This document shows, piece by piece, positions 1 through 64,000 of a stretch of DNA of 64,000 nucleotides. Numbering within the stretch: position 1 is the stretch's first letter; each line of letters opens with the position of its first letter. A program made the position numbers and the translations under genes. This DNA is from Janthinobacterium sp. 64 (lineage in GTDB: Bacteria; Pseudomonadota; Gammaproteobacteria; Burkholderiales; Burkholderiaceae_D). Below the pieces are notes generated by a model. The model had not been told where the DNA came from. It searched no databases and saw nothing but the letters and a program-made list of their open reading frames with translations. The DNA is taken from contig NZ_PHUG01000001.1 in NCBI RefSeq assembly GCF_002813325.1, forward strand, positions 1,178,001 through 1,242,000. The letters run 5' to 3'.

Positions 1-168
1 TCGGTCATGAGCAAGGAGAAGTTGCAAGACATAGACTGCATCCGCAAGACCGAGATTTACAAGAAATACTTCGAGATAGAATACGGCATACTCAGGACAA
101 GCAGCACCGAAGTCAGGCAACGCCTCTGTCAGCAAGAACTCAGTGATCGCAAGCCAGCAGATCAGTAA
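1..168 (+). CDS. C-terminal fragment of an unrecognised protein
   Basis: Frame 1 is open from the window edge to a TAA at 166-168, giving the last 55 residues of a charged, hydrophilic protein (it ends RKPADQ). I do not recognise the family. Codon use differs from the rest of the window: three ATA and two AGG codons in 55, and visibly lower GC. The gene points towards the 3' end of the tRNA-Val gene, and a hairpin at 197-224 lies between them. Low GC next to a tRNA 3' end suggests the edge of an integrated element, but no integrase or attachment repeat is visible. The reading frame could also be fortuitous. Confidence 0.5.
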   Translation, partial: SVMSKEKLQDIDCIRKTEIYKKYFEIEYGILRTSSTEVRQRLCQQELSDRKPADQ

Positions 169-196
169 ATGAGATTGCGATACGACCGGCAATAAA

Positions 197-224
197 AAAG
201 CCGACTTCATGATGAGTCGGCTTT
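197..224. terminator. bidirectional intrinsic terminator
   Basis: AAAGCCGACT and AGTCGGCTTT form a 10-bp stem around an 8-nt loop, preceded by an A-run and followed by a short T-run. It lies between the leftmost gene fragment and the tRNA gene, so it can end transcription from both sides. Confidence 0.75.
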
Positions 225-255
225 AATATAAGTACTTGATTGTATTGCGAATTCT

Positions 256-330
256 TGGTGGGAAGTGCAAGTTTCGAACTTGCGACCCCTGCAGTGTGAA
301 TGCAGTGCTCTACCCCTGAGCTAACCTCCC
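256..330 (-). tRNA. tRNA-Val (anticodon CAC)
   Basis: The reverse strand folds as a complete cloverleaf. The acceptor stem pairs GGGAGGT with ACTTCCC, the anticodon stem CTGCA/TGCAG encloses the loop TTCACAC, and the T arm GCAAG/CTTGC carries TTCGAAA. CCA is encoded. The anticodon CAC reads the GUG valine codon. The gene follows dnaQ on the same strand, with about 80 bases between them. Confidence 0.95.
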
Positions 331-412
331 GAAGCGAGGCGAATTATCGCATAGGTGTTGCGGCATCTGCAAGGGCTGGCAAGAGGAAATTTAGCACGCT
401 CCGCTTTTTTTC

Positions 413-1129
413 TCAGGCGGCCGCTGGCGGCGCCGTGACGGCGGTCCAGATGCACTGGCCTTTGGCAGCCTTGTCGAGACCGGCGATGGTGGCTTCGTGG
501 GCGGCGAGTTCATCGGCCGTGGCGCTCTGGAAGATGACTTCGGCCAGCGGCACGATTTCCAAGGCGGCGCCGTCGGCAGCCACTTCCACTTCTTCTTCCA
601 TGCTCAGGCTGTTTTGCCCGCGCGTCATGGCCAGGTAGACGTCGGCCAGCAATTCCGAGTCGAGCAGCGCGCCGTGCAGTTTGCGGTGGGCATTCGAGAC
701 GCCGTAGCGGTCGCACAGGGCGTCGAGCGAGTTGCGCTTACCCGGATGCATTTCCTTCGCCTGCACCAGGGTGTCGATCACGCCATGCACTTGCTCATGC
801 ACAGGCGGCAGGTTCAGACGCTTGAATTCCGCGTTGAGGAAGCCGATATCAAACGGGGCATTGTGGATGATCAATTCGGCGCCAGCGATGTAGGCGCGGA
901 ATTCGTCGGCGATTTCCGCGAATTTCGGCTTGTCGCTGAGGAATTCCGTCGTCAATCCGTGAACGGCCAATGCACCCTCTTCCGAATCGCGCTCGGGATT
1001 GATGTAATGGTGGAAATTATTCCCCGTCAACATGCGATTGTTCAGTTCGACCGCCCCGATCTCCAGGATGCGGTCGCCCGTACGCGGATTCAGGCCGGTG
1101 GTTTCAGTATCGAGAACAATTTGACGCAT
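413..1129 (-). CDS. dnaQ: DNA polymerase III epsilon subunit (3'-5' proofreading exonuclease)
   Basis: The 238-residue protein is the proofreading subunit of the replicative polymerase core. The DEDDh exonuclease motifs are intact: ExoI DTETTG with D7 and E9, ExoII HNAPFD with D94, and ExoIII with H152 and D157. Length is close to E. coli DnaQ (243). The C-terminal tail is Ala-rich, where the family carries its alpha-subunit-binding segment. The start follows directly from the conserved MRQIVLDTETTG. rnhA lies 87 bases upstream on the same strand, an arrangement often seen in proteobacteria. Confidence 0.96.
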   Translation of the reverse strand: MRQIVLDTETTGLNPRTGDRILEIGAVELNNRMLTGNNFHHYINPERDSEEGALAVHGLTTEFLSDKPKFAEIADEFRAYIAGAELIIHNAPFDIGFLNAEFKRLNLPPVHEQVHGVIDTLVQAKEMHPGKRNSLDALCDRYGVSNAHRKLHGALLDSELLADVYLAMTRGQNSLSMEEEVEVAADGAALEIVPLAEVIFQSATADELAAHEATIAGLDKAAKGQCIWTAVTAPPAAA

Positions 1130-1216
1130 GGTGAATTCAGTCTTAAAAGCAAAAAGCGAAGGGCACAGTATAGCAAACCTGTGCCCTGCGATGACAACTC
1201 CCGAGCTTGGATATGC

Positions 1217-1654
1217 TTACGCGCGCACGGTTTCCACGCCCAGGTTGGCCAGCTGATCGGCCCGCTCGTTGCCCGGATGGCCATTGTGGCCACGCACCCA
1301 GCGCCATTCCACTTCATGAACGGCTTGGGCCGTGTCGAGCGCCTGCCACAGATCGACGTTTTTCACGGGCGCCTTGGCCGCCGTTTTCCACCCGCGCGCC
1401 TTCCAGCCGTGGATCCATTCGCTGATGCCCTTTTGCACGTACTGGCTATCGGTATACAACACCACCTGGCAGGGACGTTTGAGCGCCGTCAAGGCTTCGA
1501 TCACGGCCTTCAATTCCATGCGGTTATTCGTCGTATTGAGTTCCCCGCCGTAAATTTCTTTCTTGGCGCCATCGGCCACCATCAGCGCGCCCCAGCCGCC
1601 TGTGCCGGGATTGCCCTTGCATGCGCCATCGGCGTAAATCTCTACCTTATCCAT
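1217..1654 (-). CDS. rnhA: ribonuclease HI
   Basis: The 145-residue protein cleaves the RNA strand of RNA-DNA hybrids. The catalytic set is present: D9 in YADGAC, E47 in NRMELKAV, D69 in YTDSQYV, then H123 and D133 in [12 protein letters not shown]. Length is normal for bacterial RNase HI. The start overlaps the end of the upstream methyltransferase gene by 8 bases on the same strand, so the two are probably co-transcribed and translationally coupled. dnaQ follows. Confidence 0.96.
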
Positions 1655-2423
1655 CTTGCTGTTCCCGCCTTTTGTTCGTGACCGGTGCGCCTGCGGGCGC
1701 CGTCGCCGGTTTCTTGGTCCACGCCGGACCGATCAAACGCATCCCTTTGACGCGCTTGATCGCCTGCACTATATACACTGCGCCCAGATATGGCCACCAG
1801 CGCGCACCGGCCTTGTCCATGAAAGCGTTGCGGCGCAGCCATTTTTCTGTCTTGCAGGCAGGTGCGTAGCAGCCGAAGTAGCTTTGGCTGACGCCCATGT
1901 TCAGCAATTTTAACCAGTCTTTCATGCGCGGCATAGAGATCAGCTCGCCCGCCCGCGGCAGGTAGTGGCGGCCCGTGACTCTTCCGAGGCCCTGGCGCAT
2001 GCCCCACAGGCTGGCCGGATTGAAGCCGCAGACGATCACCCTCCCCTCGGGGATCAGCACGCGCTCGACTTCGCGCAAGACCTGGTGCGGCTCGGCGGCA
2101 AATTCGAGTACGTGCGGCAAGACCACCAGATCCAGGCTTTGCGAGTCGAACGGCAACTCGTCGAAGGCCGACACCAGGGTCAAACGGCTCTCTTGCTGCG
2201 GGCGCGACGGCAAGCGCGCATCGAGCAGCCATTTGTTCGGCATGCGGTTGGCCGCCAGCGCGTCGAGCTGGGGCAAGCCGATCTGCACGGCATTAAAACC
2301 GAAAATATCGACGGTCAGGCTGTCGAGGCATTGCTGCTCCCAGGCGCGTACGTACAGACCGGCCGGCGTCTGCAGCCAGCCGTCAAGCGCTATAATGGAT
2401 TTTTCGGATGCCACACTGTCCAT
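1647..2423 (-). CDS. class I SAM-dependent methyltransferase
   Basis: 258 residues with a Methyltransf_11-like core. The region around residues 75-155 carries an acidic turn and the [10 protein letters not shown]...[14 protein letters not shown] pattern (motifs II and III of the fold). The glycine-rich motif I is poorly conserved. The substrate cannot be read from the sequence. It sits upstream of rnhA with an 8-base overlap. Its start is only 19 bases from the divergent gloB start, so the two genes share a very short control region. A similar gene commonly lies between gloB and rnhA in Burkholderiales. Confidence 0.85.
2391..2396 (+). promoter_or_regulatory. candidate -10 box for gloB
   Basis: A perfect TATAAT lies 47 bases before the gloB ATG, inside the 5' end of the divergent methyltransferase gene. 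No convincing -35 hexamer is visible at the usual distance, so this is a weak call. Confidence 0.35.
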
Positions 2424-2442
2424 TCAGTTTTCTCTTTTGCTC

Positions 2443-3252
2443 ATGACACACTCCCCTGAACACGCTTTATCGGTACTTGCCGTGCCCGCCTTTGCCGACA
2501 ACTACCTGTGGCTGATCCATGATGGCCGCCACGCCGCCGTGGTCGACCCCGGCGATGCGATGCCCATCCTTGATGCGCTGCAAGCCCATCAGCTGACCTT
2601 GTCCGCCATTTTACTCACGCATCACCACGCCGACCACACGGGTGGCGTACCTGAATTGTTGCAGCATTTCGCCGTGCCCGTCTTCGGCCCGCGCAATGAG
2701 GCTATCACAGCCATCACGCAAGCGCTTGGCGAAGGCGATGTCGCCTATGTGCCCGAGCTGGGTTTGCAGATGACAGTCATCGACGTGCCCGGCCATACCA
2801 AGGGGCATATCGCCTACGTGCGCCAGCGCTCGGAGCAAGGCGATGCACCATGGCTGTTCTCCGGCGACACCCTGTTTGCCGGCGGCTGCGGCCGCCTGTT
2901 CGAAGGCACGCCGGGCCAGATGGCCGATTCCTTGGGCAAGCTGGCCGCCCTGCCCGACGATACCGAGGTATTTTGCGCGCATGAGTACACCTTGTCCAAT
3001 CTGCGCTTCGCCAACGCCGTCGAACCGGGCAACCTTGCCTTGCAGGAACGCATCGCCATCGACACGGAAAAGCGCCAGCAAGGTTTAGCCACCGTGCCGT
3101 CGACCATTGCCCTTGAGAAAGCCACGAACCCCTTCCTGCGCTACCGCGAACCGGCGATTTTGACGAGCCTGAAGGTGGAAGGCAAACTGGCCAGCGACGC
3201 TTCGCCCGTGGAAGCATTTGCCGCACTACGTATGTGGAAAAACAATTTTTAA
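2443..3252 (+). CDS. gloB: hydroxyacylglutathione hydrolase (glyoxalase II)
   Basis: 269 residues of the metallo-beta-lactamase fold. It hydrolyses S-D-lactoylglutathione to D-lactate and glutathione, the second step of methylglyoxal detoxification. The metal-binding THHHADH motif is at residues 59-65 (H60, H62, D64, H65). Downstream [23 protein letters not shown] and CAHEYT supply the remaining ligands. The ATG at 2443 is preferred over earlier in-frame starts because family similarity begins there and upstream codons overlap the divergent gene. A strong terminator follows the stop. Confidence 0.95.
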
Positions 3253-3270
3253 GCTTCTGTTTCTAAAAAG

Positions 3271-3310
3271 AAAAATCCCGGCGATACCATCAGGCATCGC
3301 CGGGATTTTT
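3271..3310. terminator. bidirectional intrinsic terminator between gloB and aceB
   Basis: AAAAATCCCGGCGAT and ATCGCCGGGATTTTT form a 15-bp perfect inverted repeat around a 10-nt loop. It has an A-run on one side and a T-run on the other, so it serves the convergent genes gloB and aceB. Confidence 0.9.
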
Positions 3311-3331
3311 TATGCGTCTACTTGATCAGGA

Positions 3332-4930
3332 TCAGATTTCTTCATACAGCGGCAAGGTCAGGAATTCAGCAAACGATTCCGACGTCGACATTTCCTCAAA
3401 AATCTGGCCCGCGCGCACATAGGTCGGACCGTTGCCGCCTGGCGCATCGCGCTGCACCTTGGCCAGTTCTTCCGGGATCATGGCGCGCACCATGTCGGCC
3501 GTCACCTTGCGGCCGTCTTCCAGCACGCCCTTGCTGGATCGAATCCATTGCCACACTTGCGAACGGCTGATCTCGGCCGTGGCCGCATCTTCCATCAGGT
3601 TATGGATAGGCACGCAACCGTTGCCAGCCAGCCAGCTGCCCAGGTAGTGGATACCCACGTTGATGTTGTAGCGCAAGCCCGCTTCCGTGATCGGCGCTTC
3701 CGGCTGGAAGTTCAGCAAATCCGACGCTTTTACGTCGATGTCGGGACGCTGTTTCTCGATCTGGTTCGGCTTGTCACCGAGCACTTTGGTGAACTCGCCC
3801 ATGGCCAGTTCCACCAGGCCCGGATGGGCAACCCAGCCGCCGTCGTAGCCATCGGTGGCATCGCGCGCCTTGTCGTTGCGCACGCCGCCCATGGCGATGT
3901 CGTTCTTTTCGGGATCGTTCTTGATCGGGATCAAAGCTGCCATGCCGCCGATGGCGGGCGCGCCGCGCTTGTGGCAGGTTTTCAGCAACAACAAGGCGTA
4001 GGCGCGCATGAACGGCGCCGTCATCGTGACTTTCGCGCGGTCGGCCAGGCAGAAATCCTTGTCCAGCTTGAATTTCTTGATGCACGAGAAGATGTAATCC
4101 CAGCGGCCCGCGTTCAGGCCCGAGCTGTGCTCTTTCAGTTCGTACAGGATTTCATCCATTTCAAACGCGGCCAGGATGGTTTCGATCAGCACGGTGGCCT
4201 TGATCGTGCCTTGTGGCAAGCCCAGCTCGTTTTGCGTCATGACGAAGATATCGTTCCACAGGCGCGCTTCCAGGTGCGATTCCATCTTCGGCAGGTAGAA
4301 ATACGGGCCGGCGCCGCGCGCCAGCTGTTCCTTGGCGTTATGGAACATGAACAGGGCGAAATCGAAAATGCCGCCGGAAATGCGCTTGCCGTCGACCAGC
4401 ACGTGCTTTTCATCGAGGTGCCAGCCACGCGGACGCACAACCAAGGTCGCGATCTTGTCGTTCAGCTTGTACGACTTGCCATTTTGCTCCAGTGAAATCG
4501 TCTTGCGCACGGCGTCGAACATATTGATCTGGCCCGTCAGCTGGTTATCCCAGTTCGGCGTGTTCGAATCCTCGAAGTCCGTCATGTAGCTGTCCGCACC
4601 GGAATTGAAGGCGTTGATGACCATCTTGCGTTCGACGGGTCCGGTGATTTCCACGCGGCGGCATTCCAGCGCCTTCGGGATCGGCGCGATCTTCCAGTCG
4701 CCGTCGCGGATATGCGCGGTTTCTGGCAGGAAATCAGGACGTTCGCCCGCGTCGAGGCGCTTGGCGCGTTCCACGCGCACGGCCAGCAACTCCTGGCGGC
4801 GCGGCTCGAATGCACGCGTCAGCTTGGCCACCAGCGCCAGCGCTGCCGGCGTCAAAATCTGTTCGTAGCCAGGGGCGATGTCACCCGTGATTTGCATGCC
4901 TTCTGGAAGTGCGATCGTGTTCTGCGTCAT
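3332..4930 (-). CDS. aceB: malate synthase A
   Basis: The 532-residue protein condenses glyoxylate with acetyl-CoA to malate, the second glyoxylate-shunt step. Size and order match MSA. There is an N-terminal clasp, then the TIM barrel with [10 protein letters not shown] and [12 protein letters not shown], and a C-terminal plug with the catalytic Asp in [13 protein letters not shown]. An SD (GGAG) stands about 7 bases before the ATG. Isocitrate lyase is not in the window. The divergent LysR gene and the inverted repeat between them suggest local control, which is inference. Confidence 0.96.
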
Positions 4931-5054
4931 GAAGTTCTCCGGTTTTTAATAAAGATAAGCAAGGGTAATCTGGCGATCCAAGTATAAGCTGAATGACTGC
5001 GCGGACAAGCGGGACAAAGGCGTAAAAACACTCTGCCGGGCGGCCCTTTTGTTC

Positions 5055-5071
5055 TATAGTATTGCACTATA
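5055..5071. promoter_or_regulatory. candidate LysR operator between aceB and the LysR gene
   Basis: TATAGT-ATTGC-ACTATA is a perfect 6-bp inverted repeat with a 5-nt spacer. It contains a T-N11-A core, the usual LysR recognition pattern, and lies in the 216-base divergent region 76 bases before the LysR gene ATG. Confidence 0.5.
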
Positions 5072-5146
5072 AGGCATGGAAACGAGATTAAAAATCACTT
5101 CATCTATGCGTTTTTATCACAAGTGACGAGATAGCGAGCACAACAT

Positions 5147-6058
5147 ATGGGCCAGTTCAGACAAATATCGACCTTCGTGGAAGTGGTGGCCAAAGGCAGC
5201 CTGTCGGCGGCCGCGCGCGCCGAAGGCATCGCCCCGGCGATGATAGGCCGGCGCCTCGATGCGCTGGAGCAGCGCCTGGGCGTCAAATTACTGCAGCGCA
5301 CGACGCGCAAGCTTGCCTTGACGAATGAAGGCGCTGCCTTCCTGGAAGATTGCCAGCGCATCCTGGGAGAACTGGAAGAGGCGGAAGCGGCCGTGGCAGT
5401 ACGCAGCGTGAAGGCCAGCGGCCATTTGCTCATTTCCGCGCCGGCCGGCTTCGGGCGCCAGCACGTGGCGCCATTGATCCCCTCGTTTGTCGCCGAGCAC
5501 CGCGACGTGACGGTGTCGCTGAACCTGAACGACCGCCTGGTCGACCTGATCGGCGAAGGTATCGACGTGGCCATCCGCATCGCCAGCCTGTCCGATTCCT
5601 CACTCGTGAGCACGAAACTGGCGGACAACCAGCGCGTGCTCGTCGGTTCGCCCGCCTATCTGAAACGGGCGGGCACGCCGCGCATCCCGGCCGACCTGGC
5701 GAAACATAATTGCCTGGCGATCAGCAGCGAAGGCAGCCAGCGGGGCTGGACCTTCCGTGAAAACGGCAAGAATGTGATTTTGAAGGTGGCCGGCAATATG
5801 GTGTGCAACGATGGCGAAGTGCTGCACGACTGGGCCTTGGCCGGCAAAGGACTGGCGTGGCGCTCGATGTGGGAAGTGGGCGCCGAGATCGCCTCGGGCC
5901 AACTGGTGACGGTACTGGACCAGTTTGCAGCGCCAGGCAACGATATTTATGCCGTGTTCGCCCAGCGCCGCCACTTGCCGCTGCGCATACGGGCGTTTGT
6001 GGATTTTCTAAGGCACTCTTACTCCCAGCCTGACTACTGGCGTGAACGCGCTATCTGA
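5147..6058 (+). CDS. LysR-family transcriptional regulator
   Basis: 303 residues, standard length. The N-terminal winged HTH (residues 1-60, SLSAAARAEGIAPAMIGRRL, then LGVKLLQRTTRKLALT) is followed by a LysR substrate-binding domain from about residue 90 with the usual GHLLISAPAGFGR start. It is divergent from aceB, and a T-N11-A inverted repeat lies between them, so it may control aceB, itself, or both. The ligand cannot be inferred; glyoxylate or a related acid would fit the neighbour but is a guess. Confidence 0.9.
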   Translation: MGQFRQISTFVEVVAKGSLSAAARAEGIAPAMIGRRLDALEQRLGVKLLQRTTRKLALTNEGAAFLEDCQRILGELEEAEAAVAVRSVKASGHLLISAPAGFGRQHVAPLIPSFVAEHRDVTVSLNLNDRLVDLIGEGIDVAIRIASLSDSSLVSTKLADNQRVLVGSPAYLKRAGTPRIPADLAKHNCLAISSEGSQRGWTFRENGKNVILKVAGNMVCNDGEVLHDWALAGKGLAWRSMWEVGAEIASGQLVTVLDQFAAPGNDIYAVFAQRRHLPLRIRAFVDFLRHSYSQPDYWRERAI

Positions 6059-6110
6059 GGACGCGGGACCAAACCTGCTGCGCGTCGGCATAGGCGGCCT
6101 GCGATGCTCA

Positions 6111-6126
6111 CCGTACTAGAGTACGG
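6111..6126. repeat. palindromic intergenic element (core CCGTACT-AG-AGTACGG)
   Basis: A perfect 7-bp inverted repeat with a 2-nt centre sits in the 290-base gap between the LysR gene and the csp terminator. The rest of the gap (6059-6295) holds no supportable gene. The AGTACGG core also occurs at the centre of the two larger palindromes at 14852-14950 and 57957-58041, though the flanks differ, so it may belong to a related repeat family. Confidence 0.55.
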
Positions 6127-6295
6127 TTGCGCTTCTCGGTCACCTCTGCCTTCCGCTCGCGACGGTTTTGTCCGGCGTCATGACGCATGAGGGGACAAGC
6201 TCAGCGCCCGACCCACGCGGTGATGTAAAGCACGTTGAAAAGACCGCGTAGCCCATAAAACACTCGCAAAACCGATACTTCACGGAAATTTAGAC

Positions 6296-6324
6296 GAAAA
6301 AAAATCCTCGGAGACCGAGGATTT
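6296..6324 (-). terminator. intrinsic terminator of the cold-shock gene
   Basis: AAATCCTCGG-AGA-CCGAGGATTT gives a 10-bp stem. On the reverse strand it is followed by a run of eight T. It lies 25 bases after the csp stop codon. Confidence 0.9.
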
Positions 6325-6348
6325 CTTTATTTCGTTTGATCCAGCGTA

Positions 6349-6552
6349 TTAGATTGGCTGAATGTTCGAAGCTTGCTTGCCTTTAGGGCCAGCGGTCACT
6401 TCAAAAGAAACGCGTTGGTTCTCTTGCAGGGACTTGAAGCCGTTCGACTGGATAGCCGAGAAGTGAGCGAACAGATCTTCGCCGCCTTCGTCAGGGGTAA
6501 TAAAGCCGAAGCCCTTCGAATCATTGAACCATTTTACGATGCCAGTTGCCAT
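6349..6552 (-). CDS. cspA: CspA-family cold-shock protein
   Basis: A 67-residue single cold-shock domain that binds single-stranded nucleic acid. RNP1 (KGFGFI, residues 14-19) and RNP2 (DLFAHFSAI) are intact. A clear AGGA lies upstream of the ATG. The gap to the next gene upstream is about 300 bases (6553-6850), is AT-rich and holds no other gene. It fits the long 5' leader typical of cold-shock mRNAs, although no cold-box was identified. The paralogue number suffix cannot be decided from one gene. Confidence 0.95.
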
Positions 6553-6850
6553 TACAATTTCCTATTTCAGTTAAGTTGGGCTTGCGCCCGTTATATCGTT
6601 TGAAGCAAGAAAGAAATGACAGACAAACTGCACTACTACCTCGAATCCAACGATGCCCAATTATACCAACAAAACTGAGAAAAACCATTCTTTCGCAAAA
6701 TAAACTTGCGAACACTACTTTAATAGCCAAATCCCCGTCTTGCGGCGCCCTGTACCAGCGGCATGGAGACACTATATCCTAATCTGCGACGCCGACGCTT
6801 TGCGTTGCATCAAATGAATCATTGCAACCACATCTCTACGGTGCTGTCAC

Positions 6851-7213
6851 TTACACACTGAAATGGGTGGCGGCCGCATCGCGCGCGGCCCAGTGCAGCA
6901 GCGCCTCCACTTGCCCCCGCACGGCCGGCCATTGCGCCACCGCTTGCGCTGGGGCGTTGAGCATGGCGCGCACCAGTTGTTCGATGCGCCGGCACTCCTG
7001 GCCCAGCGCAGCAAAGCCGAAGGTAGCGGCCGAGCCGGCCACCGCGTGCAGCGCGCGGTGCAACTGCGTCAACGGCTCCAGACGGGGGCCTTCGCTGTCG
7101 CAGCGGCCGCTGGCCTGCGCGATCGCTTGCATCATGGCCGGCACGCCAGCCGCATATTTGTCGTTCAGGGCGCGCAAACGCGCGCGAAAATCCGGGTCGA
7201 TCAAGGTTGCCAT
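6851..7213 (-). CDS. HPt-domain phosphotransfer protein
   Basis: 120 residues, all helical in appearance, with the phosphorelay motif around H56 (LHRALHAVAGSAATFGF; HxxxGxx with H56 as the likely phosphate acceptor). It is a stand-alone HPt protein of the kind that relays phosphate from a hybrid kinase to a response regulator. No kinase lies nearby, but the window encodes a response regulator (14986) and several c-di-GMP proteins. It lies 21 bases downstream of upp on the same strand, so the two may be co-transcribed. Confidence 0.85.
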   Translation of the reverse strand: MATLIDPDFRARLRALNDKYAAGVPAMMQAIAQASGRCDSEGPRLEPLTQLHRALHAVAGSAATFGFAALGQECRRIEQLVRAMLNAPAQAVAQWPAVRGQVEALLHWAARDAAATHFSV

Positions 7214-7234
7214 CGCAATACTCGCCGAAATGGC

Positions 7235-7885
7235 TTACTTGGTGCCAAAGATGCGGTCGCCGGCGTCGCCCAGACCCGGCACGATGTAGGCGTGGTCATC
7301 GAGGTGCGAATCGAGCGAAGCGCAATACATCTTGACCTTCGGATGCGCATTCTGGAACACGGTCACGCCTTCCGGCGCGGCAACCAGAGCCAGGAAGATG
7401 ATCTGCTCGTCCGTCACGCCCCGTTTCTTCAGCACGTCGACGGCGTACACGGCCGAATTGCCGGTCGCTACCATCGGGTCGCACAGGATGAAGGTGCGCT
7501 CGCTCAAATCCGGCAGGCGCACCAGGTATTCCACCGGCATGTGGGTGGTGGGATCGCGGTACACGCCAATGTGGCCCACGCGGGCCGATGGCACCAGGTT
7601 CAGCAAGCCATCGCTCATGCCGATGCCGGCGCGCAGGATGGGCACGATGGCCAGTTTCTTGCCGGCGATGACGGGCGCGTCGATGGTCACCAGCGGGGTC
7701 TTGATTTCACGCGTGGTCAGCGGCAGGTCGCGCGTGATTTCATAGCCCATCAGCAAAGTGATTTCCTTGAGCAATTCGCGGAAGGTGCGCGTGGACGTAT
7801 CGTGCTCGCGCATGTGGCTCAGTTTGTGCTGGATCAAAGGATGATCGGTAATGAACAAATTCGGGAAGCGTGGATCTTGTTTCAT
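7235..7885 (-). CDS. upp: uracil phosphoribosyltransferase
   Basis: The 216-residue salvage enzyme makes UMP from uracil and PRPP. The PRPP-binding loop [19 protein letters not shown] is present, as is the uracil-binding C-terminus ([17 protein letters not shown]). Length matches the family (208-216). The ATG at 7885 has no strong SD but begins at the expected place ([22 protein letters not shown]). Confidence 0.96.
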
Positions 7886-8031
7886 ATTGTTGTTCTTTCT
7901 TTGCTCTCAGGCGCGGCGGCAAGCATGGCCGCAGGCGCGCTGTATGTCGATAATGAATGAAGGATTGCCGCATTATCCCAGCCCACAGCCCCCCTGTGGC
8001 TGAAATTTTCGCAATAATCGGAATTTTGGCA

Positions 8032-9714
8032 TCAATACTCGCGCAGTGCGCGCGCGAGGATGGCCGCGCAATCGGTGCCCGCCGGCAAGCGGCCATACGC
8101 GCCGCCCGGCGCTTGCACCAGCCGCGACTGCAGGAAGGCTTGCGCGACAAACGGTGGCGCATGGCGCAGCAGCAAGGCGGCCTGCACGGCCAGCACGATG
8201 CGCTCGGATAATTGTCTGGCGCCAAATTCATCCGTTTGCGGCCCGTTCAGGTCGGCCAGCAGGCGCGCCCGGTACGCGGCAAAGGCGGAGTCGGCATCGC
8301 CGGCCAGCGCAAGCTCGGCCGCCAGGGCATCGCGCGCGGCCGGCGACTTGCCGAAGGCGCGCAAGACGTCAAGGCACATGACGTTGCCCGAACCTTCCCA
8401 GATCGAATTGACGGGCAGCTCGCGGTACAGGCGCGCCAGCGGCGCGTCTTCCACATAGCCGGTACCGCCCAGCACTTCCATGGCTTCCGCGCCGAAGCCG
8501 GGACCGCGCTTGCAGATCCAGTACTTGCCGGCCGGCGTCAGCACGCGCGCCAGCATCGTTTGCCCTGCATCGTCCTTTTCATCGAAACAGCGGGCCAGGC
8601 GCAGCGCAAACGCCGTGGCCGCTTCTGATTCGAGCGCCAGGTCGGCAAGCACGTTTTGCATCAGCGGCTGTTCGGCCAGCGGCTTGCCGAACACGGCCCG
8701 CTGGCGCGCATGGTGCAGCGCCTGCGTCAGGGCGGCGCGCATGATGCCGGTGCTGCCCAGCACGCAATCGAGGCGCGTGTGGCTAGCCATTTCCAGTATC
8801 GTGGGGATACCCCGCCCCGGCTGGCCCACGAGCCAGCCACAGGCATTGGTAAATTCCACTTCCGACGAGGCATTCGAGCGGTTGCCCAATTTATCTTTCA
8901 GGCGCTGCACGCGGATGGCGTTGCGGCTGCCGTCAGGCAAGTAGCGCGGCAGGAAGAAGCACGACAATCCGCCCTCGCCGGCCTGCGCCAGGATCAGGTG
9001 CGCGTCGCACTGCGGCGCCGAGAAAAACCATTTATGGCCGACGATGCGCCAGACGCCGCCGGCCTCGTCGCCGAACAGGGCCTGCGCTTCGGCCGGCGGC
9101 ACGGGCACGGCGCGCGTCGTGTTGCTGCGCACATCAGAGCCGCCCTGCTTTTCCGTCATGCCCATGCCGACCAGGGCGCCGCGCTTCTGTTCCACGGGCA
9201 GGGAGCGGGGATCGTAGTCGCGCGAGAGGATTTTCGGCAGCCAGCGCGCAGCGATGTGCGGCAAGTCCAGCGCCTGGCGCAAGGCCGGCACCTAGGCATA
9301 CGTCATCGTCACGGGACACTGCGTGCCGTTTTCCACCTGTCCCACTAATAGATAGGCGGCCGCGCGCGCCACCTGGGCGCCAGGGCCAGGCAACGCCCAG
9401 GGCGCAGCGTGCGCGCCGGCGCCCACGAGGATGGCCATCAGCTCATGCCAGGCCGGATGGAACAGCACCTCGTCGATGCGGCGCCCGGCCCGGTCGAACT
9501 GCTGCAGCTCGGGCGTGTGGATATTGGCCAGGCGCGCCAGCGCATAGGTTTCGGTGCGGCCCAGTTTCTCGCCCAGCGCGTCGAGCTCCTGCCGCGCCGC
9601 GCCGCCGCCCTCGCGCAGCAGCGCTTCGATCAGCGCCGGGTCGCAGGCGAACAGATTAACGTTTTCAAACGGCGTGGCCTGGTTGAAAACTTCATGCGTG
9701 TCAAAAGCATTCAT
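8032..9714 (-). pseudogene. aidB: aidB-type acyl-CoA dehydrogenase interrupted by an in-frame TAG
   Basis: Reading through one amber codon (9292-9294) gives about 560 residues that follow E. coli AidB end to end. The N-terminus has THxVFNQ, the middle QKRG-MGMTEKQGGSDVRSNTTRA, then GHKWFFSAPQ and LKDKLGNRSNAS, and near the C-terminus NSIWEGSGNVMCLDVLR. The stop falls between CPVTMTYA and VPALRQ, where relatives have a small residue; TCG to TAG would explain it. The next codon is GTG, so a 419-residue C-terminal piece could be made by reinitiation. No frameshift is present. The start at 9714 is chosen because family similarity begins there. AidB relates to the adaptive response to alkylating agents. 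The gene is either a true pseudogene or carries a sequencing error. Confidence 0.88.
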
Positions 9715-10109
9715 GGGAGTCTCCCGCGATTTGTTATCATGGCACCCTTGCTGTCGCTGGCGCACCGTCAACACCGCCTGTCAGCCAGACTAGCGTAAAG
9801 CGCATGGCGGGGCAAGCGCGCCAGTGGAAGCCTGTACAGATAAATGTTTCCATGGGAAACAAAAATGCCTGCGCGTGCCGCGCAGCATGATTTTTTTCAT
9901 GGAAGGCAGGAATATTTACAAAACCTGAAGCAATGTTGCTCTATTTCATGTAATCGCATGCTTTTCAATGATACATTTCGTGTGGATCGCGTTCCGATAG
10001 TTGCCCCAGGCCCACTATGGCGCGCGTAGCGCACGATGCACTCTTTCCGTTGGCGCCCTGCCCTGCAGCGTGCGCCGGCACTGAACACAAAAAGGTAAAA
10101 GCCAGCACG
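9715..10109. other. 395-base intergenic region between aidB and a GGDEF-EAL gene
   Basis: Divergent control region with no supportable gene. It holds a 15-base near-palindrome GTTTCC-ATG-GGAAAC at 9846-9860, which could be an operator. A GC-rich hairpin with a T-run follows at 9869-9898, and then an AT-rich stretch (9900-9990) where promoters would be expected. Confidence 0.6.
9869..9898 (+). terminator. terminator-like hairpin with no gene upstream of it
   Basis: CTGCGCG-TGC-CGCGCAG is a perfect 7-bp stem. It is followed after five bases by seven T on the plus strand. No coding gene on the plus strand ends nearby, so it may end a short RNA or lie in a leader. Confidence 0.45.
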
Positions 10110-11849
10110 ATGTTTTCCAGTACCCCATCCGCCGCCCACCGCGAGGCACGCCACGAGTTGGACAACCTCATGGAAGAGGCAGGCGACGTCGTGTTCCGGC
10201 TCGATACGGACGGCCTGATTCTGTTCGCCAGCAAGCGCGCGGCCACCCTGTTCTGCGCGCCCGCTGGCCTGTCCGGCCACTTGCTGCTGCCGCTGGCCGC
10301 CGAAGCATCACGCGCGGCGCTGCAGGCAGCGCTGGAAGATTCCCTGGAAGAACCGGGCCGCCTGGAAGTGCGCCTGCAAACGCCGGACCAGGAACTCTGG
10401 TTCGAGCTGCGCCTGTCTTCTTATATGAATGCAACGGGCGTGGCCGAATTGCTGGTGGTCGGGCGCGACACCTCGGCCCAGCACAACACGGAAGAGCGCT
10501 TGCGCCACATGGCCACGCACGATGCGCTGACCGGGCTGCCGAACCGCCTGCTGCTGTCGGACCGCATCCGCATGGTGATCGCCCAGGCGGCCCGTTCGGG
10601 CCAGGGTTTTTCGGTGGCCACCATCGGCCTCGATGGTTTTAAAAAGGTCAACGATGGCCTCGGCCACCCCGTCGGCGACGCCGTGCTGCGCCTGGCCGCG
10701 GCGCGCCTGCGCAAGACCCTGCGCGACAGCGACACCCTGGCGCGCGTGGGCGGCGATGAATTCGTCGCCGTGCTGCCGGGCAGCGCCACCGATGCGCAAA
10801 TCAAGCTGGTGACGGGCCGCCTGCTGGCCACCTTGCAGGCGCCGTTCGAAGTCGATGGCCACACGATCTACGTGGGCGCGTCCGTTGGCGTATCGATCTA
10901 TCCGCTGCACGCGGAAGATGAAGTGCGCCTGGTGGCGCTGGCCGATGCGGCCATGTCGCGCGCCAAGGAAACGGGCAAGGCCCGCTGCCTGGTCTACAGC
11001 CCGCGCCTGAATGGTCCGTCGGAACACGATATTTCGCTGGAAGCGGCCATGTTCCAGGCCGTGCGCGAAGGCGAGTTTTTACTCTTTTACCAGCCCATCG
11101 TCGATGCGCACACGCGGCAGATCCAGGGTTTCGAAACCCTGATGCGCTGGAAGCACCCGACCCTGGGCCTGGTGCCGCCCGTGCGTTTCATCCCGATTGC
11201 CGAAGCCAATGGCCTGATCAATCTGCTGGGCGCCTGGGCGTTGAAGGCGGCCTGCGTGCAGCTCAAACAGTTCCAGGACGTGGCCAAGCGGCCGCTGTAC
11301 ATCTCCGTCAACATCAGCCCGCGCCAGTTCCGCAACGACAAATTCCTCGACGTGCTCGATGACGCCATCGCGTTTTCCGGGCTGTCCGGCGAACACCTGG
11401 TGCTGGAAATTACCGAAGGCACCCTGATGATCGACCCCGTGCATGCGGAAACCATCCTCGTCAAGATGACGGAGCGCCGCGCGCGCATCGCCATCGACGA
11501 TTTCGGCACCGGCTACTCTTCGCTCGCGTATCTGAAGCGCTTCCCCATTTCCGTACTGAAGATCGACCGTACCTTCATCAAGGACTTGCCCGAATCGAGC
11601 AAGGACGCGGCCATCTGCAACACCATTCTCGACCTGGCCAAGCATTTGAATTTGTCCGTGGTGGCCGAAGGCGTGGAAACGGAGGAGCAGATGCACTTCA
11701 TCGAATCACGCGGCTGCCAGTATGTGCAAGGCTATTTGACGGGCAAACCGATGCCGGCCCATGCCGCGCTATCGGCCTTGAGCGAAAAAACCTATGCGGC
11801 GCTGGTGCCCACGCCGTCTGCCAATGAACAGCGCGGAGGGGTGCAATGA
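10110..11849 (+). CDS. PAS-GGDEF-EAL cyclic-di-GMP protein
   Basis: About 579 residues. An N-terminal PAS domain (DNLMEEAGDVVFRLD) is followed by a GGDEF domain with intact VGGDEF, then an EAL domain. The EAL signature reads ETL (FETLMRW). The other catalytic positions are kept: SVNIS, LEITEG, DDFGTGYSS, LKIDRTF, AEGVET and VQGY. Both synthesis and hydrolysis of c-di-GMP therefore look possible. There is no membrane segment. The ATG at 10110 is chosen because the earlier in-frame start (10017) gives an unlike-PAS extension; its SD is weak. The stop overlaps the following HDOD gene by four bases (ATGA). Confidence 0.9.
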   Translation: MFSSTPSAAHREARHELDNLMEEAGDVVFRLDTDGLILFASKRAATLFCAPAGLSGHLLLPLAAEASRAALQAALEDSLEEPGRLEVRLQTPDQELWFELRLSSYMNATGVAELLVVGRDTSAQHNTEERLRHMATHDALTGLPNRLLLSDRIRMVIAQAARSGQGFSVATIGLDGFKKVNDGLGHPVGDAVLRLAAARLRKTLRDSDTLARVGGDEFVAVLPGSATDAQIKLVTGRLLATLQAPFEVDGHTIYVGASVGVSIYPLHAEDEVRLVALADAAMSRAKETGKARCLVYSPRLNGPSEHDISLEAAMFQAVREGEFLLFYQPIVDAHTRQIQGFETLMRWKHPTLGLVPPVRFIPIAEANGLINLLGAWALKAACVQLKQFQDVAKRPLYISVNISPRQFRNDKFLDVLDDAIAFSGLSGEHLVLEITEGTLMIDPVHAETILVKMTERRARIAIDDFGTGYSSLAYLKRFPISVLKIDRTFIKDLPESSKDAAICNTILDLAKHLNLSVVAEGVETEEQMHFIESRGCQYVQGYLTGKPMPAHAALSALSEKTYAALVPTPSANEQRGGVQ

Positions 11850-13342
11850 ATCCAGGTCATTTCGCGGTACCGACACAGCTCGGCAAAAACACCCTGGACC
11901 TGCTGTGGGCGCGCACGCGCCAGCAGGGCGACATGCCCGGCTTCGCAAAAGCCATCAGCGCCATCCTGGGCGCCATGCGCGGCGAGGATGACCACGAATT
12001 CGACATCACGCAAACGGTGCTGTCCGATCCTGTCCTCACGCACAAGGTGCTGCGCCTGGCGAACAGCGGCATGTATTCGGCCTTCGGCCAGCGCGTCAAC
12101 ACGGTCTCGAAGGCCGTGCTGGTGCTGGGAATCGACGCCATCGGCCACCTGGCATTGGGCCTGAAACTGATCGAGGAGCTGTCGCAGGCCTCGCCCGACT
12201 CCGTCAGCGCCCACGTGGAAATGGAAAAGGCCGTGCTGGCCGGGATGGTGGCGCAGCAAGTGGCCACCAGCGCCGGCAGCCTGCAGGCGGAGCAAGCCGT
12301 CGTCTGCTCCATGCTGCACACCCTGGGCCGCATGATGGTGACGTTCTACATGACGGACTTCTGGGCGCGCATGCAGGCGCATGCGGGTCCTGGCAACGAG
12401 GCGGCCGCCGCGCGCGAAATCCTCGGCCTGTCGCTGCCGGAAGTGGGCTATGCCACGGCCGCCCACTGGGGCTTGCCGCAGCACCTGATCAACGGCATGC
12501 GTCCGATGGATCCATCGCCGGACAATTCAACCGTCAGCGGCGCCGACTGGATGGCAGGACTGTCGACCATGGCGGCGCGCTGCGCCGACTCGCTGTGGCA
12601 TGACGATGCGGCCGGCGCGGCGCAGGTGCACGCGCTGATCGACGACTATGCGGGCACGCTGGGCATCGCTGCCACGGACCTGGTGGTGGCGGTGGACAAG
12701 GCGAAGATGATGGCGGCGGCCGACCTGTCGATCGCCCCCCTGTCGAAACCGGCCGAACGGCGCGCGCGCCAGCTGGCCTCGACGCGCATGCGCGCCGAGG
12801 GCAACCGCATCCTGATCGGCGGCCTGGCCGACCTGCGCAGCGCCATCGGCAGCGCCAGCCCGGGCCAGATGGTCTCGATGGCGCTCGAAACGCTGCACCA
12901 GGGCTTTGATTTTTCGCGCTCGGTGGCATTCGTGCGCAACCACCGGGATCATTTGTACTCGGCGCGCATCAGCATGGGCGAAGGCATGGCCGACCTGCAG
13001 GACCTGATGGTATTTGGCGACGCGTATGAGCCGAACGTCTTCCACGCGGCCCTCAATAGCGACCGCGTGATCTTCATCGACAATGCGCGCGACCCGAAAT
13101 TTGCCGCCAAGCTGCCGCAATGGTGGAAAGCGACGTTGTCCGAAGCGCGCAGCTTCGTCGTGCTGCCCCTGTCGGCCAACGGCCACCCCACGGGCTTTTT
13201 ATACGGCGACTGGGACGACAGCTTCCCGCCGATTCAATTGAATCAGACGGAATTCAACCTGATCAACGATATCCGGGCGTTGCTGGTGCAGTCGGTGGAG
13301 ATGCGCCATCAATTAGAATTGGTGGCGAACAAGGTGGCGTGA
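11846..13342 (+). CDS. HDOD-domain signalling protein with C-terminal GAF-like region
   Basis: 498 residues. Residues 25-230 match an HDOD domain (DITQTVLSDPVLTHKVLRLANSG, then SMLHTLGRMMVTFY), a non-catalytic HD relative common in c-di-GMP circuits. Residues 330-495 look like a GAF-type sensor ending in FLYGDWDDS. The start overlaps the PAS-GGDEF-EAL stop by four bases, so the two are co-translated and probably act in one pathway. The ligand is unknown. Confidence 0.85.
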   Translation: MNPGHFAVPTQLGKNTLDLLWARTRQQGDMPGFAKAISAILGAMRGEDDHEFDITQTVLSDPVLTHKVLRLANSGMYSAFGQRVNTVSKAVLVLGIDAIGHLALGLKLIEELSQASPDSVSAHVEMEKAVLAGMVAQQVATSAGSLQAEQAVVCSMLHTLGRMMVTFYMTDFWARMQAHAGPGNEAAAAREILGLSLPEVGYATAAHWGLPQHLINGMRPMDPSPDNSTVSGADWMAGLSTMAARCADSLWHDDAAGAAQVHALIDDYAGTLGIAATDLVVAVDKAKMMAAADLSIAPLSKPAERRARQLASTRMRAEGNRILIGGLADLRSAIGSASPGQMVSMALETLHQGFDFSRSVAFVRNHRDHLYSARISMGEGMADLQDLMVFGDAYEPNVFHAALNSDRVIFIDNARDPKFAAKLPQWWKATLSEARSFVVLPLSANGHPTGFLYGDWDDSFPPIQLNQTEFNLINDIRALLVQSVEMRHQLELVANKVA

Positions 13343-13358
13343 CAGGAAGCGCCAACCA

Positions 13359-13450
13359 TGTTGTCGGATTACGCGCTTTGCGCTAATCCGACCTACACAT
13401 GGCATGGGTCGTAGGTCGGATTAGGGCCGCAGGCCCGTAATCCGACAACA
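13359..13450. repeat. pair of inverted REP-like elements (BIME-type)
   Basis: Two head-to-head units, 13359-13397 and 13411-13450, each carry GTCGGATTA / TAATCCGAC arms around a variable GC-rich loop and end in GTAGGTCGG or its complement. They lie between the convergent HDOD gene and aroC. A third, slightly diverged unit lies at 41427-41463. They resemble the REP elements associated with RAYT transposases in proteobacteria. Confidence 0.8.
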
Positions 13451-13457
13451 TTTCAAT

Positions 13458-14552
13458 TTACTTCAACTTTGGCGTATTCACGCTGACATCGCCGCATTGC
13501 GCGCGGTGCATCAGGGCGTGGTCGATCAGCACCAACGCCAGCATCGCTTCGGCGATCGGCGTGGCGCGGATGCCCACGCACGGGTCGTGGCGGCCGAACG
13601 TTTCCACCATCACGGGATTGCCCTCTTTATCGATCGAGCGGCGCGGCGTGCGGATCGACGACGTCGGCTTGATGGCGATCGACACGCTGATATCCTGTCC
13701 CGTCGAGATACCACCGAGTACGCCGCCGGCGTTATTGCCGATAAACCCTTCCGGCGTCAGTTCGTCGCCGTGCTCGGAACCCTTTTGCGCCACCGAATCG
13801 AAGCCGGCGCCGATTTCCACGCCCTTGACCGCATTGATGCCCATCATGGCGTAGGCGATGTCGGCGTCGAGCTTGTCGTAGATGGGCTGGCCCAGGCCGA
13901 CCGGCACGTTTTGCGCAATCACGTCGATGCGCGCGCCGATGGAATCACCGTCGCGGCGCAATTGATCCATCGCCTCTTCCATGCGCGCGATCAGGTCCGC
14001 GTCGCCGCTGGCGGCAAAGAAGGGGTTCGCATGCACGTGCTCCCAGGACTGGAACGGCACGGGAATGTCGCCCAGCTGGCTCATGCAGCCCTTGAAGGTG
14101 GTGCCGTACTGCTGCAGCAGCCACTTCTTGGCAATCGCCGCCGCGCCCACCACGGGCGCCGTCAGGCGCGCCGACGAACGCCCGCCGCCGCGCGGGTCGC
14201 GCACGCCGTATTTATGCCAGTAGGTGTAGTCGGCATGGCCGGGGCGGAAGCTTTCCGCGATATTGCCGTAATCCTTGCTGCGCTGGTCTTCATTGCGGAT
14301 CAGCAGCGCGATGGGCGTGCCCGTCGTCACGCCCTGGTACACGCCGGAGAGAATTTCCACCGTATCGGACTCCTGGCGCTGCGTCACGTGGCGCGAGGTG
14401 CCAGGCTTGCGGCGGTCCAGCTCGGGCTGGATATCGGCTTCCGACAGGATCAATCCTGGCGGACAGCCATCGATCACGCAGCCGATGGCCGGGCCATGCG
14501 ATTCGCCGAAAGTGGTAACAGTAAACAGCTTGCCAAAAGAATTGCCGGACAT
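13458..14552 (-). CDS. aroC: chorismate synthase
   Basis: 364 residues converting EPSP to chorismate with reduced FMN, the last shared step of aromatic biosynthesis. Signatures are present: [20 protein letters not shown] at the start, [14 protein letters not shown], and RGGGRSSAR. The ATG at 14552 is used because the conserved N-terminus begins there. A TTG ten codons upstream is also open. No good SD is seen for either. The gene converges with the HDOD gene, with REP elements between them. Confidence 0.96.
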
Positions 14553-14985
14553 AGTAGGAAGTGTGAGGACTGGAAAACTCAATTCTACCAGCCTGCGGGG
14601 CAGGCCATGCCGCTAATGCCGCAGCAAGGCCCGATATTCCCGCGCGTCATCACCATTTTCACATCCCGTGTTTTTTTTCATACAAAAAACACCGAATATG
14701 AGTTGCAATCATGCAATACAAGAAATATTGCTCTACGGAATAGGCTTAAAAAAACATTTTGCTTATTAAATAGCTATATACTTGAATGATGGACCATCAG
14801 AAAATGTGCGAGCCTCGGCAGCACCTGAGTGCTACATTTTCGATGCGCCCTGAGTGCATCAGAAATGGCCAGGGCTAGGCGCGGCGCCGAAGACAGTACG
14901 CAAGTACGGCGAGGCGCTGCAACAACGCCATGGACATTTCTGATGTGCTCACATTTCGTTCCGAGTCATCCTGGAGAAGCTATAC
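14553..14985. other. 433-base AT-rich divergent intergenic region
   Basis: No supportable gene. 14640-14800 is very AT-rich for this genome and carries two small hairpins: GTGTTTTTT/AAAAAACAC at 14668-14692 and TTGCA/TGCAA at 14703-14716. This is a likely promoter region for aroC and the response-regulator gene. A large palindromic repeat follows at 14852-14950. Confidence 0.6.
14852..14950. repeat. about 99-base palindromic repeat, copy 1
   Basis: Outer arms GAGTGCATCAGAAATG and CATTTCTGATGTGCTC match at 14 of 16 positions when inverted. Between them lies a GC-rich core with CCGAAGACAGTACG and AGTACGGC. The same core, in the opposite orientation and about 80% identical, occurs at 57957-58041. 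It ends 35 bases before the response-regulator start. Confidence 0.75.
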
Positions 14986-17247
14986 ATGCCCGCACCGATC
15001 ATCCCCCTTGACGCCAACAAGGACGATCACGACGACCTGGTATTCCTCGATGAGCAACCAGCGCCGCCGCTGGCCGTCGCACCGCGCAGCGTCTGGCGGG
15101 TGATGATCATCGACGACGATGAAGACGTCCACTCCACCACCACTTTCGCCCTGGGCAACCTGGAAATGCAGCACCGCCCGCTGGAATTCGTGCATGCGTA
15201 TTCGGCCGGCCAGGCGCGCGAACTGCTCAAGCATGAAGACGACATCGCCGTCATCCTGCTCGACGTGGTAATGGAACAGGATGACGCGGGCCTGCACCTG
15301 GTGCGCTACATCCGCGAAACGCTCAAAATGACGGACGTGCGCATCATCTTGCGCACAGGGCAGCCCGGCTATGCGCCGGAAATCGACGCCATCCGCGACT
15401 ACGATATCAACGACTACAAGACCAAGTCCGAACTGACGCGCATCAAGCTGTTTACCACGGTGACGGCGGCCATCCGCTCGTACGAGCAGATACGCTCGAT
15501 CAGCAACAGCCGGCGCGGCCTGGACCAGATCGTCCACGCCAGCACGCAGCTGATGGCGCTGCACGGCGTGCAGAATTTCTCGGCCGGCGTGCTGGCGCAG
15601 ATCGCCGACCTGCTGGGCATCCGCGCCGACGGCGTGCTGTGCGTGCAAGAGATGCTGGACAATGGCGGCAAGGAGCTGCTCGTGTCGGCCTGCACGGGCA
15701 GCTTTTCCAGCCTGCCGCACAGCGCCCTGTGCGGCCTGCAAAACCCCCGCGTGATGGCGGCCATCGAGCACACGCTGGCGCAGCGGCGCAATGTGTATGC
15801 GCACGACTACGCCACGCTGTATTTCGCGGGCAAGGCCAGCCGCGATGCGGCCGCCTACCTGGTCCTGCCGCGCCCCCTCTCGGCCATCGATGAAAGCCTG
15901 CTGGAAGTGTTTTGCAGCAACGTCGCCGTGGGCCTGGACAATGTTGAACTGGTATCGCACCTGCACAACGCCGCCTTCTACGACCAGTTGTCGAAGCTGC
16001 CGAACCGCACGCGCCTGGTGGAAATCCTCGACGCCACCCTGGCCGGCCCCGCGCGCGACGACGCCACCCTGGCGCTTGTCGACCTCGACCACTTTGCCGA
16101 GACCAACGACGCGCTGGGGCACCAGTTCGGCGACACCCTGCTGATTGCCGTGGCGGGCCGATTGCAAACCCAGCTCGGTTCCCAGCTGACGGTGGCGCGC
16201 CTGGGCGGCGACATCTTTTGCGTGCTGGGCGACTCGTCGCAAGTCAACCCGGCCAAGATCCTGGCCCTGTTCCAGGCGCCGTTCTGCATCGATGGCCAGG
16301 ATGTGCAATTGTCTGCCACCCTGGGCCTGGTACGGCTGGGCGAACATGCGGGCACGGGCGCCGATGCGCTGAAGGATGCCGATATCGCCCTGAAACGGGC
16401 GAAAAGCCAGCAGCGCGCCGGACACTTCTATTTTTCGCGCAGCATGGGCATCGAAATCCGCGAGCGAGTCCGCATGATGCACGCGCTGCGCACGGGCTTC
16501 AGCCAGGGCCAGCTGTTTGTCGTGTATCAACCGCAGATCGACCTGACCACGCGCCGCCCCGTGGGCGCCGAAGCGCTGCTGCGCTGGCAGACGCCGGACG
16601 GCAAGTTCATCTCGCCCGACCGCTTCATCCCGATTGCCGAATATTCGGGCATCATCATCGAACTCGGTGAATGGGTGCTGCGCACGGCCTGCCGCGAACT
16701 GGTGCTGCTGCGCGAACAGGGCCACCGCAACTTCGTCATGTCCGTCAACGTGTCGCAAGTGCAGTTCCGCCACCCGCTGTTCCTGGAAATGCTGCGCGCG
16801 GCGCTGGAAGAAACGCAGGCGCCGCCCGAGTTCATCGAGCTGGAAATCACGGAATCGATGGCCATGGAAGAGCCGGACCTGCTGATCAAGATGCTGTGGC
16901 AGATCAAGCAGACGGGCGTGAGCATCGCCATCGACGACTTCGGCACGGGGTTTTCGTCGCTGTCGTACCTGCAGCGGCTGCAAGTGGACCGCCTGAAGAT
17001 CGACCGCGCCTTCGTCACCGAGATCACGGGGTCGGCGCGCGGCAGCAGCATCGCCGAAATGGTCATCCAGCTGGGCCGCAACCTGGGTCTGGCCGTGATC
17101 GCCGAAGGCGTGGAAGACGAGCGCCAGGCGCAAATTTTGCAGGCACTGGGCTGCCCCATGGCGCAGGGCTTCCTGTTCGCCCGCCCCATGACGGCCACGG
17201 CCTTGGGCACCTGGCTGAACAACGAGGCGCTGCAGGGCGCGGCGTAG
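14986..17247 (+). CDS. response regulator with DUF3369, GGDEF and EAL domains
   Basis: 753 residues. A receiver domain occupies residues 35-165 (acidic pocket IIDDDED, phospho-acceptor D93 in VILLDVV). A DUF3369-like sensor region follows to about 330, then GGDEF and EAL. The GGDEF motif is degenerate (LGGDIFCVL), so cyclase activity is doubtful. The EAL domain keeps EALLRW, SVNVS, LEITES, DDFGTGFSS, LKIDRAF, AEGVED and AQGF, so a phosphodiesterase regulated by phosphorylation is likely. Its kinase is not adjacent; the HPt protein at 6851 is a possible partner only by inference. Confidence 0.9.
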   Translation: MPAPIIPLDANKDDHDDLVFLDEQPAPPLAVAPRSVWRVMIIDDDEDVHSTTTFALGNLEMQHRPLEFVHAYSAGQARELLKHEDDIAVILLDVVMEQDDAGLHLVRYIRETLKMTDVRIILRTGQPGYAPEIDAIRDYDINDYKTKSELTRIKLFTTVTAAIRSYEQIRSISNSRRGLDQIVHASTQLMALHGVQNFSAGVLAQIADLLGIRADGVLCVQEMLDNGGKELLVSACTGSFSSLPHSALCGLQNPRVMAAIEHTLAQRRNVYAHDYATLYFAGKASRDAAAYLVLPRPLSAIDESLLEVFCSNVAVGLDNVELVSHLHNAAFYDQLSKLPNRTRLVEILDATLAGPARDDATLALVDLDHFAETNDALGHQFGDTLLIAVAGRLQTQLGSQLTVARLGGDIFCVLGDSSQVNPAKILALFQAPFCIDGQDVQLSATLGLVRLGEHAGTGADALKDADIALKRAKSQQRAGHFYFSRSMGIEIRERVRMMHALRTGFSQGQLFVVYQPQIDLTTRRPVGAEALLRWQTPDGKFISPDRFIPIAEYSGIIIELGEWVLRTACRELVLLREQGHRNFVMSVNVSQVQFRHPLFLEMLRAALEETQAPPEFIELEITESMAMEEPDLLIKMLWQIKQTGVSIAIDDFGTGFSSLSYLQRLQVDRLKIDRAFVTEITGSARGSSIAEMVIQLGRNLGLAVIAEGVEDERQAQILQALGCPMAQGFLFARPMTATALGTWLNNEALQGAA

Positions 17248-17272
17248 GCCTGAACCTGGATCGTCAATGCAA

Positions 17273-17300
17273 AACGCCGGCAGTGCCGGCGTTGTTTTTA
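17273..17300. terminator. intrinsic terminator between convergent genes
   Basis: AACGCCGGC-AGT-GCCGGCGTT, a perfect 9-bp stem followed by G and five T on the plus strand. It lies between the response-regulator stop and the CBS-protein stop. Confidence 0.85.
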
Positions 17301-17315
17301 CTGCATGAGCGAAGC

Positions 17316-17762
17316 TTAATCGGTGGTTTCGGCCGGCCAGTCGCGGATGTACGCTTTCAGCATCTGGTTTTCAAAGCTTTGCGCTTCGAGCACGGCGCGT
17401 GCCACGTCGTAGAAGGAAATGACGCCCAGCAAGGTCTTGGCGTTCATGACGGGCAGGTAGCGCGCGTGCTTTTCCAGCATGATGCGGCGCACTTCGTTCA
17501 CTTCCGTATCCGGGGTGACGGTGATCGGATGGTCATCCATGTGCTTGCGCACGGTGCCGCCGCCGATCTGGCCCGCGTTTTCATGCAGCGCGTTGAGTAC
17601 TTCGCGGAAGGTCAGCATGCCGACCAGGTCGCCAAATTCCATGACCACCAGCGAACCGATGTCTTTTTCAGCCATGGTATTGGCCGCGTCAAGCAGGGGC
17701 TGGTCAGGCGTGACCGTGTAGAGGATGTTGCCCTTGACTTGGAGAATTTCAGATACTTTCAT
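17316..17762 (-). CDS. CBS-domain-pair protein
   Basis: 148 residues containing two CBS domains (about 8-62 and 75-132), a module that binds adenosyl ligands such as AMP, ATP or SAM. Typical turns are seen (DIGSLVVMEFGDLVGMLTFR and RYLPVMNAKTLLGVISFYDV). There is no other domain. Such stand-alone CBS proteins are common in betaproteobacteria, and their partner is generally unknown. Confidence 0.9.
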   Translation of the reverse strand: MKVSEILQVKGNILYTVTPDQPLLDAANTMAEKDIGSLVVMEFGDLVGMLTFREVLNALHENAGQIGGGTVRKHMDDHPITVTPDTEVNEVRRIMLEKHARYLPVMNAKTLLGVISFYDVARAVLEAQSFENQMLKAYIRDWPAETTD

Positions 17763-17890
17763 ATTGGCCGTCCTGTCCGCGTGATTGGTATTTTAGTTAT
17801 TCTAGCCCTTACTGCGACTGTAGCCTATGCCTGCGGAAAAATCCAGCCTTGCGCGCAATCAAATCGAGGGAGATTGCGCGCCACCTTCCA

Positions 17891-18514
17891 TCACGCGCGG
17901 CGGCGGAACCAACCTGCTATCGACAAGCGCTGGCGCGCCGTCGGCAGCACTTCGTGCAGCATCTCGCCCGACAGGAACATCGCCATGCGCCCTGCTTCTG
18001 GCGCGATATCCACGCTGGGGCCGCCATCGGGGTGCAAACGCAGCGCGCCGCCGTGTTCGGGCAGCCAGTCGTCGTTCAGGTACAGCACGACGGACACGGT
18101 GCGTTTGTCATCGTCGCGGAAACGGTCCAGATGGGCACGGTAAAAGGCGCCCGGCGCGTACAGGGCGAAATGGCTTTCGTACTCTTCCAGCCCCAGGAAC
18201 AGCTCGCGGTTGAGCATGCAGCGCAGCGTTTCCATGTGTGCCAGGTAGCGGTCGCACGCCTCTGAGCGGCCCGTTTCCAGCCATGCGATATGGTCGCCGC
18301 GGATGTCCGGCTGCAGCAGCGGCGCGTGGCCGCTGCCCACGCCGGCGCCCTTCATCTTGCCACTAAGCATGGATTGCACGCATTCGGCGGCCAGCTGGCG
18401 GCTCAGTTCAGGGGAAATGAAATGCTCTTGCATGAGCCAGCCTGCGTGGCAGAGGCCGTCGACGATAGATGGTTCGGATACGGCGAGGTCGCCGTCGAAC
18501 GATATTGCGGGCAT
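17891..18514 (-). CDS. 2OG-Fe(II) oxygenase (PiuC/PKHD-like)
   Basis: 207 residues of the double-stranded beta-helix dioxygenase fold. Iron ligands are the HxD in YRAHLDRF and a distal His in MLHEVLP. An Arg in TARQRLSIAGW is in the 2-oxoglutarate-binding position. GGALRLHPDGG matches the prolyl-hydroxylase-like group. The ATG at 18514 is chosen because AGGAAAG stands 8 bases upstream; an ATG 21 bases earlier lacks an SD. The substrate is unknown. Confidence 0.85.
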   Translation of the reverse strand: MPAISFDGDLAVSEPSIVDGLCHAGWLMQEHFISPELSRQLAAECVQSMLSGKMKGAGVGSGHAPLLQPDIRGDHIAWLETGRSEACDRYLAHMETLRCMLNRELFLGLEEYESHFALYAPGAFYRAHLDRFRDDDKRTVSVVLYLNDDWLPEHGGALRLHPDGGPSVDIAPEAGRMAMFLSGEMLHEVLPTARQRLSIAGWFRRRA

Positions 18515-18798
18515 AAAATCTTTCCTGGTGGACATGCGATGAGAGTTCGCCTGAAGCCCAGGATTTCGCTGGCACGTAGCAGCCTTTCCTGCGGCGCGGC
18601 GCACGCGCACAGGTCAAACAGCCCGAATATCGCTGATCCGGTATCCTACCACCGCCACACCGCGCCGGTCACTTTTTTTACACTGCAGGTTACACGCCCT
18701 GCTCACCAGCACGGCGCCATGCGCCCTGCACAGGAGACCTTTTGCTCAGCGCTAAATCAGGTTACGATCTTGCCACTATAAAACTTGGCGGAGACACC

Positions 18799-20109
18799 AT
18801 GAGCGGCCCGAAATACCCCGGTTTCGATACCTTATCCCTGCATGCGGGCGCGGCGCCCGACCCGGCCACGGGCGCGCGCGCCACGCCCATCCATTTCACG
18901 TCCTCGTTTGCCTTCAAGAGTTCGGAGCACGCGGCTTCGCTGTTCAACATGGAACGGGCCGGCCACGTTTACTCGCGCATCTCGAATCCCACCAATGCCG
19001 TGCTGGAAGAGCGCATCGCCGCGCTTGAAGGGGGCGTAGCCGGCATCGCCACGGCCAGCGGCCAGGCCGCCATGCACCTCGGTTTATCTACCATCGCCGG
19101 CGCCGGTTCGCACATCGTGGCTTCGCGCGCCCTGTACGGCGGCTCGCACAACCTGCTGGCCTATACATTAAAACGCTTCGGCATCGAGACGACGTTGGTC
19201 GACCCGCGCGACATGGACGCCTGGCGCTGCGCGATACGCCCGAACACGAAAGTACTGTTCGCCGAAACCCTGGGCAATCCCGGCCTCGACGTGCTCGACA
19301 TCCCGACCATTGCCGCCCTGGCGCACGAACACCAGCTGCCGCTGATGCTCGATTCGACATTCACCACGCCGTATCTGCTGCGCCCCTTCGAGCATGGCGC
19401 CGACCTGGTCTTCCACTCGGCCACCAAGTTTTTATGTGGCCATGGCACGGCCATCGGCGGCTTGCTCGTCGATGGCGGCACCTTCGACTGGCAAGCGGCG
19501 TACGACAAGACGGGGCGTTTCGCCGAACTGTGCGAGCCGTATGACGGCTTTCACGGCATGGTCTTTGCCGAGGAATCGACTGTAGCGCCGTTCGCCCTGC
19601 GCGCGCGGCGCGAAGGCTTGCGCGATTTCGGCGCAGTCATGAGCCCGCACAATGCCTTCGCCATCCTGCAAGGCATCGAAACCCTGGGCCTGCGCATGGA
19701 CCGCCACGTGGCCAACACGCGCAAAATCATCGACTTCCTGCTGGCCAATCCGGCCGTGGAATCCGTGTCCTACCCCGAACTGCCGTCGCATCCCGACTAT
19801 GAACTGGCGAAAAACCTGCTGCCGAAAGGCGCGGGCGGCGTGTTCACCTTCCGCCTGCGCGGCGACCGCGCAGCGGGCCAGCGCTTCGTCGACAGCCTGA
19901 AGATCTTCTCGCACCTGGCCAACGTGGGCGACGCCAAGTCGCTCGTCATCCACCCCGCCTCCACCACGCATTTCCGCGTGCCCGACGAGCAACTGGCGCA
20001 GGCGGGCATCACGCAGGGCACCATGCGCCTGTCCGTCGGCCTGGAAGACGCCGACGATTTGATCGAAGACCTGGCCCGCGGCCTGAAACTGTCGCAGAAA
20101 GGCGCCTGA
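18799..20109 (+). CDS. metY: O-acetylhomoserine sulfhydrylase (Cys/Met metabolism PLP enzyme)
   Basis: 436 residues, the MetY length (about 430) rather than MetZ (about 400). It makes homocysteine from O-acetylhomoserine and sulfide. The PLP lysine is in FHSATKFLCGHGTAIGG. SRISNPTNAVLEER and ATASGQAA are typical of the family. The ATG at 18799 has GGAG six bases upstream. No SAM riboswitch was recognised in the 284 bases before it. An alpha/beta hydrolase follows after one base and is probably in the same operon. Confidence 0.9.
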   Translation: MSGPKYPGFDTLSLHAGAAPDPATGARATPIHFTSSFAFKSSEHAASLFNMERAGHVYSRISNPTNAVLEERIAALEGGVAGIATASGQAAMHLGLSTIAGAGSHIVASRALYGGSHNLLAYTLKRFGIETTLVDPRDMDAWRCAIRPNTKVLFAETLGNPGLDVLDIPTIAALAHEHQLPLMLDSTFTTPYLLRPFEHGADLVFHSATKFLCGHGTAIGGLLVDGGTFDWQAAYDKTGRFAELCEPYDGFHGMVFAEESTVAPFALRARREGLRDFGAVMSPHNAFAILQGIETLGLRMDRHVANTRKIIDFLLANPAVESVSYPELPSHPDYELAKNLLPKGAGGVFTFRLRGDRAAGQRFVDSLKIFSHLANVGDAKSLVIHPASTTHFRVPDEQLAQAGITQGTMRLSVGLEDADDLIEDLARGLKLSQKGA

Positions 20110-20110
20110 G

Positions 20111-20923
20111 ATGCTGCTCACCATCGACAACACCACGGCTTACTGCTACACGGGTGGTAAACCATTCAACCCGGGCCAGCCGACGGCCGTCTTCATCCAC
20201 GGCGCGCAAAACGACCATTCCGTGTGGGCGCTGCAGACGCGCTACTTTGCCCACCACGGCTGGAACGTGCTGGCCGTGGATTTACCGGGCCACGGCCGCA
20301 GCCTGGGCGCGGCGAAAACCACGGTGGAAGAACTGGCACGCTGGATCCTCGCCGTGCTGGATGCTGCCGGCGCGGCCAGGGCCATGCTGATCGGCCACAG
20401 CATGGGTTCATTGATCGCGCTGGAAGCGGCGTACCTGGCGCCGGATCGGATCAGCCACCTGGCCATGCTCGGTTCCACCTACCCGATGAAAGTCTCGCCG
20501 GCGCTGCTGGAAACGGCGCTCAATGATGAACAGGCGGCCATCGACATGGTCAATATCTGGTCCCACTCGTCGATCGCGCAAAAGCCGTCGTTTCCCGGCC
20601 CAGGCTTCTACGCCATGGGCGGCGCGCGGCGCCTGAAACAGCGCATCGCCGCGCTCAATCCCGCTCACGTGTTTCACACGGATTTTTTCGCCTGCAACGC
20701 CTACGCGAACGGCGAAATCGCCGCCGCTTCGGTACACTGCCCCACTTTATTCATTTTCGGCGCGCGCGACATGATGACGCCGCCCAAATCGACCCGCTTG
20801 CTGACGTCTGCCATCGCGCATGGCAGCGTGGTACAGGTCGACAGCGGGCACGAATTGATGGCCGAGCAACCGGACGCCGTGCTCGACGCGTTGTTTGCGT
20901 TTGCGCAAACGGCAGCGGCATAA
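20111..20923 (+). CDS. alpha/beta-fold hydrolase
   Basis: 270 residues with the nucleophile elbow GHSMGSLIAL, a late acid (FGARDMMTPP) and the catalytic His in DSGHELMAEQP. The overall pattern is of a small-molecule esterase or lactonase. The start is one base after the metY stop, so it is probably translated from the metY message. A link to methionine or homoserine ester chemistry is possible but unproven. Confidence 0.85.
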   Translation: MLLTIDNTTAYCYTGGKPFNPGQPTAVFIHGAQNDHSVWALQTRYFAHHGWNVLAVDLPGHGRSLGAAKTTVEELARWILAVLDAAGAARAMLIGHSMGSLIALEAAYLAPDRISHLAMLGSTYPMKVSPALLETALNDEQAAIDMVNIWSHSSIAQKPSFPGPGFYAMGGARRLKQRIAALNPAHVFHTDFFACNAYANGEIAAASVHCPTLFIFGARDMMTPPKSTRLLTSAIAHGSVVQVDSGHELMAEQPDAVLDALFAFAQTAAA

Positions 20924-20957
20924 GCACCGGCCATACCGCTTTTTTTAGGATGGATGC

Positions 20958-22364
20958 ATGATGTTATTGAATACCCTGCACGATGAATTGACAGGCCGAG
21001 GCAGCGGCACGGAAGCCCAGCGGCACGAACGCTACGACTGGCTGGAACAGCTGCGCTGCACGAACCCGGACGCGGACGAAAGCGGCCCCATGGCGGGCAT
21101 CCCCGGCCACCACTGGTACCGGCTGCCGCAGCCGCTGGTCGTGGCGGGCCAGCACACGGACCTGCTGGTCGGCACCCTGAACGCGCAATACCTGGTGTTC
21201 GCGGGCCGCCACGCGGCCGCGTTTGCGGCCGAACTGGGCCTGCAGTACGACGCCAACAACCGCATCGACCGCCCCGGTGGCCTCGACGAGCTGCTCGATG
21301 CCTATGAAGAGCAGGAGGACGGCAGCTGGGCCACCTTGCCGAATGAACCGCCAGCGGCACCGCTGGCCGGCTGGGACGACGTGTACTTCCGCGTGCGCGA
21401 CCTCAGTGACGGCAAGGCCATCCAGAGCGTGACCACCATCGCCTACGAAAGCAGCCGCTTTCCCGGCTATACCCTGCTGGGCACAACCCTGGTGGGCGCG
21501 GGCGCCATCGCCCACGACGACGAGACGGCGCAATATCTGCAGCAAATCTTCGCCGACTGGGCCATCCAGCGCGAATGCGCCGCCACCTGCCCGGTTGCAT
21601 CCACGCCCTGGCACCACGCGCCGCGCCAGGTGCCGCCCGAGACGTTCGGCACTGCGTTCGACTTTGGCCGCAACCTGACTTACCTCGATGCGCTGCTGGC
21701 TGCCTACGGGCGCGCGCAGGCGCAGGCGGAAATCGATGGCGGCGATGATGCCTACTGGGCGTGCGCGGCCGCCAGCACGGCGTACCAGGTCTTCTCGCTG
21801 CGCTACACGGCAGGCTTGCCCATGCCTGACGTGGAAACGGCGCTGGAAGCGGCCATCGCCGCCTGCGAAACGGCGCGCGCGGCCCTGGCCGCGGCCTACG
21901 ATGACGATGCCTTGCCCGCCTTTGATTTCGAACAATTGACCGATTACGCGCGCACCCTGCAGTTGCTGGGCGCCGCCCTGCTGTTCGGCCGCCACGACCT
22001 GGCTGCCCGCCTGGCCGCCCTGCAAACGGCCTTCGATGGCGAAGACGGCGTGTACGAGGCACTGCTGTCGACCATCGATCCCCAGCGTCCCGCCGTTGAC
22101 GAATGGTATTTCGCAGAACCCTATTCAGCCCTGTTCGAGTGCCTGGATACGGACGATCGCGCGCAGCAGCTGGAACACCTGCGGCAGTATCTGGCCAGCT
22201 GGCACACGGCGCTGGTGCGCGAAGACTGGTTCAACGGCCATTTGCGCGCACACGGCCTGGGCGGCTACTACGGCCTGTGGGCCTTCGAGGCAGGCGCCGT
22301 GGCCAGACACCTGGGCCTGGAACGCAGCGCGCTGGCCCACTGGGTCATGCCGCCAGCACACTGA
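20958..22364 (+). CDS. PoNi-like (DUF1911) immunity-type protein with unknown N-terminal half
   Basis: 468 residues. The last 130 or so resemble the DUF1911 domain of PoNi proteins, which protect against PoNe DNase toxins. It has a helical ...LLGAALLFGRHDL run, an EPYSALFECL segment, and a C-terminal YYGLWAFEAGAVARHLGLE signature. The first 200 residues (LNAQYLVFAGRH, a proline-rich turn) are not recognised. No PoNe toxin, Rhs or type VI genes are in the window, so this is an orphan. An AGGA precedes the ATG pair. A WG-repeat gene follows after 29 bases. Confidence 0.7.
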   Translation: MMLLNTLHDELTGRGSGTEAQRHERYDWLEQLRCTNPDADESGPMAGIPGHHWYRLPQPLVVAGQHTDLLVGTLNAQYLVFAGRHAAAFAAELGLQYDANNRIDRPGGLDELLDAYEEQEDGSWATLPNEPPAAPLAGWDDVYFRVRDLSDGKAIQSVTTIAYESSRFPGYTLLGTTLVGAGAIAHDDETAQYLQQIFADWAIQRECAATCPVASTPWHHAPRQVPPETFGTAFDFGRNLTYLDALLAAYGRAQAQAEIDGGDDAYWACAAASTAYQVFSLRYTAGLPMPDVETALEAAIAACETARAALAAAYDDDALPAFDFEQLTDYARTLQLLGAALLFGRHDLAARLAALQTAFDGEDGVYEALLSTIDPQRPAVDEWYFAEPYSALFECLDTDDRAQQLEHLRQYLASWHTALVREDWFNGHLRAHGLGGYYGLWAFEAGAVARHLGLERSALAHWVMPPAH

Positions 22365-22393
22365 ATCCCCCGTTCACTTTCAGACAAATATCC

Positions 22394-24385
22394 ATGATCA
22401 ATACCGCAGCCCTGTTCAGCACCGCCTTCCTGCCCGGCCAGGCCGGCTTCGACACCGAGACGATCACCGGCCTGGCCGAATGGCGGCTGGACACGCCGAC
22501 GCTGTTCAAGCTGCTCGTCGGCGCCGGCACGCAAGCCGTCGTCTGGCCCATCTACGGAGATGGCGAAGATTGCGCCTGCGTGCTGGCCGCGCCGATGGCG
22601 CAGGCGCAAGCCAGCTGGCAAGCCTTGTCCGCGCTGATGGACAAGCCGCGCGACGCGGCCGCCATCGTCGCGCGCAGCGCCATCAGCGCCCTGCTGGCGG
22701 GCGGCCAGGCGTGGCTGATCCTCGATATCGTCCAGCTGGTCCCGCACGATATCGGCACGCCCGACTACGCCGCCGCGCTCGACGCCCTGCGCGCCGAAGC
22801 GCAAGCGCTGCACCTTGCCCTGCTGCGCGGCGACCGGGAAGCGCTGGCGCCGCTGCTGGCCGCCGGCGCCGCATCGCCGGCCACCGGCTACTGGTCGGCC
22901 ACGGCCGATGCGCAGCTGGCCAATGTCGAGGAACTCGGCACGGACGAACTGCCCTTCCTGCAAGGCCTGGAAGTGGTGGGCTGGAAGGAAGACGCGCTGT
23001 GCTATGAAGTGAGCGCCGCCGGCGAACCGGACGTCACCGGCCTGGTCACGCCCTATGGCCGCTGGATCGTGCCACTGTCGCAGCGCTGTGTGGACCTGGG
23101 CGTTTATTATGCGGACGAGGGCTGGATCACCTTTGCCACGGCGGACGCGCCCGACGCGCACGGCGTCATGGACTTGAACGGCACGGTGGTGCTGCCGCCC
23201 GCCCCCGGCGCCCTGTACGTGATCAGCCCCCACCTGGTACAGCAGATCGATGCGGACGGCGCCAGCCGCTTGCTGCGCCTGCCCGATGGTGCGCTGGTCC
23301 TGGAAGGCGTGGACAACATCTGCCAGCGCAACGATGGCTATATCGACGTGGAACGCCAGACCAGCGACGACGAGCGCAATGTCTGCGGCGTGATCGACGC
23401 CACCGGCAAGGTGCTGCTGCCCACCGCCTACAGCTCCGTGCAGGATTTTGGCATGAAGAGGAAAATCGCCATCGTCAGCCAGCGCATCGATGGCCGCTTC
23501 CTGTTTGGCCTGGCGAATAGCCAGGGCGAGCTGCTGGCGCCGTGCCAGTACGAAGCCATCGATAGCGCCACCACCTCGTCGCCGCCGAAACTGCGCAAGA
23601 ACCTGATCTTCGCCATCGATGCGCAGGGGCTGGCCTGCATGCTGACCCTCGATGGCAAGCAGGCGTTTGCGCCGCTGTATCGGCCCGCCCACCGTTTGCT
23701 CGGCGTGGCCGTGCAAAGCGACTTTTTATATGTCGTCAACGATGGCATGGCCTGGAGCATGGATTTCACGGGCCAGCTGTTGGAACAGTTCGACACCGTG
23801 GACAACTTCAAGGCGGCCATCACGGCGCAACTGAGCGAGGCCATGGGCCGGGGCAGGAAGAATGCGGTGCCGCGCAACAGCTTTACGCCGGCGCAGATCC
23901 TGGCCAAGGCCGACCGCGAACAGTTGCGCGCCATGGCCGCCCTGCTCTTTCTGGGCGATGCAGAACTGGCCGCGCGCTGCGTGGACATCACCCTGGAAGA
24001 GCTGGCGCAGGACGATCCGGAAGAAGAATATGAAGGCGATACGCCCGAGGCGGCGTGTTTCTTCCTGCTCTGGTCCACGGCCGCCGATGTGCTGGGCCAC
24101 GGCGCCACCCTGGACTGGAAATCGGTCGATGAAGTGCCGCACATCCGCCTGCATATCAGCCTGCCCGCGCTGCGCGATTTTTCATGGGCGCAGCGCGAGG
24201 ATGGCGACGCGATGATCGACGGCCTGGCCGCCATTGCCGCCCACCTGGCGCCGCATCAGCTGCGCCTGGTCAACCTGCACGGCGACGAGGACACCTATTA
24301 TCTGGGCGTGGTGCGCGCGCAGGATGCGGCGGCGTTCAGCAAGGTGGCGCTGCAGGCGGCCTTGCGGCCCGTGCTCATCGAATAG
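22394..24385 (+). CDS. WG-repeat-containing protein
   Basis: 663 residues. Residues 200-440 hold several degenerate WG-type beta repeats (GKVLLPTAYSSVQDFG, GELLAPCQYEAIDS, LVTPYGRWIVPLSQ, DLNGTVVLPPA). The C-terminal 200 residues are a separate alpha/beta region (MAALLFLGDAELAARC ... LHGDEDTYYLGVV). There is no signal peptide. The ATG at 22394 is chosen because the upstream codons overlap the PoNi-like gene. Function is unknown. Close coupling to the PoNi-like gene suggests a shared role in self-protection or stress. Confidence 0.8.
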   Translation: MINTAALFSTAFLPGQAGFDTETITGLAEWRLDTPTLFKLLVGAGTQAVVWPIYGDGEDCACVLAAPMAQAQASWQALSALMDKPRDAAAIVARSAISALLAGGQAWLILDIVQLVPHDIGTPDYAAALDALRAEAQALHLALLRGDREALAPLLAAGAASPATGYWSATADAQLANVEELGTDELPFLQGLEVVGWKEDALCYEVSAAGEPDVTGLVTPYGRWIVPLSQRCVDLGVYYADEGWITFATADAPDAHGVMDLNGTVVLPPAPGALYVISPHLVQQIDADGASRLLRLPDGALVLEGVDNICQRNDGYIDVERQTSDDERNVCGVIDATGKVLLPTAYSSVQDFGMKRKIAIVSQRIDGRFLFGLANSQGELLAPCQYEAIDSATTSSPPKLRKNLIFAIDAQGLACMLTLDGKQAFAPLYRPAHRLLGVAVQSDFLYVVNDGMAWSMDFTGQLLEQFDTVDNFKAAITAQLSEAMGRGRKNAVPRNSFTPAQILAKADREQLRAMAALLFLGDAELAARCVDITLEELAQDDPEEEYEGDTPEAACFFLLWSTAADVLGHGATLDWKSVDEVPHIRLHISLPALRDFSWAQREDGDAMIDGLAAIAAHLAPHQLRLVNLHGDEDTYYLGVVRAQDAAAFSKVALQAALRPVLIE

Positions 24386-24386
24386 C

Positions 24387-25604
24387 CTAGCCTCCCAGCT
24401 TCTTCAGGCTGCGCTGCGCCGTTTGCTGCGCCTCGTCGACCAGCGCGCTCTCTTCCTCGCTCGCCTTTTTCAGCTGGGCGATCAGCGACAAATACATTGC
24501 ACGGTCGGCGTCGTCGCGAAATACCAGGGACTCGCCGCGCAGCTCGATGGCACCCAGGCGCGACTCGGCAAACTGCAGCACGCGGGCAAACAGGTCCATC
24601 AGGCTGCGCTGGTTTTCCCCGAACCGCAGCATGAAGTCGTAGCGTGCAGCCATGCCCGCCTCGATGATCTGCCTGGCACTGCTGCCCGACTTGCTTGCCT
24701 GCAGGCGCCCCAAGGCACTCTGCTGCAACCGGTCGATCTGCGCCAGATACGACTCGATCCGGTCGCCCGCCTTGGTTATCGTCGCCTTCGACGTGGCGAT
24801 GCCTTGCGCGCTGACCAGCCGCTCGGGAGCGAGCACCCGGTCCAGCTGGTAGCTGTCAATGTCGGCGGCATAGCTGAGGTTGGCAGTGGTCGTGGCCAGC
24901 GTCACATCGGCAACGACAAGCAGCACCTTGTCGAGGCTGGGCAAGCCGGTCGGTTGCAGCGCCAGCTTGGGAGTCGCCTGGCCCGGCTGCAGGTCCAGCG
25001 CCGCGGTAATGTACGCGCGCACCACCTGCATGGCCTGGGCCAGCAGCCGGTCGTAATATTCGCGGCTCCACTGCATGTACATGGCCCTGCTGGCGCTGTG
25101 TATCGCTGCCTGCCGGCCATCCTTGCCGAACGCTGCCGGCATGGCCGTGAGACGTTGCGCTTCCACCCGCTCGCTGGCCGTAAAATGCGGATCGGTATCG
25201 CCCTGCGTGATCCGGGCGCGCGCCAGCGTGGCAGCGACGTCGCGCTGCGCCAGGCTGCTGCGGAAATTGCGCGCCACTTGCCTGGCGTCTTCTGCCGAGA
25301 TGTACGGCACATACACGGGTGCCATCCGCGCAAGGATTTCATCATCGCTCACATGCAAGGCCATGTGCCGCATCACCTCGCCCTGCTGGTCCTCCATCTC
25401 GCCCATGACCTGGAACAGCTGACGCATGATCCGCTGCAGCTGCATCGCCTCGATCATGTCGCGCACGGCGGCAAGGTGAGCGGCATCGGATGCGCCGGGC
25501 GCGGCCAGCGGCACGGGCATGGCGGCATCGGACGCGTGGACGGCGCCCGTGGTGGAAAACAGCGCCAGCATGGCAGCCAGCAGGACAGGATTGAATCGTT
25601 TCAT
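24387..25604 (-). CDS. secreted DUF2059-like protein, paralogue A
   Basis: 405 residues with a signal peptide (MKRFNPVLLAAMLALFSTTGAVHA). Residues 45-120 look like a DUF2059 helical domain (IEAMQLQRIMRQLF, MALHVSDDEILARMAPVYVPYIS). The rest is helical, with LVSAQGIATSKA near residue 265. It is a likely periplasmic protein of unknown role. It shares the same motifs in the same order with the gene at 28520-29737. The start at 25604 gives the signal peptide; earlier codons belong to the preceding gene. Confidence 0.75.
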   Translation of the reverse strand: MKRFNPVLLAAMLALFSTTGAVHASDAAMPVPLAAPGASDAAHLAAVRDMIEAMQLQRIMRQLFQVMGEMEDQQGEVMRHMALHVSDDEILARMAPVYVPYISAEDARQVARNFRSSLAQRDVAATLARARITQGDTDPHFTASERVEAQRLTAMPAAFGKDGRQAAIHSASRAMYMQWSREYYDRLLAQAMQVVRAYITAALDLQPGQATPKLALQPTGLPSLDKVLLVVADVTLATTTANLSYAADIDSYQLDRVLAPERLVSAQGIATSKATITKAGDRIESYLAQIDRLQQSALGRLQASKSGSSARQIIEAGMAARYDFMLRFGENQRSLMDLFARVLQFAESRLGAIELRGESLVFRDDADRAMYLSLIAQLKKASEEESALVDEAQQTAQRSLKKLGG

Positions 25605-25629
25605 GGAGTGCAAATCAGCAAAAGGTGAA

Positions 25630-28422
25630 TCAAAGCCGTTCCAGTTCGAGGCGGGACAGCGCGTGAAAGGGGCTGTGCAAGACGCCTTTGTCGAGCGCGT
25701 GCTGGAAATACACGCGGGCGCGAATCTTGTCGTTTTGCAGCAGGTAATATTTGCCGGCATAGAAATACACTTCCACGAGGCGCGGCGCCTGGCTGTTGCC
25801 GCCGTCGCGGCTGGCCACGCGCAGCATCGTCTCGGGGCCGGTCTGTTGCTGGAACATCTTCAATGCCTCGACCAGCCACTGTTCCGTCAGCAGCTCCGGT
25901 GGCCCGCCGGCGTCCATGGCCGCGGGCACCGCCCCCACGATGGCTTGCCAAATCTGTCCGCGCACGTGCGCCAGCGGCTCGTCGAGCTTGCTACCGGCCC
26001 GCGCCAGATCATGGATCATCTCGCGCTGGTTACCCAGGTAGATATTCGCCAGGGCCTTGCGCTGGTAGGTCTCGCCATCGTTGTTGCCCAAGGCAACGGC
26101 GCGCGCAAAGCCGGCGGCGCTGTCCTTGAACTTGCCGGCGGCAAAACTGATATCAGCCTGGCAGGACAGATAATCGGCCGACTGGGGCTGCAGCTGCACT
26201 GCCTGCGCGGCATCCTTGAGCGCCGCCGCGTGCTGGCCCAGCCAGCTGTAGGTGCGCGCCCGTTCGCACAGGATGGCGCCCGTGTCCTGCCCGGTCAGCG
26301 CCGCATCGGCCAGCAGCCGGTCGCTGGCCTTCAGGCTGGCCTCCAGGCGTGCCTTGAGAGCCTCTTTGTAGTCGGGCGCGGCCGCCACCTTCAGCATTCT
26401 TGTCGGCAATAACATACTGCCTTGCAACATTTCGTTCACCTTGCGGCTGGCCTCGACAAACGCCGGCACGCCGTCCGCGGGCACGCGGTCGGCCGTCACG
26501 TCCAGGCGCAGGCTGGCCTGCGCCACGCGGCCCGTAAAGGCCAGCGCCTCGGTCAGCCTGAAGGCGCTGTTGTCGATGCTGTTCTGCGACGGCTGGTACC
26601 GGGCATCGACCTGTTGCGGCAGCATAACCTCAAAATCATAGATGGAGATCGATGGATACATGGGCACCAGCAGCGGATGGCTGCGCTTGACGAGGTCCGG
26701 CACATAGAACTGCTCCGTCAGATTGACGGGCTTGTAGCGCATCAGCCAGCCCTGGTCATTCTTTTCCATGAACTTGGCGATGCGGTAGCGTAAATCGACC
26801 GTCAAGCGGTTGTTCACGCGGTCATCGCTGACGAGCGGCTCGGCCAGCATGGTGAAATCCGCATAGCGGCGCCCCATCGAGCTTTCATAGGCCTGGCGCA
26901 GTTGCTGCGCGCTCAGGCCTGCCAGCTGCACGCGCATGCGTTCGGCGCCCGTGCCCGCGATGGAAATGCGCACCTGCATCTCGGCAGGCTGGTCGAAGGC
27001 GCTGACCGTCACGCGTTCGCTGCGCTTGTCCGTGATCAAGGCCGGATCCGTCTGCAGCGCTATCGTGTCGAGCGCCTTGCCGGTGGCATTGACCACCAGC
27101 ACCTGCGCGCCGCCATGCGTCTGGCCCATGTTATCGAGCAAACCGTGCTGGCCCAGGCGCGTGGGATCGAGGAAATACGTCTTGCCATCGACGTGCACGC
27201 GCACGATGGCATGGTCGAACAGCAAGGGGCTGGGCAGCATGCGGTCCAGGCCCTTGCGCAATTCGGTCGACACCAGCACGGGCTCGGCGACGATGCCCAG
27301 TTCGCGCAGCATGGCCACCATCAGCAGCGACTTGTCCTTGCAGTCGCCATAGCGGCGCTGCAGCACCTGGGCCGGTGGAAACGGCCGGTGCGAGCTTTCG
27401 CCCATCGACAGCGACAGGTAGCGGATCTCGTTCTGCACAAACTCCAGCACCTTGACCACCTGCTGCGCGGGCGTGCCCGTGGCGCCTGCGGCGCGCAGCG
27501 CTTCCTGCACGGCGGCGCCGCCCGCAGGCGTGTCGAACAGCCCCAGCGCCCACCGATTGACTTCCTTCCAGCTGCCCAGCTCGGAAAACTGGATCCACCG
27601 GTATGTCGACACATCGGCCGGCACATACGGCTCGGCCGCCACCGGCGGCAAGTCGCGCGCCTCGAAACGCAGGATGCGGCGACCATTGCGTCGCTGTTCT
27701 TTGGGGGTAACGGCGACGCTGCCGCCCTGCATGCGGTAGGCGATGCTGCGCTGCTCGGGCATGTCGAGCGTGATGCGCCGCAAGCCCACGGGTGCCGGAC
27801 TGTCCCACGCCGCGGCGTCGAAGAACTTGCCGCCAAACACAGGATTCTGGCCCAGCACCGTGTACGCCACTTCCAGCGTATCGCCCACGCGCACGTCATC
27901 GGTGACGATGGCGGCCGTGATGTCGCCCGAATACACGCCCTGCGACAATCCCGTTTCGCGCTGCAGGAAACGGATATCGGCCGACGCCAGCTTGTCGATC
28001 ACCTGCTCGCCGCGCACGATGCGCAGGCGGTGCAGCTGCACACGCTGATAGTCGGGCTGGAACGCGATCTCGTACTGGCCCAGCGCCGATACGCTGGACG
28101 CCTCATTCGCAATCAATGCCCGGTGGACATAGTAGGCGCTCTGTTCGCCCACGTGAAATTGCACGTCGGACAGGCGAATCGCCAGCGGGCTGTCCTTGGC
28201 GGCAGGGGGCAGCTGATCGATGCCTTCCACCCAGGCTGGCCGGCTGTTGCCACGCGTAAAGGCGGCCTCGGCCAGCTGCACGCTGCGCATGCCGGCCGTC
28301 GGCGTGAAGGGAACGTCGGTGGTGGCGGGCGCAAAGGCCAGCGCCGCGTGAGCGACCAGGAAAGACAGCAACAGGACTGGCCATGTGCGCGGCAACAACC
28401 CTGACAAATGTAATGCGGACAT
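25630..28422 (-). CDS. DUF3857 and transglutaminase-domain protein with TPR tail
   Basis: 930 residues. A signal peptide or anchor (residues 8-32) is followed by a DUF3857 domain (about 70-260) and a transglutaminase-like domain. The last has Cys in YGDCKDKSLLMVAML, His in FDHAIVRVHVDGK and Asp in YFLDPTR, so the triad is intact. The C-terminal 230 residues have TPR-like helical repeats (CERARTYSWLGQHAAALKDA). It is likely periplasmic. The ATG at 28422 is preferred to a TTG at 28449; neither has an SD. It lies between two paralogous DUF2059-like genes on the same strand, suggesting one operon. Confidence 0.82.
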   Translation of the reverse strand: MSALHLSGLLPRTWPVLLLSFLVAHAALAFAPATTDVPFTPTAGMRSVQLAEAAFTRGNSRPAWVEGIDQLPPAAKDSPLAIRLSDVQFHVGEQSAYYVHRALIANEASSVSALGQYEIAFQPDYQRVQLHRLRIVRGEQVIDKLASADIRFLQRETGLSQGVYSGDITAAIVTDDVRVGDTLEVAYTVLGQNPVFGGKFFDAAAWDSPAPVGLRRITLDMPEQRSIAYRMQGGSVAVTPKEQRRNGRRILRFEARDLPPVAAEPYVPADVSTYRWIQFSELGSWKEVNRWALGLFDTPAGGAAVQEALRAAGATGTPAQQVVKVLEFVQNEIRYLSLSMGESSHRPFPPAQVLQRRYGDCKDKSLLMVAMLRELGIVAEPVLVSTELRKGLDRMLPSPLLFDHAIVRVHVDGKTYFLDPTRLGQHGLLDNMGQTHGGAQVLVVNATGKALDTIALQTDPALITDKRSERVTVSAFDQPAEMQVRISIAGTGAERMRVQLAGLSAQQLRQAYESSMGRRYADFTMLAEPLVSDDRVNNRLTVDLRYRIAKFMEKNDQGWLMRYKPVNLTEQFYVPDLVKRSHPLLVPMYPSISIYDFEVMLPQQVDARYQPSQNSIDNSAFRLTEALAFTGRVAQASLRLDVTADRVPADGVPAFVEASRKVNEMLQGSMLLPTRMLKVAAAPDYKEALKARLEASLKASDRLLADAALTGQDTGAILCERARTYSWLGQHAAALKDAAQAVQLQPQSADYLSCQADISFAAGKFKDSAAGFARAVALGNNDGETYQRKALANIYLGNQREMIHDLARAGSKLDEPLAHVRGQIWQAIVGAVPAAMDAGGPPELLTEQWLVEALKMFQQQTGPETMLRVASRDGGNSQAPRLVEVYFYAGKYYLLQNDKIRARVYFQHALDKGVLHSPFHALSRLELERL

Positions 28423-28519
28423 TGACAATTTCAGTAAGGAAACTGTCAATTATAGATTAATTAACTTCATTATGTTGCCGTCAGGAAAAATTTCTTGACT
28501 TGCACTGCGCTGGGCTGCG

Positions 28520-29737
28520 CTAGCCCTCCCGTTCCTGCCGCGTCCATGCCTGGGCTTGCTCCGCTGCGGCGCGCAACGCCGCGTCTTCCTGCCAGCCGGC
28601 GTCAATTTCTGTCACCAGGGTCTGCAATGTGGCATTCGCCGCCTCGGCCTGCGCCTGTCCATCACCCAGCGCCGACGCCGCCACGTCTTGCACGCGCAAA
28701 AACAATGCGTAGCGCTGGCGCCGGTTTTCCGCCATGCGGAGCAACAGCCCATGCGATCCCACCGGGCCCGGCCCGGCCACCTCGAGCATCCTCCTGCCCG
28801 CCGGCAATGCCAGCAAGCGCGGGTGGATGTCGCGCTGCAAACTGTCCAGTTGCGCGACATACGCCTCGTTGCGCGCGCCAGCCCTGGCCAGTGCCGCGCG
28901 CGCCGCGTTGATGCCTTGTGCGCTGCGCAAACCTTCATAGGCAAATACCGGCTGCAAGCCATAACTGGCAAGATCGCTCGACAGCGCGCGATTCGCCTGT
29001 GCGGTGGCCTGCCAGAAGTCCGCCATCAGCAGGGTCAGCTGATCCAGGCTGTCCAGCCCCGTCAACGCCAGCGGGGGCACGGGTGCCGGGTCGCCGTCCG
29101 CGCGCGCGCTATGCGCCAGCAGCCAGACACGCATTGCGCCCAGCGCCTGGGCCTGCAGCATGGCGCGATGCGCACGCATCCACTCCTGCCCCAGTTGTGC
29201 GCTCACCTGATCCATGGCCAGTCGCGCCTCCGCAACCTGGTCTGCCGCCTTCCCGGTGGCGGCCCGCTTCATTTGCCGGAATTCGGCGGCGGAGAATGCG
29301 GGGTTCTGCTCACCCGGCTTGACCCCTTGGCGCGCCAGCAGGGCCGTCACTTCGCGCCGGCCCACACTGCCTCGGTAGTAGCGCGTCAATTCGTTTGCCG
29401 ACGCGATGGACACGTAGCGGGCATACAGGGGAACGAGGGACGCATACATCACCTCGTCACTCATGTGCACGGCCATGTGCCGCCGCAGTTCCACGGCCTC
29501 GGCATCGCCGCTGCCGCCGTCCAGCATCCAATGGCGGAGGTAGGCGGTCAGGTGATTCGCTTGCAGCAGCCGGCGCACGGCCGCCGCGTGGCTGGCACTG
29601 ATGGCGCCGGCCGATGCCGCTGTTGCCGCTTCGGCGTTGGCCGGCCCGGCGCTGCCGCCAGCGCACGCGGAAAAGGAAAAGGACAAGGACAAGGCGGCCA
29701 GCATGGCAGCCACGATGGCCGGGCGTGATAATCTCAT
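28520..29737 (-). CDS. exported DUF2059-like protein, paralogue B
   Basis: 405 residues with a signal sequence ending SFSACAGG, possibly a lipobox with Cys as the lipid site (weak, because Phe occupies -3). The body parallels paralogue A: LLQANHLTAYLRHWM, MAVHMSDEVMYASLVPLYARYVS and GLRSAQGINAARAAL. The two proteins are identical in length. The lipobox would anchor this copy while A stays soluble, which is inference. It is first in the three-gene leftward set. Confidence 0.72.
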   Translation of the reverse strand: MRLSRPAIVAAMLAALSLSFSFSACAGGSAGPANAEAATAASAGAISASHAAAVRRLLQANHLTAYLRHWMLDGGSGDAEAVELRRHMAVHMSDEVMYASLVPLYARYVSIASANELTRYYRGSVGRREVTALLARQGVKPGEQNPAFSAAEFRQMKRAATGKAADQVAEARLAMDQVSAQLGQEWMRAHRAMLQAQALGAMRVWLLAHSARADGDPAPVPPLALTGLDSLDQLTLLMADFWQATAQANRALSSDLASYGLQPVFAYEGLRSAQGINAARAALARAGARNEAYVAQLDSLQRDIHPRLLALPAGRRMLEVAGPGPVGSHGLLLRMAENRRQRYALFLRVQDVAASALGDGQAQAEAANATLQTLVTEIDAGWQEDAALRAAAEQAQAWTRQEREG

Positions 29738-29786
29738 GTCGTGCTCGATTCAGATGAAGGATGACGGGCTGCGCTGTGGCAAGCCC

Positions 29787-31163
29787 TCAATTGCAGCGCA
29801 CTGCGCCGAAATGCTGGGCCAGACTCATGCCCAGCCCCTCTTCGACGGCGCTTTCCACCTGCGCCGCCAGGGCCGCCGCTTCTTCCGCCGCCTTGATGTC
29901 GCGCTCATTCGTCGAGCCGGCCGGGTAGCCGGAATTGACGCGCATGCCGCCGAAGACGAACAGGCGGTAGACGTCGGCCAGGCTGATGCGGTTGACGTTG
30001 CCCAGCAAGACCCAGTGGTCGGAACTGTCGGCCACGCGCTTGCCCCACTGTACCCGCACGGCGCCTTCCACGTTGACTCGGCCCACCCAGCCCTGCAGCA
30101 CCATCTTGTCGAGCAGGGTTTCCATTTCTTCGAAGCCCAGGCGCGTGCTGCGGCGAATGTCTGCCGCGCCGACCAGGGCCGAATCGGCGCAGTGGCAAGC
30201 CTGGTGCAGCACCTTCAGGATGGCGACGGCGTCGACGAATTCGCTGCCGGGCGCCGCCTCGTACCACCAGCGTTCGTATTTCACGACGGGCAAGGCGGCC
30301 ACCAGCAAGGCGCCCACCAGGGTGATCATCCAGCTCAGGTAAATCCACACGAGGAACAGCGGCAAGGCGGCCAGCGCGCCGTAGATGCGCGAATACGTGG
30401 GGAATTCCTGGATGAATTCACCGAAGCCGCGCTTGGCCACCTCGAACGCCAGCGCCGCCAGCAAGCCGCCCCATGCCGCGTCGCGCCAGTCCACGTCGCG
30501 GTTCGGCACGGCGATGTACAGCAAGGTAAACGCCAGCATGGTCAGGCCGATCGACACCAGCGTGTAAAACACGGCGCCAAGGAAAGGCACGGCGCCCACC
30601 ACGCCGCTGGTGGCCATGAAGAGGCGCGAGGTCACCGTCAGCGACACGCCCACCAGCAGCGGCCCCAGGGTGACGATGGCCCAGTACACCAGCAGACGCT
30701 TGGTCCAGCGGCGTTCCTGGCGCACCCGCCAGATGCGGTTGAAGACGCGTTCGATCAAGCCCATCATGCCCACCGAGGTGACGATCAGGGCACCCGCGCC
30801 GATGGCCGACAGCCGCGTGGCCTTCGAGGCGAACGTGGTCAGGTAGTCGAGGATGGTGTTCGATATCCCCTTGGGCATGACGCTTTGCACGAAATAATCT
30901 TCCAGCGCGTGGCGGAAGGTATTGAATAGCGGGAAAGTGGTGAAGATGGCCAGGGCCAGGGTCAGCAGCGGCACCAGCGCGAACACGGTGGCAAACGTCA
31001 GGCTGCCGGCCACTTGCGGCAGGCTTTCCTCGCGCACGCGGCGGCGCGCGAACTGCAGCAGGTCGCGCGTTTCGGACCACGTCAGGCCGCGCACCATGTC
31101 GGCACCGAGGTGCAAGGTGCGCCACAGGTATTTAAAGATGGGGAGTATATATTTTGAAAACAT
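29787..31163 (-). CDS. YihY/BrkB-family inner-membrane protein
   Basis: 458 residues. About six membrane segments in residues 35-300 carry the family signatures (LPQVAGSLTFATVFALVPLLTLALA, RIYGALAALPLFLVWIYLSW). A soluble C-terminal extension of about 140 residues follows, with a winged-helix-like stretch (STRLGFEEMETLLDKMVLQGWVGRV). The older label ribonuclease BN for this family is not supported by these features. The ATG at 31163 is used; a TTG two codons earlier is also open. It diverges from wrbA. Confidence 0.88.
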   Translation of the reverse strand: MFSKYILPIFKYLWRTLHLGADMVRGLTWSETRDLLQFARRRVREESLPQVAGSLTFATVFALVPLLTLALAIFTTFPLFNTFRHALEDYFVQSVMPKGISNTILDYLTTFASKATRLSAIGAGALIVTSVGMMGLIERVFNRIWRVRQERRWTKRLLVYWAIVTLGPLLVGVSLTVTSRLFMATSGVVGAVPFLGAVFYTLVSIGLTMLAFTLLYIAVPNRDVDWRDAAWGGLLAALAFEVAKRGFGEFIQEFPTYSRIYGALAALPLFLVWIYLSWMITLVGALLVAALPVVKYERWWYEAAPGSEFVDAVAILKVLHQACHCADSALVGAADIRRSTRLGFEEMETLLDKMVLQGWVGRVNVEGAVRVQWGKRVADSSDHWVLLGNVNRISLADVYRLFVFGGMRVNSGYPAGSTNERDIKAAEEAAALAAQVESAVEEGLGMSLAQHFGAVRCN

Positions 31164-31188
31164 GTGCAAAATCAGAACGGCGCCATGA

Positions 31189-32245
<1,057 letters not shown>

Positions 32246-32249
<4 letters not shown>

Positions 32250-33661
32250 CTGAAAAAGCCGATTTCCTCGCCGCCTGCCGCGACCTGCTGGGCGAAGCCT
32301 ACGTACTCACCCTGGAAGCCGACATGGCGCCCTTCCTCACCGACTGGCGCGACAGGTTTACCGGCAAGGCCCTGGCCGTGCTGCGCCCCGCCACGGTGGA
32401 GCAAGTGGCGGGCGTGCTGCGCGCCTGCGCGCAATGGCAAGTCCCCGTCGTGCCGCAAGGCGGCAATACGGGCCTGGTCCTGGGCAGCATCCCGGACGCC
32501 GCCGGCACGGCCATCGTGCTGTCGCTGGCGCGCCTGAACAGCGTCCGCGCGCTCGACCCCGTCAACCGTACCATCACGGTGGACGCGGGCTGTATTTTGC
32601 AAACCATCCAGGAAGCGGCGGCCGCCGCCGGCTGTTTGTTCCCCCTGTCGCTGGCGGCCGAGGGCAGTTGCACCATCGGGGGGAATCTGGCCACCAACGC
32701 GGGCGGCACGGCCGTGCTGCGCTACGGCAATACGCGCGAACTGTGCCTGGGCCTGGAAGTGGTCACGCCGCAAGGCGAGATCTGGAGCGGCTTGCGCGGC
32801 TTGCGCAAGGACAATACCGGCTACGATTTGCGCGACCTGTACATCGGCGCCGAAGGCACCCTGGGCGTCATCACGGGCGCCGTCATGAAATTGTATCCGC
32901 AGCCGAAAGCGTGCATCACGGCGCTGGCGGCCATGCCCTCGCCCGCCCACGCCCTGCGTCTATTAAGCCTGATGCAAGACCATTGCGGCGCCAGCCTGAC
33001 GGGCTTTGAACTGATGTCGCAGTATTGTCTGCAACTGGTGGCCGAGCAGTTCCCGCAGCTGCCGCGTCCTTTCGCGGACGCCCACGGACAATACGTGCTG
33101 CTGGAATTATCGAGCAGCCAGTCCGAGGCGCACGCCGTGGAATTGCTGGAAGCGAGCATCGGCGCGGCCCTGGAGGATGAATTGATCGAGGACGCCGTCG
33201 TCGCCAGTTCCGTGGCGCAGTCCGAGGGATTATGGCAGCTGCGCGAGCACATTCCGCTGGCGCAGGCGCAGGCGGGCAAGAACATCAAGCACGATATCTC
33301 GCTGCCGATTTCCCGCATCGCCGACTTCATCAGCGTCACGGATGTGGCATTGGCAACGGCCTTCCCCGGCTGCCAGCTGGTGTGCTTCGGCCACCTGGGT
33401 GACGGCAACCTGCATTACAACGTGGCGCCGCCGCCCGGCATGACGGACCGCGACTTCCTGGCCAACCAGGACGCGATCAACCGCATCGTGCACGACCAGG
33501 TCCACGCTTTTGGTGGTTCGATTTCGGCCGAACACGGCATCGGCGCGCTGAAAAAGGACGATCTGGCGCATTATAAATCGCCGCTGGAATTGCAGCTGAT
33601 GCGCGCCGTGAAGCAGGCGCTGGACCCGCAGAACATCATGAATCCGGGGAAGATATTGTGA
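32246..33661 (+). CDS. FAD-binding oxidoreductase, D-2-hydroxyacid dehydrogenase type
   Basis: 471 residues. An N-terminal FAD_binding_4 domain (QGGNTGLV, then EGSCTIGGNLATNAGG) and a C-terminal FAD-oxidase domain (GHLGDGNLHYN, SAEHGIGALKKD, DPQNIMNPGKIL) are both complete. This is the pattern of D-2-hydroxyglutarate or D-lactate dehydrogenases and of GlcD. The exact substrate cannot be told. The start overlaps the DUF2069 gene by four bases. Confidence 0.9.
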
Positions 33662-34086
33662 AATCGCCGTCCTTCCTGCTCTGCGCCATGGTCTTGCTGG
33701 CTGGTTCCGCCAGTGCGCAGGACATCTACAAATGCGTGCAGGATGGCCAGACCAGCTATAGCGCCACGCCCTGCACGGGCGGCCAGCTGCAGATCCTGGA
33801 AATCCCCTCGCCCCCGCCTGCCGTCGACAAGGGCGCGGCCACGCGCCAGGAGCGGGTGGCCAGCCAGCTGGAAGCGGCACGCAAGAAGCAGGAAAATCTG
33901 GCAGACCAGGCGCGCGAACGGGCCGCCAGGCAGAAGGAAATACATGACAAGCATTGCGCCCAGCTGCGCCTCGATCAGAAATGGGCGGCGCAGGACGCCG
34001 TCGGCGCCGGCGACAGGAACCGCGACGCGGCGCAACTGAAAGCGCGGCGCGCCGGCGAACGCCTGGCCGTCGAATGTCTGAATTGA
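33658..34086 (+). CDS. small exported DUF4124-type protein
   Basis: 142 residues with a clear signal peptide (to SASAQ) and the DUF4124 start DIYKCVQDGQTSYSATPC, in which two Cys may form a disulfide. A charged coiled-coil-like tail rich in Arg, Lys, Gln and Glu follows. The start codon is GTG, overlapping the stop of the upstream oxidoreductase. The stop lies 13 bases inside the following permease gene. Function is unknown. Confidence 0.8.
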   Translation: MKSPSFLLCAMVLLAGSASAQDIYKCVQDGQTSYSATPCTGGQLQILEIPSPPPAVDKGAATRQERVASQLEAARKKQENLADQARERAARQKEIHDKHCAQLRLDQKWAAQDAVGAGDRNRDAAQLKARRAGERLAVECLN

Positions 34087-36665
34087 GTGCCCCGCTGGCC
34101 AGCCCGGCGACGACGCGCCTGCTGTCGCGCTGGCTGCTGCTGGGCGAGTGGCGCGCGCATCCCGTGCGCGCCTTCGTCGCCATCCTGGCCATCGCCATCG
34201 GCGTGTCGCTGGGCTTTGCCATCCATTTGATCAACGCGGCCGCCTTCAATGAATTTTCCACGGCCGTCAAAAGCCTGTCCGGCCAGGCCGACGTGCAGGT
34301 GGCCGGGCGCGAAGCGCTGTTCGACGAAAGCATCTATCCTTGGCTGGCGCAGCGCGACGGCGTGGCCGTGGCTTCGCCCGTGCTGGAACTGCAAGCTAGC
34401 GTGGCCGGCAAGCAGGATGGCGGCCCGCTGCACATCCTGGCGCTCGATGTCTTCCGCGCCGGCTTCATCTCACCCGACCTGATCGGCGCGCCCGCCGAGG
34501 GCCAGCCTTTCGACACCCTGGCCGACGACGCCATCTTTTTGTCCCCGGCCGCCTTGCGCTGGCTCGGTGTGGCGCAGGGCGACACGATTGCCCTGCAATC
34601 GGGCACGGGCCAGGTGCCGCTGCGCGTGGCCGGTTCGCTGCAGCGCGCGCGCGCCGGCCAGCGCATCGCCGTCATGGATATCGGCGCGGCGCAGTGGCGT
34701 TTCAACAAACTGGGCAAGCTGTCGCGCATCGATCTGAAACTGCGCCAGGGCGTCAACCGCGACGCCTTCCAGGCCGATCTCGCGCGCGCACTGGAAGCGC
34801 AGTATCTGGGCCGTTTCCAGGTGGGCCAGCCGAATGACGAAAACCAGAATAGCCGCAACAATAACCTCAGCCGCGCCTACCGGGTCAACCTGACGGTGCT
34901 GGCCCTCGTCGCCCTGTTTACCGGGGCGTTCCTGGTGTTTTCCACGCAGGCGCTGTCCGTCATCCGCCGCCGCGGCCAGTTCGCGCTGCTGCGCGTGCTG
35001 GGCATGGAGCGGGGACAATTGCTGCGCCAGGTGCTGCTGGAAGGCGCCAGCCTGGGCGTGGTCGGCGCTGGCCTGGGCATCGCCGGCGGTTATGCCATGG
35101 CGGCCGTGGCCCTGCGCTTTTTCGGCGGCGACCTGGGCGCCGGCTATTTCGCGGGCGTGCAGCCGCAGGTGCAATTCACGCCCGTCGCCGCCTTTGTTTA
35201 CTTTGCCCTCGGCCTCGGTGTCGCCTTGCTGGGCTGCGCGGCGCCCGCGCTGGAAGCGGCGCGCGCCGCCCCCGCCATCGCCCTGAAATCGGGCAGCGAG
35301 GAAGTCGTGACGACGCGCCTGGCGAAAACCTGGCCCGCGCTCGCTTGTTTGCTGCTGGCCGGCGTATTGACATTCCTGCCGCCCGTGTTCGAACTGCCCC
35401 TGTTCGGCTACTTATCCATCGCGCTGCTGCTGATCGGCGCCATCGCCCTGATGCCGCAGCTGGCCGCCGTCGTCTTCCGCGTCCTGCAGCGCGCCTGGCT
35501 GCGCACGGACACGAGCAGCCACGCGCCCGTGCGCAGCCTGACCCTGGCGCGCCTGGCGAACGCCTCGGGCCAGGCCGGCATCGCGCTCGGTGGCGTGCTG
35601 TCGAGTTTTAGCCTGATGGTGGCGATGGCCATCATGGTGTCGAGTTTCCGTGTCTCCGTCGACGACTGGCTGCTGCAGATCTTGCCGGCCGACGTGTATA
35701 CGCGCACGACCGCCAGCGGCGGCACGGCGGGCCTGAACCCGCGTGAACAAGCCGCCATCAGCGCCCTGCCCGGCGTGGCCAGGGTGGATTTTCAGCGTCT
35801 GCGCTCGCTGTCGCTGGCGCCCGACCGCCCCAACGTGATGCTGCTGGCGCGCCCCATCAATTTGCCAGACCCGGGCAAAAGCATGGTACTGGTGGGCGAG
35901 ACGCTGCCTGTGCCAGCGGGCGCGAAACCGGTCTGGCTGTCCGAAGCGGCGGCCGACCTGTACAACGTCAAGCCTGGCCAGCAGATCGCCCTGCCGCTGG
36001 CGGGCGGCCTGCACCAGTTCTTCGTCGCCGGCATCTGGCGCGACTATGCGCGCTCGTCCGGCGCCATCCAGATGCCGCTGGACGACTACCGCGCGCTGAC
36101 GGGCGACCAAGACGTGAGCGATGCGGCCCTGTGGCTGGGCAAGGACGCCACGGGCGACGAGCTGCAGCAGCGCCTGAAGGCCCTGCCGTTTGGCGCCAGC
36201 CTGGAAGTGTCGAACCCCTCGGCCATCCGCGCCCTGAGCCTGCAGATCTTCGACCGCAGCTTCGCCGTCACGTATTTATTGGAAGCGATCGCCATCGTCA
36301 TCGGCCTGTTCGGCGTGGCCGCCACGTTTTCCGCGCAGACCCTGGCGCGCGCGCGCGAATTCGGCATGCTGCGCCACGTGGGCGTGACGCGCGGGCAGAT
36401 CTTGTCCATCCTGGCACTGGAAGGCGGCGCGCTGACGGCGCTGGGCATCGCCACCGGTTTTGTCCTGGGCCTGTTGATCAGCTTTGTGCTGGTCTTCATC
36501 GTCAACCCGCAATCGTTCCACTGGACCATGCAGCTGCACTTGCCGTGGCCTTTGATCGCCAGCGTGGCCGCCGCCCTGCTGACGGCAGCGGCCTTGACTG
36601 CCCTCATCGCGGGCAGGCAAGCCCTGTCCGCTGGCCCCATCCGCGCCGTCAGGGAGGACTGGTAA
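34074..36665 (+). CDS. FtsX/MacB-type ABC transporter permease
   Basis: 863 residues with about ten membrane segments. There is an N-terminal one (FVAILAIAIGVSLGFAIHL), a group at residues 275-470 and a C-terminal group at 735-850. Extracytoplasmic domains lie between them, so two FtsX units form the YbbP-like layout. Such permeases need an ATPase partner, but none is adjacent: upstream is a DUF4124 gene and downstream an AttH/CrtC-like gene. The ATG at 34074 overlaps the upstream stop. Its stop shares one base with the next ATG (TAATG). Confidence 0.85.
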   Translation: MSELSAPLASPATTRLLSRWLLLGEWRAHPVRAFVAILAIAIGVSLGFAIHLINAAAFNEFSTAVKSLSGQADVQVAGREALFDESIYPWLAQRDGVAVASPVLELQASVAGKQDGGPLHILALDVFRAGFISPDLIGAPAEGQPFDTLADDAIFLSPAALRWLGVAQGDTIALQSGTGQVPLRVAGSLQRARAGQRIAVMDIGAAQWRFNKLGKLSRIDLKLRQGVNRDAFQADLARALEAQYLGRFQVGQPNDENQNSRNNNLSRAYRVNLTVLALVALFTGAFLVFSTQALSVIRRRGQFALLRVLGMERGQLLRQVLLEGASLGVVGAGLGIAGGYAMAAVALRFFGGDLGAGYFAGVQPQVQFTPVAAFVYFALGLGVALLGCAAPALEAARAAPAIALKSGSEEVVTTRLAKTWPALACLLLAGVLTFLPPVFELPLFGYLSIALLLIGAIALMPQLAAVVFRVLQRAWLRTDTSSHAPVRSLTLARLANASGQAGIALGGVLSSFSLMVAMAIMVSSFRVSVDDWLLQILPADVYTRTTASGGTAGLNPREQAAISALPGVARVDFQRLRSLSLAPDRPNVMLLARPINLPDPGKSMVLVGETLPVPAGAKPVWLSEAAADLYNVKPGQQIALPLAGGLHQFFVAGIWRDYARSSGAIQMPLDDYRALTGDQDVSDAALWLGKDATGDELQQRLKALPFGASLEVSNPSAIRALSLQIFDRSFAVTYLLEAIAIVIGLFGVAATFSAQTLARAREFGMLRHVGVTRGQILSILALEGGALTALGIATGFVLGLLISFVLVFIVNPQSFHWTMQLHLPWPLIASVAAALLTAAALTALIAGRQALSAGPIRAVREDW

Positions 36666-37741
36666 TGCGTCATATTTCCATCTTGTTGCTTGCGCTGGCC
36701 TTGCCTGCCTTGGCCGCGCCGCCCGCCTTCGCCCCCGTCACGCCGCTGCCGGCCGGTCAGACGCTGCGCCTGCCGCACGACTTCGGCGCCCATCCCGCCT
36801 ATAAAACGGAATGGTGGTACGCCACGGGCTGGGTCAAAACCGCCGGCGGCGAGCAACTGGGCTACCAGGTGACCTTCTTTCGCAGCGCCACGGCCACCGA
36901 CGCGGACAACCCCAGCACCTTCGCACCCAAGCAGCTGATCATCGGCCATGCGGCCCTGTCCGACCCGAAGGTGGGCAAGCTGCTGCACGACGAGAAAAGC
37001 GCGCGCGAGGGCTTCGGCCTGGCCTACGCCAAGGTGGGCGACACGGACGTCAAACTCGACGACTGGCGCATGCAGCGGCAGGCCGATGGCAGCTACCGGG
37101 TCAGCCTGGCCGCGCGCGATTTTCAATTGCAACTGACCCTGGCCCCCACCCAGGCCGTGCTGCTGCAGGGTGACGGCGGCTACTCGCGCAAGGGCGCGCG
37201 GCCCGCGCAATCGAGCTACTACTACAGCGAGCCGCAGCTGCGAACGACGGGCACGATCGCGCGCGCGGGCGGCAAGGCCGAAGCGGTGACGGGCACCACC
37301 TGGCTCGATCACGAGTGGTCCAGCCAGGTGCTCGATGCGGATGCCAGCGGCTGGAACTGGATAGGCGCCAACCTCGATGACGGCGGCGCGCTGATGGCCT
37401 TCCAGATCCGCAGCAAGACAGGTGCTAAACTATGGGCGCACGCGACATGGCGCGATGCGTCCGGCAAGATGACGCAGTTCGCTCCCGGCGACGTCGATTT
37501 CACGCCCACGCAGCTGTGGCGCTCGCCACGCACGCAGGCCCAGTACCCGGTCGCCACCGAGATCCGCACCGGTCCCACGCGCTGGCAGATCAAGCCGCTG
37601 CAAGCGGACCAGGAACTCGATTCGCGCCGCTCGACGGGGGCCGTGTACTGGGAAGGCGCCGTGACGGTGGAGCGCGATGGCCTGCCCGTGGGCCGCGCCT
37701 ACCTGGAAATGACGGGCTATGTGCAACCGATGAAGTTATAA
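36665..37741 (+). CDS. AttH/CrtC-like exported lipocalin-type protein
   Basis: 358 residues with a short signal peptide (LLLALALPALAAPPA). A CrtC/AttH-like double lipocalin fold follows. Signatures are HPAYKTEWWYATGW near the start, SYYYSEPQLRTTG, and TTWLDHEWSSQVLDADASGWNWIGANLDDG. The family includes carotenoid 1,2-hydratase and the AttH proteins that accompany ABC permeases. The one-base overlap with the permease supports a joint envelope role. Carotenoid chemistry is unlikely, since no carotenoid genes are near. Confidence 0.82.
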   Translation: MRHISILLLALALPALAAPPAFAPVTPLPAGQTLRLPHDFGAHPAYKTEWWYATGWVKTAGGEQLGYQVTFFRSATATDADNPSTFAPKQLIIGHAALSDPKVGKLLHDEKSAREGFGLAYAKVGDTDVKLDDWRMQRQADGSYRVSLAARDFQLQLTLAPTQAVLLQGDGGYSRKGARPAQSSYYYSEPQLRTTGTIARAGGKAEAVTGTTWLDHEWSSQVLDADASGWNWIGANLDDGGALMAFQIRSKTGAKLWAHATWRDASGKMTQFAPGDVDFTPTQLWRSPRTQAQYPVATEIRTGPTRWQIKPLQADQELDSRRSTGAVYWEGAVTVERDGLPVGRAYLEMTGYVQPMKL

Positions 37742-37780
37742 ACAGTACCGCAAGCAAAAAGTAAATCAAAGCGAAAACCA

Positions 37781-39643
<1,863 letters not shown>

Positions 39644-39645
39644 TC

Positions 39646-40320
39646 ATGAACGCACTTTTTCACGCCAACCTGGGCATCACCGATTTCTGGACCTTTTTAC
39701 TGGGGACCATCTTCATCGTCATCCTGCCCGGCCCCAATTCCATGTACGTGCTGTCGGTGGCCGCCCAGCGCGGCGTGCGGCCCGCCTACCAGGGCGCCTT
39801 CGGCATCTTCGCCGGCGACCTGATATTGATGGTGCTGTCGGCCTGCGGCGTCGCGTCCCTGCTGAAAGCCAGCCCGGCCCTGTTCTACGTCGTGAAATAC
39901 ATCGGCGCGGCCTATCTGGGCTGGATCGGCCTGCAAATGCTGATCGGTTGCTGGCGCAAGCTGCGCGCGCCAGCTCCCGCTGAAGGCGAAGCGGCGGCGG
40001 CAACGGCCCCCGTGAAGGAAAGCGACCCGTTCCGCAAGGCCCTGATCATCAGCCTGATGAACCCGAAAGCGATCCTGTTCTTCATCTCGTTCTTCATCCA
40101 GTTCGTCGACCCGGCCTTTGCCAAGCCCGTGCTGTCCTTCATCGGCCTGGGCCTGATTTGCCAGGTGATCAGCTTTAGCTATCTGACGGCCATCATCTTT
40201 GTCGGCGCGCGCCTGGCCGACACCTTCCGCCGCCGTCGCCGCCTGTCGGCCGGCATGGGCGGCGGCGTGGGCGCCATGTTCATCGGCTTCGGCGCGAAAC
40301 TGGCCACCGCCACCCTGTAA
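39646..40320 (+). CDS. LysE/RhtB-family amino-acid exporter
   Basis: 224 residues with about six membrane segments. The family start is present (FLLGTIFIVILPGPNSMYVLSVAAQRG), as is the mid-protein LMNPKAILFFISFFIQFV. It exports amino acids or related small molecules; the pattern is close to leucine exporter LeuE. The ATG follows the ABC exporter stop by two bases. The next gene makes a threonine-aldolase-like enzyme, so an amino-acid theme is plausible. Confidence 0.9.
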   Translation: MNALFHANLGITDFWTFLLGTIFIVILPGPNSMYVLSVAAQRGVRPAYQGAFGIFAGDLILMVLSACGVASLLKASPALFYVVKYIGAAYLGWIGLQMLIGCWRKLRAPAPAEGEAAAATAPVKESDPFRKALIISLMNPKAILFFISFFIQFVDPAFAKPVLSFIGLGLICQVISFSYLTAIIFVGARLADTFRRRRRLSAGMGGGVGAMFIGFGAKLATATL

Positions 40321-40329
40321 GGAACTGCC

Positions 40330-41421
40330 TTGACCGAGCTCGAACTGCGCCAGCGCTGCCACACCGTCCTGCCGGGCCACCGCCAGCCCACGCCAGCGGC
40401 CACCTTCGCCGCCATGGCCGCCTGGTGCGAGGCCAACGACATCGCGCACGACACCTATGGCGAAGGCGCGCTGATCGAGCAATTCGAAAACAAGGTCGCC
40501 GGCCTGCTCGGCTTCGAGGCGGCCGTGTTCTGCATCACGGGCACCATGACGCAGGTCACGGCCCTGCGCCTGGCCTGCCAGGATCGCGGTTCGCGCCTGG
40601 TGGCGCTGCATCCCACCTCGCACATCCTGCGCCACGAGCGGGGCAACCATGAATTGCTCGACCACTTCAAGGGTTTGACGATCGGCGACCCGCACCGTCC
40701 GTGGACGGTGGACGATTTGCGCGCCGTGCCCGATGCGCTGGGCGCGGCCCAGGTCGAACTGCCGATGCGCGAAATCGGCGGCCAGTGCCCGTCCTGGGAT
40801 GACTTGAATGACATCAAGCGCCACTGCCGCGACAACAACATTCATCTGCACATGGATGGCGCGCGCCTGTGGGAGGCGCAAGGGGGTTTCCAGCACCCCC
40901 TGCCCGCCATCTGCGACGGTTTTGACTCCGTCTACGTGTCGCTGTACAAGGGCATCGGCGGCCTCGGTGGCGCCATGCTGGCCGGCAGCCGCCCCTTTGT
41001 CGAACGGGCGCGCGAATGGTTCCGCCGCCAGGGCGGCAACATCGTGCACCGCACACCCTACGTGGTGGCCGCTGCCATGCAGTTCGACGCGCGCCTCGCC
41101 GCCATGCCCCGCTATTTCGAACGCACGCAGTGGCTGTACGCGCTGCTGCGCGATTTTCCATCGATTGCCGTCAATCCCGCCGCCCCGCACGCCAACATGC
41201 TGCACCTGCACTTGCCCGTCTCGCGCGAGCGGGCCATCGCCATCCGCAACCAGGTGGCCGCAGACCATGGCATCTGGCTGTTCGGCCGCGCCAGCCACGC
41301 CGCCCTGCCAGGGCGCAGCGTGGTGGAATGGTATGTGGGAGATAATTTGCTGGAAATGCCCGACGACAGCGTGCGGCTGGCCTTGACCTTGCTGGATCGG
41401 GCGATGCGCGCTATGGAATGA
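40330..41421 (+). CDS. threonine aldolase / beta-eliminating lyase family PLP enzyme
   Basis: 363 residues of the fold-type I low-specificity threonine aldolase family. Features are DTYGEGALIEQFENKVA, ITGTMTQ, LHMDGARLWEA (PLP-binding Asp) and a lysine in VSLYKGIGGLGGAML. It would cleave L-threonine or a related beta-hydroxy amino acid to glycine and an aldehyde. The start codon is TTG, supported by AAGGA seven bases upstream. It ends the rightward gene run and is followed by repeats. Confidence 0.86.
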   Translation: MTELELRQRCHTVLPGHRQPTPAATFAAMAAWCEANDIAHDTYGEGALIEQFENKVAGLLGFEAAVFCITGTMTQVTALRLACQDRGSRLVALHPTSHILRHERGNHELLDHFKGLTIGDPHRPWTVDDLRAVPDALGAAQVELPMREIGGQCPSWDDLNDIKRHCRDNNIHLHMDGARLWEAQGGFQHPLPAICDGFDSVYVSLYKGIGGLGGAMLAGSRPFVERAREWFRRQGGNIVHRTPYVVAAAMQFDARLAAMPRYFERTQWLYALLRDFPSIAVNPAAPHANMLHLHLPVSRERAIAIRNQVAADHGIWLFGRASHAALPGRSVVEWYVGDNLLEMPDDSVRLALTLLDRAMRAME

Positions 41422-41426
41422 GCATG

Positions 41427-41463
41427 GTAGGTCGGGTTAGCGCGCAGCGCGTAAGCCGACAAC
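41427..41463. repeat. single REP-like element
   Basis: The unit starts GTAGGTCGG and ends CCGACAAC, with GTTAGCGCG / CGCGTAAGC arms inside. It is a diverged copy of the units at 13359-13450, placed directly after the aldolase stop. Confidence 0.75.
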
Positions 41464-41499
41464 TTCCGCGCTACCACAAAGTAAAACCCTTGAAAGGCT

Positions 41500-41565
41500 G
41501 GGGTCAGTCCCTGCGGGATCGGAATGTCCGCCATTGGCGCACATTCCCCCGAAGGGTCTGACCCC
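41500..41565. repeat. nested palindromic element with GGGGTCAG / CTGACCCC ends
   Basis: Outer 8-bp arms at 41500-41507 and 41558-41565 enclose a second inverted repeat, GGAATGT (41521-41527) and ACATTCC (41541-41547). The element can fold as one long hairpin. It lies between the aldolase and fadL. Confidence 0.7.
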
Positions 41566-41578
41566 CATGCACCCAAAA

Positions 41579-41604
41579 AAAAGCGCCCGAAGGCGCTTTT
41601 TTTC
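41579..41604 (-). terminator. intrinsic terminator of fadL
   Basis: AAAGCGCC-CGAA-GGCGCTTT, flanked by further A and T runs, makes a strong bidirectional terminator 35 bases after the fadL stop. Confidence 0.9.
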
Positions 41605-41638
41605 TTTCATGGCGGCCGGGTTGGCCGCCACTACCTGC

Positions 41639-43087
41639 TTAGAACTTGTAGTTGTAAGCGAGACCGATCAACTGCATGCGGGTCTTGAACAGGCCCTTGG
41701 TGGTTTCACCGTTGCCGGTGCAGCCATGGGTCACCGGCGAGCAGAGATTCTTGTAGTTGACGTCAGCATCCTTGAAGTCGATATAGCTGTAAGCCAGATC
41801 GAGCGAGGAATTGGCGTTCAGCTTCCAGTTCGCGCCGACCGAGTACTGCATGCGGTCGCTGTCCGGCAAGGCTGGATGGCGCAGCTCGGCGCTGCGCACC
41901 GGTGCCTGGTCATGCGCGATACCGGCGCGCAGCATCAGGCTCTCGCTGTACTTGTAGTTGGTGCCCAGCGACACGCGGTAAGTGTCTTTCCAGTTCTGGC
42001 GAATGCGCTCGGCGCCTTCGGCCGTCGGCGGGAACTGGATGTCCAGATTTTCCAGGCGCGAAGTGCGGGTCCAGGTGACGTCGCCCATCAAGGCCCAACG
42101 ATCATCCATCTGGTGGAAGGCGTTGACCGACAGGGTTTCCGGCGTGCGCAATTCGACCAGCGCCTTCGAGTTGACCTTGCCCGATGCGGCGCTGATGAAG
42201 CCATTCACGGCCGCGTTGTTCGACACTTGCGAGAAGTCCCAGATCGTGTCGCCTTTCAGCTTGTGCGAAATCGACGAACGGTAGGAAATGCCGAAACGCG
42301 TGCCTTCATTAAGCTGGTACAGATAGCCCAAGTTGAAGCCGAAGCCCCAATCGTTTCCATCCATCTTTGCATGACCATCGTTGAGCACGCCCATCAGGGT
42401 GGTCTTCGCAGCACCAGCGGCGGCAAGCCCCTGCTTCAAGGCGATATTATTCAGAAATGCAGCCGATGCTTTAGCTGTATCAGGATTCTGGTTGAGGGTA
42501 TACACGGTCCCCGCCACATCCACTCCCTGACCCAGTTCGGCCTTCATGTATTCCGCCGTGATGCCGAAACCGAACGAGTGGTGCTGGTCCAGTTTGAACG
42601 CCACGGAAGGATTCAGGGCAATGGCTTCGAGCTTGATGTTGGTAATCGCATAGCGGCCATACCAGTCATTGCCATAGTCGAGCTTGGCGCCATATGGCAC
42701 GAACAGACCAGCGCCGACGGTCCATTGATCATTGATCTTTTTGCTGGCATACAGAGCAGGCGCAACCACGGCGTCCGGGGCGTAATCTTTCGCCCCAGTA
42801 AAAGGCTGGCGATTTCCCTTGGAGAACGGTTTCGAACCCGTATCCTGGTAGGTCGAATGCGGCACCACCAAAGTGCCGCCGCCAACGAACTGCGTGCCTT
42901 CCAGGCGCGACAGGCCGGCCGGGTTGTAGAAAATGGTCGACGCGTCGGCCGCTTCGGCGCCGCTGGCGTCGGCCGTGCCCTGGGCTGACACGCTCTGCGA
43001 GCCAAAACGATAGCCGGAAGCCTGGGCGGTGGAAGCGAAGCCGGCACATGCGACGGCGATCAGGAGGGGCAGATATTTATGTTTCAA
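41639..43087 (-). CDS. fadL: FadL/OmpP1-family outer-membrane transporter
   Basis: 482 residues with a signal peptide (to STAQA). The diagnostic mature start is SGYRFGSQSVSAQGTADASGAEAADASTIFYNPAG in outline (NPAG loop). It forms a 14-strand beta-barrel with an N-terminal hatch that admits long-chain fatty acids or other hydrophobic molecules. It ends in a Phe (AYNYKF), the usual outer-membrane sorting signal. A perfect 14-base palindrome lies 142 bases upstream. Another substrate, such as an aromatic hydrocarbon, cannot be excluded. Confidence 0.93.
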   Translation of the reverse strand: MKHKYLPLLIAVACAGFASTAQASGYRFGSQSVSAQGTADASGAEAADASTIFYNPAGLSRLEGTQFVGGGTLVVPHSTYQDTGSKPFSKGNRQPFTGAKDYAPDAVVAPALYASKKINDQWTVGAGLFVPYGAKLDYGNDWYGRYAITNIKLEAIALNPSVAFKLDQHHSFGFGITAEYMKAELGQGVDVAGTVYTLNQNPDTAKASAAFLNNIALKQGLAAAGAAKTTLMGVLNDGHAKMDGNDWGFGFNLGYLYQLNEGTRFGISYRSSISHKLKGDTIWDFSQVSNNAAVNGFISAASGKVNSKALVELRTPETLSVNAFHQMDDRWALMGDVTWTRTSRLENLDIQFPPTAEGAERIRQNWKDTYRVSLGTNYKYSESLMLRAGIAHDQAPVRSAELRHPALPDSDRMQYSVGANWKLNANSSLDLAYSYIDFKDADVNYKNLCSPVTHGCTGNGETTKGLFKTRMQLIGLAYNYKF

Positions 43088-43228
43088 GTTAGTCTCTCTT
43101 TATTATATGAAGTGTCTTCGTCACATTGTCTCGGGTAGCTCAACCTCACCCGTCCTGCACTGTTCTTGCCGCCGTGAACTCCAATTCACTGACGGCATGA
43201 GCGAAGCATATAATATTTTTTGAAAAAA

Positions 43229-43242
43229 AGCGAACGTTCGCT
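43229..43242. promoter_or_regulatory. perfect palindrome upstream of fadL, candidate TetR-type operator
   Basis: AGCGAACGTTCGCT is a perfect 14-base palindrome flanked by A and T runs. On the fadL strand, a TATATG/TATTAT-like -10 lies about 16 bases further on, so the palindrome would cover the -35. The same bases followed by T7 could also act as a short terminator for the gene ending at 43286. Confidence 0.5.
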
Positions 43243-43285
43243 CTTTTTATGAAACAGCGTTGTTTTTCTCTCTCATCACGAGCTT

Positions 43286-46039
43286 CTACAGTGCCAGCGC
43301 AGGCGCTGGAAGCGGTATCAGAAAGCGCTGCTGCATCAGCGCCAGCATCTGTTCGGCCGGCACGGGGCGCGAAATGAAATAGCCCTGCACTTCGTTGCAT
43401 TGCAGCGCGCGCAGGATGTCGAGCTGCTCGCGCGTCTCCACCCCTTCGGCCACCACGCTCATGCCCAGCGCATGGGCCATCGACAGGATGGCGCGCACGA
43501 AGACCTCGCCCTGCTCCGAGCGGCCCAGCTCCATGGTGAAGGCGCGGTCGATCTTCAAGCCATCCATGGCGAACTTCTGCAGCTGCGACAGCGACGAGTA
43601 TCCGGTGCCGAAATCGTCGACCAGCAGGCGCACGCCCAGCGCGCGGATGGCCGACAGCTGCTCCACGGCGCGGTTCTGTTCATCCATCATGGCCGACTCC
43701 GTGATTTCCACCTCGATCAGCCGCGCATCGATCCGGTGGCGCGTCAGTGCGGACGCCAGCACCTGGTGCACGTCGCCGCGGCCGAACTGGCGCGCCGAGA
43801 CGTTGATCGAGACGGGCACCAGTTCCAGCCCGCTCGCCTGCCAGCGCGCCATCTGCAGGCACACCTTTTCGATGACGACTTCGCCCAGCTGCGAAATCAG
43901 GCCGCTGCTCTCGGCTACGGGAATGAATTCCAGCGGCGGCACCATGCCGTGCTGCGGATGGAGCCAGCGCACCAGCGCCTCCATGCTGCACAGCTGGCCG
44001 CTCATGGCGTCGACGCGCGGCTGGTAGACGACGAGGAACTGGTCCTGCTCCAGCGCCGCCACCAGGCTTTGCTCGAGTTCGCGGCGGTTGCGGATGGTTT
44101 CGAACAGTTCCGGCTGGAAGAAGCGGTGATGGCCCTTGCCGGCCACTTTCACCGCATACATGGCGATGTCGGCATTCTTCAGCAGCACTTCCGTATCGGC
44201 CCCGTCGCGCGGATACAGGCTGATGCCGATCGAAGCGCCCATCTTGTGGCGTTCGCTGCCCAGGTAAAACGGCTCGTCGAAGGCGATGGCGATGCGCTGC
44301 GCCACCTGTTCTGCGCGGCTGTCGTCTTCCACCGGGTCGAGCACGACGACGAATTCATCGCCGCCCAGACGCACCACGTGATCGCCCGGCCGCAGCACGG
44401 CCTTCAGGCGCAAGGAGGCGGCGCGCAGCACCTTGTCGCCCTCGGCGTGGCCCTGCGTATCGTTGATATCCTTGAAGCCGTCGAGGTCGATGAACAGCAG
44501 CGCCAGCATCTGCCGCGCGATGGCGGCGCGGCCCAGGGCGCCGGGCAGGAATTGCTGCAGCCAGTAGCGGTTGGGCAAGCCCGTCAAGCCATCTTCATTG
44601 GCCAGGCGGCGCAAGTCGCGCTCGTGCTCTTTGGCCGTGCTGATGTCTTGCAGGGTGACGGCCAGGCGGTCGCCGCTGCGCACCAGGCGCCGGCGTATCC
44701 AGCGCAGCTTGAAGGGATTGCCATCCGGCAGTTCGATCTCTTCCTCGGAAAAGCCGGACTGCATGGCGGCCCGGTAGTTATGGATCAGGTCGCGGAAATA
44801 CGGCTCATGGGCGCGCGACTGCAATCGCATGCCCAGCAATTGTTCGCGGCGCACGCCGAAGTAGCCGGCGCCCGGCTCGTTGCAGTCGACGATCTCGAAG
44901 TCGAGGATGCTGCCATCCGTGCCGCGCAGGGCGGCAATGATGTAAAAGCCGTCGCTCGTGCCTTCGGTGGCCATGCGGTAAGCGTTGCGCACACCTTCGG
45001 ACTGGTGGTGGCGCCATGCCAGGCGCAGCGACAGCACGGTGGCGACGGCGGCAAAGGCCAGCAGCAGCACGGTGACGGCCAGCGCGATGCCGATGTAAAT
45101 GGTGCGCGTTTCTTCGTAGGGGTGCAACATTTCGCCGTCCGACAGGCCGACCACGGCCGTAAACGGATAGGCTTTCAGCGCCTGCCAGCCGACATAGCGG
45201 CTTTGTTTGTCGGAAAAAGCGATCCTGCCGCCCGAATGCATGGCGCCGCTCTCCGTTTCCAGGAAGCTGGTGTCGAGAAACGGCGTGCCTTCACTGTTCT
45301 GTGTCGGCAGGACGCGCGCGCCGAGGCGCGTGCTGAACAGCTCGCCCTCTTCACCCACCATGGCGGACATGCCGAACTTGCCGAAATTGACACTATTATA
45401 GAATTCGCAAAAATAACTGGAATGAAGGGAAATGAGCAGCACGCCGTCAAAATTGCCATCCTCGTCTTCCAGCCGGCGCGTGAAATGCACGAGGCTCTCG
45501 TCGGCGCCGGGCAGCGTGGCCTCGCTGGCTGCATTGGCCTTCCCCAGCGCGATGCGCAGCGCGCTGGAATTGCTGCGCCAGTGGCGCAGCAGGAAATCGC
45601 TGCGCTCGTTGACGCGCAGACGCTGCAACGGCGCCGTGGCCGTCACGGGGTGGCCCTTGCGGTCGAGGATGGCGACGATGGCAAATTGCGGCAAGGCATA
45701 CATGCCCTGCGTCTTCAATTGATCGAGGCGCAACTGGCCGCGCGAGTTTTCCCACTCATACTTGAGCTGCAAGGTCAGCTGGTCCATCTGTTCCAGGGTG
45801 CGCAGCAGATACTGGCCATATGCTTTCGACAAGGAAGACACGCTGTCGAGCGCCTGTTGCTGCGCCACCTTCTTTTCCGCCTCCAGCTGCAGCAAGGTGG
45901 CCGTCCACAGTACCGCGCACAGGACCAGCCCAAGCAGGGGCCAGGCCAGGATCAGGCGCAGGTTAGCCTTGAGAAAATCGGCCCTGCTCATCTCCGCCAC
46001 GGCGCCGTTATTATTATTTACAAATTGTCGCAAGAACAT
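43286..46039 (-). CDS. membrane-bound sensor with PAS, GGDEF and EAL domains
   Basis: 917 residues. A membrane segment (about 26-48), a periplasmic Cache-like region to about 320 and a second segment (LAVTVLLLAFAAVATVL) are followed by PAS, GGDEF and EAL. GGDEF is intact (RLGGDEFVVVL). EAL is intact (SMEALVRW, SINVS, VEITES, DDFGTGYSS, LKIDRAF, AEGVET, VQGYF). The protein could make and degrade c-di-GMP in response to an external ligand. The ATG at 46039 is chosen for its position before the first membrane helix. A TTG at 46084 and an ATG at 45991 are alternatives. Confidence 0.9.
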   Translation of the reverse strand: MFLRQFVNNNNGAVAEMSRADFLKANLRLILAWPLLGLVLCAVLWTATLLQLEAEKKVAQQQALDSVSSLSKAYGQYLLRTLEQMDQLTLQLKYEWENSRGQLRLDQLKTQGMYALPQFAIVAILDRKGHPVTATAPLQRLRVNERSDFLLRHWRSNSSALRIALGKANAASEATLPGADESLVHFTRRLEDEDGNFDGVLLISLHSSYFCEFYNSVNFGKFGMSAMVGEEGELFSTRLGARVLPTQNSEGTPFLDTSFLETESGAMHSGGRIAFSDKQSRYVGWQALKAYPFTAVVGLSDGEMLHPYEETRTIYIGIALAVTVLLLAFAAVATVLSLRLAWRHHQSEGVRNAYRMATEGTSDGFYIIAALRGTDGSILDFEIVDCNEPGAGYFGVRREQLLGMRLQSRAHEPYFRDLIHNYRAAMQSGFSEEEIELPDGNPFKLRWIRRRLVRSGDRLAVTLQDISTAKEHERDLRRLANEDGLTGLPNRYWLQQFLPGALGRAAIARQMLALLFIDLDGFKDINDTQGHAEGDKVLRAASLRLKAVLRPGDHVVRLGGDEFVVVLDPVEDDSRAEQVAQRIAIAFDEPFYLGSERHKMGASIGISLYPRDGADTEVLLKNADIAMYAVKVAGKGHHRFFQPELFETIRNRRELEQSLVAALEQDQFLVVYQPRVDAMSGQLCSMEALVRWLHPQHGMVPPLEFIPVAESSGLISQLGEVVIEKVCLQMARWQASGLELVPVSINVSARQFGRGDVHQVLASALTRHRIDARLIEVEITESAMMDEQNRAVEQLSAIRALGVRLLVDDFGTGYSSLSQLQKFAMDGLKIDRAFTMELGRSEQGEVFVRAILSMAHALGMSVVAEGVETREQLDILRALQCNEVQGYFISRPVPAEQMLALMQQRFLIPLPAPALAL

Positions 46040-46196
46040 CGTCCAGCATCTGCCGTTTCTGTGTATTTCTTGAAGGACACACAAATTACCACAGAGTCAT
46101 GTTTACAGGTGAAACGGCAGCGCATTTATATGTGCGGACGGCAGCCCGCCTGTCGCGCCTGCGTTACAATCACCATCCTTACCGTTGGAGAAATAC

Positions 46197-47171
46197 ATGC
46201 AGCAATATCAAGATTTGATCAAGACCGTGCTCGAAACGGGCAGCTGGCAAGACAACCGCACGGGCATCCGCACCCTGAGCGTGCCGGGCGCCATGATGCG
46301 TTTCGACTTGGCCAACGGCAACTTCCCTGCCGTGACAACCAAGAAACTGGCTTTCAAATCCGTGATCGGCGAATTGTGCGCCTTCCTGCGCGCCTCGCGC
46401 AACGCGGCCGAGTTCCGCGCGCTGGGCTGTAAAGTCTGGGACCAGAACGCCAATGAAAACGCGCAATGGCTGGCCAATCCCTACCGCGAAGGCGAGGATG
46501 ACCTCGGTCCCGTGTACGGCGTGCAATGGCGCCAGTGGCCCGCCTATAAACTGCTGGACGCCGCCCAGCCCGCGCAGATCGCCGACGCGCAAGCGAACGG
46601 CTTTACCTTGATCGCCCCCATAGTCGAGGATGGCGTGCAAAAAGTACTGCTGTACAAGGCCGTCGACCAGTTGCGCGAATGCCTCGATACCATCATGACG
46701 AACCCGGGCAGCCGGCGCATCCTGTTCCACGGCTGGAACCCGGCCGTGCTGGACGCCGTCGCCCTGCCCGCCTGCCACTTGCTGTACCAGTTCATCCCGA
46801 ATGCCAGCACGCGCGAAATCTCGCTGTGTTTATATGTACGCAGCAACGATATCGGCCTGGGCACGCCGTTCAACATCGCCGAAGGCGCGGCCCTGCTGCA
46901 CCTGGTGGCGCGCCTGACGGGCTACACGCCACGCTGGTTCACCTACTTCATCGGCGACGCGCACATCTATGAAAACCACCTCGACATGGTGGAAGAACAA
47001 TTGAAGCGCACACCGTTCCCGGCGCCGCGTTTCGTCATTTCCGAGCGCGTGCCCGACTATGCGAAAACGGGCAAGTACGAGCCGGAATGGCTGGAAAAGA
47101 TCGAGCCGTCGGACTTCTCGCTGGAAGGCTATGAACACCATGCGCCCATCAAGGCGGCGATGGCCGTCTGA
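46197..47171 (+). CDS. thyA: thymidylate synthase
   Basis: 324 residues. It converts dUMP to dTMP with methylene-tetrahydrofolate. The catalytic Cys is in [10 protein letters not shown], and the folate- and dUMP-binding segments [13 protein letters not shown] and [10 protein letters not shown] are present. It is longer than E. coli ThyA (264) because of an insert around residues 90-150, as in several betaproteobacterial homologues. GGAG stands six bases before the ATG. folA, its metabolic partner, is 7.8 kb away rather than adjacent. The stop overlaps the next gene by one base. Confidence 0.95.
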
Positions 47172-48214
47172 TGGCGGTCGCACCGCTGGCTGCGCTGCAC
47201 CGCAAGCTGTTTGACGAAACGGATGGAGTCAAGTTTTCCAAACTGAAAGACCGGCTGCTGAAAAAACACGCCAGCGATGACCGGCTGGCCGTGCTCGATA
47301 TCCTGACGGCGTATGCGCGCGATGGACAACTGCTGCACTGGCGCAGTTTTTTGATGAGCGATATCGTGCATCTGGTGGAAGGCAGTCAACATGCGGCCTT
47401 TTTCGCCTGGGCTCTGGAGCAGCCCGAGCTGGCCTACCGGGCCGTCGATGGCTTGCTGAAAAGCATAGGCGTGGACGCATATGCGCCGCTGGTGGCGCTG
47501 GCAGCGTCCGGCGCCACGCGCCTGGAAGTGCGCGCCAAGGCGATCAAGAGCCTGGCCGTGTTCAGCCGCCAGCCGTTCGATGCGGGCTTGCCTGCCGATC
47601 CCGGCCACTGGAAGGCAGAGCAGCTGCGACTTTGCGCCGTGCTGGCCTGGCAAGCGGATGGCTACCCGGACGGCTTAGGCTACAAGGCGCCCGCCAGGCA
47701 TTTCTCGCTGACCCAGCCACTGTCGCGCCTGGAAAAGGCAGCCGCCTTCCTGGAACGACAACTGGCGCTGCGGCGCCAGCGCGAACAGGACCTGGCGCAA
47801 CCGTCGAACTGGCTGACGGTCGCCAGCGCCGGGGACATGGCCGCCATCGACGCACACTGGGTATTGCCGGAGATATACCGCCGCTTCCTGGAATGGTATT
47901 CGCCGCTGCGCGTGCATGTCGACGGCAAGCGTTTCCCGCAGGGCCTGCACCTGTACGGCGCGGCCGAGCTGGTGAAGGCCCAGCACGGCTACTCCGTCCA
48001 TCCCGAGCGCCATCACGCAATCGCGGGCTGGCCGCCGAAGCTGGTGGTAATTGCCGATGCGGGCGGCGACCCGTACTGCGTGCATCTGGAAGAAAGAAGC
48101 ATCGACGGCGACTTGCCCGTGTACCGCGCCGAACATGGCACGGGAGAATGGCGCTTCGAGCTGCATACGGACGATTTCATCGACTTCCTGCACGAGATCG
48201 CGCTAGCGGCCTAG
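47171..48214 (+). CDS. SMI1/KNR4 (SUKH)-like protein with helical N-terminus
   Basis: 347 residues. Residues 1-215 are helical and HEAT-like. Residues 220-345 resemble the SUKH fold: LPEIYRRFLEWYSPL, then a LYGAAELVKAQ strand, VVIADAGGDPYCVHLEE and TDDFIDFLHEIAL. SUKH proteins are frequent immunity proteins against secreted toxins, but many are cellular. No toxin gene is beside it. The ATG shares one base with the thyA stop (TGATGG). It converges tail to tail with the outer-membrane receptor gene, with a four-base overlap that forms CTAG. Confidence 0.68.
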   Translation: MAVAPLAALHRKLFDETDGVKFSKLKDRLLKKHASDDRLAVLDILTAYARDGQLLHWRSFLMSDIVHLVEGSQHAAFFAWALEQPELAYRAVDGLLKSIGVDAYAPLVALAASGATRLEVRAKAIKSLAVFSRQPFDAGLPADPGHWKAEQLRLCAVLAWQADGYPDGLGYKAPARHFSLTQPLSRLEKAAAFLERQLALRRQREQDLAQPSNWLTVASAGDMAAIDAHWVLPEIYRRFLEWYSPLRVHVDGKRFPQGLHLYGAAELVKAQHGYSVHPERHHAIAGWPPKLVVIADAGGDPYCVHLEERSIDGDLPVYRAEHGTGEWRFELHTDDFIDFLHEIALAA

Positions 48215-50490
48215 CCGGCTTCGCCTCCCGCTCCGCCCGGGCCGGGACCGCCAGGGCCGCCTGGCCCCCGTCCGCCCGGCGGACCGAAGCGCGGTTCCCG
48301 TTCGCCCTCTTTCGCCGCCGAGGTGGCGCCGCCGAGGCGGTAGGACAGCCCCACATAAATCATGCGTCCATCGAAGCGCCGCGTGCTCGTCTCGCGCAGC
48401 GAGGCGCTGTTGATGACGGTTTCCATCTTGTTGCTGCTGAACACATCGGTCACATTCATGACCAGGCTCAGCTGCGGCGTCACCGTGTGGCGCCAGCTCA
48501 CATTCAAGGTATTGTTCGGCGAGCGGTAGCCCTGGCCGGACAGCGTCTTGCCCTGCATTTGCAGGGCCAATTGCAGCTGATTGGCCGCATCGAACTGGTA
48601 ATTGAGGCGCGCGCGGCCGCTCAGGGCATTCGCCGTGCGCGTGCTGCGGTTGCCCAGGTCGTCGGAACTGGTCTGCTGGCTGCGCGCCAGGTTGCCGCTC
48701 GTGTTCAGGGTCAGCGACGGCGTCAGCTTGCCGCTGACGCTGAACTCCAGGCCGCTCGAATGGCTGCCTGCGCCGTTTTCGCGCGTGGTCAAGAGCACAT
48801 TGTCGCTGATAAAGTAGCGGTAATCGACGATGGCGTCCGTGTCGCGCCGGTGGTAGGCGCGCAAGCTGCTTTCCAGGCCCGCGATCTTCGTTTCATAGCC
48901 AATCTCGAAGGAATCCGTCTGCGTGGGTTTCAGCTTGGGGTTGCCGGCCGACACATTGAACTCATCGCGGTAGACCACGTACGGATTCAGGTCGCCCGCG
49001 TTCGGGCGGCGCAGGCGGTGTGCATAGCTGAAGCGCACATTGCTCTCGTCGCTGACCTTGTAGGTGGCGAACAGGCTGGGAATGTAGTTGACGTAATTAT
49101 TATTCGCCTCGATGCCGCTCGTAATCTGGCGCACGTTCAAGTCCGTGTATTCGGCGCGCAAGCCGGCCAGCGCGCCCCAGCGTTCGCTCAGGCGCATCTG
49201 GTAGGAGCCGTACAGCGCGATGGTGCGCTCGTCGAGCTCGAAACGGTTGCTGCGCATGGGGTTGACGGTCTCCGCCAGGCTGGCCGGGTGGATGTCCGTA
49301 TATAAGGTATCGAAACTGCTCTTGTTGTCGGCCACCTTGTAGCCCAGCTTGGCCGTGCCGCCCGCCAGCGGACGCTCGTAGTCGCCGCTGAAGTCGACGA
49401 TGCGGTTGCCCGTCTCGCTATGCTGGCGCGCGCGGCTGTCGAAGGCATGCACGGGCGCGACCGCGTAGGTATTGGCGTAATCGCTGTCGCTCTCGTTGGT
49501 CGACGACGATACGCGCAAGTCGATTTTGAGGGTTTCGCCCGGCAATTCGCCCTTGTGGTCGTAGCGCGCGCCCCAGCTGGCGTTGCGGCTGTCGCCATTG
49601 CGCACGGTGCTGCGCACATAGTCGCCGACGGTGCTGCCCGTGCTGTCGCCGTTGATGTAGCGGTCGAGCGAGCGCTGGTCGTTGCTGCGCCCGTTATACG
49701 ACACGCTGGCGGCCAGGGTGTCATTGGCGTTCAGGTTGTAATTGACGGTGCCGTGCAAGCCCAGCGAGTCATTCAAGCCATTGTTGCTGGATTGCTGGCT
49801 GCTGGGAGCGAACGCGTCTGTGCCGCGTTCCAGGCGTTCGCGGCTGACCTCGCCCACGGAATTGCGGCCGTCGTGGCGCACATTGATGCCACCCTGGTAG
49901 CCCCACGGGCCTTCGTTGTAGGTGCCGGACACGGCACTGTTGTAGCGCCCCGCGATGCCCGCATTCGCGTTGACGGTGGCAAAGCCGCCCGGCTTGCGGT
50001 TGCGCCGCATCACCAGATTCAGGATGGGGCCACCACCGGCCTCGTTGCCGAACTGGGCACCGGGATTGTTGATCACTTCCACCGATTCGATATCGTCGGC
50101 CGCCATGGCGTTCAGGGTGGCGCCGCGCGCATCGCCCTGCAGCATGGCCGACGGCTTGCCATCGATCAAAATCTGCACATTGCTGCTGCCGCGCAAGGAC
50201 ACGGAACCGTCGGGATCGACGGCCACGGACGGTACGTTGTTGAGCGCATCGGCCGCCGTGCCATTGCTGCTGCCCACGTCGGACTTGACGTCGTAGACTT
50301 GCCGGTCGATGCGGCCCGTGGGACGTTCGGCCGTCACGCTGACGGAAGGCGTAGACTCGGCGGCGGGCGCCTTGGCTGGTGCAGGCTTGACGACGGTGTC
50401 GCCGCTGGTGGTCGTGGTTTGGGCCTGGACAGCGGCACCGGAGACGAGCAGGCTGCCGCCCGCCAGACAGTGAAAGAGGATTTTATGCAT
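48211..50490 (-). CDS. TonB-dependent-receptor-like outer-membrane protein, probably iron-related
   Basis: 759 residues with a signal peptide (to AVQAQ). A plug domain (about 60-190) contains ADALNNVPSVAVDPDGSVSLRG, ILIDGKPSA and IESVEVINNPGAQFGNEAGGG. A long beta-barrel of the OMP_b-brl_3 type follows. The barrel ends near YVGLSYRLGG, after which comes a 35-residue Gly/Pro-rich tail instead of the usual terminal aromatic residue. No TonB box was identified. A Fur-box-like sequence at 50584-50604 suggests iron control. Confidence 0.85.
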   Translation of the reverse strand: MHKILFHCLAGGSLLVSGAAVQAQTTTTSGDTVVKPAPAKAPAAESTPSVSVTAERPTGRIDRQVYDVKSDVGSSNGTAADALNNVPSVAVDPDGSVSLRGSSNVQILIDGKPSAMLQGDARGATLNAMAADDIESVEVINNPGAQFGNEAGGGPILNLVMRRNRKPGGFATVNANAGIAGRYNSAVSGTYNEGPWGYQGGINVRHDGRNSVGEVSRERLERGTDAFAPSSQQSSNNGLNDSLGLHGTVNYNLNANDTLAASVSYNGRSNDQRSLDRYINGDSTGSTVGDYVRSTVRNGDSRNASWGARYDHKGELPGETLKIDLRVSSSTNESDSDYANTYAVAPVHAFDSRARQHSETGNRIVDFSGDYERPLAGGTAKLGYKVADNKSSFDTLYTDIHPASLAETVNPMRSNRFELDERTIALYGSYQMRLSERWGALAGLRAEYTDLNVRQITSGIEANNNYVNYIPSLFATYKVSDESNVRFSYAHRLRRPNAGDLNPYVVYRDEFNVSAGNPKLKPTQTDSFEIGYETKIAGLESSLRAYHRRDTDAIVDYRYFISDNVLLTTRENGAGSHSSGLEFSVSGKLTPSLTLNTSGNLARSQQTSSDDLGNRSTRTANALSGRARLNYQFDAANQLQLALQMQGKTLSGQGYRSPNNTLNVSWRHTVTPQLSLVMNVTDVFSSNKMETVINSASLRETSTRRFDGRMIYVGLSYRLGGATSAAKEGEREPRFGPPGGRGPGGPGGPGPGGAGGEAG

Positions 50491-50583
50491 TTGCTTAAAA
50501 AATAATGGAGACGCTACGGATGAGGCGCTACGCCGCGGCGTGAGGGCACAGTGAAAGCATGCCACGACTCCCTTGCGCAAAGC

Positions 50584-50604
50584 AAATGCGAACCATTGTT
50601 ATTT
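50584..50604 (-). promoter_or_regulatory. candidate Fur box upstream of the outer-membrane receptor
   Basis: The sequence AAATGCGAACCATTGTTATTT matches the AATGATAATCATTATC core at 11 of 16 positions. It lies about 95 bases upstream of the receptor start, within the AT-rich promoter region (50575-50640). Confidence 0.45.
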
Positions 50605-50675
50605 ACTTCAATTTACAAATCTCTTGCACTTGTGGTCATACAGCCTCATCCGATGACCTTTGCCCCACCTTTACG

Positions 50676-52019
50676 CTACCTGAGCAAGCCATTGCCGCGC
50701 GCCAGTTTCAGCCAGCCCGGATATTCCGTCATCAATAAATCATACAGCTCTGCATCGCTGTGCTCGTCGGGCGAGCTGACGGAAAAGTAATTGGCGTTGT
50801 CGACCAGGCGGCCCTGCAATTCGTCGAGTTTTTCCAGGAAGGGGAAGTCGGAATCGGCAAAGGCGGCGAGAAACTTGCTTTTCGACTTGCGTCCCTTGCC
50901 GATGCCCATGAATTGCCAGAAGATCGGCTCATTGCTGGCCCAGCGCAACTGCTTCTCCGTTGTCGCCTGGTCGCTGGTGCCGCCGTCGGTGACGAACATC
51001 ACGTACACGGGCAGCTCGGCGGCGACGGGCCGCGTGCGCTCGCCGCCGGCAGCGTCGGGGAAATAGAACGCGCGGATCGCCTGCATGGCAGCGCCATAGC
51101 GCGTGTCGCCTTCCAGCGGATGGCGCTGTATGGCCTGGCTCACGTAGGTATTGCAGTTGCTCAAGGCCATCGGCGCCGGATGGTGGACGTTCTTACCGAA
51201 CAGAAATACATCGATCTCGCCATCGTCGTCGAACTTGCAGCCCAGGGCCAGGATGCGCTCGGCAAAGCGCTGCACCAGCCCCTCTTTATATAGTCGTCCC
51301 ATGGAACCGGAAATATCGAGGCATAAACACACCTTGGCGCGGTGATCAAGCAGGCCCACTTTTTGCAGCGACACGCCGGCCTGCTTGACGAGGCTGACCA
51401 GCTGCGGCGCCTCCCGTTCGACGCGCTTTTCCAGATTGATCTTCGCCTGCTGGATTGCCGACGCCGCGGCAGAGGTGGCAGCAGCGGCAGGTGCGGCCTG
51501 GTCGACTTCGCCGCCGAAGTGGCGCACCAGCGCATCGAGTCCCCCATTGAAACCTTGCCCCACGGCCATGCAGCGCCAGCCGCCATCCTTGCGGTAAATT
51601 TCTGCCAGCATGACGGCTTTTTCTTGCGCAAAATCAGATCCCGCGAAGGCGAAGCGGGCCAGCTCGCGTCCGCCCGCCTGCAGGCGCACGTGGCCAGCTT
51701 GCAGCTGCGACATCACGCCGCCGCCATCGATGGACGCCGTCACGACGAGGCGGTCTATGCCGGCCGGCAAGCGCGCCAGCTGCAAGGCAAACTCGGCCAT
51801 GTCGCCAGCACTGCCCGCGCGCGCTTCCACGCCGCCGCACGGCGTGCGCGGCTGGTTGAAAAAGGTCATGTAGCGCTCGTCGGACAGTTTTCCGTTGGCA
51901 TCGAGGCCGAAACAGGCCACGTCGAGCGCCAGGCCCTGCGCGGCCACGCCGACCTGCAGCACGCCATCAGGAACGAGATTGGCCAGCGGCAAGCGCTGTC
52001 CCTTGGACAAGGTTTCCAT
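50676..52019 (-). CDS. TerD-domain and von Willebrand A protein (TerF-like)
   Basis: 447 residues. The N-terminal 170 form a TerD domain (LDVACFGLDANGKLSDERYMTFFNQ). The C-terminal 230 form a vWA domain with the metal site DISGSMGRLY and FVTDGGTSDQ. It resembles TerF of tellurite-resistance operons, where TerD proteins bind calcium and respond to envelope or phage stress. It is last of three TerD-family genes on this strand, nine bases after the stop of the middle one. Confidence 0.85.
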   Translation of the reverse strand: METLSKGQRLPLANLVPDGVLQVGVAAQGLALDVACFGLDANGKLSDERYMTFFNQPRTPCGGVEARAGSAGDMAEFALQLARLPAGIDRLVVTASIDGGGVMSQLQAGHVRLQAGGRELARFAFAGSDFAQEKAVMLAEIYRKDGGWRCMAVGQGFNGGLDALVRHFGGEVDQAAPAAAATSAAASAIQQAKINLEKRVEREAPQLVSLVKQAGVSLQKVGLLDHRAKVCLCLDISGSMGRLYKEGLVQRFAERILALGCKFDDDGEIDVFLFGKNVHHPAPMALSNCNTYVSQAIQRHPLEGDTRYGAAMQAIRAFYFPDAAGGERTRPVAAELPVYVMFVTDGGTSDQATTEKQLRWASNEPIFWQFMGIGKGRKSKSKFLAAFADSDFPFLEKLDELQGRLVDNANYFSVSSPDEHSDAELYDLLMTEYPGWLKLARGNGLLR

Positions 52020-52028
52020 CAGTGCCTC

Positions 52029-53288
52029 CTAGGCGATATAGCGGCGTGGATTGTCCGCATTGCAATCATCTTCATCTTCCTTGTCCTCGCCCTTGAAAAC
52101 GACGGGACCGTTGAAGGCCAGCTGCAGGTTCTCGCCCTGCCAGCTCAGCCATGGCGTCGCTTCGCTGCCCGGCTCCGACGTCTTGCCCGACGGTTCCAGA
52201 ATGATGCTGTCGGGCGTGATGCGCGCCATGCCGATCACATAGGTGTAGACGGTATCGTCGTCGGCAGCCTTGGACAAGCGAAAATCGAACGCGCACTCGA
52301 CGATCTGCTCGCCATATTGCATGACCATCTTCGGCCGCATGGAGGCCACCGACACGGCGCCGTTGGCCAGCGCCGAATACACGCTGAAGACGAGGCCCAC
52401 CGTGCCGCCGTAATGCTGCGCCAGCGCGGGATTGACTTCCACCGTTTCCGTGGCCGGCTCCTTGCCCGATGCGCCCGCCACGTCGCCCAGGTGGCGCACG
52501 TAGGGCATGGCGCCAAAGTTACCGGGCGTATCGGGCGCCTGGATGAAGCGCATCTGGCCATTCGGCAAGAGGATGCCCACGCGCAGGTCGAGATCGTCGT
52601 TATCGTCGTCGCCATCGCCGTTATCGACCCAGGTGGCCTTGACGGTGAGTTTTGTTGGCGCGCCCGCGCCCTTTTCCAGCGACACCTTGTGCGTCTGGCC
52701 CGCCTTGGTCAGCGAGATTTTCGACAGGGAAATCTTGGGCGGCGGCGCCGGTTCAGGTTCAGCAACCGCCTGCGCCACTACACCGCCAAAATGGGCGACC
52801 AGCGCATCGAGGCCGCCATTGAAACCCTGGCCCACGGCCATGAAGCGCCAGCTCCCGTCCTTGCGGTAGAACTCGCCCAGCATGACGGCTTTTTCCTGCG
52901 CAAAATCAGCGCCCGCATACGCGTAGCGGGCCAGTTCGCGCCCGCCGTCGAGCAGGCGCAGATGGCCGCTGCCCAGCTGCGCCATGGTGGCAGCGCCATC
53001 GATGGCGGCCGTGACGACCAGGCGCTCGATGGAGGCGGGCAATCGCTCCAGCTGATAGCTGAAGCCGGCCGCATCGCCGGACGGCGCCGCAGTTTCCACG
53101 CCGCCGCACGGCGTGCGCGGCTGGTTGAAGAAGGTCATGTAGCGGTCGTCGGACAATTTACCGGCGGCATCGAGGCCGAAACAGGCAAAATCGAGCGCCA
53201 CGCCTGCGCTGGACAAGCCCAGTTGCACGACATTGCCCGTGACGAGGCCGGACAGCGCCAGACGCTGCCCCTTGATCAGGTTTTCCAT
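52029..53288 (-). CDS. TerD/TerA-like stress protein with two Ter domains
   Basis: 419 residues. The N-terminal TerD domain is about 60% identical by eye to that of the following gene (LDFACFGLDAAGKLSDDRYMTFFNQPRTPCGGVE). A Pro/Lys linker (residues 185-215) leads to a C-terminal TerA-like domain with a long Asp-rich segment (DNGDGDDDNDDLDLR), a probable calcium site. The ATG at 53288 gives the same N-terminus as the neighbour (MENLIKGQRL versus METLSKGQRL). Confidence 0.83.
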   Translation of the reverse strand: MENLIKGQRLALSGLVTGNVVQLGLSSAGVALDFACFGLDAAGKLSDDRYMTFFNQPRTPCGGVETAAPSGDAAGFSYQLERLPASIERLVVTAAIDGAATMAQLGSGHLRLLDGGRELARYAYAGADFAQEKAVMLGEFYRKDGSWRFMAVGQGFNGGLDALVAHFGGVVAQAVAEPEPAPPPKISLSKISLTKAGQTHKVSLEKGAGAPTKLTVKATWVDNGDGDDDNDDLDLRVGILLPNGQMRFIQAPDTPGNFGAMPYVRHLGDVAGASGKEPATETVEVNPALAQHYGGTVGLVFSVYSALANGAVSVASMRPKMVMQYGEQIVECAFDFRLSKAADDDTVYTYVIGMARITPDSIILEPSGKTSEPGSEATPWLSWQGENLQLAFNGPVVFKGEDKEDEDDCNADNPRRYIA

Positions 53289-53364
53289 GGAGTCAGGGAG
53301 AGAGAAGAGAAAGACAGAACCGGGCGGCGACGCCACCCGGCACATTTACGCAAACAACTGCTTT

Positions 53365-53940
53365 TTAAGCATTAATACCAAAGGAGCGGGCCAGAGGACC
53401 CAGGCCGCCTTTGAAACCTTGACCAATCGCCTTGAATTTCCATTCGCTGCCGGCGCGATAGATTTCGCCGAAGATCATGGCCGCTTCCGTCGAGCCGTCT
53501 TCCGACAGGTCATAACGGGCGATTTCCGCGCCGTTGTCGCCATTCAGGCAACGGATGTAGGCCTTGCCGACCATGCCGAAGTTTTGCTTGCGGTTTTCCG
53601 CGTCGTGGATGGTGACGGCCACGGCGATCTTGTCGATGTCGGCCGGCACGTTGGCCAGGTCGACGGCGATTTTCTCGTCGTCGCCGTCGCCGCCGCCCGT
53701 GGTGTTGTCGCCCGCGTGGACGATGGAGCCGTCAGCCGACTTCAGGTTGTTATAAAAAATGAAATCGGCATCGGAACGGGCCTTGCCATCCGTTTTCAGC
53801 AGGAAGGCGCTGCCGTCCAGGTCAAATGCGGCGCCATCGGTGGCGCGCGGATCCCAGCCCAGGCCAATCACGATTTTCTTCAAGCCAGGAGCTTCCTTGC
53901 TCAGGTTGACATTGCCGCCTTTTTGCAAACTGATCGCCAT
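53365..53940 (-). CDS. terD: TerD-family calcium-binding stress protein
   Basis: 191 residues, the classic single TerD domain: [23 protein letters not shown] in outline, [50 protein letters not shown]. The paired Asp clusters that bind calcium are present. GAGG lies about 8 bases before the ATG. It leads the three-gene set. TerC and TerB, needed for tellurite resistance in other bacteria, are absent here. TerE and TerZ are close relatives, so the letter is approximate. Confidence 0.9.
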
Positions 53941-54176
53941 GGTGTTTCCTCTTTATTTAATAAGGTTGGTTGCTAAGGGTTGCATTCGGTGTTTCAGGTC
54001 ACGTCGCCGGCACCCCGGCTTGATGAGCCATGAGCCTACCATAAAGTTCCTGCTTGCCAGCCGCGCACTATTGAAAATAATGCCATACGGAAAATACCAC
54101 GCCGCTGTCCGGATGCGCAAAATGACGGATAATGCCGCTCGACAAAAATTTTCACCATCCTGTACCAGGCTAGTCC

Positions 54177-54206
54177 TTGAACAATACCAAGTTGAACAAT
54201 ACCAAG
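54177..54206 (+). repeat. 15-base tandem duplication over a start codon
   Basis: TTGAACAATACCAAG occurs twice in direct tandem. Each copy carries a possible TTG start in the frame of the following hydrolase, so the first ten residues read MNNTK-LNNTK. Confidence 0.9.
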
Positions 54207-54953
54207 ACTCGGCTCGACTGCATTCCCGGCACCCTGTGCGACCAGCGCCTGTGGTCGCGCCTGGCCCCTGCACTGGGCGACGCCTTTCATTTGCGGCACG
54301 TGCCCCTGCACCAGGCGCGCACGCGCGCGCAGATGCAGGCACTGATTGCCAGCCACAGCGCCCCGCAGGCGCACCTGGTGGGCTTTTCGCTGGGCGCCTA
54401 CCTGGCGCTCGAACACGCGCTGGCGCACCCGCAGCGCGTGAAGTCCCTCACTTTGATCGCCAATTCGGCCCAAGGTTTGCTGCCGGCGGAAGTCGAAACG
54501 CGCCAGCGCATCGTCACCATGCTTGAGCGCAATGCCTATACGGGCATCACGCGCCAGCGCCTGCGCGAACTGCTGCACCCGTCGCACCTGGACGATGCGT
54601 CCATCACGGGCCTGATCCAGCAAATGGGACTGGACCTGGGCAAGGACGTGCTGCTGGCGCAATTCATCACCACGATAGACCGCCCCGACCTGATGGCGCG
54701 CTTGCCGGAACTCGATTTCCCCGTGCTGATCGTGGGCGCGGAAGACGACAAGCTCGTCCATCCCGACGACCTGCGCGCCATGGCCGCCCGCCTGCCGCAG
54801 GCCACCTTGCATTTATTTAAAGACAACACCGGCCACATGATTCCGCTGGAAGCGCCGCAGGCGCTGGCCGGCGCGATACGTGCGCATCTGGAGGCAATGG
54901 ACAATTTCAACGATAATGGCGGGCATAGCGTACCGCGCCCACTTATTTCATAG
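54177..54953 (+). CDS. alpha/beta-fold hydrolase
   Basis: 258 residues at most. The nucleophile elbow is GFSLGAYLALEHA, the acid is in VGAEDDKLVHPDD, and the catalytic His is in NTGHMIPLEAP. The similarity starts at CIPGTLCDQRLW, a common N-terminus in this group. Two TTG codons (54177 and 54192) lie in a 15-base tandem repeat, and neither has a clear SD, so the exact start is uncertain. It precedes folA by five bases and may be co-transcribed. Substrate is unknown. Confidence 0.82.
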   Translation: MNNTKLNNTKTRLDCIPGTLCDQRLWSRLAPALGDAFHLRHVPLHQARTRAQMQALIASHSAPQAHLVGFSLGAYLALEHALAHPQRVKSLTLIANSAQGLLPAEVETRQRIVTMLERNAYTGITRQRLRELLHPSHLDDASITGLIQQMGLDLGKDVLLAQFITTIDRPDLMARLPELDFPVLIVGAEDDKLVHPDDLRAMAARLPQATLHLFKDNTGHMIPLEAPQALAGAIRAHLEAMDNFNDNGGHSVPRPLIS

Positions 54954-54958
54954 AATCA

Positions 54959-55444
54959 ATGAGCCATTTGACCATCATCGTCGCCACCGACCAGCAAGGC
55001 GGCATCGGCATCGACAACACCCTGCCGTGGAAATTGCCGGAAGACCTCGCGCATTTCAAGCGTCTGACGACGGGCCACCCCATCCTCATGGGCCGCAAGA
55101 CCTTCGATTCCATCGGACGTCCGCTGCCGAACCGCCGCAACATCGTCATCACGCGCAATCCGGAGTGGCGCCACGAGGGCGTGGAAGCGGTGTCGTCGGT
55201 GCAAGCGGCCATCGCCCTGCTGGACGGCGCCGAAGGCTATGTCATCGGCGGCGCGGAAATCTACCAGCAGGCATTGCCGCTGACTCAGCGTTTGATCATC
55301 ACGGAAATCGGCCGGACGTTTGACTGCGACGCCTTTTTCCCCGCCGTTGACCATGCCGTGTGGCAGGAAACCGCGCGCGAGGCGCATGTCTCCGAGAAAT
55401 CCGGTCTGCCTTACGCCTTTGTCACGCTGGAACGCAAAGCCTGA
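54959..55444 (+). CDS. folA: dihydrofolate reductase
   Basis: 161 residues, standard DHFR size. It regenerates tetrahydrofolate, needed after ThyA. Landmarks are IGIDNTLPWKLPEDLAHFKRLT, MGRKTFDSIGRPLPNRRNIVIT and VIGGAEIYQQALP. The catalytic acid of the active-site helix is the Glu-Asp pair in LPEDLAHF. A 251-base leader region to the decarboxylase gene follows. Confidence 0.95.
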   Translation: MSHLTIIVATDQQGGIGIDNTLPWKLPEDLAHFKRLTTGHPILMGRKTFDSIGRPLPNRRNIVITRNPEWRHEGVEAVSSVQAAIALLDGAEGYVIGGAEIYQQALPLTQRLIITEIGRTFDCDAFFPAVDHAVWQETAREAHVSEKSGLPYAFVTLERKA

Positions 55445-55695
55445 TAAGGTTGATATTCGGTAGCGATTGATTGGGCAGAATGTTGCTGTAATACCCCTGT
55501 CACACCCATGCGTCACGCTAGCGCAAGCCTGGGACGCTGTGGGCTGATATTTTTTTCCCGCAGAGGCCGCATTTCTGCGAGAATCCCGTTCTTATTTTTT
55601 TTCTGCGGCTGCCGGGTTGTACGACCGCCTGACCGTCGCGCCCTAGTCCGCCCCTTCACATAAGTCAGGGGCGGCTTGCTTTTTTGGAGACATGC
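55445..55695 (+). promoter_or_regulatory. structured leader region of the decarboxylase gene
   Basis: 251 bases without a gene, between folA and the decarboxylase. It contains several inverted repeats: CGCAGA/TCTGCG around 55560-55580 and GCCGCA there with TGCGGC around 55602, which compete for the same bases. T-runs occur near 55550 and 55595. A terminator-like hairpin at 55648-55685 ends at the SD. No leader peptide or known riboswitch was recognised. Confidence 0.5.
55648..55685 (+). terminator. terminator-like hairpin immediately before the decarboxylase SD
   Basis: CCGCCCCT and AGGGGCGG form an 8-bp perfect GC-rich stem around an 11-nt loop, followed by CTTGC and six T. The T-run touches the GGAG ribosome-binding site of the next gene, which leaves no room for a promoter between them. 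Confidence 0.75.
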
Positions 55696-57960
55696 ATGAA
55701 ATTTCGTTTCCCCATCGTCATCATTGACGAGGATTTCCGTTCTGAAAATACGTCCGGCCTGGGCATTCGCGCCCTTGCCGCCGCAATGGAAAAAGAAGGC
55801 ATGGAAGTGCTGGGCGTGACCAGCTACGGCGATTTGTCGCAATTTGCCCAACAACAATCGCGCGCGTCAGCCTTCGTGCTGTCGATCGACGATGAAGAGT
55901 TCGGCGGCGGTTCCATCGAGGAAACCGACCACGCCTTGAAGTCCTTGCGCGCCTTCGTCGAGGAAATCCGCTACAAGAACGCCGATATTCCGATTTATCT
56001 GTACGGCGAAACGCGCACCTCGCGCCACATCCCCAACGATATCCTGCGCGAACTGCATGGTTTCATCCACATGTTCGAAGATACGCCGGAATTCGTCGCG
56101 CGCCACATCATCCGCGAAGCGAAATCCTACCTCGACGGCCTGTCGCCGCCGTTCTTCCGCGCGCTGGTGCACTACGCCAACGACGGCTCCTACTCATGGC
56201 ACTGCCCCGGCCACTCGGGCGGCGTGGCGTTCCTCAAATCCCCGATCGGCCAGATGTTCCACCAGTTCTTCGGTGAAAACATGCTGCGCGCCGACGTCTG
56301 CAACGCTGTCGAGGAACTGGGCCAGCTGCTCGACCATACGGGTCCGGTCGCCGCGTCCGAGCGTAATGCGGCGCGCATCTTCAATGCCGACCATTGCTAT
56401 TTCGTTACCAACGGTACCTCGACCTCGAACAAGATGGTGTGGCACTCGACCGTGGCGCCAGGCGACATCGTCGTCGTCGACCGCAACTGCCACAAGTCGA
56501 TCTTGCATTCGATCATCATGTGCGGCGCCATTCCCGTGTTCCTGATGCCGACACGCAATCACCTGGGCATCATCGGCCCTATCCCGCTGCATGAATTCAC
56601 GCCGGAAAGCATTGCCCGCAAGATCGAAGCGAACCCGTTCGCGCGCGAAGCGAAGAACAAGAAGCCGCGCATCTTGACCATCACGCAATCGACCTACGAT
56701 GGCGTGATCTACAACGTGGAAACCCTGCGCGAAATGCTGGACGGCAAGATCGACACCCTGCACTTCGATGAAGCATGGCTGCCGCATGCCACCTTCCACG
56801 ATTTCTACAAGAATATGCATGCCATCGGCAAGGACCGTCCGCGCGCCAAGGAATCGATGATCTTCTCGACCCAGTCCACGCACAAATTGCTGGCCGGCCT
56901 GTCGCAGGCCTCGCAAATCCTCGTGCGCGAATCGGACACGGTCAAGCTGGACCAGGACGCCTTCAACGAGGCTTACCTGATGCACACCTCGACCTCGCCG
57001 CAGTACTCCATCATCGCCTCGTGCGACGTGGCCGCGGCCATGATGGAAGCGCCAGGCGGCACGGCCCTGGTGGAAGAATCGATCATGGAAGCGCTCGATT
57101 TCCGCCGCGCCATGAAAAAGATCGACCAGGAATGGGGCCAGGACTGGTGGTTCCAGGTGTGGGGTCCGGCCAGCTTCAACGACGAAGGCATGGGCCAGCA
57201 GGAAGACTGGATGATACGCGCCGAGGATGACTGGCACGGCTTCGGCGACCTCGCTCCCGGCTTCAACATGCTCGACCCGATCAAGGCGACCATCGTCAAC
57301 CCGGGCCTGTCGCTGGACGGCCAGTTCGGCGAGACGGGCATCCCCGCGTCCATCGTCACCAAATACCTGGCCGAGCACGGCGTCATCATTGAAAAGTGCG
57401 GCCTGTACTCGTTCTTCATCATGTTTACCATCGGCATCACCAAGGGCCGCTGGAACACCCTGTTGACGGCCTTGCAGCAATTCAAGGACGACTACGACAA
57501 GAACCAGCCGATGTGGCGCATCCTGCCGGAATTTGCGGCAGCCAATCCACGCTACGAAAAAATGGGCTTGCGCGACCTGTGCCAGCAAATCCACGATTTC
57601 TACAAGGCCTACGACGTGGCGCGTCTGACGACGGAAATGTATTTGTCGGACATGATCCCTGCCATGAAGCCGTCGGACGCGTTCGCCAAGATGGCGCACC
57701 GCGAAATCGAGCGCGTGGCCATCGACGAACTGGAAGGCCGCATCACGTCCATCCTGCTGACGCCGTATCCACCGGGCATCCCGCTCCTGATCCCGGGCGA
57801 GCGCTTCAACAAGACCATCGTCGACTACCTGCGCTTCGCGCGCGACTTCAACGAGCGCTTCCCCGGCTTTGAGACCGATGTGCACGGTCTGGTGAAACGC
57901 GAAGTCGATGGCAAGCGCGGCTACTTCGTTGACTGCGTCAAACTGGATGAGAACGTCTAA
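55696..57960 (+). CDS. Orn/Lys/Arg-family decarboxylase (PLP enzyme)
   Basis: 754 residues with the three parts of the large bacterial basic amino-acid decarboxylases. There is a wing or receiver-like N-terminus (about 1-130), a PLP fold-type I core with the lysine in STQSTHKLLAGLSQ, and a C-terminal domain. HCPGHSGG and the FDEAWLPHA segment are typical. It removes CO2 from lysine, arginine or ornithine to give a polyamine or cadaverine; which one cannot be decided here. The ATG at 55696 has GGAG six bases upstream. No antiporter gene is next to it, unlike acid-stress operons. Confidence 0.92.
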   Translation: MKFRFPIVIIDEDFRSENTSGLGIRALAAAMEKEGMEVLGVTSYGDLSQFAQQQSRASAFVLSIDDEEFGGGSIEETDHALKSLRAFVEEIRYKNADIPIYLYGETRTSRHIPNDILRELHGFIHMFEDTPEFVARHIIREAKSYLDGLSPPFFRALVHYANDGSYSWHCPGHSGGVAFLKSPIGQMFHQFFGENMLRADVCNAVEELGQLLDHTGPVAASERNAARIFNADHCYFVTNGTSTSNKMVWHSTVAPGDIVVVDRNCHKSILHSIIMCGAIPVFLMPTRNHLGIIGPIPLHEFTPESIARKIEANPFAREAKNKKPRILTITQSTYDGVIYNVETLREMLDGKIDTLHFDEAWLPHATFHDFYKNMHAIGKDRPRAKESMIFSTQSTHKLLAGLSQASQILVRESDTVKLDQDAFNEAYLMHTSTSPQYSIIASCDVAAAMMEAPGGTALVEESIMEALDFRRAMKKIDQEWGQDWWFQVWGPASFNDEGMGQQEDWMIRAEDDWHGFGDLAPGFNMLDPIKATIVNPGLSLDGQFGETGIPASIVTKYLAEHGVIIEKCGLYSFFIMFTIGITKGRWNTLLTALQQFKDDYDKNQPMWRILPEFAAANPRYEKMGLRDLCQQIHDFYKAYDVARLTTEMYLSDMIPAMKPSDAFAKMAHREIERVAIDELEGRITSILLTPYPPGIPLLIPGERFNKTIVDYLRFARDFNERFPGFETDVHGLVKREVDGKRGYFVDCVKLDENV

Positions 57961-58041
57961 AAATCGTCCATGGCGGCGTTGCATTGCCTAGCCGTACTAT
58001 TCGTACTGTCTTCGGCAATGCGCCTTGCCCTGAACGTTTTT
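57957..58041. repeat. palindromic repeat, copy 2 (inverted relative to copy 1)
   Basis: It starts at the decarboxylase stop codon, with CTAAAAA and TTTTTAG outer arms. Inside are CCATGGCGGCG and a core with GCCGTACT and GTACTGTCTTCGG. The reverse complement is about 80% identical to the repeat at 14852-14950, including a shared GCCGAAGACAGTACG segment. Confidence 0.75.
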
Positions 58042-58083
58042 AGCCATTCTTGTGACGTTCGTTAAAAACAGTTAATGCGACTT

Positions 58084-58116
58084 AACGCCGCCTGATGCGA
58101 ATCAGGCGGCGTTTTT
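58084..58116 (+). terminator. intrinsic terminator after the decarboxylase gene
   Basis: AACGCCGCCTGAT-GCGA-ATCAGGCGGCGTT is a perfect 13-bp stem with a tetraloop and a T-run. Confidence 0.93.
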
Positions 58117-58210
58117 CATTACGGGCTACCGCGCACGCTTGCGCCAGATCAAACGGCTGGGGTATCGGGCTTTTAAGATGGGCCACTTGTGCCCTCGTGA
58201 CGGCAGGCAT

Positions 58211-59581
58211 ATGACGCTCAAGGTCTGGCTGGAAATCGTGCAGCAGGCGGCGGCTGGCAGTGGCGCCTTGCTGATGACGGCCTTGAAGCAGGCTCAGGTA
58301 ACTGTGGCCCGGCGGCACGATGGCGAGGAGGGAGCGGGCATCGTGCTGTTTGCCGAGGCCGATAGCGCGCTGCTGCAAGCGCTGCCGGCCCTGTGCCGGC
58401 ACGCCTCCGTGCTGGCCATTGCCGCCTGCGGCCGCTTCCCCAGCTGCGCAGAGCAGCGCGCCCTGCTGGCGGCAGGCGCCCTCGACGTGCTGTTGTGGCC
58501 GGCCGGCAGCGTCGATGCGGCCCCGGTACTGGCGCGCCTGCAGCGCTGGCAAGCCGTGGCAGAGCTGCAGGCGTCAAACGCCGTGCGCCAGCACCTGGTG
58601 GGCGACAGCGCGGCCTGGACTTCCTTGCTGCACCAGGTGGTGGAAATGGCCGCCTTCAGCCAGGCGTCGATGCTGATCACGGGCGAGACGGGCACGGGCA
58701 AGGACTTACTGGCGCAACTGGTCCACCGCCTCGGCAACTGCAGCGGCGACTTCACCATTCTCGACTGCACTACCCTGTCGCCGGAACTGGCTGGCAGCGA
58801 ACTGTTCGGCCATGAACGGGGCGCCTTTACGGGTGCGTCCGGTGCACGCGATGGCGCTTTCGCCCTCGCCGACGGCGGCGTGCTGTTTCTCGATGAAGTG
58901 GGGGAGCTGCCGCTGCCGCTGCAGGCGCAGCTGCTGCGCGCCATCCAGGAGCGCCAATACAAGCGCGTGGGCGGCAATACCTGGCAACCAACGCAATTTC
59001 GCCTCGTCTGCGCCACCAACCGCGAACTGGAAGATGAGGTGGCGCGCGGCGCCTTTCGCGCCGACCTGTATTACCGCATCGCCGGCTGGCGTTGCCAAGC
59101 CCCGCCCCTGCGCGAGCGCCAGGACGATATCCTGCCACTGGCCCGGCATTTCCTCGCCGAACTGGCGCAGCGCCCTCCTCCCCTGCTCGATGCCGCCGTG
59201 CGCGAATACCTGCTGCTGCGCGACTATCCGGGCAATGTGCGCGAGCTGCGCCAGACCGTCACGCGCATCTGGCACCGCCATTGCGGTCCCGGGCCCATCA
59301 CCATCGGCGCCCTGCCCCCAGAGGAACGGCTGCTGGCACCGCTCTGGCCCGACCAGCATTTCGAGGCGGCCGTGCGGCGCGCCCTGGCACAGGGCTGCAA
59401 GCTGTCGCACATCACGCGCTGCGCCACCGACATGGCCATCCGCCTGGTGCTGGCCGAGGAACGCGGCAACAACCAGCGCGCCGCCGCCCGCCTGGGCGTG
59501 ACGGACCGCGCCCTGCAGATACGCCGCAAGGCTGTCGCCTGCGCGGCGCAGCTGGCGCAGCCTGATGTTGTGCCGCCATAA
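58211..59581 (+). CDS. sigma-54-dependent transcriptional activator
   Basis: 456 residues. The N-terminal 125 are a receiver-like region without a recognisable phospho-acceptor Asp. The AAA+ domain follows, with Walker A GETGTGKD, the sigma-54-contacting loop GAFTGA, Walker B GGVLFLDEVGELP and the sensor NPGNVREL-type DYPGNVREL. A Fis-like HTH lies near the C-terminus (ERGNNQRAAARLGVTDRALQIRR). The ATG at 58211 is used; earlier in-frame starts (TTG 58139, ATG 58178) cannot be excluded. Its targets are unknown. The neighbouring leftward operon or the acyltransferase are candidates. Confidence 0.88.
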   Translation: MTLKVWLEIVQQAAAGSGALLMTALKQAQVTVARRHDGEEGAGIVLFAEADSALLQALPALCRHASVLAIAACGRFPSCAEQRALLAAGALDVLLWPAGSVDAAPVLARLQRWQAVAELQASNAVRQHLVGDSAAWTSLLHQVVEMAAFSQASMLITGETGTGKDLLAQLVHRLGNCSGDFTILDCTTLSPELAGSELFGHERGAFTGASGARDGAFALADGGVLFLDEVGELPLPLQAQLLRAIQERQYKRVGGNTWQPTQFRLVCATNRELEDEVARGAFRADLYYRIAGWRCQAPPLRERQDDILPLARHFLAELAQRPPPLLDAAVREYLLLRDYPGNVRELRQTVTRIWHRHCGPGPITIGALPPEERLLAPLWPDQHFEAAVRRALAQGCKLSHITRCATDMAIRLVLAEERGNNQRAAARLGVTDRALQIRRKAVACAAQLAQPDVVPP

Positions 59582-59614
59582 GACCGACAGTCGCCAGACG
59601 GCTATAGTCGGCGC

Positions 59615-60760
59615 ATGTACAGCCCAGTCTGCCACCGCCTGTCCGCCTGTTTCGACCTCTCGCGCCCCGGCGCGGCGCCGCAGCTGCGCGCCATGGAAGG
59701 CTTGCGCGGCCTGGCCGTGCTGCTGGTGTTTCTCGTCCACTATGTCAGCCTGGAAGCGCCGTGGCGCGGCAGCGCCGTCACGCCACTGGCGACGGCCCTG
59801 CACAGCATGGGCAATGCGGGGGTCGACCTGTTTTTTGTGCTCAGCGGCTATCTGATCTATGGCTCGCTGATGTCCCGCCAACAAGCGCTGCTGCCCTACC
59901 TGCGCCGCCGCGTGCGCCGCATCTATCCCGTCTACAGCTGTGTCTTCGTCCTGTACCTGCTGCTGTCGCTGGCCCTGCCGTCGGAAAGCAAGATACCGGC
60001 GGCATGGCCGCAGGCGGTCGCTTACCTGGCCAGCAATTTTCTGTTGCTCAGCGGCTTCATGGCGGCGCCACCGTTCATCAGCGTGGCCTGGTCGCTCAGC
60101 TACGAAATGCTGTACTACCTGCTGATCCCCCTGCTCATCGTCGTCTTCGATTTGCGCCGGCGCAGCCGCAGCTGGCGCGGCGGCTTTTTCGCCGTGCTCA
60201 CCATACTGGCGGGCGGCCTCTTCGCCATCTTCGGCGGCCCCGCCCGTTTGCTGCTGTTTATCGCCGGCATCCTTGTCCATGAAGCGCTGGCGGCGCCTGC
60301 CTGCCGCGCACCGCCACCCGCACTGGCCGCCTGCGCCGTGCCGTGCGCGCTGGGCTGTTTGTTGCTGCCGCTGGCACTGCTGCTGAAACTGGCGCTGCTG
60401 GCCTGTGCCTTTTTCCTGCTCTGCCTGTGCTGCTTCCAGGCGCGCCCCCACTGGCTGGCGCGCCTGTTTTGCTGGACGCCCTTGCGCTAGCTGGGCAATA
60501 TCAGCTATTCCTACTATCTGATCCACGGCTTGGCACTGAAGGGCGCCTTCCTGGTGCTGGCGCTGTTTCATCCGCCGCAAGCGCAGGGCCTGGCCTTCTT
60601 TTTACTGTTGATGCCGCTCATGCTGGCCTTCAGCCTGCCACCGGCAATAACACTGTTCCTGCTCGTCGAGCGGCCGCTGTCATTGCCGCCATCGCAGGCG
60701 TGCGCGCCTGCGGTGTCTAGCCCTGCCTTGCCAGCCGCAGGAAATTTTCCCCCAGGATGA
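59615..60760 (+). pseudogene. acyltransferase-3 family membrane protein interrupted by an in-frame TAG
   Basis: Reading through TAG at 60488-60490 gives about 381 residues with the acyltransferase-3 signature from start to end: LRAMEGLRGLAVLLVFLVHY (catalytic His), GVDLFFVLSGYLIYG, LRRRVRRIYPVY. After the stop come LGNISYSYYLIHGLAL and VERPLSL. The stop falls in PLR-stop-LGNISYS, where family members usually have an aromatic residue; TGG to TAG would explain it. No frameshift is seen. These enzymes acylate surface sugars or lipids. The 3' end overlaps the converging amidohydrolase gene by 44 bases. Confidence 0.85.
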
Positions 60761-61445
60761 GCGCGGCATCGGCTGGCGGCAAGCCCAGCAAATGAATCTT
60801 GTGCAATTCCAGCCCAGGATGCAGCCACGGGCCGTCCGAGCCGAACAGGACCTTGTGCGGCCCCGCGCGGCGCACGGCCTGCTGCAGCAAGTCGAAGCGG
60901 CGCACGCCCGAGCTGTCCGTATGGATATTCGGATGGCGCACAAGGTGGTCGATCAGCGCCAGCTGCGCCGCCCAGTCGTCGCCGAAGCTGCCCAGGTGCG
61001 GCAGGATAAAGTTAACGTCCGGATACTGCTGCGCCAGCAATTCGGCCACGGCCACCTCGCCGGCCGGGTCGTACAGCACGGGCAAGCCGAAGAAGCGCGC
61101 CGCGTCGCACAGCTCGCCGCTGATGCGCGCATCAAACCGGTGCGCCTTGATGCCGACAAAGCCGTAACGCTCGACGGCAGTGCGCACCAGGTCCATGATG
61201 CGGCCCCGGTCGCGCCGCGCATGCACGAAGGCAAAGCCGTAAAAACGCTGCGGATCGGCAGCGACCAGGCGCGCCACGCCATGGTTGGCGATGGCGTAGT
61301 CGGAGTGGAAGGCGGCGAACAGCACGCTGCGGGCGATGCCGGCCGCCTGCGCGCGGCGCAGGTAGGCCTGCAGCGGCGCATCGCTGTCCCACGGCCCGCT
61401 CAAGCCGTCGCCCGGACCCGCATGGCAGTGGCAATCGATGATCAT
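60717..61445 (-). CDS. TIM-barrel amidohydrolase (amidohydrolase-2 family)
   Basis: 242 residues, short for the family (280-330). The metal-binding start is intact (MIIDCHCHAGPGDG, HxH), followed by GIKAHRFDARIS, LPHLGSFGDDW and the late Asp in LFGSDGPWLHPG. It would cleave C-N or C-C bonds in a small acid or amide; decarboxylases of this fold are also possible. It is last in the four-gene leftward operon, nine bases after the upstream stop. No clear SD is seen, so it probably depends on coupling. Confidence 0.82.
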   Translation of the reverse strand: MIIDCHCHAGPGDGLSGPWDSDAPLQAYLRRAQAAGIARSVLFAAFHSDYAIANHGVARLVAADPQRFYGFAFVHARRDRGRIMDLVRTAVERYGFVGIKAHRFDARISGELCDAARFFGLPVLYDPAGEVAVAELLAQQYPDVNFILPHLGSFGDDWAAQLALIDHLVRHPNIHTDSSGVRRFDLLQQAVRRAGPHKVLFGSDGPWLHPGLELHKIHLLGLPPADAALILGENFLRLARQG

Positions 61446-61454
61446 CGTGCCACG

Positions 61455-62105
61455 CTATTGCCAGTCGCCCATGACGACGATGCGGTTGCCGCGCCGGCGC
61501 CAGCGTCCGCTTTCCTCTTCCTGCTGCGGCGCAGGCGAGCGGAAGTGCGGCAATTGCTGGTGCAGGGCCCGCGTCAGCGCGCTTTCGACGGCGCGCGCGC
61601 TGCCATCGCCGCCAGCCGCCAGGCGCGCCGCCTGCCCCGCGATGCGCACGAAGCGACGCGCCAGTTCCAGTTCGCGGTCGGCCGGCGCCTCGCTCTCCAT
61701 TTCGAGCTCCAGCGCATTGCTGGCCGCGCGCCCCAGGGCCGAGCCGAGCGCCGTGCCCACGCCAGGTATCGGGATCATCGAACCGAGCGCGCCGCCGACA
61801 AAGGGCAAGGCCGTCTTGGCCACGGCCTTCAAAGCGCCGCCCAGGGGTTTGGCTACCTTGGCAATGCTCGACCCCACCTTCTTGACGCCCTTCCACACGC
61901 TCTTGAAGACATTGCCGAGAAACTGCTCCAGTTCTTCCTCGCTGGCCACTTCCAGCAATTCCATGGCCAGCTGCAATTCTTCCTCTTCGCCGAAGATGGC
62001 CGGCGCCGTACCCTTGCCGGGCCAGTCGTGGCCGAATTCCAGCACTTCAAACGCAGCGCCGGCCCGCTGCCGGCATTGCGCGCATGCGCATTCGAGTTGG
62101 TGCAT
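61455..62105 (-). CDS. acidic protein with glycine-rich hydrophobic core, unknown function
   Basis: 216 residues. The N-terminus has a Cys cluster (C6, C8, C11) and the motif AFEVLEF at 18-24, then a Glu-rich stretch (38-62). Residues 63-128 alternate lysine-bearing amphipathic and Gly/Ala/Ile segments (KSVWKGVKKVGSSIAKVAK, then LPFVGGALGSMIPIPGVGTALG), resembling a glycine-zipper or pore-forming segment. The tail is Arg-rich (SGRWRRRGNRIVV). There is no signal peptide. AGGAG stands six bases before the ATG. The AFE-x-L-x-F motif recurs in the neighbour at 62123-62971. I do not recognise the family with confidence. Confidence 0.8.
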   Translation of the reverse strand: MHQLECACAQCRQRAGAAFEVLEFGHDWPGKGTAPAIFGEEEELQLAMELLEVASEEELEQFLGNVFKSVWKGVKKVGSSIAKVAKPLGGALKAVAKTALPFVGGALGSMIPIPGVGTALGSALGRAASNALELEMESEAPADRELELARRFVRIAGQAARLAAGGDGSARAVESALTRALHQQLPHFRSPAPQQEEESGRWRRRGNRIVVMGDWQ

Positions 62106-62122
62106 GATGTTCTCCTTCGCAG

Positions 62123-62971
62123 TCAGCCCCACATTTCACCGAGCACGGCCATTTCCAGTTCGCGCCGCTGGTTGGTCAACACGCCGCGCTGGTGGGCAAA
62201 CATGTCGTCGTGGATGCGCTGCTCGATGCGGCGCCGCTGCGCCGCCGAGGACAGGGGCGCCACGTACACCTGGTGCCCGCTCAAGTCGACGCCCATCATC
62301 TGGCCGCACAGGCGGTGCTGCAGCAAACGCCGGTGCAGGTCGTCTGTCTGGCCGCTGTAGGCGCGGCGCCGTCCGCCCGCATCGAATTCGATCACATACA
62401 GGCCCGCCCCCCGACCATTCGGGTCGCGCAAGGCATTGGCGAGCGTGCCCAGCGCCAGGTAATTCAGGGCGGCCGCTTCCGGCACCCGGCCCATCGTACC
62501 GGCCAGGGTCGGCGGGATTTCACCCTGCATCTGGCCATCGTCCTGCCCCTGCTCTGGCCCCTGGTCCTGGTCCGCATCCGGCTCCTGCTGGTCGCCAAAA
62601 ACCGGTTCCGCCACGGGATAGGGCGCCGGATAAATCGTGGGATAGATGGCCGGGTAGCCGCCCCAGCCCCGGTAGCGCGGCGGCAAATAGGGCAAGGGCT
62701 GGATAGCATGGCGGGGTGGCCGGCGGCCCTGCCCCTGGTAGCGCGGCGGCGCTGGACGGCGCTGTCCGCGCAACGGCGGCCGTGCGCGCAGCCCACCACC
62801 GCGCATGCCGCCGCGAGCGCTACCGGGACGCGGACGCTCGCCCTCCCATTCGGCCTCGTCCTCCCCTTGCCACTCCTGCGACCACTCCTGCGACCATTCC
62901 CCCAGCCACTCCTGCTCGCCAGCCGCTCCCGCCTGCCCCGCAAAGGGCAGCATTTCAAATGCTTCGTGCAT
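62123..62971 (-). CDS. GIY-YIG-like protein with Glu/Trp-rich N-terminal tail
   Basis: 282 residues. Residues 4-10 are AFEMLPF. Residues 20-45 repeat EW-x-x units in a strongly acidic tract (EWLGEWSQEWSQEW). 46-150 is low complexity, first basic and Pro/Arg-rich, then Asp/Gln-rich. The last 95 residues look like a GIY-YIG nuclease fold: GLY at 190-192, YSG at 205-207, Arg 214/215 and E250 in the expected order. AGGAGG stands five bases before the ATG. The upstream PLP gene ends 17 bases inside this one, so translation is coupled. Nuclease activity is inferred, and the substrate is unknown. Confidence 0.78.
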   Translation of the reverse strand: MHEAFEMLPFAGQAGAAGEQEWLGEWSQEWSQEWQGEDEAEWEGERPRPGSARGGMRGGGLRARPPLRGQRRPAPPRYQGQGRRPPRHAIQPLPYLPPRYRGWGGYPAIYPTIYPAPYPVAEPVFGDQQEPDADQDQGPEQGQDDGQMQGEIPPTLAGTMGRVPEAAALNYLALGTLANALRDPNGRGAGLYVIEFDAGGRRRAYSGQTDDLHRRLLQHRLCGQMMGVDLSGHQVYVAPLSSAAQRRRIEQRIHDDMFAHQRGVLTNQRRELEMAVLGEMWG

Positions 62972-63983
62972 ATCGCCTCCTGATGTGATGTTCAAGCAAG
63001 TCCATCGCCTGCTCCAGTTGCCCGGGCGTCTGGTCGGCCCGCAGCAGAAAAGTCAGCGCGCCGGGGCCATCGCCCGCTTGCGCCAGCGCGAGCACGCCCG
63101 CTGCGCGCAAGGCTGGCTGCAAATGGGCGCACCCTGGCAGGCGCTGCACGGGGAAGCTGCCGCCCCGGCAAGCGATGCCGGCCGCCGCCATCGCGCTGCG
63201 CCACTGCGCCACCCTGTCCGCCAGCCTGGTGCGCAGGGCGTCGCCATGCTGCGCATTGAGCGCCAGCGCGCGCCGCGCCGCCGCCAGCACGGCGGCCGAA
63301 GGGGGACTGGCATGCACGCGCGTCTGGCTGTGCGCTTCGAAGCGCCGCAGCAGCGCGCCGCTGCCGGCCAGCACGGCCAGCGGCACGCCGAATCCCTTGG
63401 CCAGCGAGGCGCCGATGATCAGCGACTCCCCATGCAAGCCATGCAGCCGCGCCGAACCGCCGCCCTGTGTACCCATCACGCCCAGCACCTGCGTGTCGTC
63501 CAGCAGCAGATAACCGCCGCCCTGGCGCGCCAGAGCCGCATAGCTGGCCAGCGGCAAGACCTGCTCGCTGCCCGGCACATAGCCATCGGCCAGTATCAAC
63601 GGACGCCGCCCCTGCCTGCGCCAGGCCGCCACCAGGCGCCGCAGCACCGCCATCTCGCCGCTGGGAAACACTTGCTGGGGCAAGCCCAGCGCCTGCGCCC
63701 GCTCGGCGCCCCAGCGCGCGATGGCGTAACTGCCGCCATCGATGAGGATCACCAGGCGCTCGGCCGCCAGCATGCCGAACAGGTCCCAGAACAAATGCAG
63801 GGTCGACGGCAGCACGCAGGCCGCTTCGCAGCCTTGCAGCGCGGCCAGGCTTGCTGCCAGGGCCTGCGCGCCGGGCGGCTCCTGCAGCGCCGCCGGCTGG
63901 CCCAGGGTCAAGCTGCTCCACGGCGCCAGCGCGGCCGCCGGATGGCGCATGCCCAGGTACAGGGCACTGGTAAAGTCGAGCAT
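62955..63983 (-). CDS. PLP-dependent aminotransferase of the AONS/KBL type
   Basis: 342 residues, shorter than 8-amino-7-oxononanoate synthase (about 384) or glycine C-acetyltransferase. The PLP lysine is K196 in GASLAKGFGV, and the cofactor Asp pair is D162-D163. The His of the family DDAHG motif is replaced by Gln (DDTQVLG), so the reaction may differ. The ATG at 63983 lies 17 bases from the window end and has GGGAG upstream; the operon may continue beyond the edge. It heads the visible part of the leftward operon. Confidence 0.8.
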   Translation of the reverse strand: MLDFTSALYLGMRHPAAALAPWSSLTLGQPAALQEPPGAQALAASLAALQGCEAACVLPSTLHLFWDLFGMLAAERLVILIDGGSYAIARWGAERAQALGLPQQVFPSGEMAVLRRLVAAWRRQGRRPLILADGYVPGSEQVLPLASYAALARQGGGYLLLDDTQVLGVMGTQGGGSARLHGLHGESLIIGASLAKGFGVPLAVLAGSGALLRRFEAHSQTRVHASPPSAAVLAAARRALALNAQHGDALRTRLADRVAQWRSAMAAAGIACRGGSFPVQRLPGCAHLQPALRAAGVLALAQAGDGPGALTFLLRADQTPGQLEQAMDLLEHHIRRRYARSI

Positions 63984-64000
63984 GCACGCGCCCCGCTCCC

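Follow-up and report, generated by a model that had tools for sequence, protein, structure and literature searches.

What do four leftward genes at the right-hand edge of a Janthinobacterium sp. 64 sequence, encoding an AONS-like PLP enzyme, a GIY-YIG-like protein, a glycine-rich protein and an amidohydrolase, do together? The window, meaning the whole stretch of 64,000 nucleotides that was analysed, contains all four open reading frames that had been claimed (Table 1). Their reported coupling by overlaps or short gaps was borne out by a 17-nt overlap between the PLP and GIY-YIG genes, a 17-nt gap between the GIY-YIG and glycine-rich genes and a 9-nt gap between the glycine-rich and amidohydrolase genes. 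Three clear SD sequences had also been described; those of the GIY-YIG gene (AGGAGG) and the glycine-rich gene (AAGGAG) were evident, but that of the PLP gene is weak and the amidohydrolase gene has none that is clear. The pN/pS ratios of the four genes were 0.13-0.31 in comparison with Janthinobacterium locus L012 and 0.22-0.57 with locus L020, and by this measure all four behave as coding genes.

Table 1. Features of the operon and its surroundings within the window.
Feature	Position	Strand	Length	Remarks
PLP enzyme, AONS-like	62955-63983	-	342 aa	
Cargo-slot protein, GIY-YIG-like	62123-62971	-	282 aa	likely ATG at 62971
Glycine-zipper (glycine-rich) protein, third paralogue	61455-62105	-	216 aa	likely ATG at 62105
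Amidohydrolase, Amidohydro_2 family	60717-61445	-	242 aa	Pfam E=7.9e-19
Sigma-54 activator (enhancer-binding protein)	58139-59581	+		Pfam Sigma54_activat E=1.5e-55

The operon had been suspected to run past the right edge, and it does so by about 5 kb. Four further genes upstream, together with the promoter, lie beyond base 64000 and encode two glycine-rich paralogues, a metallopeptidase-like protein with an HExxH motif (the HExxH protein) and a protein of 724 residues (the 724 protein). The four genes in the window are the promoter-distal half of one larger operon; the four-gene operon of the original prediction consists of real genes but is only half of the unit, and the best conserved members, HExxH and 724, fall outside the window. 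The complete unit comprises, in order, glycine-zipper proteins, the HExxH protein, the 724 protein, the PLP enzyme, a variable slot, a glycine-zipper protein, the amidohydrolase and a convergent sigma-54 activator. A sigma-54-like site was present upstream of 26 of 38 operons, and the convergent activator is likely the operon's regulator.

Co-occurrence in unrelated genomes, a test set beforehand, was found: the unit recurs, its gene order unchanged, in soil and water bacteria scattered over three proteobacterial classes (Alpha-, Beta- and Gammaproteobacteria) and Nitrospira. Across the 66 rows on which the locus counts rest, 15 of them Janthinobacterium, the HExxH gene was adjoined by the 724 gene at 60 of 62 loci, the PLP enzyme was detected at 56 of 59 (not in L061, L062 or L077) and the amidohydrolase at 50 of 55. 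The sigma-54 activator lay downstream on the opposite strand at 49 of the 55 loci having at least 8.5 kb of downstream sequence. Within the family, where co-occurrence was assessed with the HExxH and zipper proteins, both genes had an identical distribution, occurring in the same 24 of 195 genomes from five genera.

The gene set is essentially uncharacterised: its core of unknown proteins stays constant, while the enzymes that accompany it, of types that cleave cell wall, protein or DNA, are interchangeable. The HExxH, 724 and glycine-zipper families gave no match above cut-off in Pfam, NCBIfam or PADLOC, and none of the 8 proteins hit a PADLOC family at E≤0.01, hence no match to known anti-phage defence. 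Among the roughly 8000 candidates that each search scored, relatives numbered at least 5325 for the HExxH protein, at least 3143 for the 724 protein and at least 2549 for the zipper proteins; names among the 120 matches listed per search were absent, 'hypothetical' or domain-style labels. Some of the 724 relatives among the 120 listed are named 8-amino-7-oxononanoate synthase. No description of such a gene combination was found, by title or abstract start, among the papers listed from open-access PubMed Central, preprints excluded. A tblastn search of 50,697 phage records found nothing matching the HExxH gene, and an HExxH pattern scan of IMG/VR yielded 27 stretches with no relative among them; a phage origin was dropped because neither source gave an HExxH relative.

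The HExxH site is invariant. Mean pLDDT was 58.6 and 60.3 for the two structure models, both of them poor. The N-terminal domain of the 724 protein appeared Cna-B/pilin-like by Foldseek (4iyk, E=1.1e-6), with a TM-score on target of 0.69 against the CnaB2 domain 8bdw_H, and a fold search with the poor HExxH model gave no match with E≤0.001. A search of solved structures returned one chain for the 724 protein at E=0.57 and none for the HExxH protein. Homology of the 724 protein to a 350-390-residue protein of distant type II loci was unsupported (hhalign probability 0.45%).

The PLP enzyme scored below the cut-off of NCBIfam bioF (E=1.4e-18, 66.8 bits, cut-off 426.45), and the true BioF of the genome sits elsewhere (G000:C1:3685943). 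The operon's enzyme resembles BioF and its relatives over most of its length and keeps the PLP lysine and the aspartate; K196 and D162-D163-T164-Q165 are at least 90% conserved (26 rows). Where BioF has a DDAH-type motif, the operon's enzyme instead reads DDTQ. Judged from these residues and scores, it is AONS-like and distinct from the genome's BioF. The amidohydrolase scored above the gathering score of Pfam Amidohydro_2 (68.9 bits, cut-off 26.4), and H6, H8, K100, H102, H150 and D204, presumably the expected metal-binding ligands, are at least 90% conserved (22 rows); it is accordingly assigned by sequence to amidohydrolase family 2.

Glycine-zipper proteins number one to four per locus and three in most family genomes, and in the window's own genome all three copies are at the operon. 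Each combines an acidic leader with a defined core and a tail that is conserved. The 216-aa protein carries CxCxxC and FE at its N-terminus and ends in a GRWxRxGxxIV tail, and its paralogue of 244 aa matches with 46% identity across query residues 14-187.

The slot between the PLP enzyme and the last zipper gene varies by species and holds GIY-YIG-like proteins, peptidoglycan amidases, glucosaminidases, proteases, or OmpA or peptidoglycan-binding proteins. A scan of 22 hand-chosen slot proteins, some of which carry two domains, found 8 PG_binding_1, 3 Amidase_2, 2 DUF2272+Glucosaminidase, 3 OmpA, 1 papain, 1 trypsin and 1 M20. The window's slot protein had been described as acidic-tailed; the acidic stretch, which is also rich in tryptophan and accompanies an FEMLPF motif, sits instead at the N-terminus, with a GIY-YIG-like domain at the C-terminus. 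This domain fell below the Pfam GIY-YIG gathering score (E=0.15, 12.8 bits, cut-off 22.6), as did those of relatives at L034 (22.3 bits) and L044 (18.9 bits), and the GIY, YIG, R, E and N positions that we take to be the family motif are visible by eye. Enzyme cargo is not essential, since at some loci (L021, L022) the PLP match is followed by a glycine-zipper match after no more than about 250-270 bp.

Slot proteins often have an acidic N-terminus rich in FE; by eye, those of papain, trypsin and M20 type lack an FE-rich start. In the loci from which it was read off, an N-terminal [FI]x3P[FLY] motif occurred in 21 of 47 slot ORFs versus 4 of 343 flanking ORFs, and in only 6 of 82 zipper ORFs. 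Under a slightly different rule in 10 further loci, FxxxPF was present in 1 of 9 slot ORFs versus 4 of 88 flanking ORFs, or by length 2 in 18.1 kb of slot versus 4 in 64.2 kb of flank. FxxxPF as a sorting motif was not replicated in these further loci; of the two features, just the less strict FE-richness held up there (3 of 6 slot versus 0 of 88 flank).

We tentatively favour the reading that the operon is one sigma-54-switched unit that makes and deploys effector proteins, which we regard as possible rather than probable. The fixed order, the matching distribution of HExxH and zipper genes in the family, the variable slot, lytic or nuclease-like cargo with its frequent acidic-aromatic N-terminus, the zipper proteins at each locus, the invariant HExxH site, the sigma-54-like sites and the convergent activator all speak for it. 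By analogy with the zipper of Tde1, the glycine-zipper proteins may insert into membranes and let cargo through. Acidic N-termini would hold zipper proteins and cargo in an inactive state, or label them as clients, and the HExxH protein would cut both at activation; the 724 protein could serve as scaffold or receptor, and deployment might depend on a small molecule or protein modification that the PLP enzyme and amidohydrolase produce or trim. The toxin-delivery or conflict role raised originally is a candidate that fits the cargo at other loci.

No export machine was identified for such deployment. Dependence on the T6SS was suggested by TssB/VipA, present in 24 of 24 family carriers versus 72 of 171 family non-carriers, and was dropped because this sheath protein was found in only 5 of 19 further carriers and absent from 14, several of them draft or metagenome assemblies; one carrier without the marker (G439) is a single contig of 100% completeness. 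Dependence on an eCIS was likewise dropped, the marker Pvc16_N occurring in 6 of 20 carriers and missing from 14; it is absent from the window's own genome. It is doubtful, though conceivable, that the unit represents an undescribed effector-deployment class, in which membrane-inserting zipper proteins, armed or released by a dedicated HExxH peptidase and arranged by the 724 protein, take interchangeable FE-tagged enzymes out of the cell or into targets independently of Sec, T6SS and contractile machinery, with one chemical step contributed by the PLP enzyme and amidohydrolase. If the effector-deployment reading holds, Gram-negative bacteria would have a previously undescribed route for releasing lytic enzymes, and the slot would offer new antibacterial cargo; this slot and the likely sigma-54 control make the system directly testable in harmless strains.

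The main rival is self-directed lysis, in which sigma-54-controlled, holin-like zipper proteins, wall hydrolases, proteases and a nuclease lyse a fraction of cells and free their contents. We consider this unlikely. The cargo could act on the producer's own wall, no immunity gene was seen between the cargo and the next core gene in the locus maps, which cover genes of 60-90 aa and above, no dedicated export system was found, and most tested carriers lack the T6SS and eCIS markers. However, the slot of the mapped Janthinobacterium loci holds the GIY-YIG-like gene, with no wall hydrolase recognised there, simple lysis would need neither a PLP enzyme nor an amidohydrolase, and the slot is strongly variable, which lysis genes need not be.

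Slightly less likely again, in our estimation, is a surface or intracellular assembly, with zipper and FE-rich segments forming enzyme-displaying fibres or condensates on a Cna-B-containing 724 scaffold for envelope or matrix remodelling. The Cna-B/pilin-like domain, the alternating F/E stretches and the peptidoglycan-binding and OmpA domains among the cargo are consistent with it, but no signal peptide or anchoring motif was seen by eye and protease and nuclease-like cargo would be unusual in a scaffold. Least probable is a small-molecule or peptide-modifying pathway, with a signal or antibiotic made by the PLP enzyme and amidohydrolase and with the zipper proteins as precursor peptides that the HExxH protein cleaves: the conserved PLP-lysine and metal-site residues, the leader-core-tail layout and the near-constant PLP enzyme suit it, but that enzyme was undetected at 3 of 59 loci, lytic enzymes of full size are among the cargo, the unit showed no other recognisable gene for biosynthesis or transport, and nothing specific emerged for the peptide-tailoring role once suggested.

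Among known systems, effector deployment by this operon would be comparable to holin/endolysin-type (type X) secretion, in which a small membrane-active protein together with a wall hydrolase could allow Sec-independent protein export. The zipper proteins are nevertheless by eye unlike typical multi-pass holins, a wall hydrolase was not recognised at many operon loci, and the other core genes are unexplained by such a route. Known trafficking domains of polymorphic toxin systems, such as PVC peptidase, WXG, TPS and PrsW, had no Pfam or NCBIfam match above cut-off in the HExxH, 724 or zipper proteins. In those systems (Zhang et al. 2012, PMC3482391) a common N-terminal region precedes varied catalytic C-termini, including peptidases and nucleases, which the operon's variable cargo with its often FE-rich start may resemble, and a metallopeptidase is shared between the operon and PVC-type units. 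The operon differs in having its HExxH gene separate and without a Pfam match, and no adjacent immunity gene was seen among mapped genes of 60-90 aa and above. The terms 'GIY-YIG', 'oxoamine' and 'amidohydrolase' do not occur in the main text of that paper, and GIY-YIG appears once in its full text. For the T6SS effector Tde1, consecutive GxxxG repeats are proposed (PMC10240207) to permeabilise membranes so that the enzyme passes; there the effector itself contains the zipper and travels by the T6SS, whereas here the zipper proteins are encoded by separate genes.

The operon continues beyond the right window edge (base 64000), as had been suspected: in the source genome (G000; 6.3 Mb, two contigs; the window is G000:C1:1178001-1242000) further same-strand genes lie in L005, one of the individual loci that carry L handles here. 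The four ORFs originally predicted stood at their positions, and codon-level comparison showed purifying selection on all of them, with pN/pS values of 0.13-0.31 against locus L012 and 0.22-0.57 against L020. Of three Shine-Dalgarno sequences described as clear, those at two junctions were strong; the third was weak, and the amidohydrolase lacked a clear one. All three copies of the glycine-zipper protein in the genome sit in this operon. An Acyltransferase_3 family gene lies between the operon and the convergent sigma-54 activator, unlike many other loci, in which the activator faces the amidohydrolase directly.

Features of the operon and its surroundings in the source genome. L005 is G000:C1:1234001-1254000; an L005 position plus 56000 gives the window-equivalent position.
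Feature	Position	Strand	Remark
Sigma-54 activator	window 58139-59581	plus	convergent
Acyltransferase_3 family gene	window 59615-60490		291 aa; Pfam E=3.1e-23
Amidohydrolase	window 60717-61445	minus	
216-aa zipper protein	window 61455-62105	minus	
GIY-YIG-like protein	window 62123-62971	minus	
PLP enzyme	window 62955-63983	minus	
724-aa protein (724)	L005:8004-10178	minus	beyond window
451-aa protein with VHEVGHQ (HExxH)	L005:10189-11544	minus	
244-aa paralogue of glycine-rich protein	L005:11549-12283	minus	
Degenerate further zipper paralogue	L005:12359-12982 as listed	minus	true start probably downstream
Sigma-54-type site TGGCATGGCCCTTGCG	about L005:12971-12986		

The operon system is real and widespread. 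A single genome scan with the 244-aa protein as query yielded 54 loci, including ones in Janthinobacterium, Rugamonas, Pseudoduganella, Massilia, Variovorax, Rhizobacter, Ideonella, Polaromonas and Accumulibacter, and in Cellvibrio, Thiocapsa, Chromatiaceae, Bradyrhizobium, Rhizobium, Methylocapsa, Microvirga and Nitrospira; plasmid records (five, four of them examined) contributed Ensifer, Rhizobium and Paraburkholderia. Profiles built from these loci were run on 76 loci, and 66, the distant L062 included, exceeded a 250-bit cut for HExxH. Among loci with enough sequence on the relevant side, 724 adjoined HExxH in 60 of 62, the PLP enzyme was present in 56 of 59 and the amidohydrolase in 50 of 55, the convergent activator in 49 of 55, and a zipper protein lay downstream in 40 of 55; one or more lay upstream in 59 of 61. 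Janthinobacterium supplies 15 of the 66 rows, so these counts are not independent. Left out were L014, L015, L016 and L028, whose sequence stops before HExxH; in L033 and L039 an overlap filter removed the HExxH match, which was seen in a separate locus map. The two misses for 724 were L062 and L048, and a separate map showed the gene in the latter. The amidohydrolase match was split into pieces at L013:16823-17540 and L045:13267-13968, and in L017 it was present only in part. At L018:16065-17511 (Janthinobacterium sp. PC23-8), a peptidase of the papain family and a small protein occupy the place expected for the last zipper gene and the amidohydrolase.

Distribution of HExxH is sporadic: 24 of 195 genomes and five of 44 genera in the family, seven of 399 genomes in the order (both E<=1e-20) and six of 398 in the phylum (E<=1e-10). 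Within the family set the zipper profile (E<=1e-8) found exactly the same 24 genomes; G072, a genome of the same genus, had neither protein. Type I includes the diverged loci L075-L077 and L096, with the PLP enzyme undetected by profile in L077. In the loci we term type II (L062, L073, L074, L097 and L098) a diverged HExxH (127-438 bits) has other neighbours, and proteins that are very acidic or of CxCxxC type are encoded close by in all except L062. L073 has a protein rich in aspartate and, after it, a cationic stretch resembling a glycine zipper (Gly-zipper_Omp E=0.016, below cut-off). At L062:16714-18952, in Paraburkholderia PGU19, a gene resembling an M20 peptidase by eye adjoins an amidohydrolase of the operon's family.

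The amidohydrolase, with its expected metal ligands conserved, gave a confident Pfam match. The PLP enzyme exceeded the Pfam Aminotran_1_2 cut-off and fell far below those of all 12 NCBIfam models matched; it retains the lysine and two aspartates, and has Gln at the position of the BioF His. The GIY-YIG match lay below the Pfam cut-off. No above-cut-off match to HExxH, 724 or the zipper families was found in Pfam, NCBIfam or PADLOC, and no relative of HExxH or 724 was found by sequence among solved structures. In HExxH, H194, E195, H198, E237 and D241 were invariant in 17 sequences, including that of L062. The zipper protein has an acidic N-terminus; at least 80% of 14 sequences keep glycines 104, 108, 112, 116, 120 and, further on, 128 and 132, and in the C-terminal tail G230, W232, R234, G236 and G243 are invariant. 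A 67-residue protein at L024:16577-16822 combines a CxCxxC start with a GRWxRRG tail, as in zipper proteins, but has no zipper core, so both ends can occur without it. In the 724 protein a Cna-B-like sandwich comes first; the half after it holds dozens of invariant residues and is predicted, at low confidence, to be helical; precomputed PF13620 labels on two of 120 relatives, among the matches listed, agree with a beta-sandwich N-terminus. Several 724 homologues (P0282, P0284, P0301 and P0339 among them) are publicly named '8-amino-7-oxononanoate synthase', a name possibly transferred from the adjacent gene, and others 'carboxypeptidase-like regulatory domain-containing'; the 724-aa protein of L005 itself had no NCBIfam match. 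The HExxH, 724 and zipper proteins have correlated pairwise distances (r 0.64-0.68, 78-120 pairs).

Sigma-54 control of the operon is likely, given the convergent activator and the sites that precede the first gene. The best site was matched by at most one in 100 base shuffles of the locus's own region in 26 of 38 loci; among the remaining 12, p was 0.02-0.03 in L010, L038 and L056 and 0.1-0.92 in L012, L013, L018, L025, L026, L027, L031, L051 and L061. Some matches may be chance, since the start codons are not certain and the spacing from site to first Met ranges widely (-381 to +27).

The slot that separates the PLP gene from the amidohydrolase differs in content by locus; in the window it holds the GIY-YIG-like protein. 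Among 22 selected slot proteins from other loci, some with two domain types, we found peptidoglycan-binding domains in eight, Amidase_2 in three (L031 and L044 also match the profile of the window GIY-YIG protein), OmpA in three, DUF2272 plus glucosaminidase in two, and a papain-family, a trypsin-like and an M20 peptidase once each; five had no above-cut-off family. Relatives of the L035 M20 gene lie near the unit's end in L031, L047, L048 and L050. The gap between PLP and zipper matches is just 250-270 bp or so in L021 and L022. By eye, most of the 22 share an acidic-aromatic start, which the papain, trypsin and M20 proteins lack. The motif [FI]x3P[FLY] occurred in 21 of 47 slot and six of 82 zipper ORFs in the same loci from which it was derived; its background was four of 343 flanking ORFs and, in shuffles, 3.5%. 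Under a slightly different rule, ten further loci had it in one of nine slot and four of 88 flanking ORFs. FE-type dipeptides (at least four in the first 80 residues) carried over to further loci, with three of six slot, six of 13 zipper and none of 88 flanking ORFs. The slot N-terminus is therefore a tendency, and no proven signal.

With their wall hydrolases, proteases and nuclease-like enzyme, many with a similar N-terminus, and with conserved zipper proteins beside them, the slot proteins look like effectors. We infer the function of the operon from such features, and tentatively read it as a sigma-54-switched unit that would make effectors and deploy them through membrane-inserting zipper proteins, a reading we rate somewhat short of an even chance. 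Its weak point is that no immunity genes were visible in the locus maps, and self-directed lysis by the same proteins therefore stays a live rival. As for a general export route, we rejected both T6SS and eCIS: the T6SS sheath protein occurred in 24 of 24 carriers and 72 of 171 non-carriers within the family (p 8e-9, kinship ignored), but in only five of 19 further carriers, the eCIS marker occurred in six of 20 carriers, and both were absent from 10 of the 19 (some of them drafts or metagenome bins), so neither looks general. Listings of open-access papers, preprints excluded, showed neither this gene combination nor a name for the system. In favour of deployment through zipper proteins, an experimental precedent for membranes being permeabilised by a glycine zipper is reported for Tde1 (PMC10240207).
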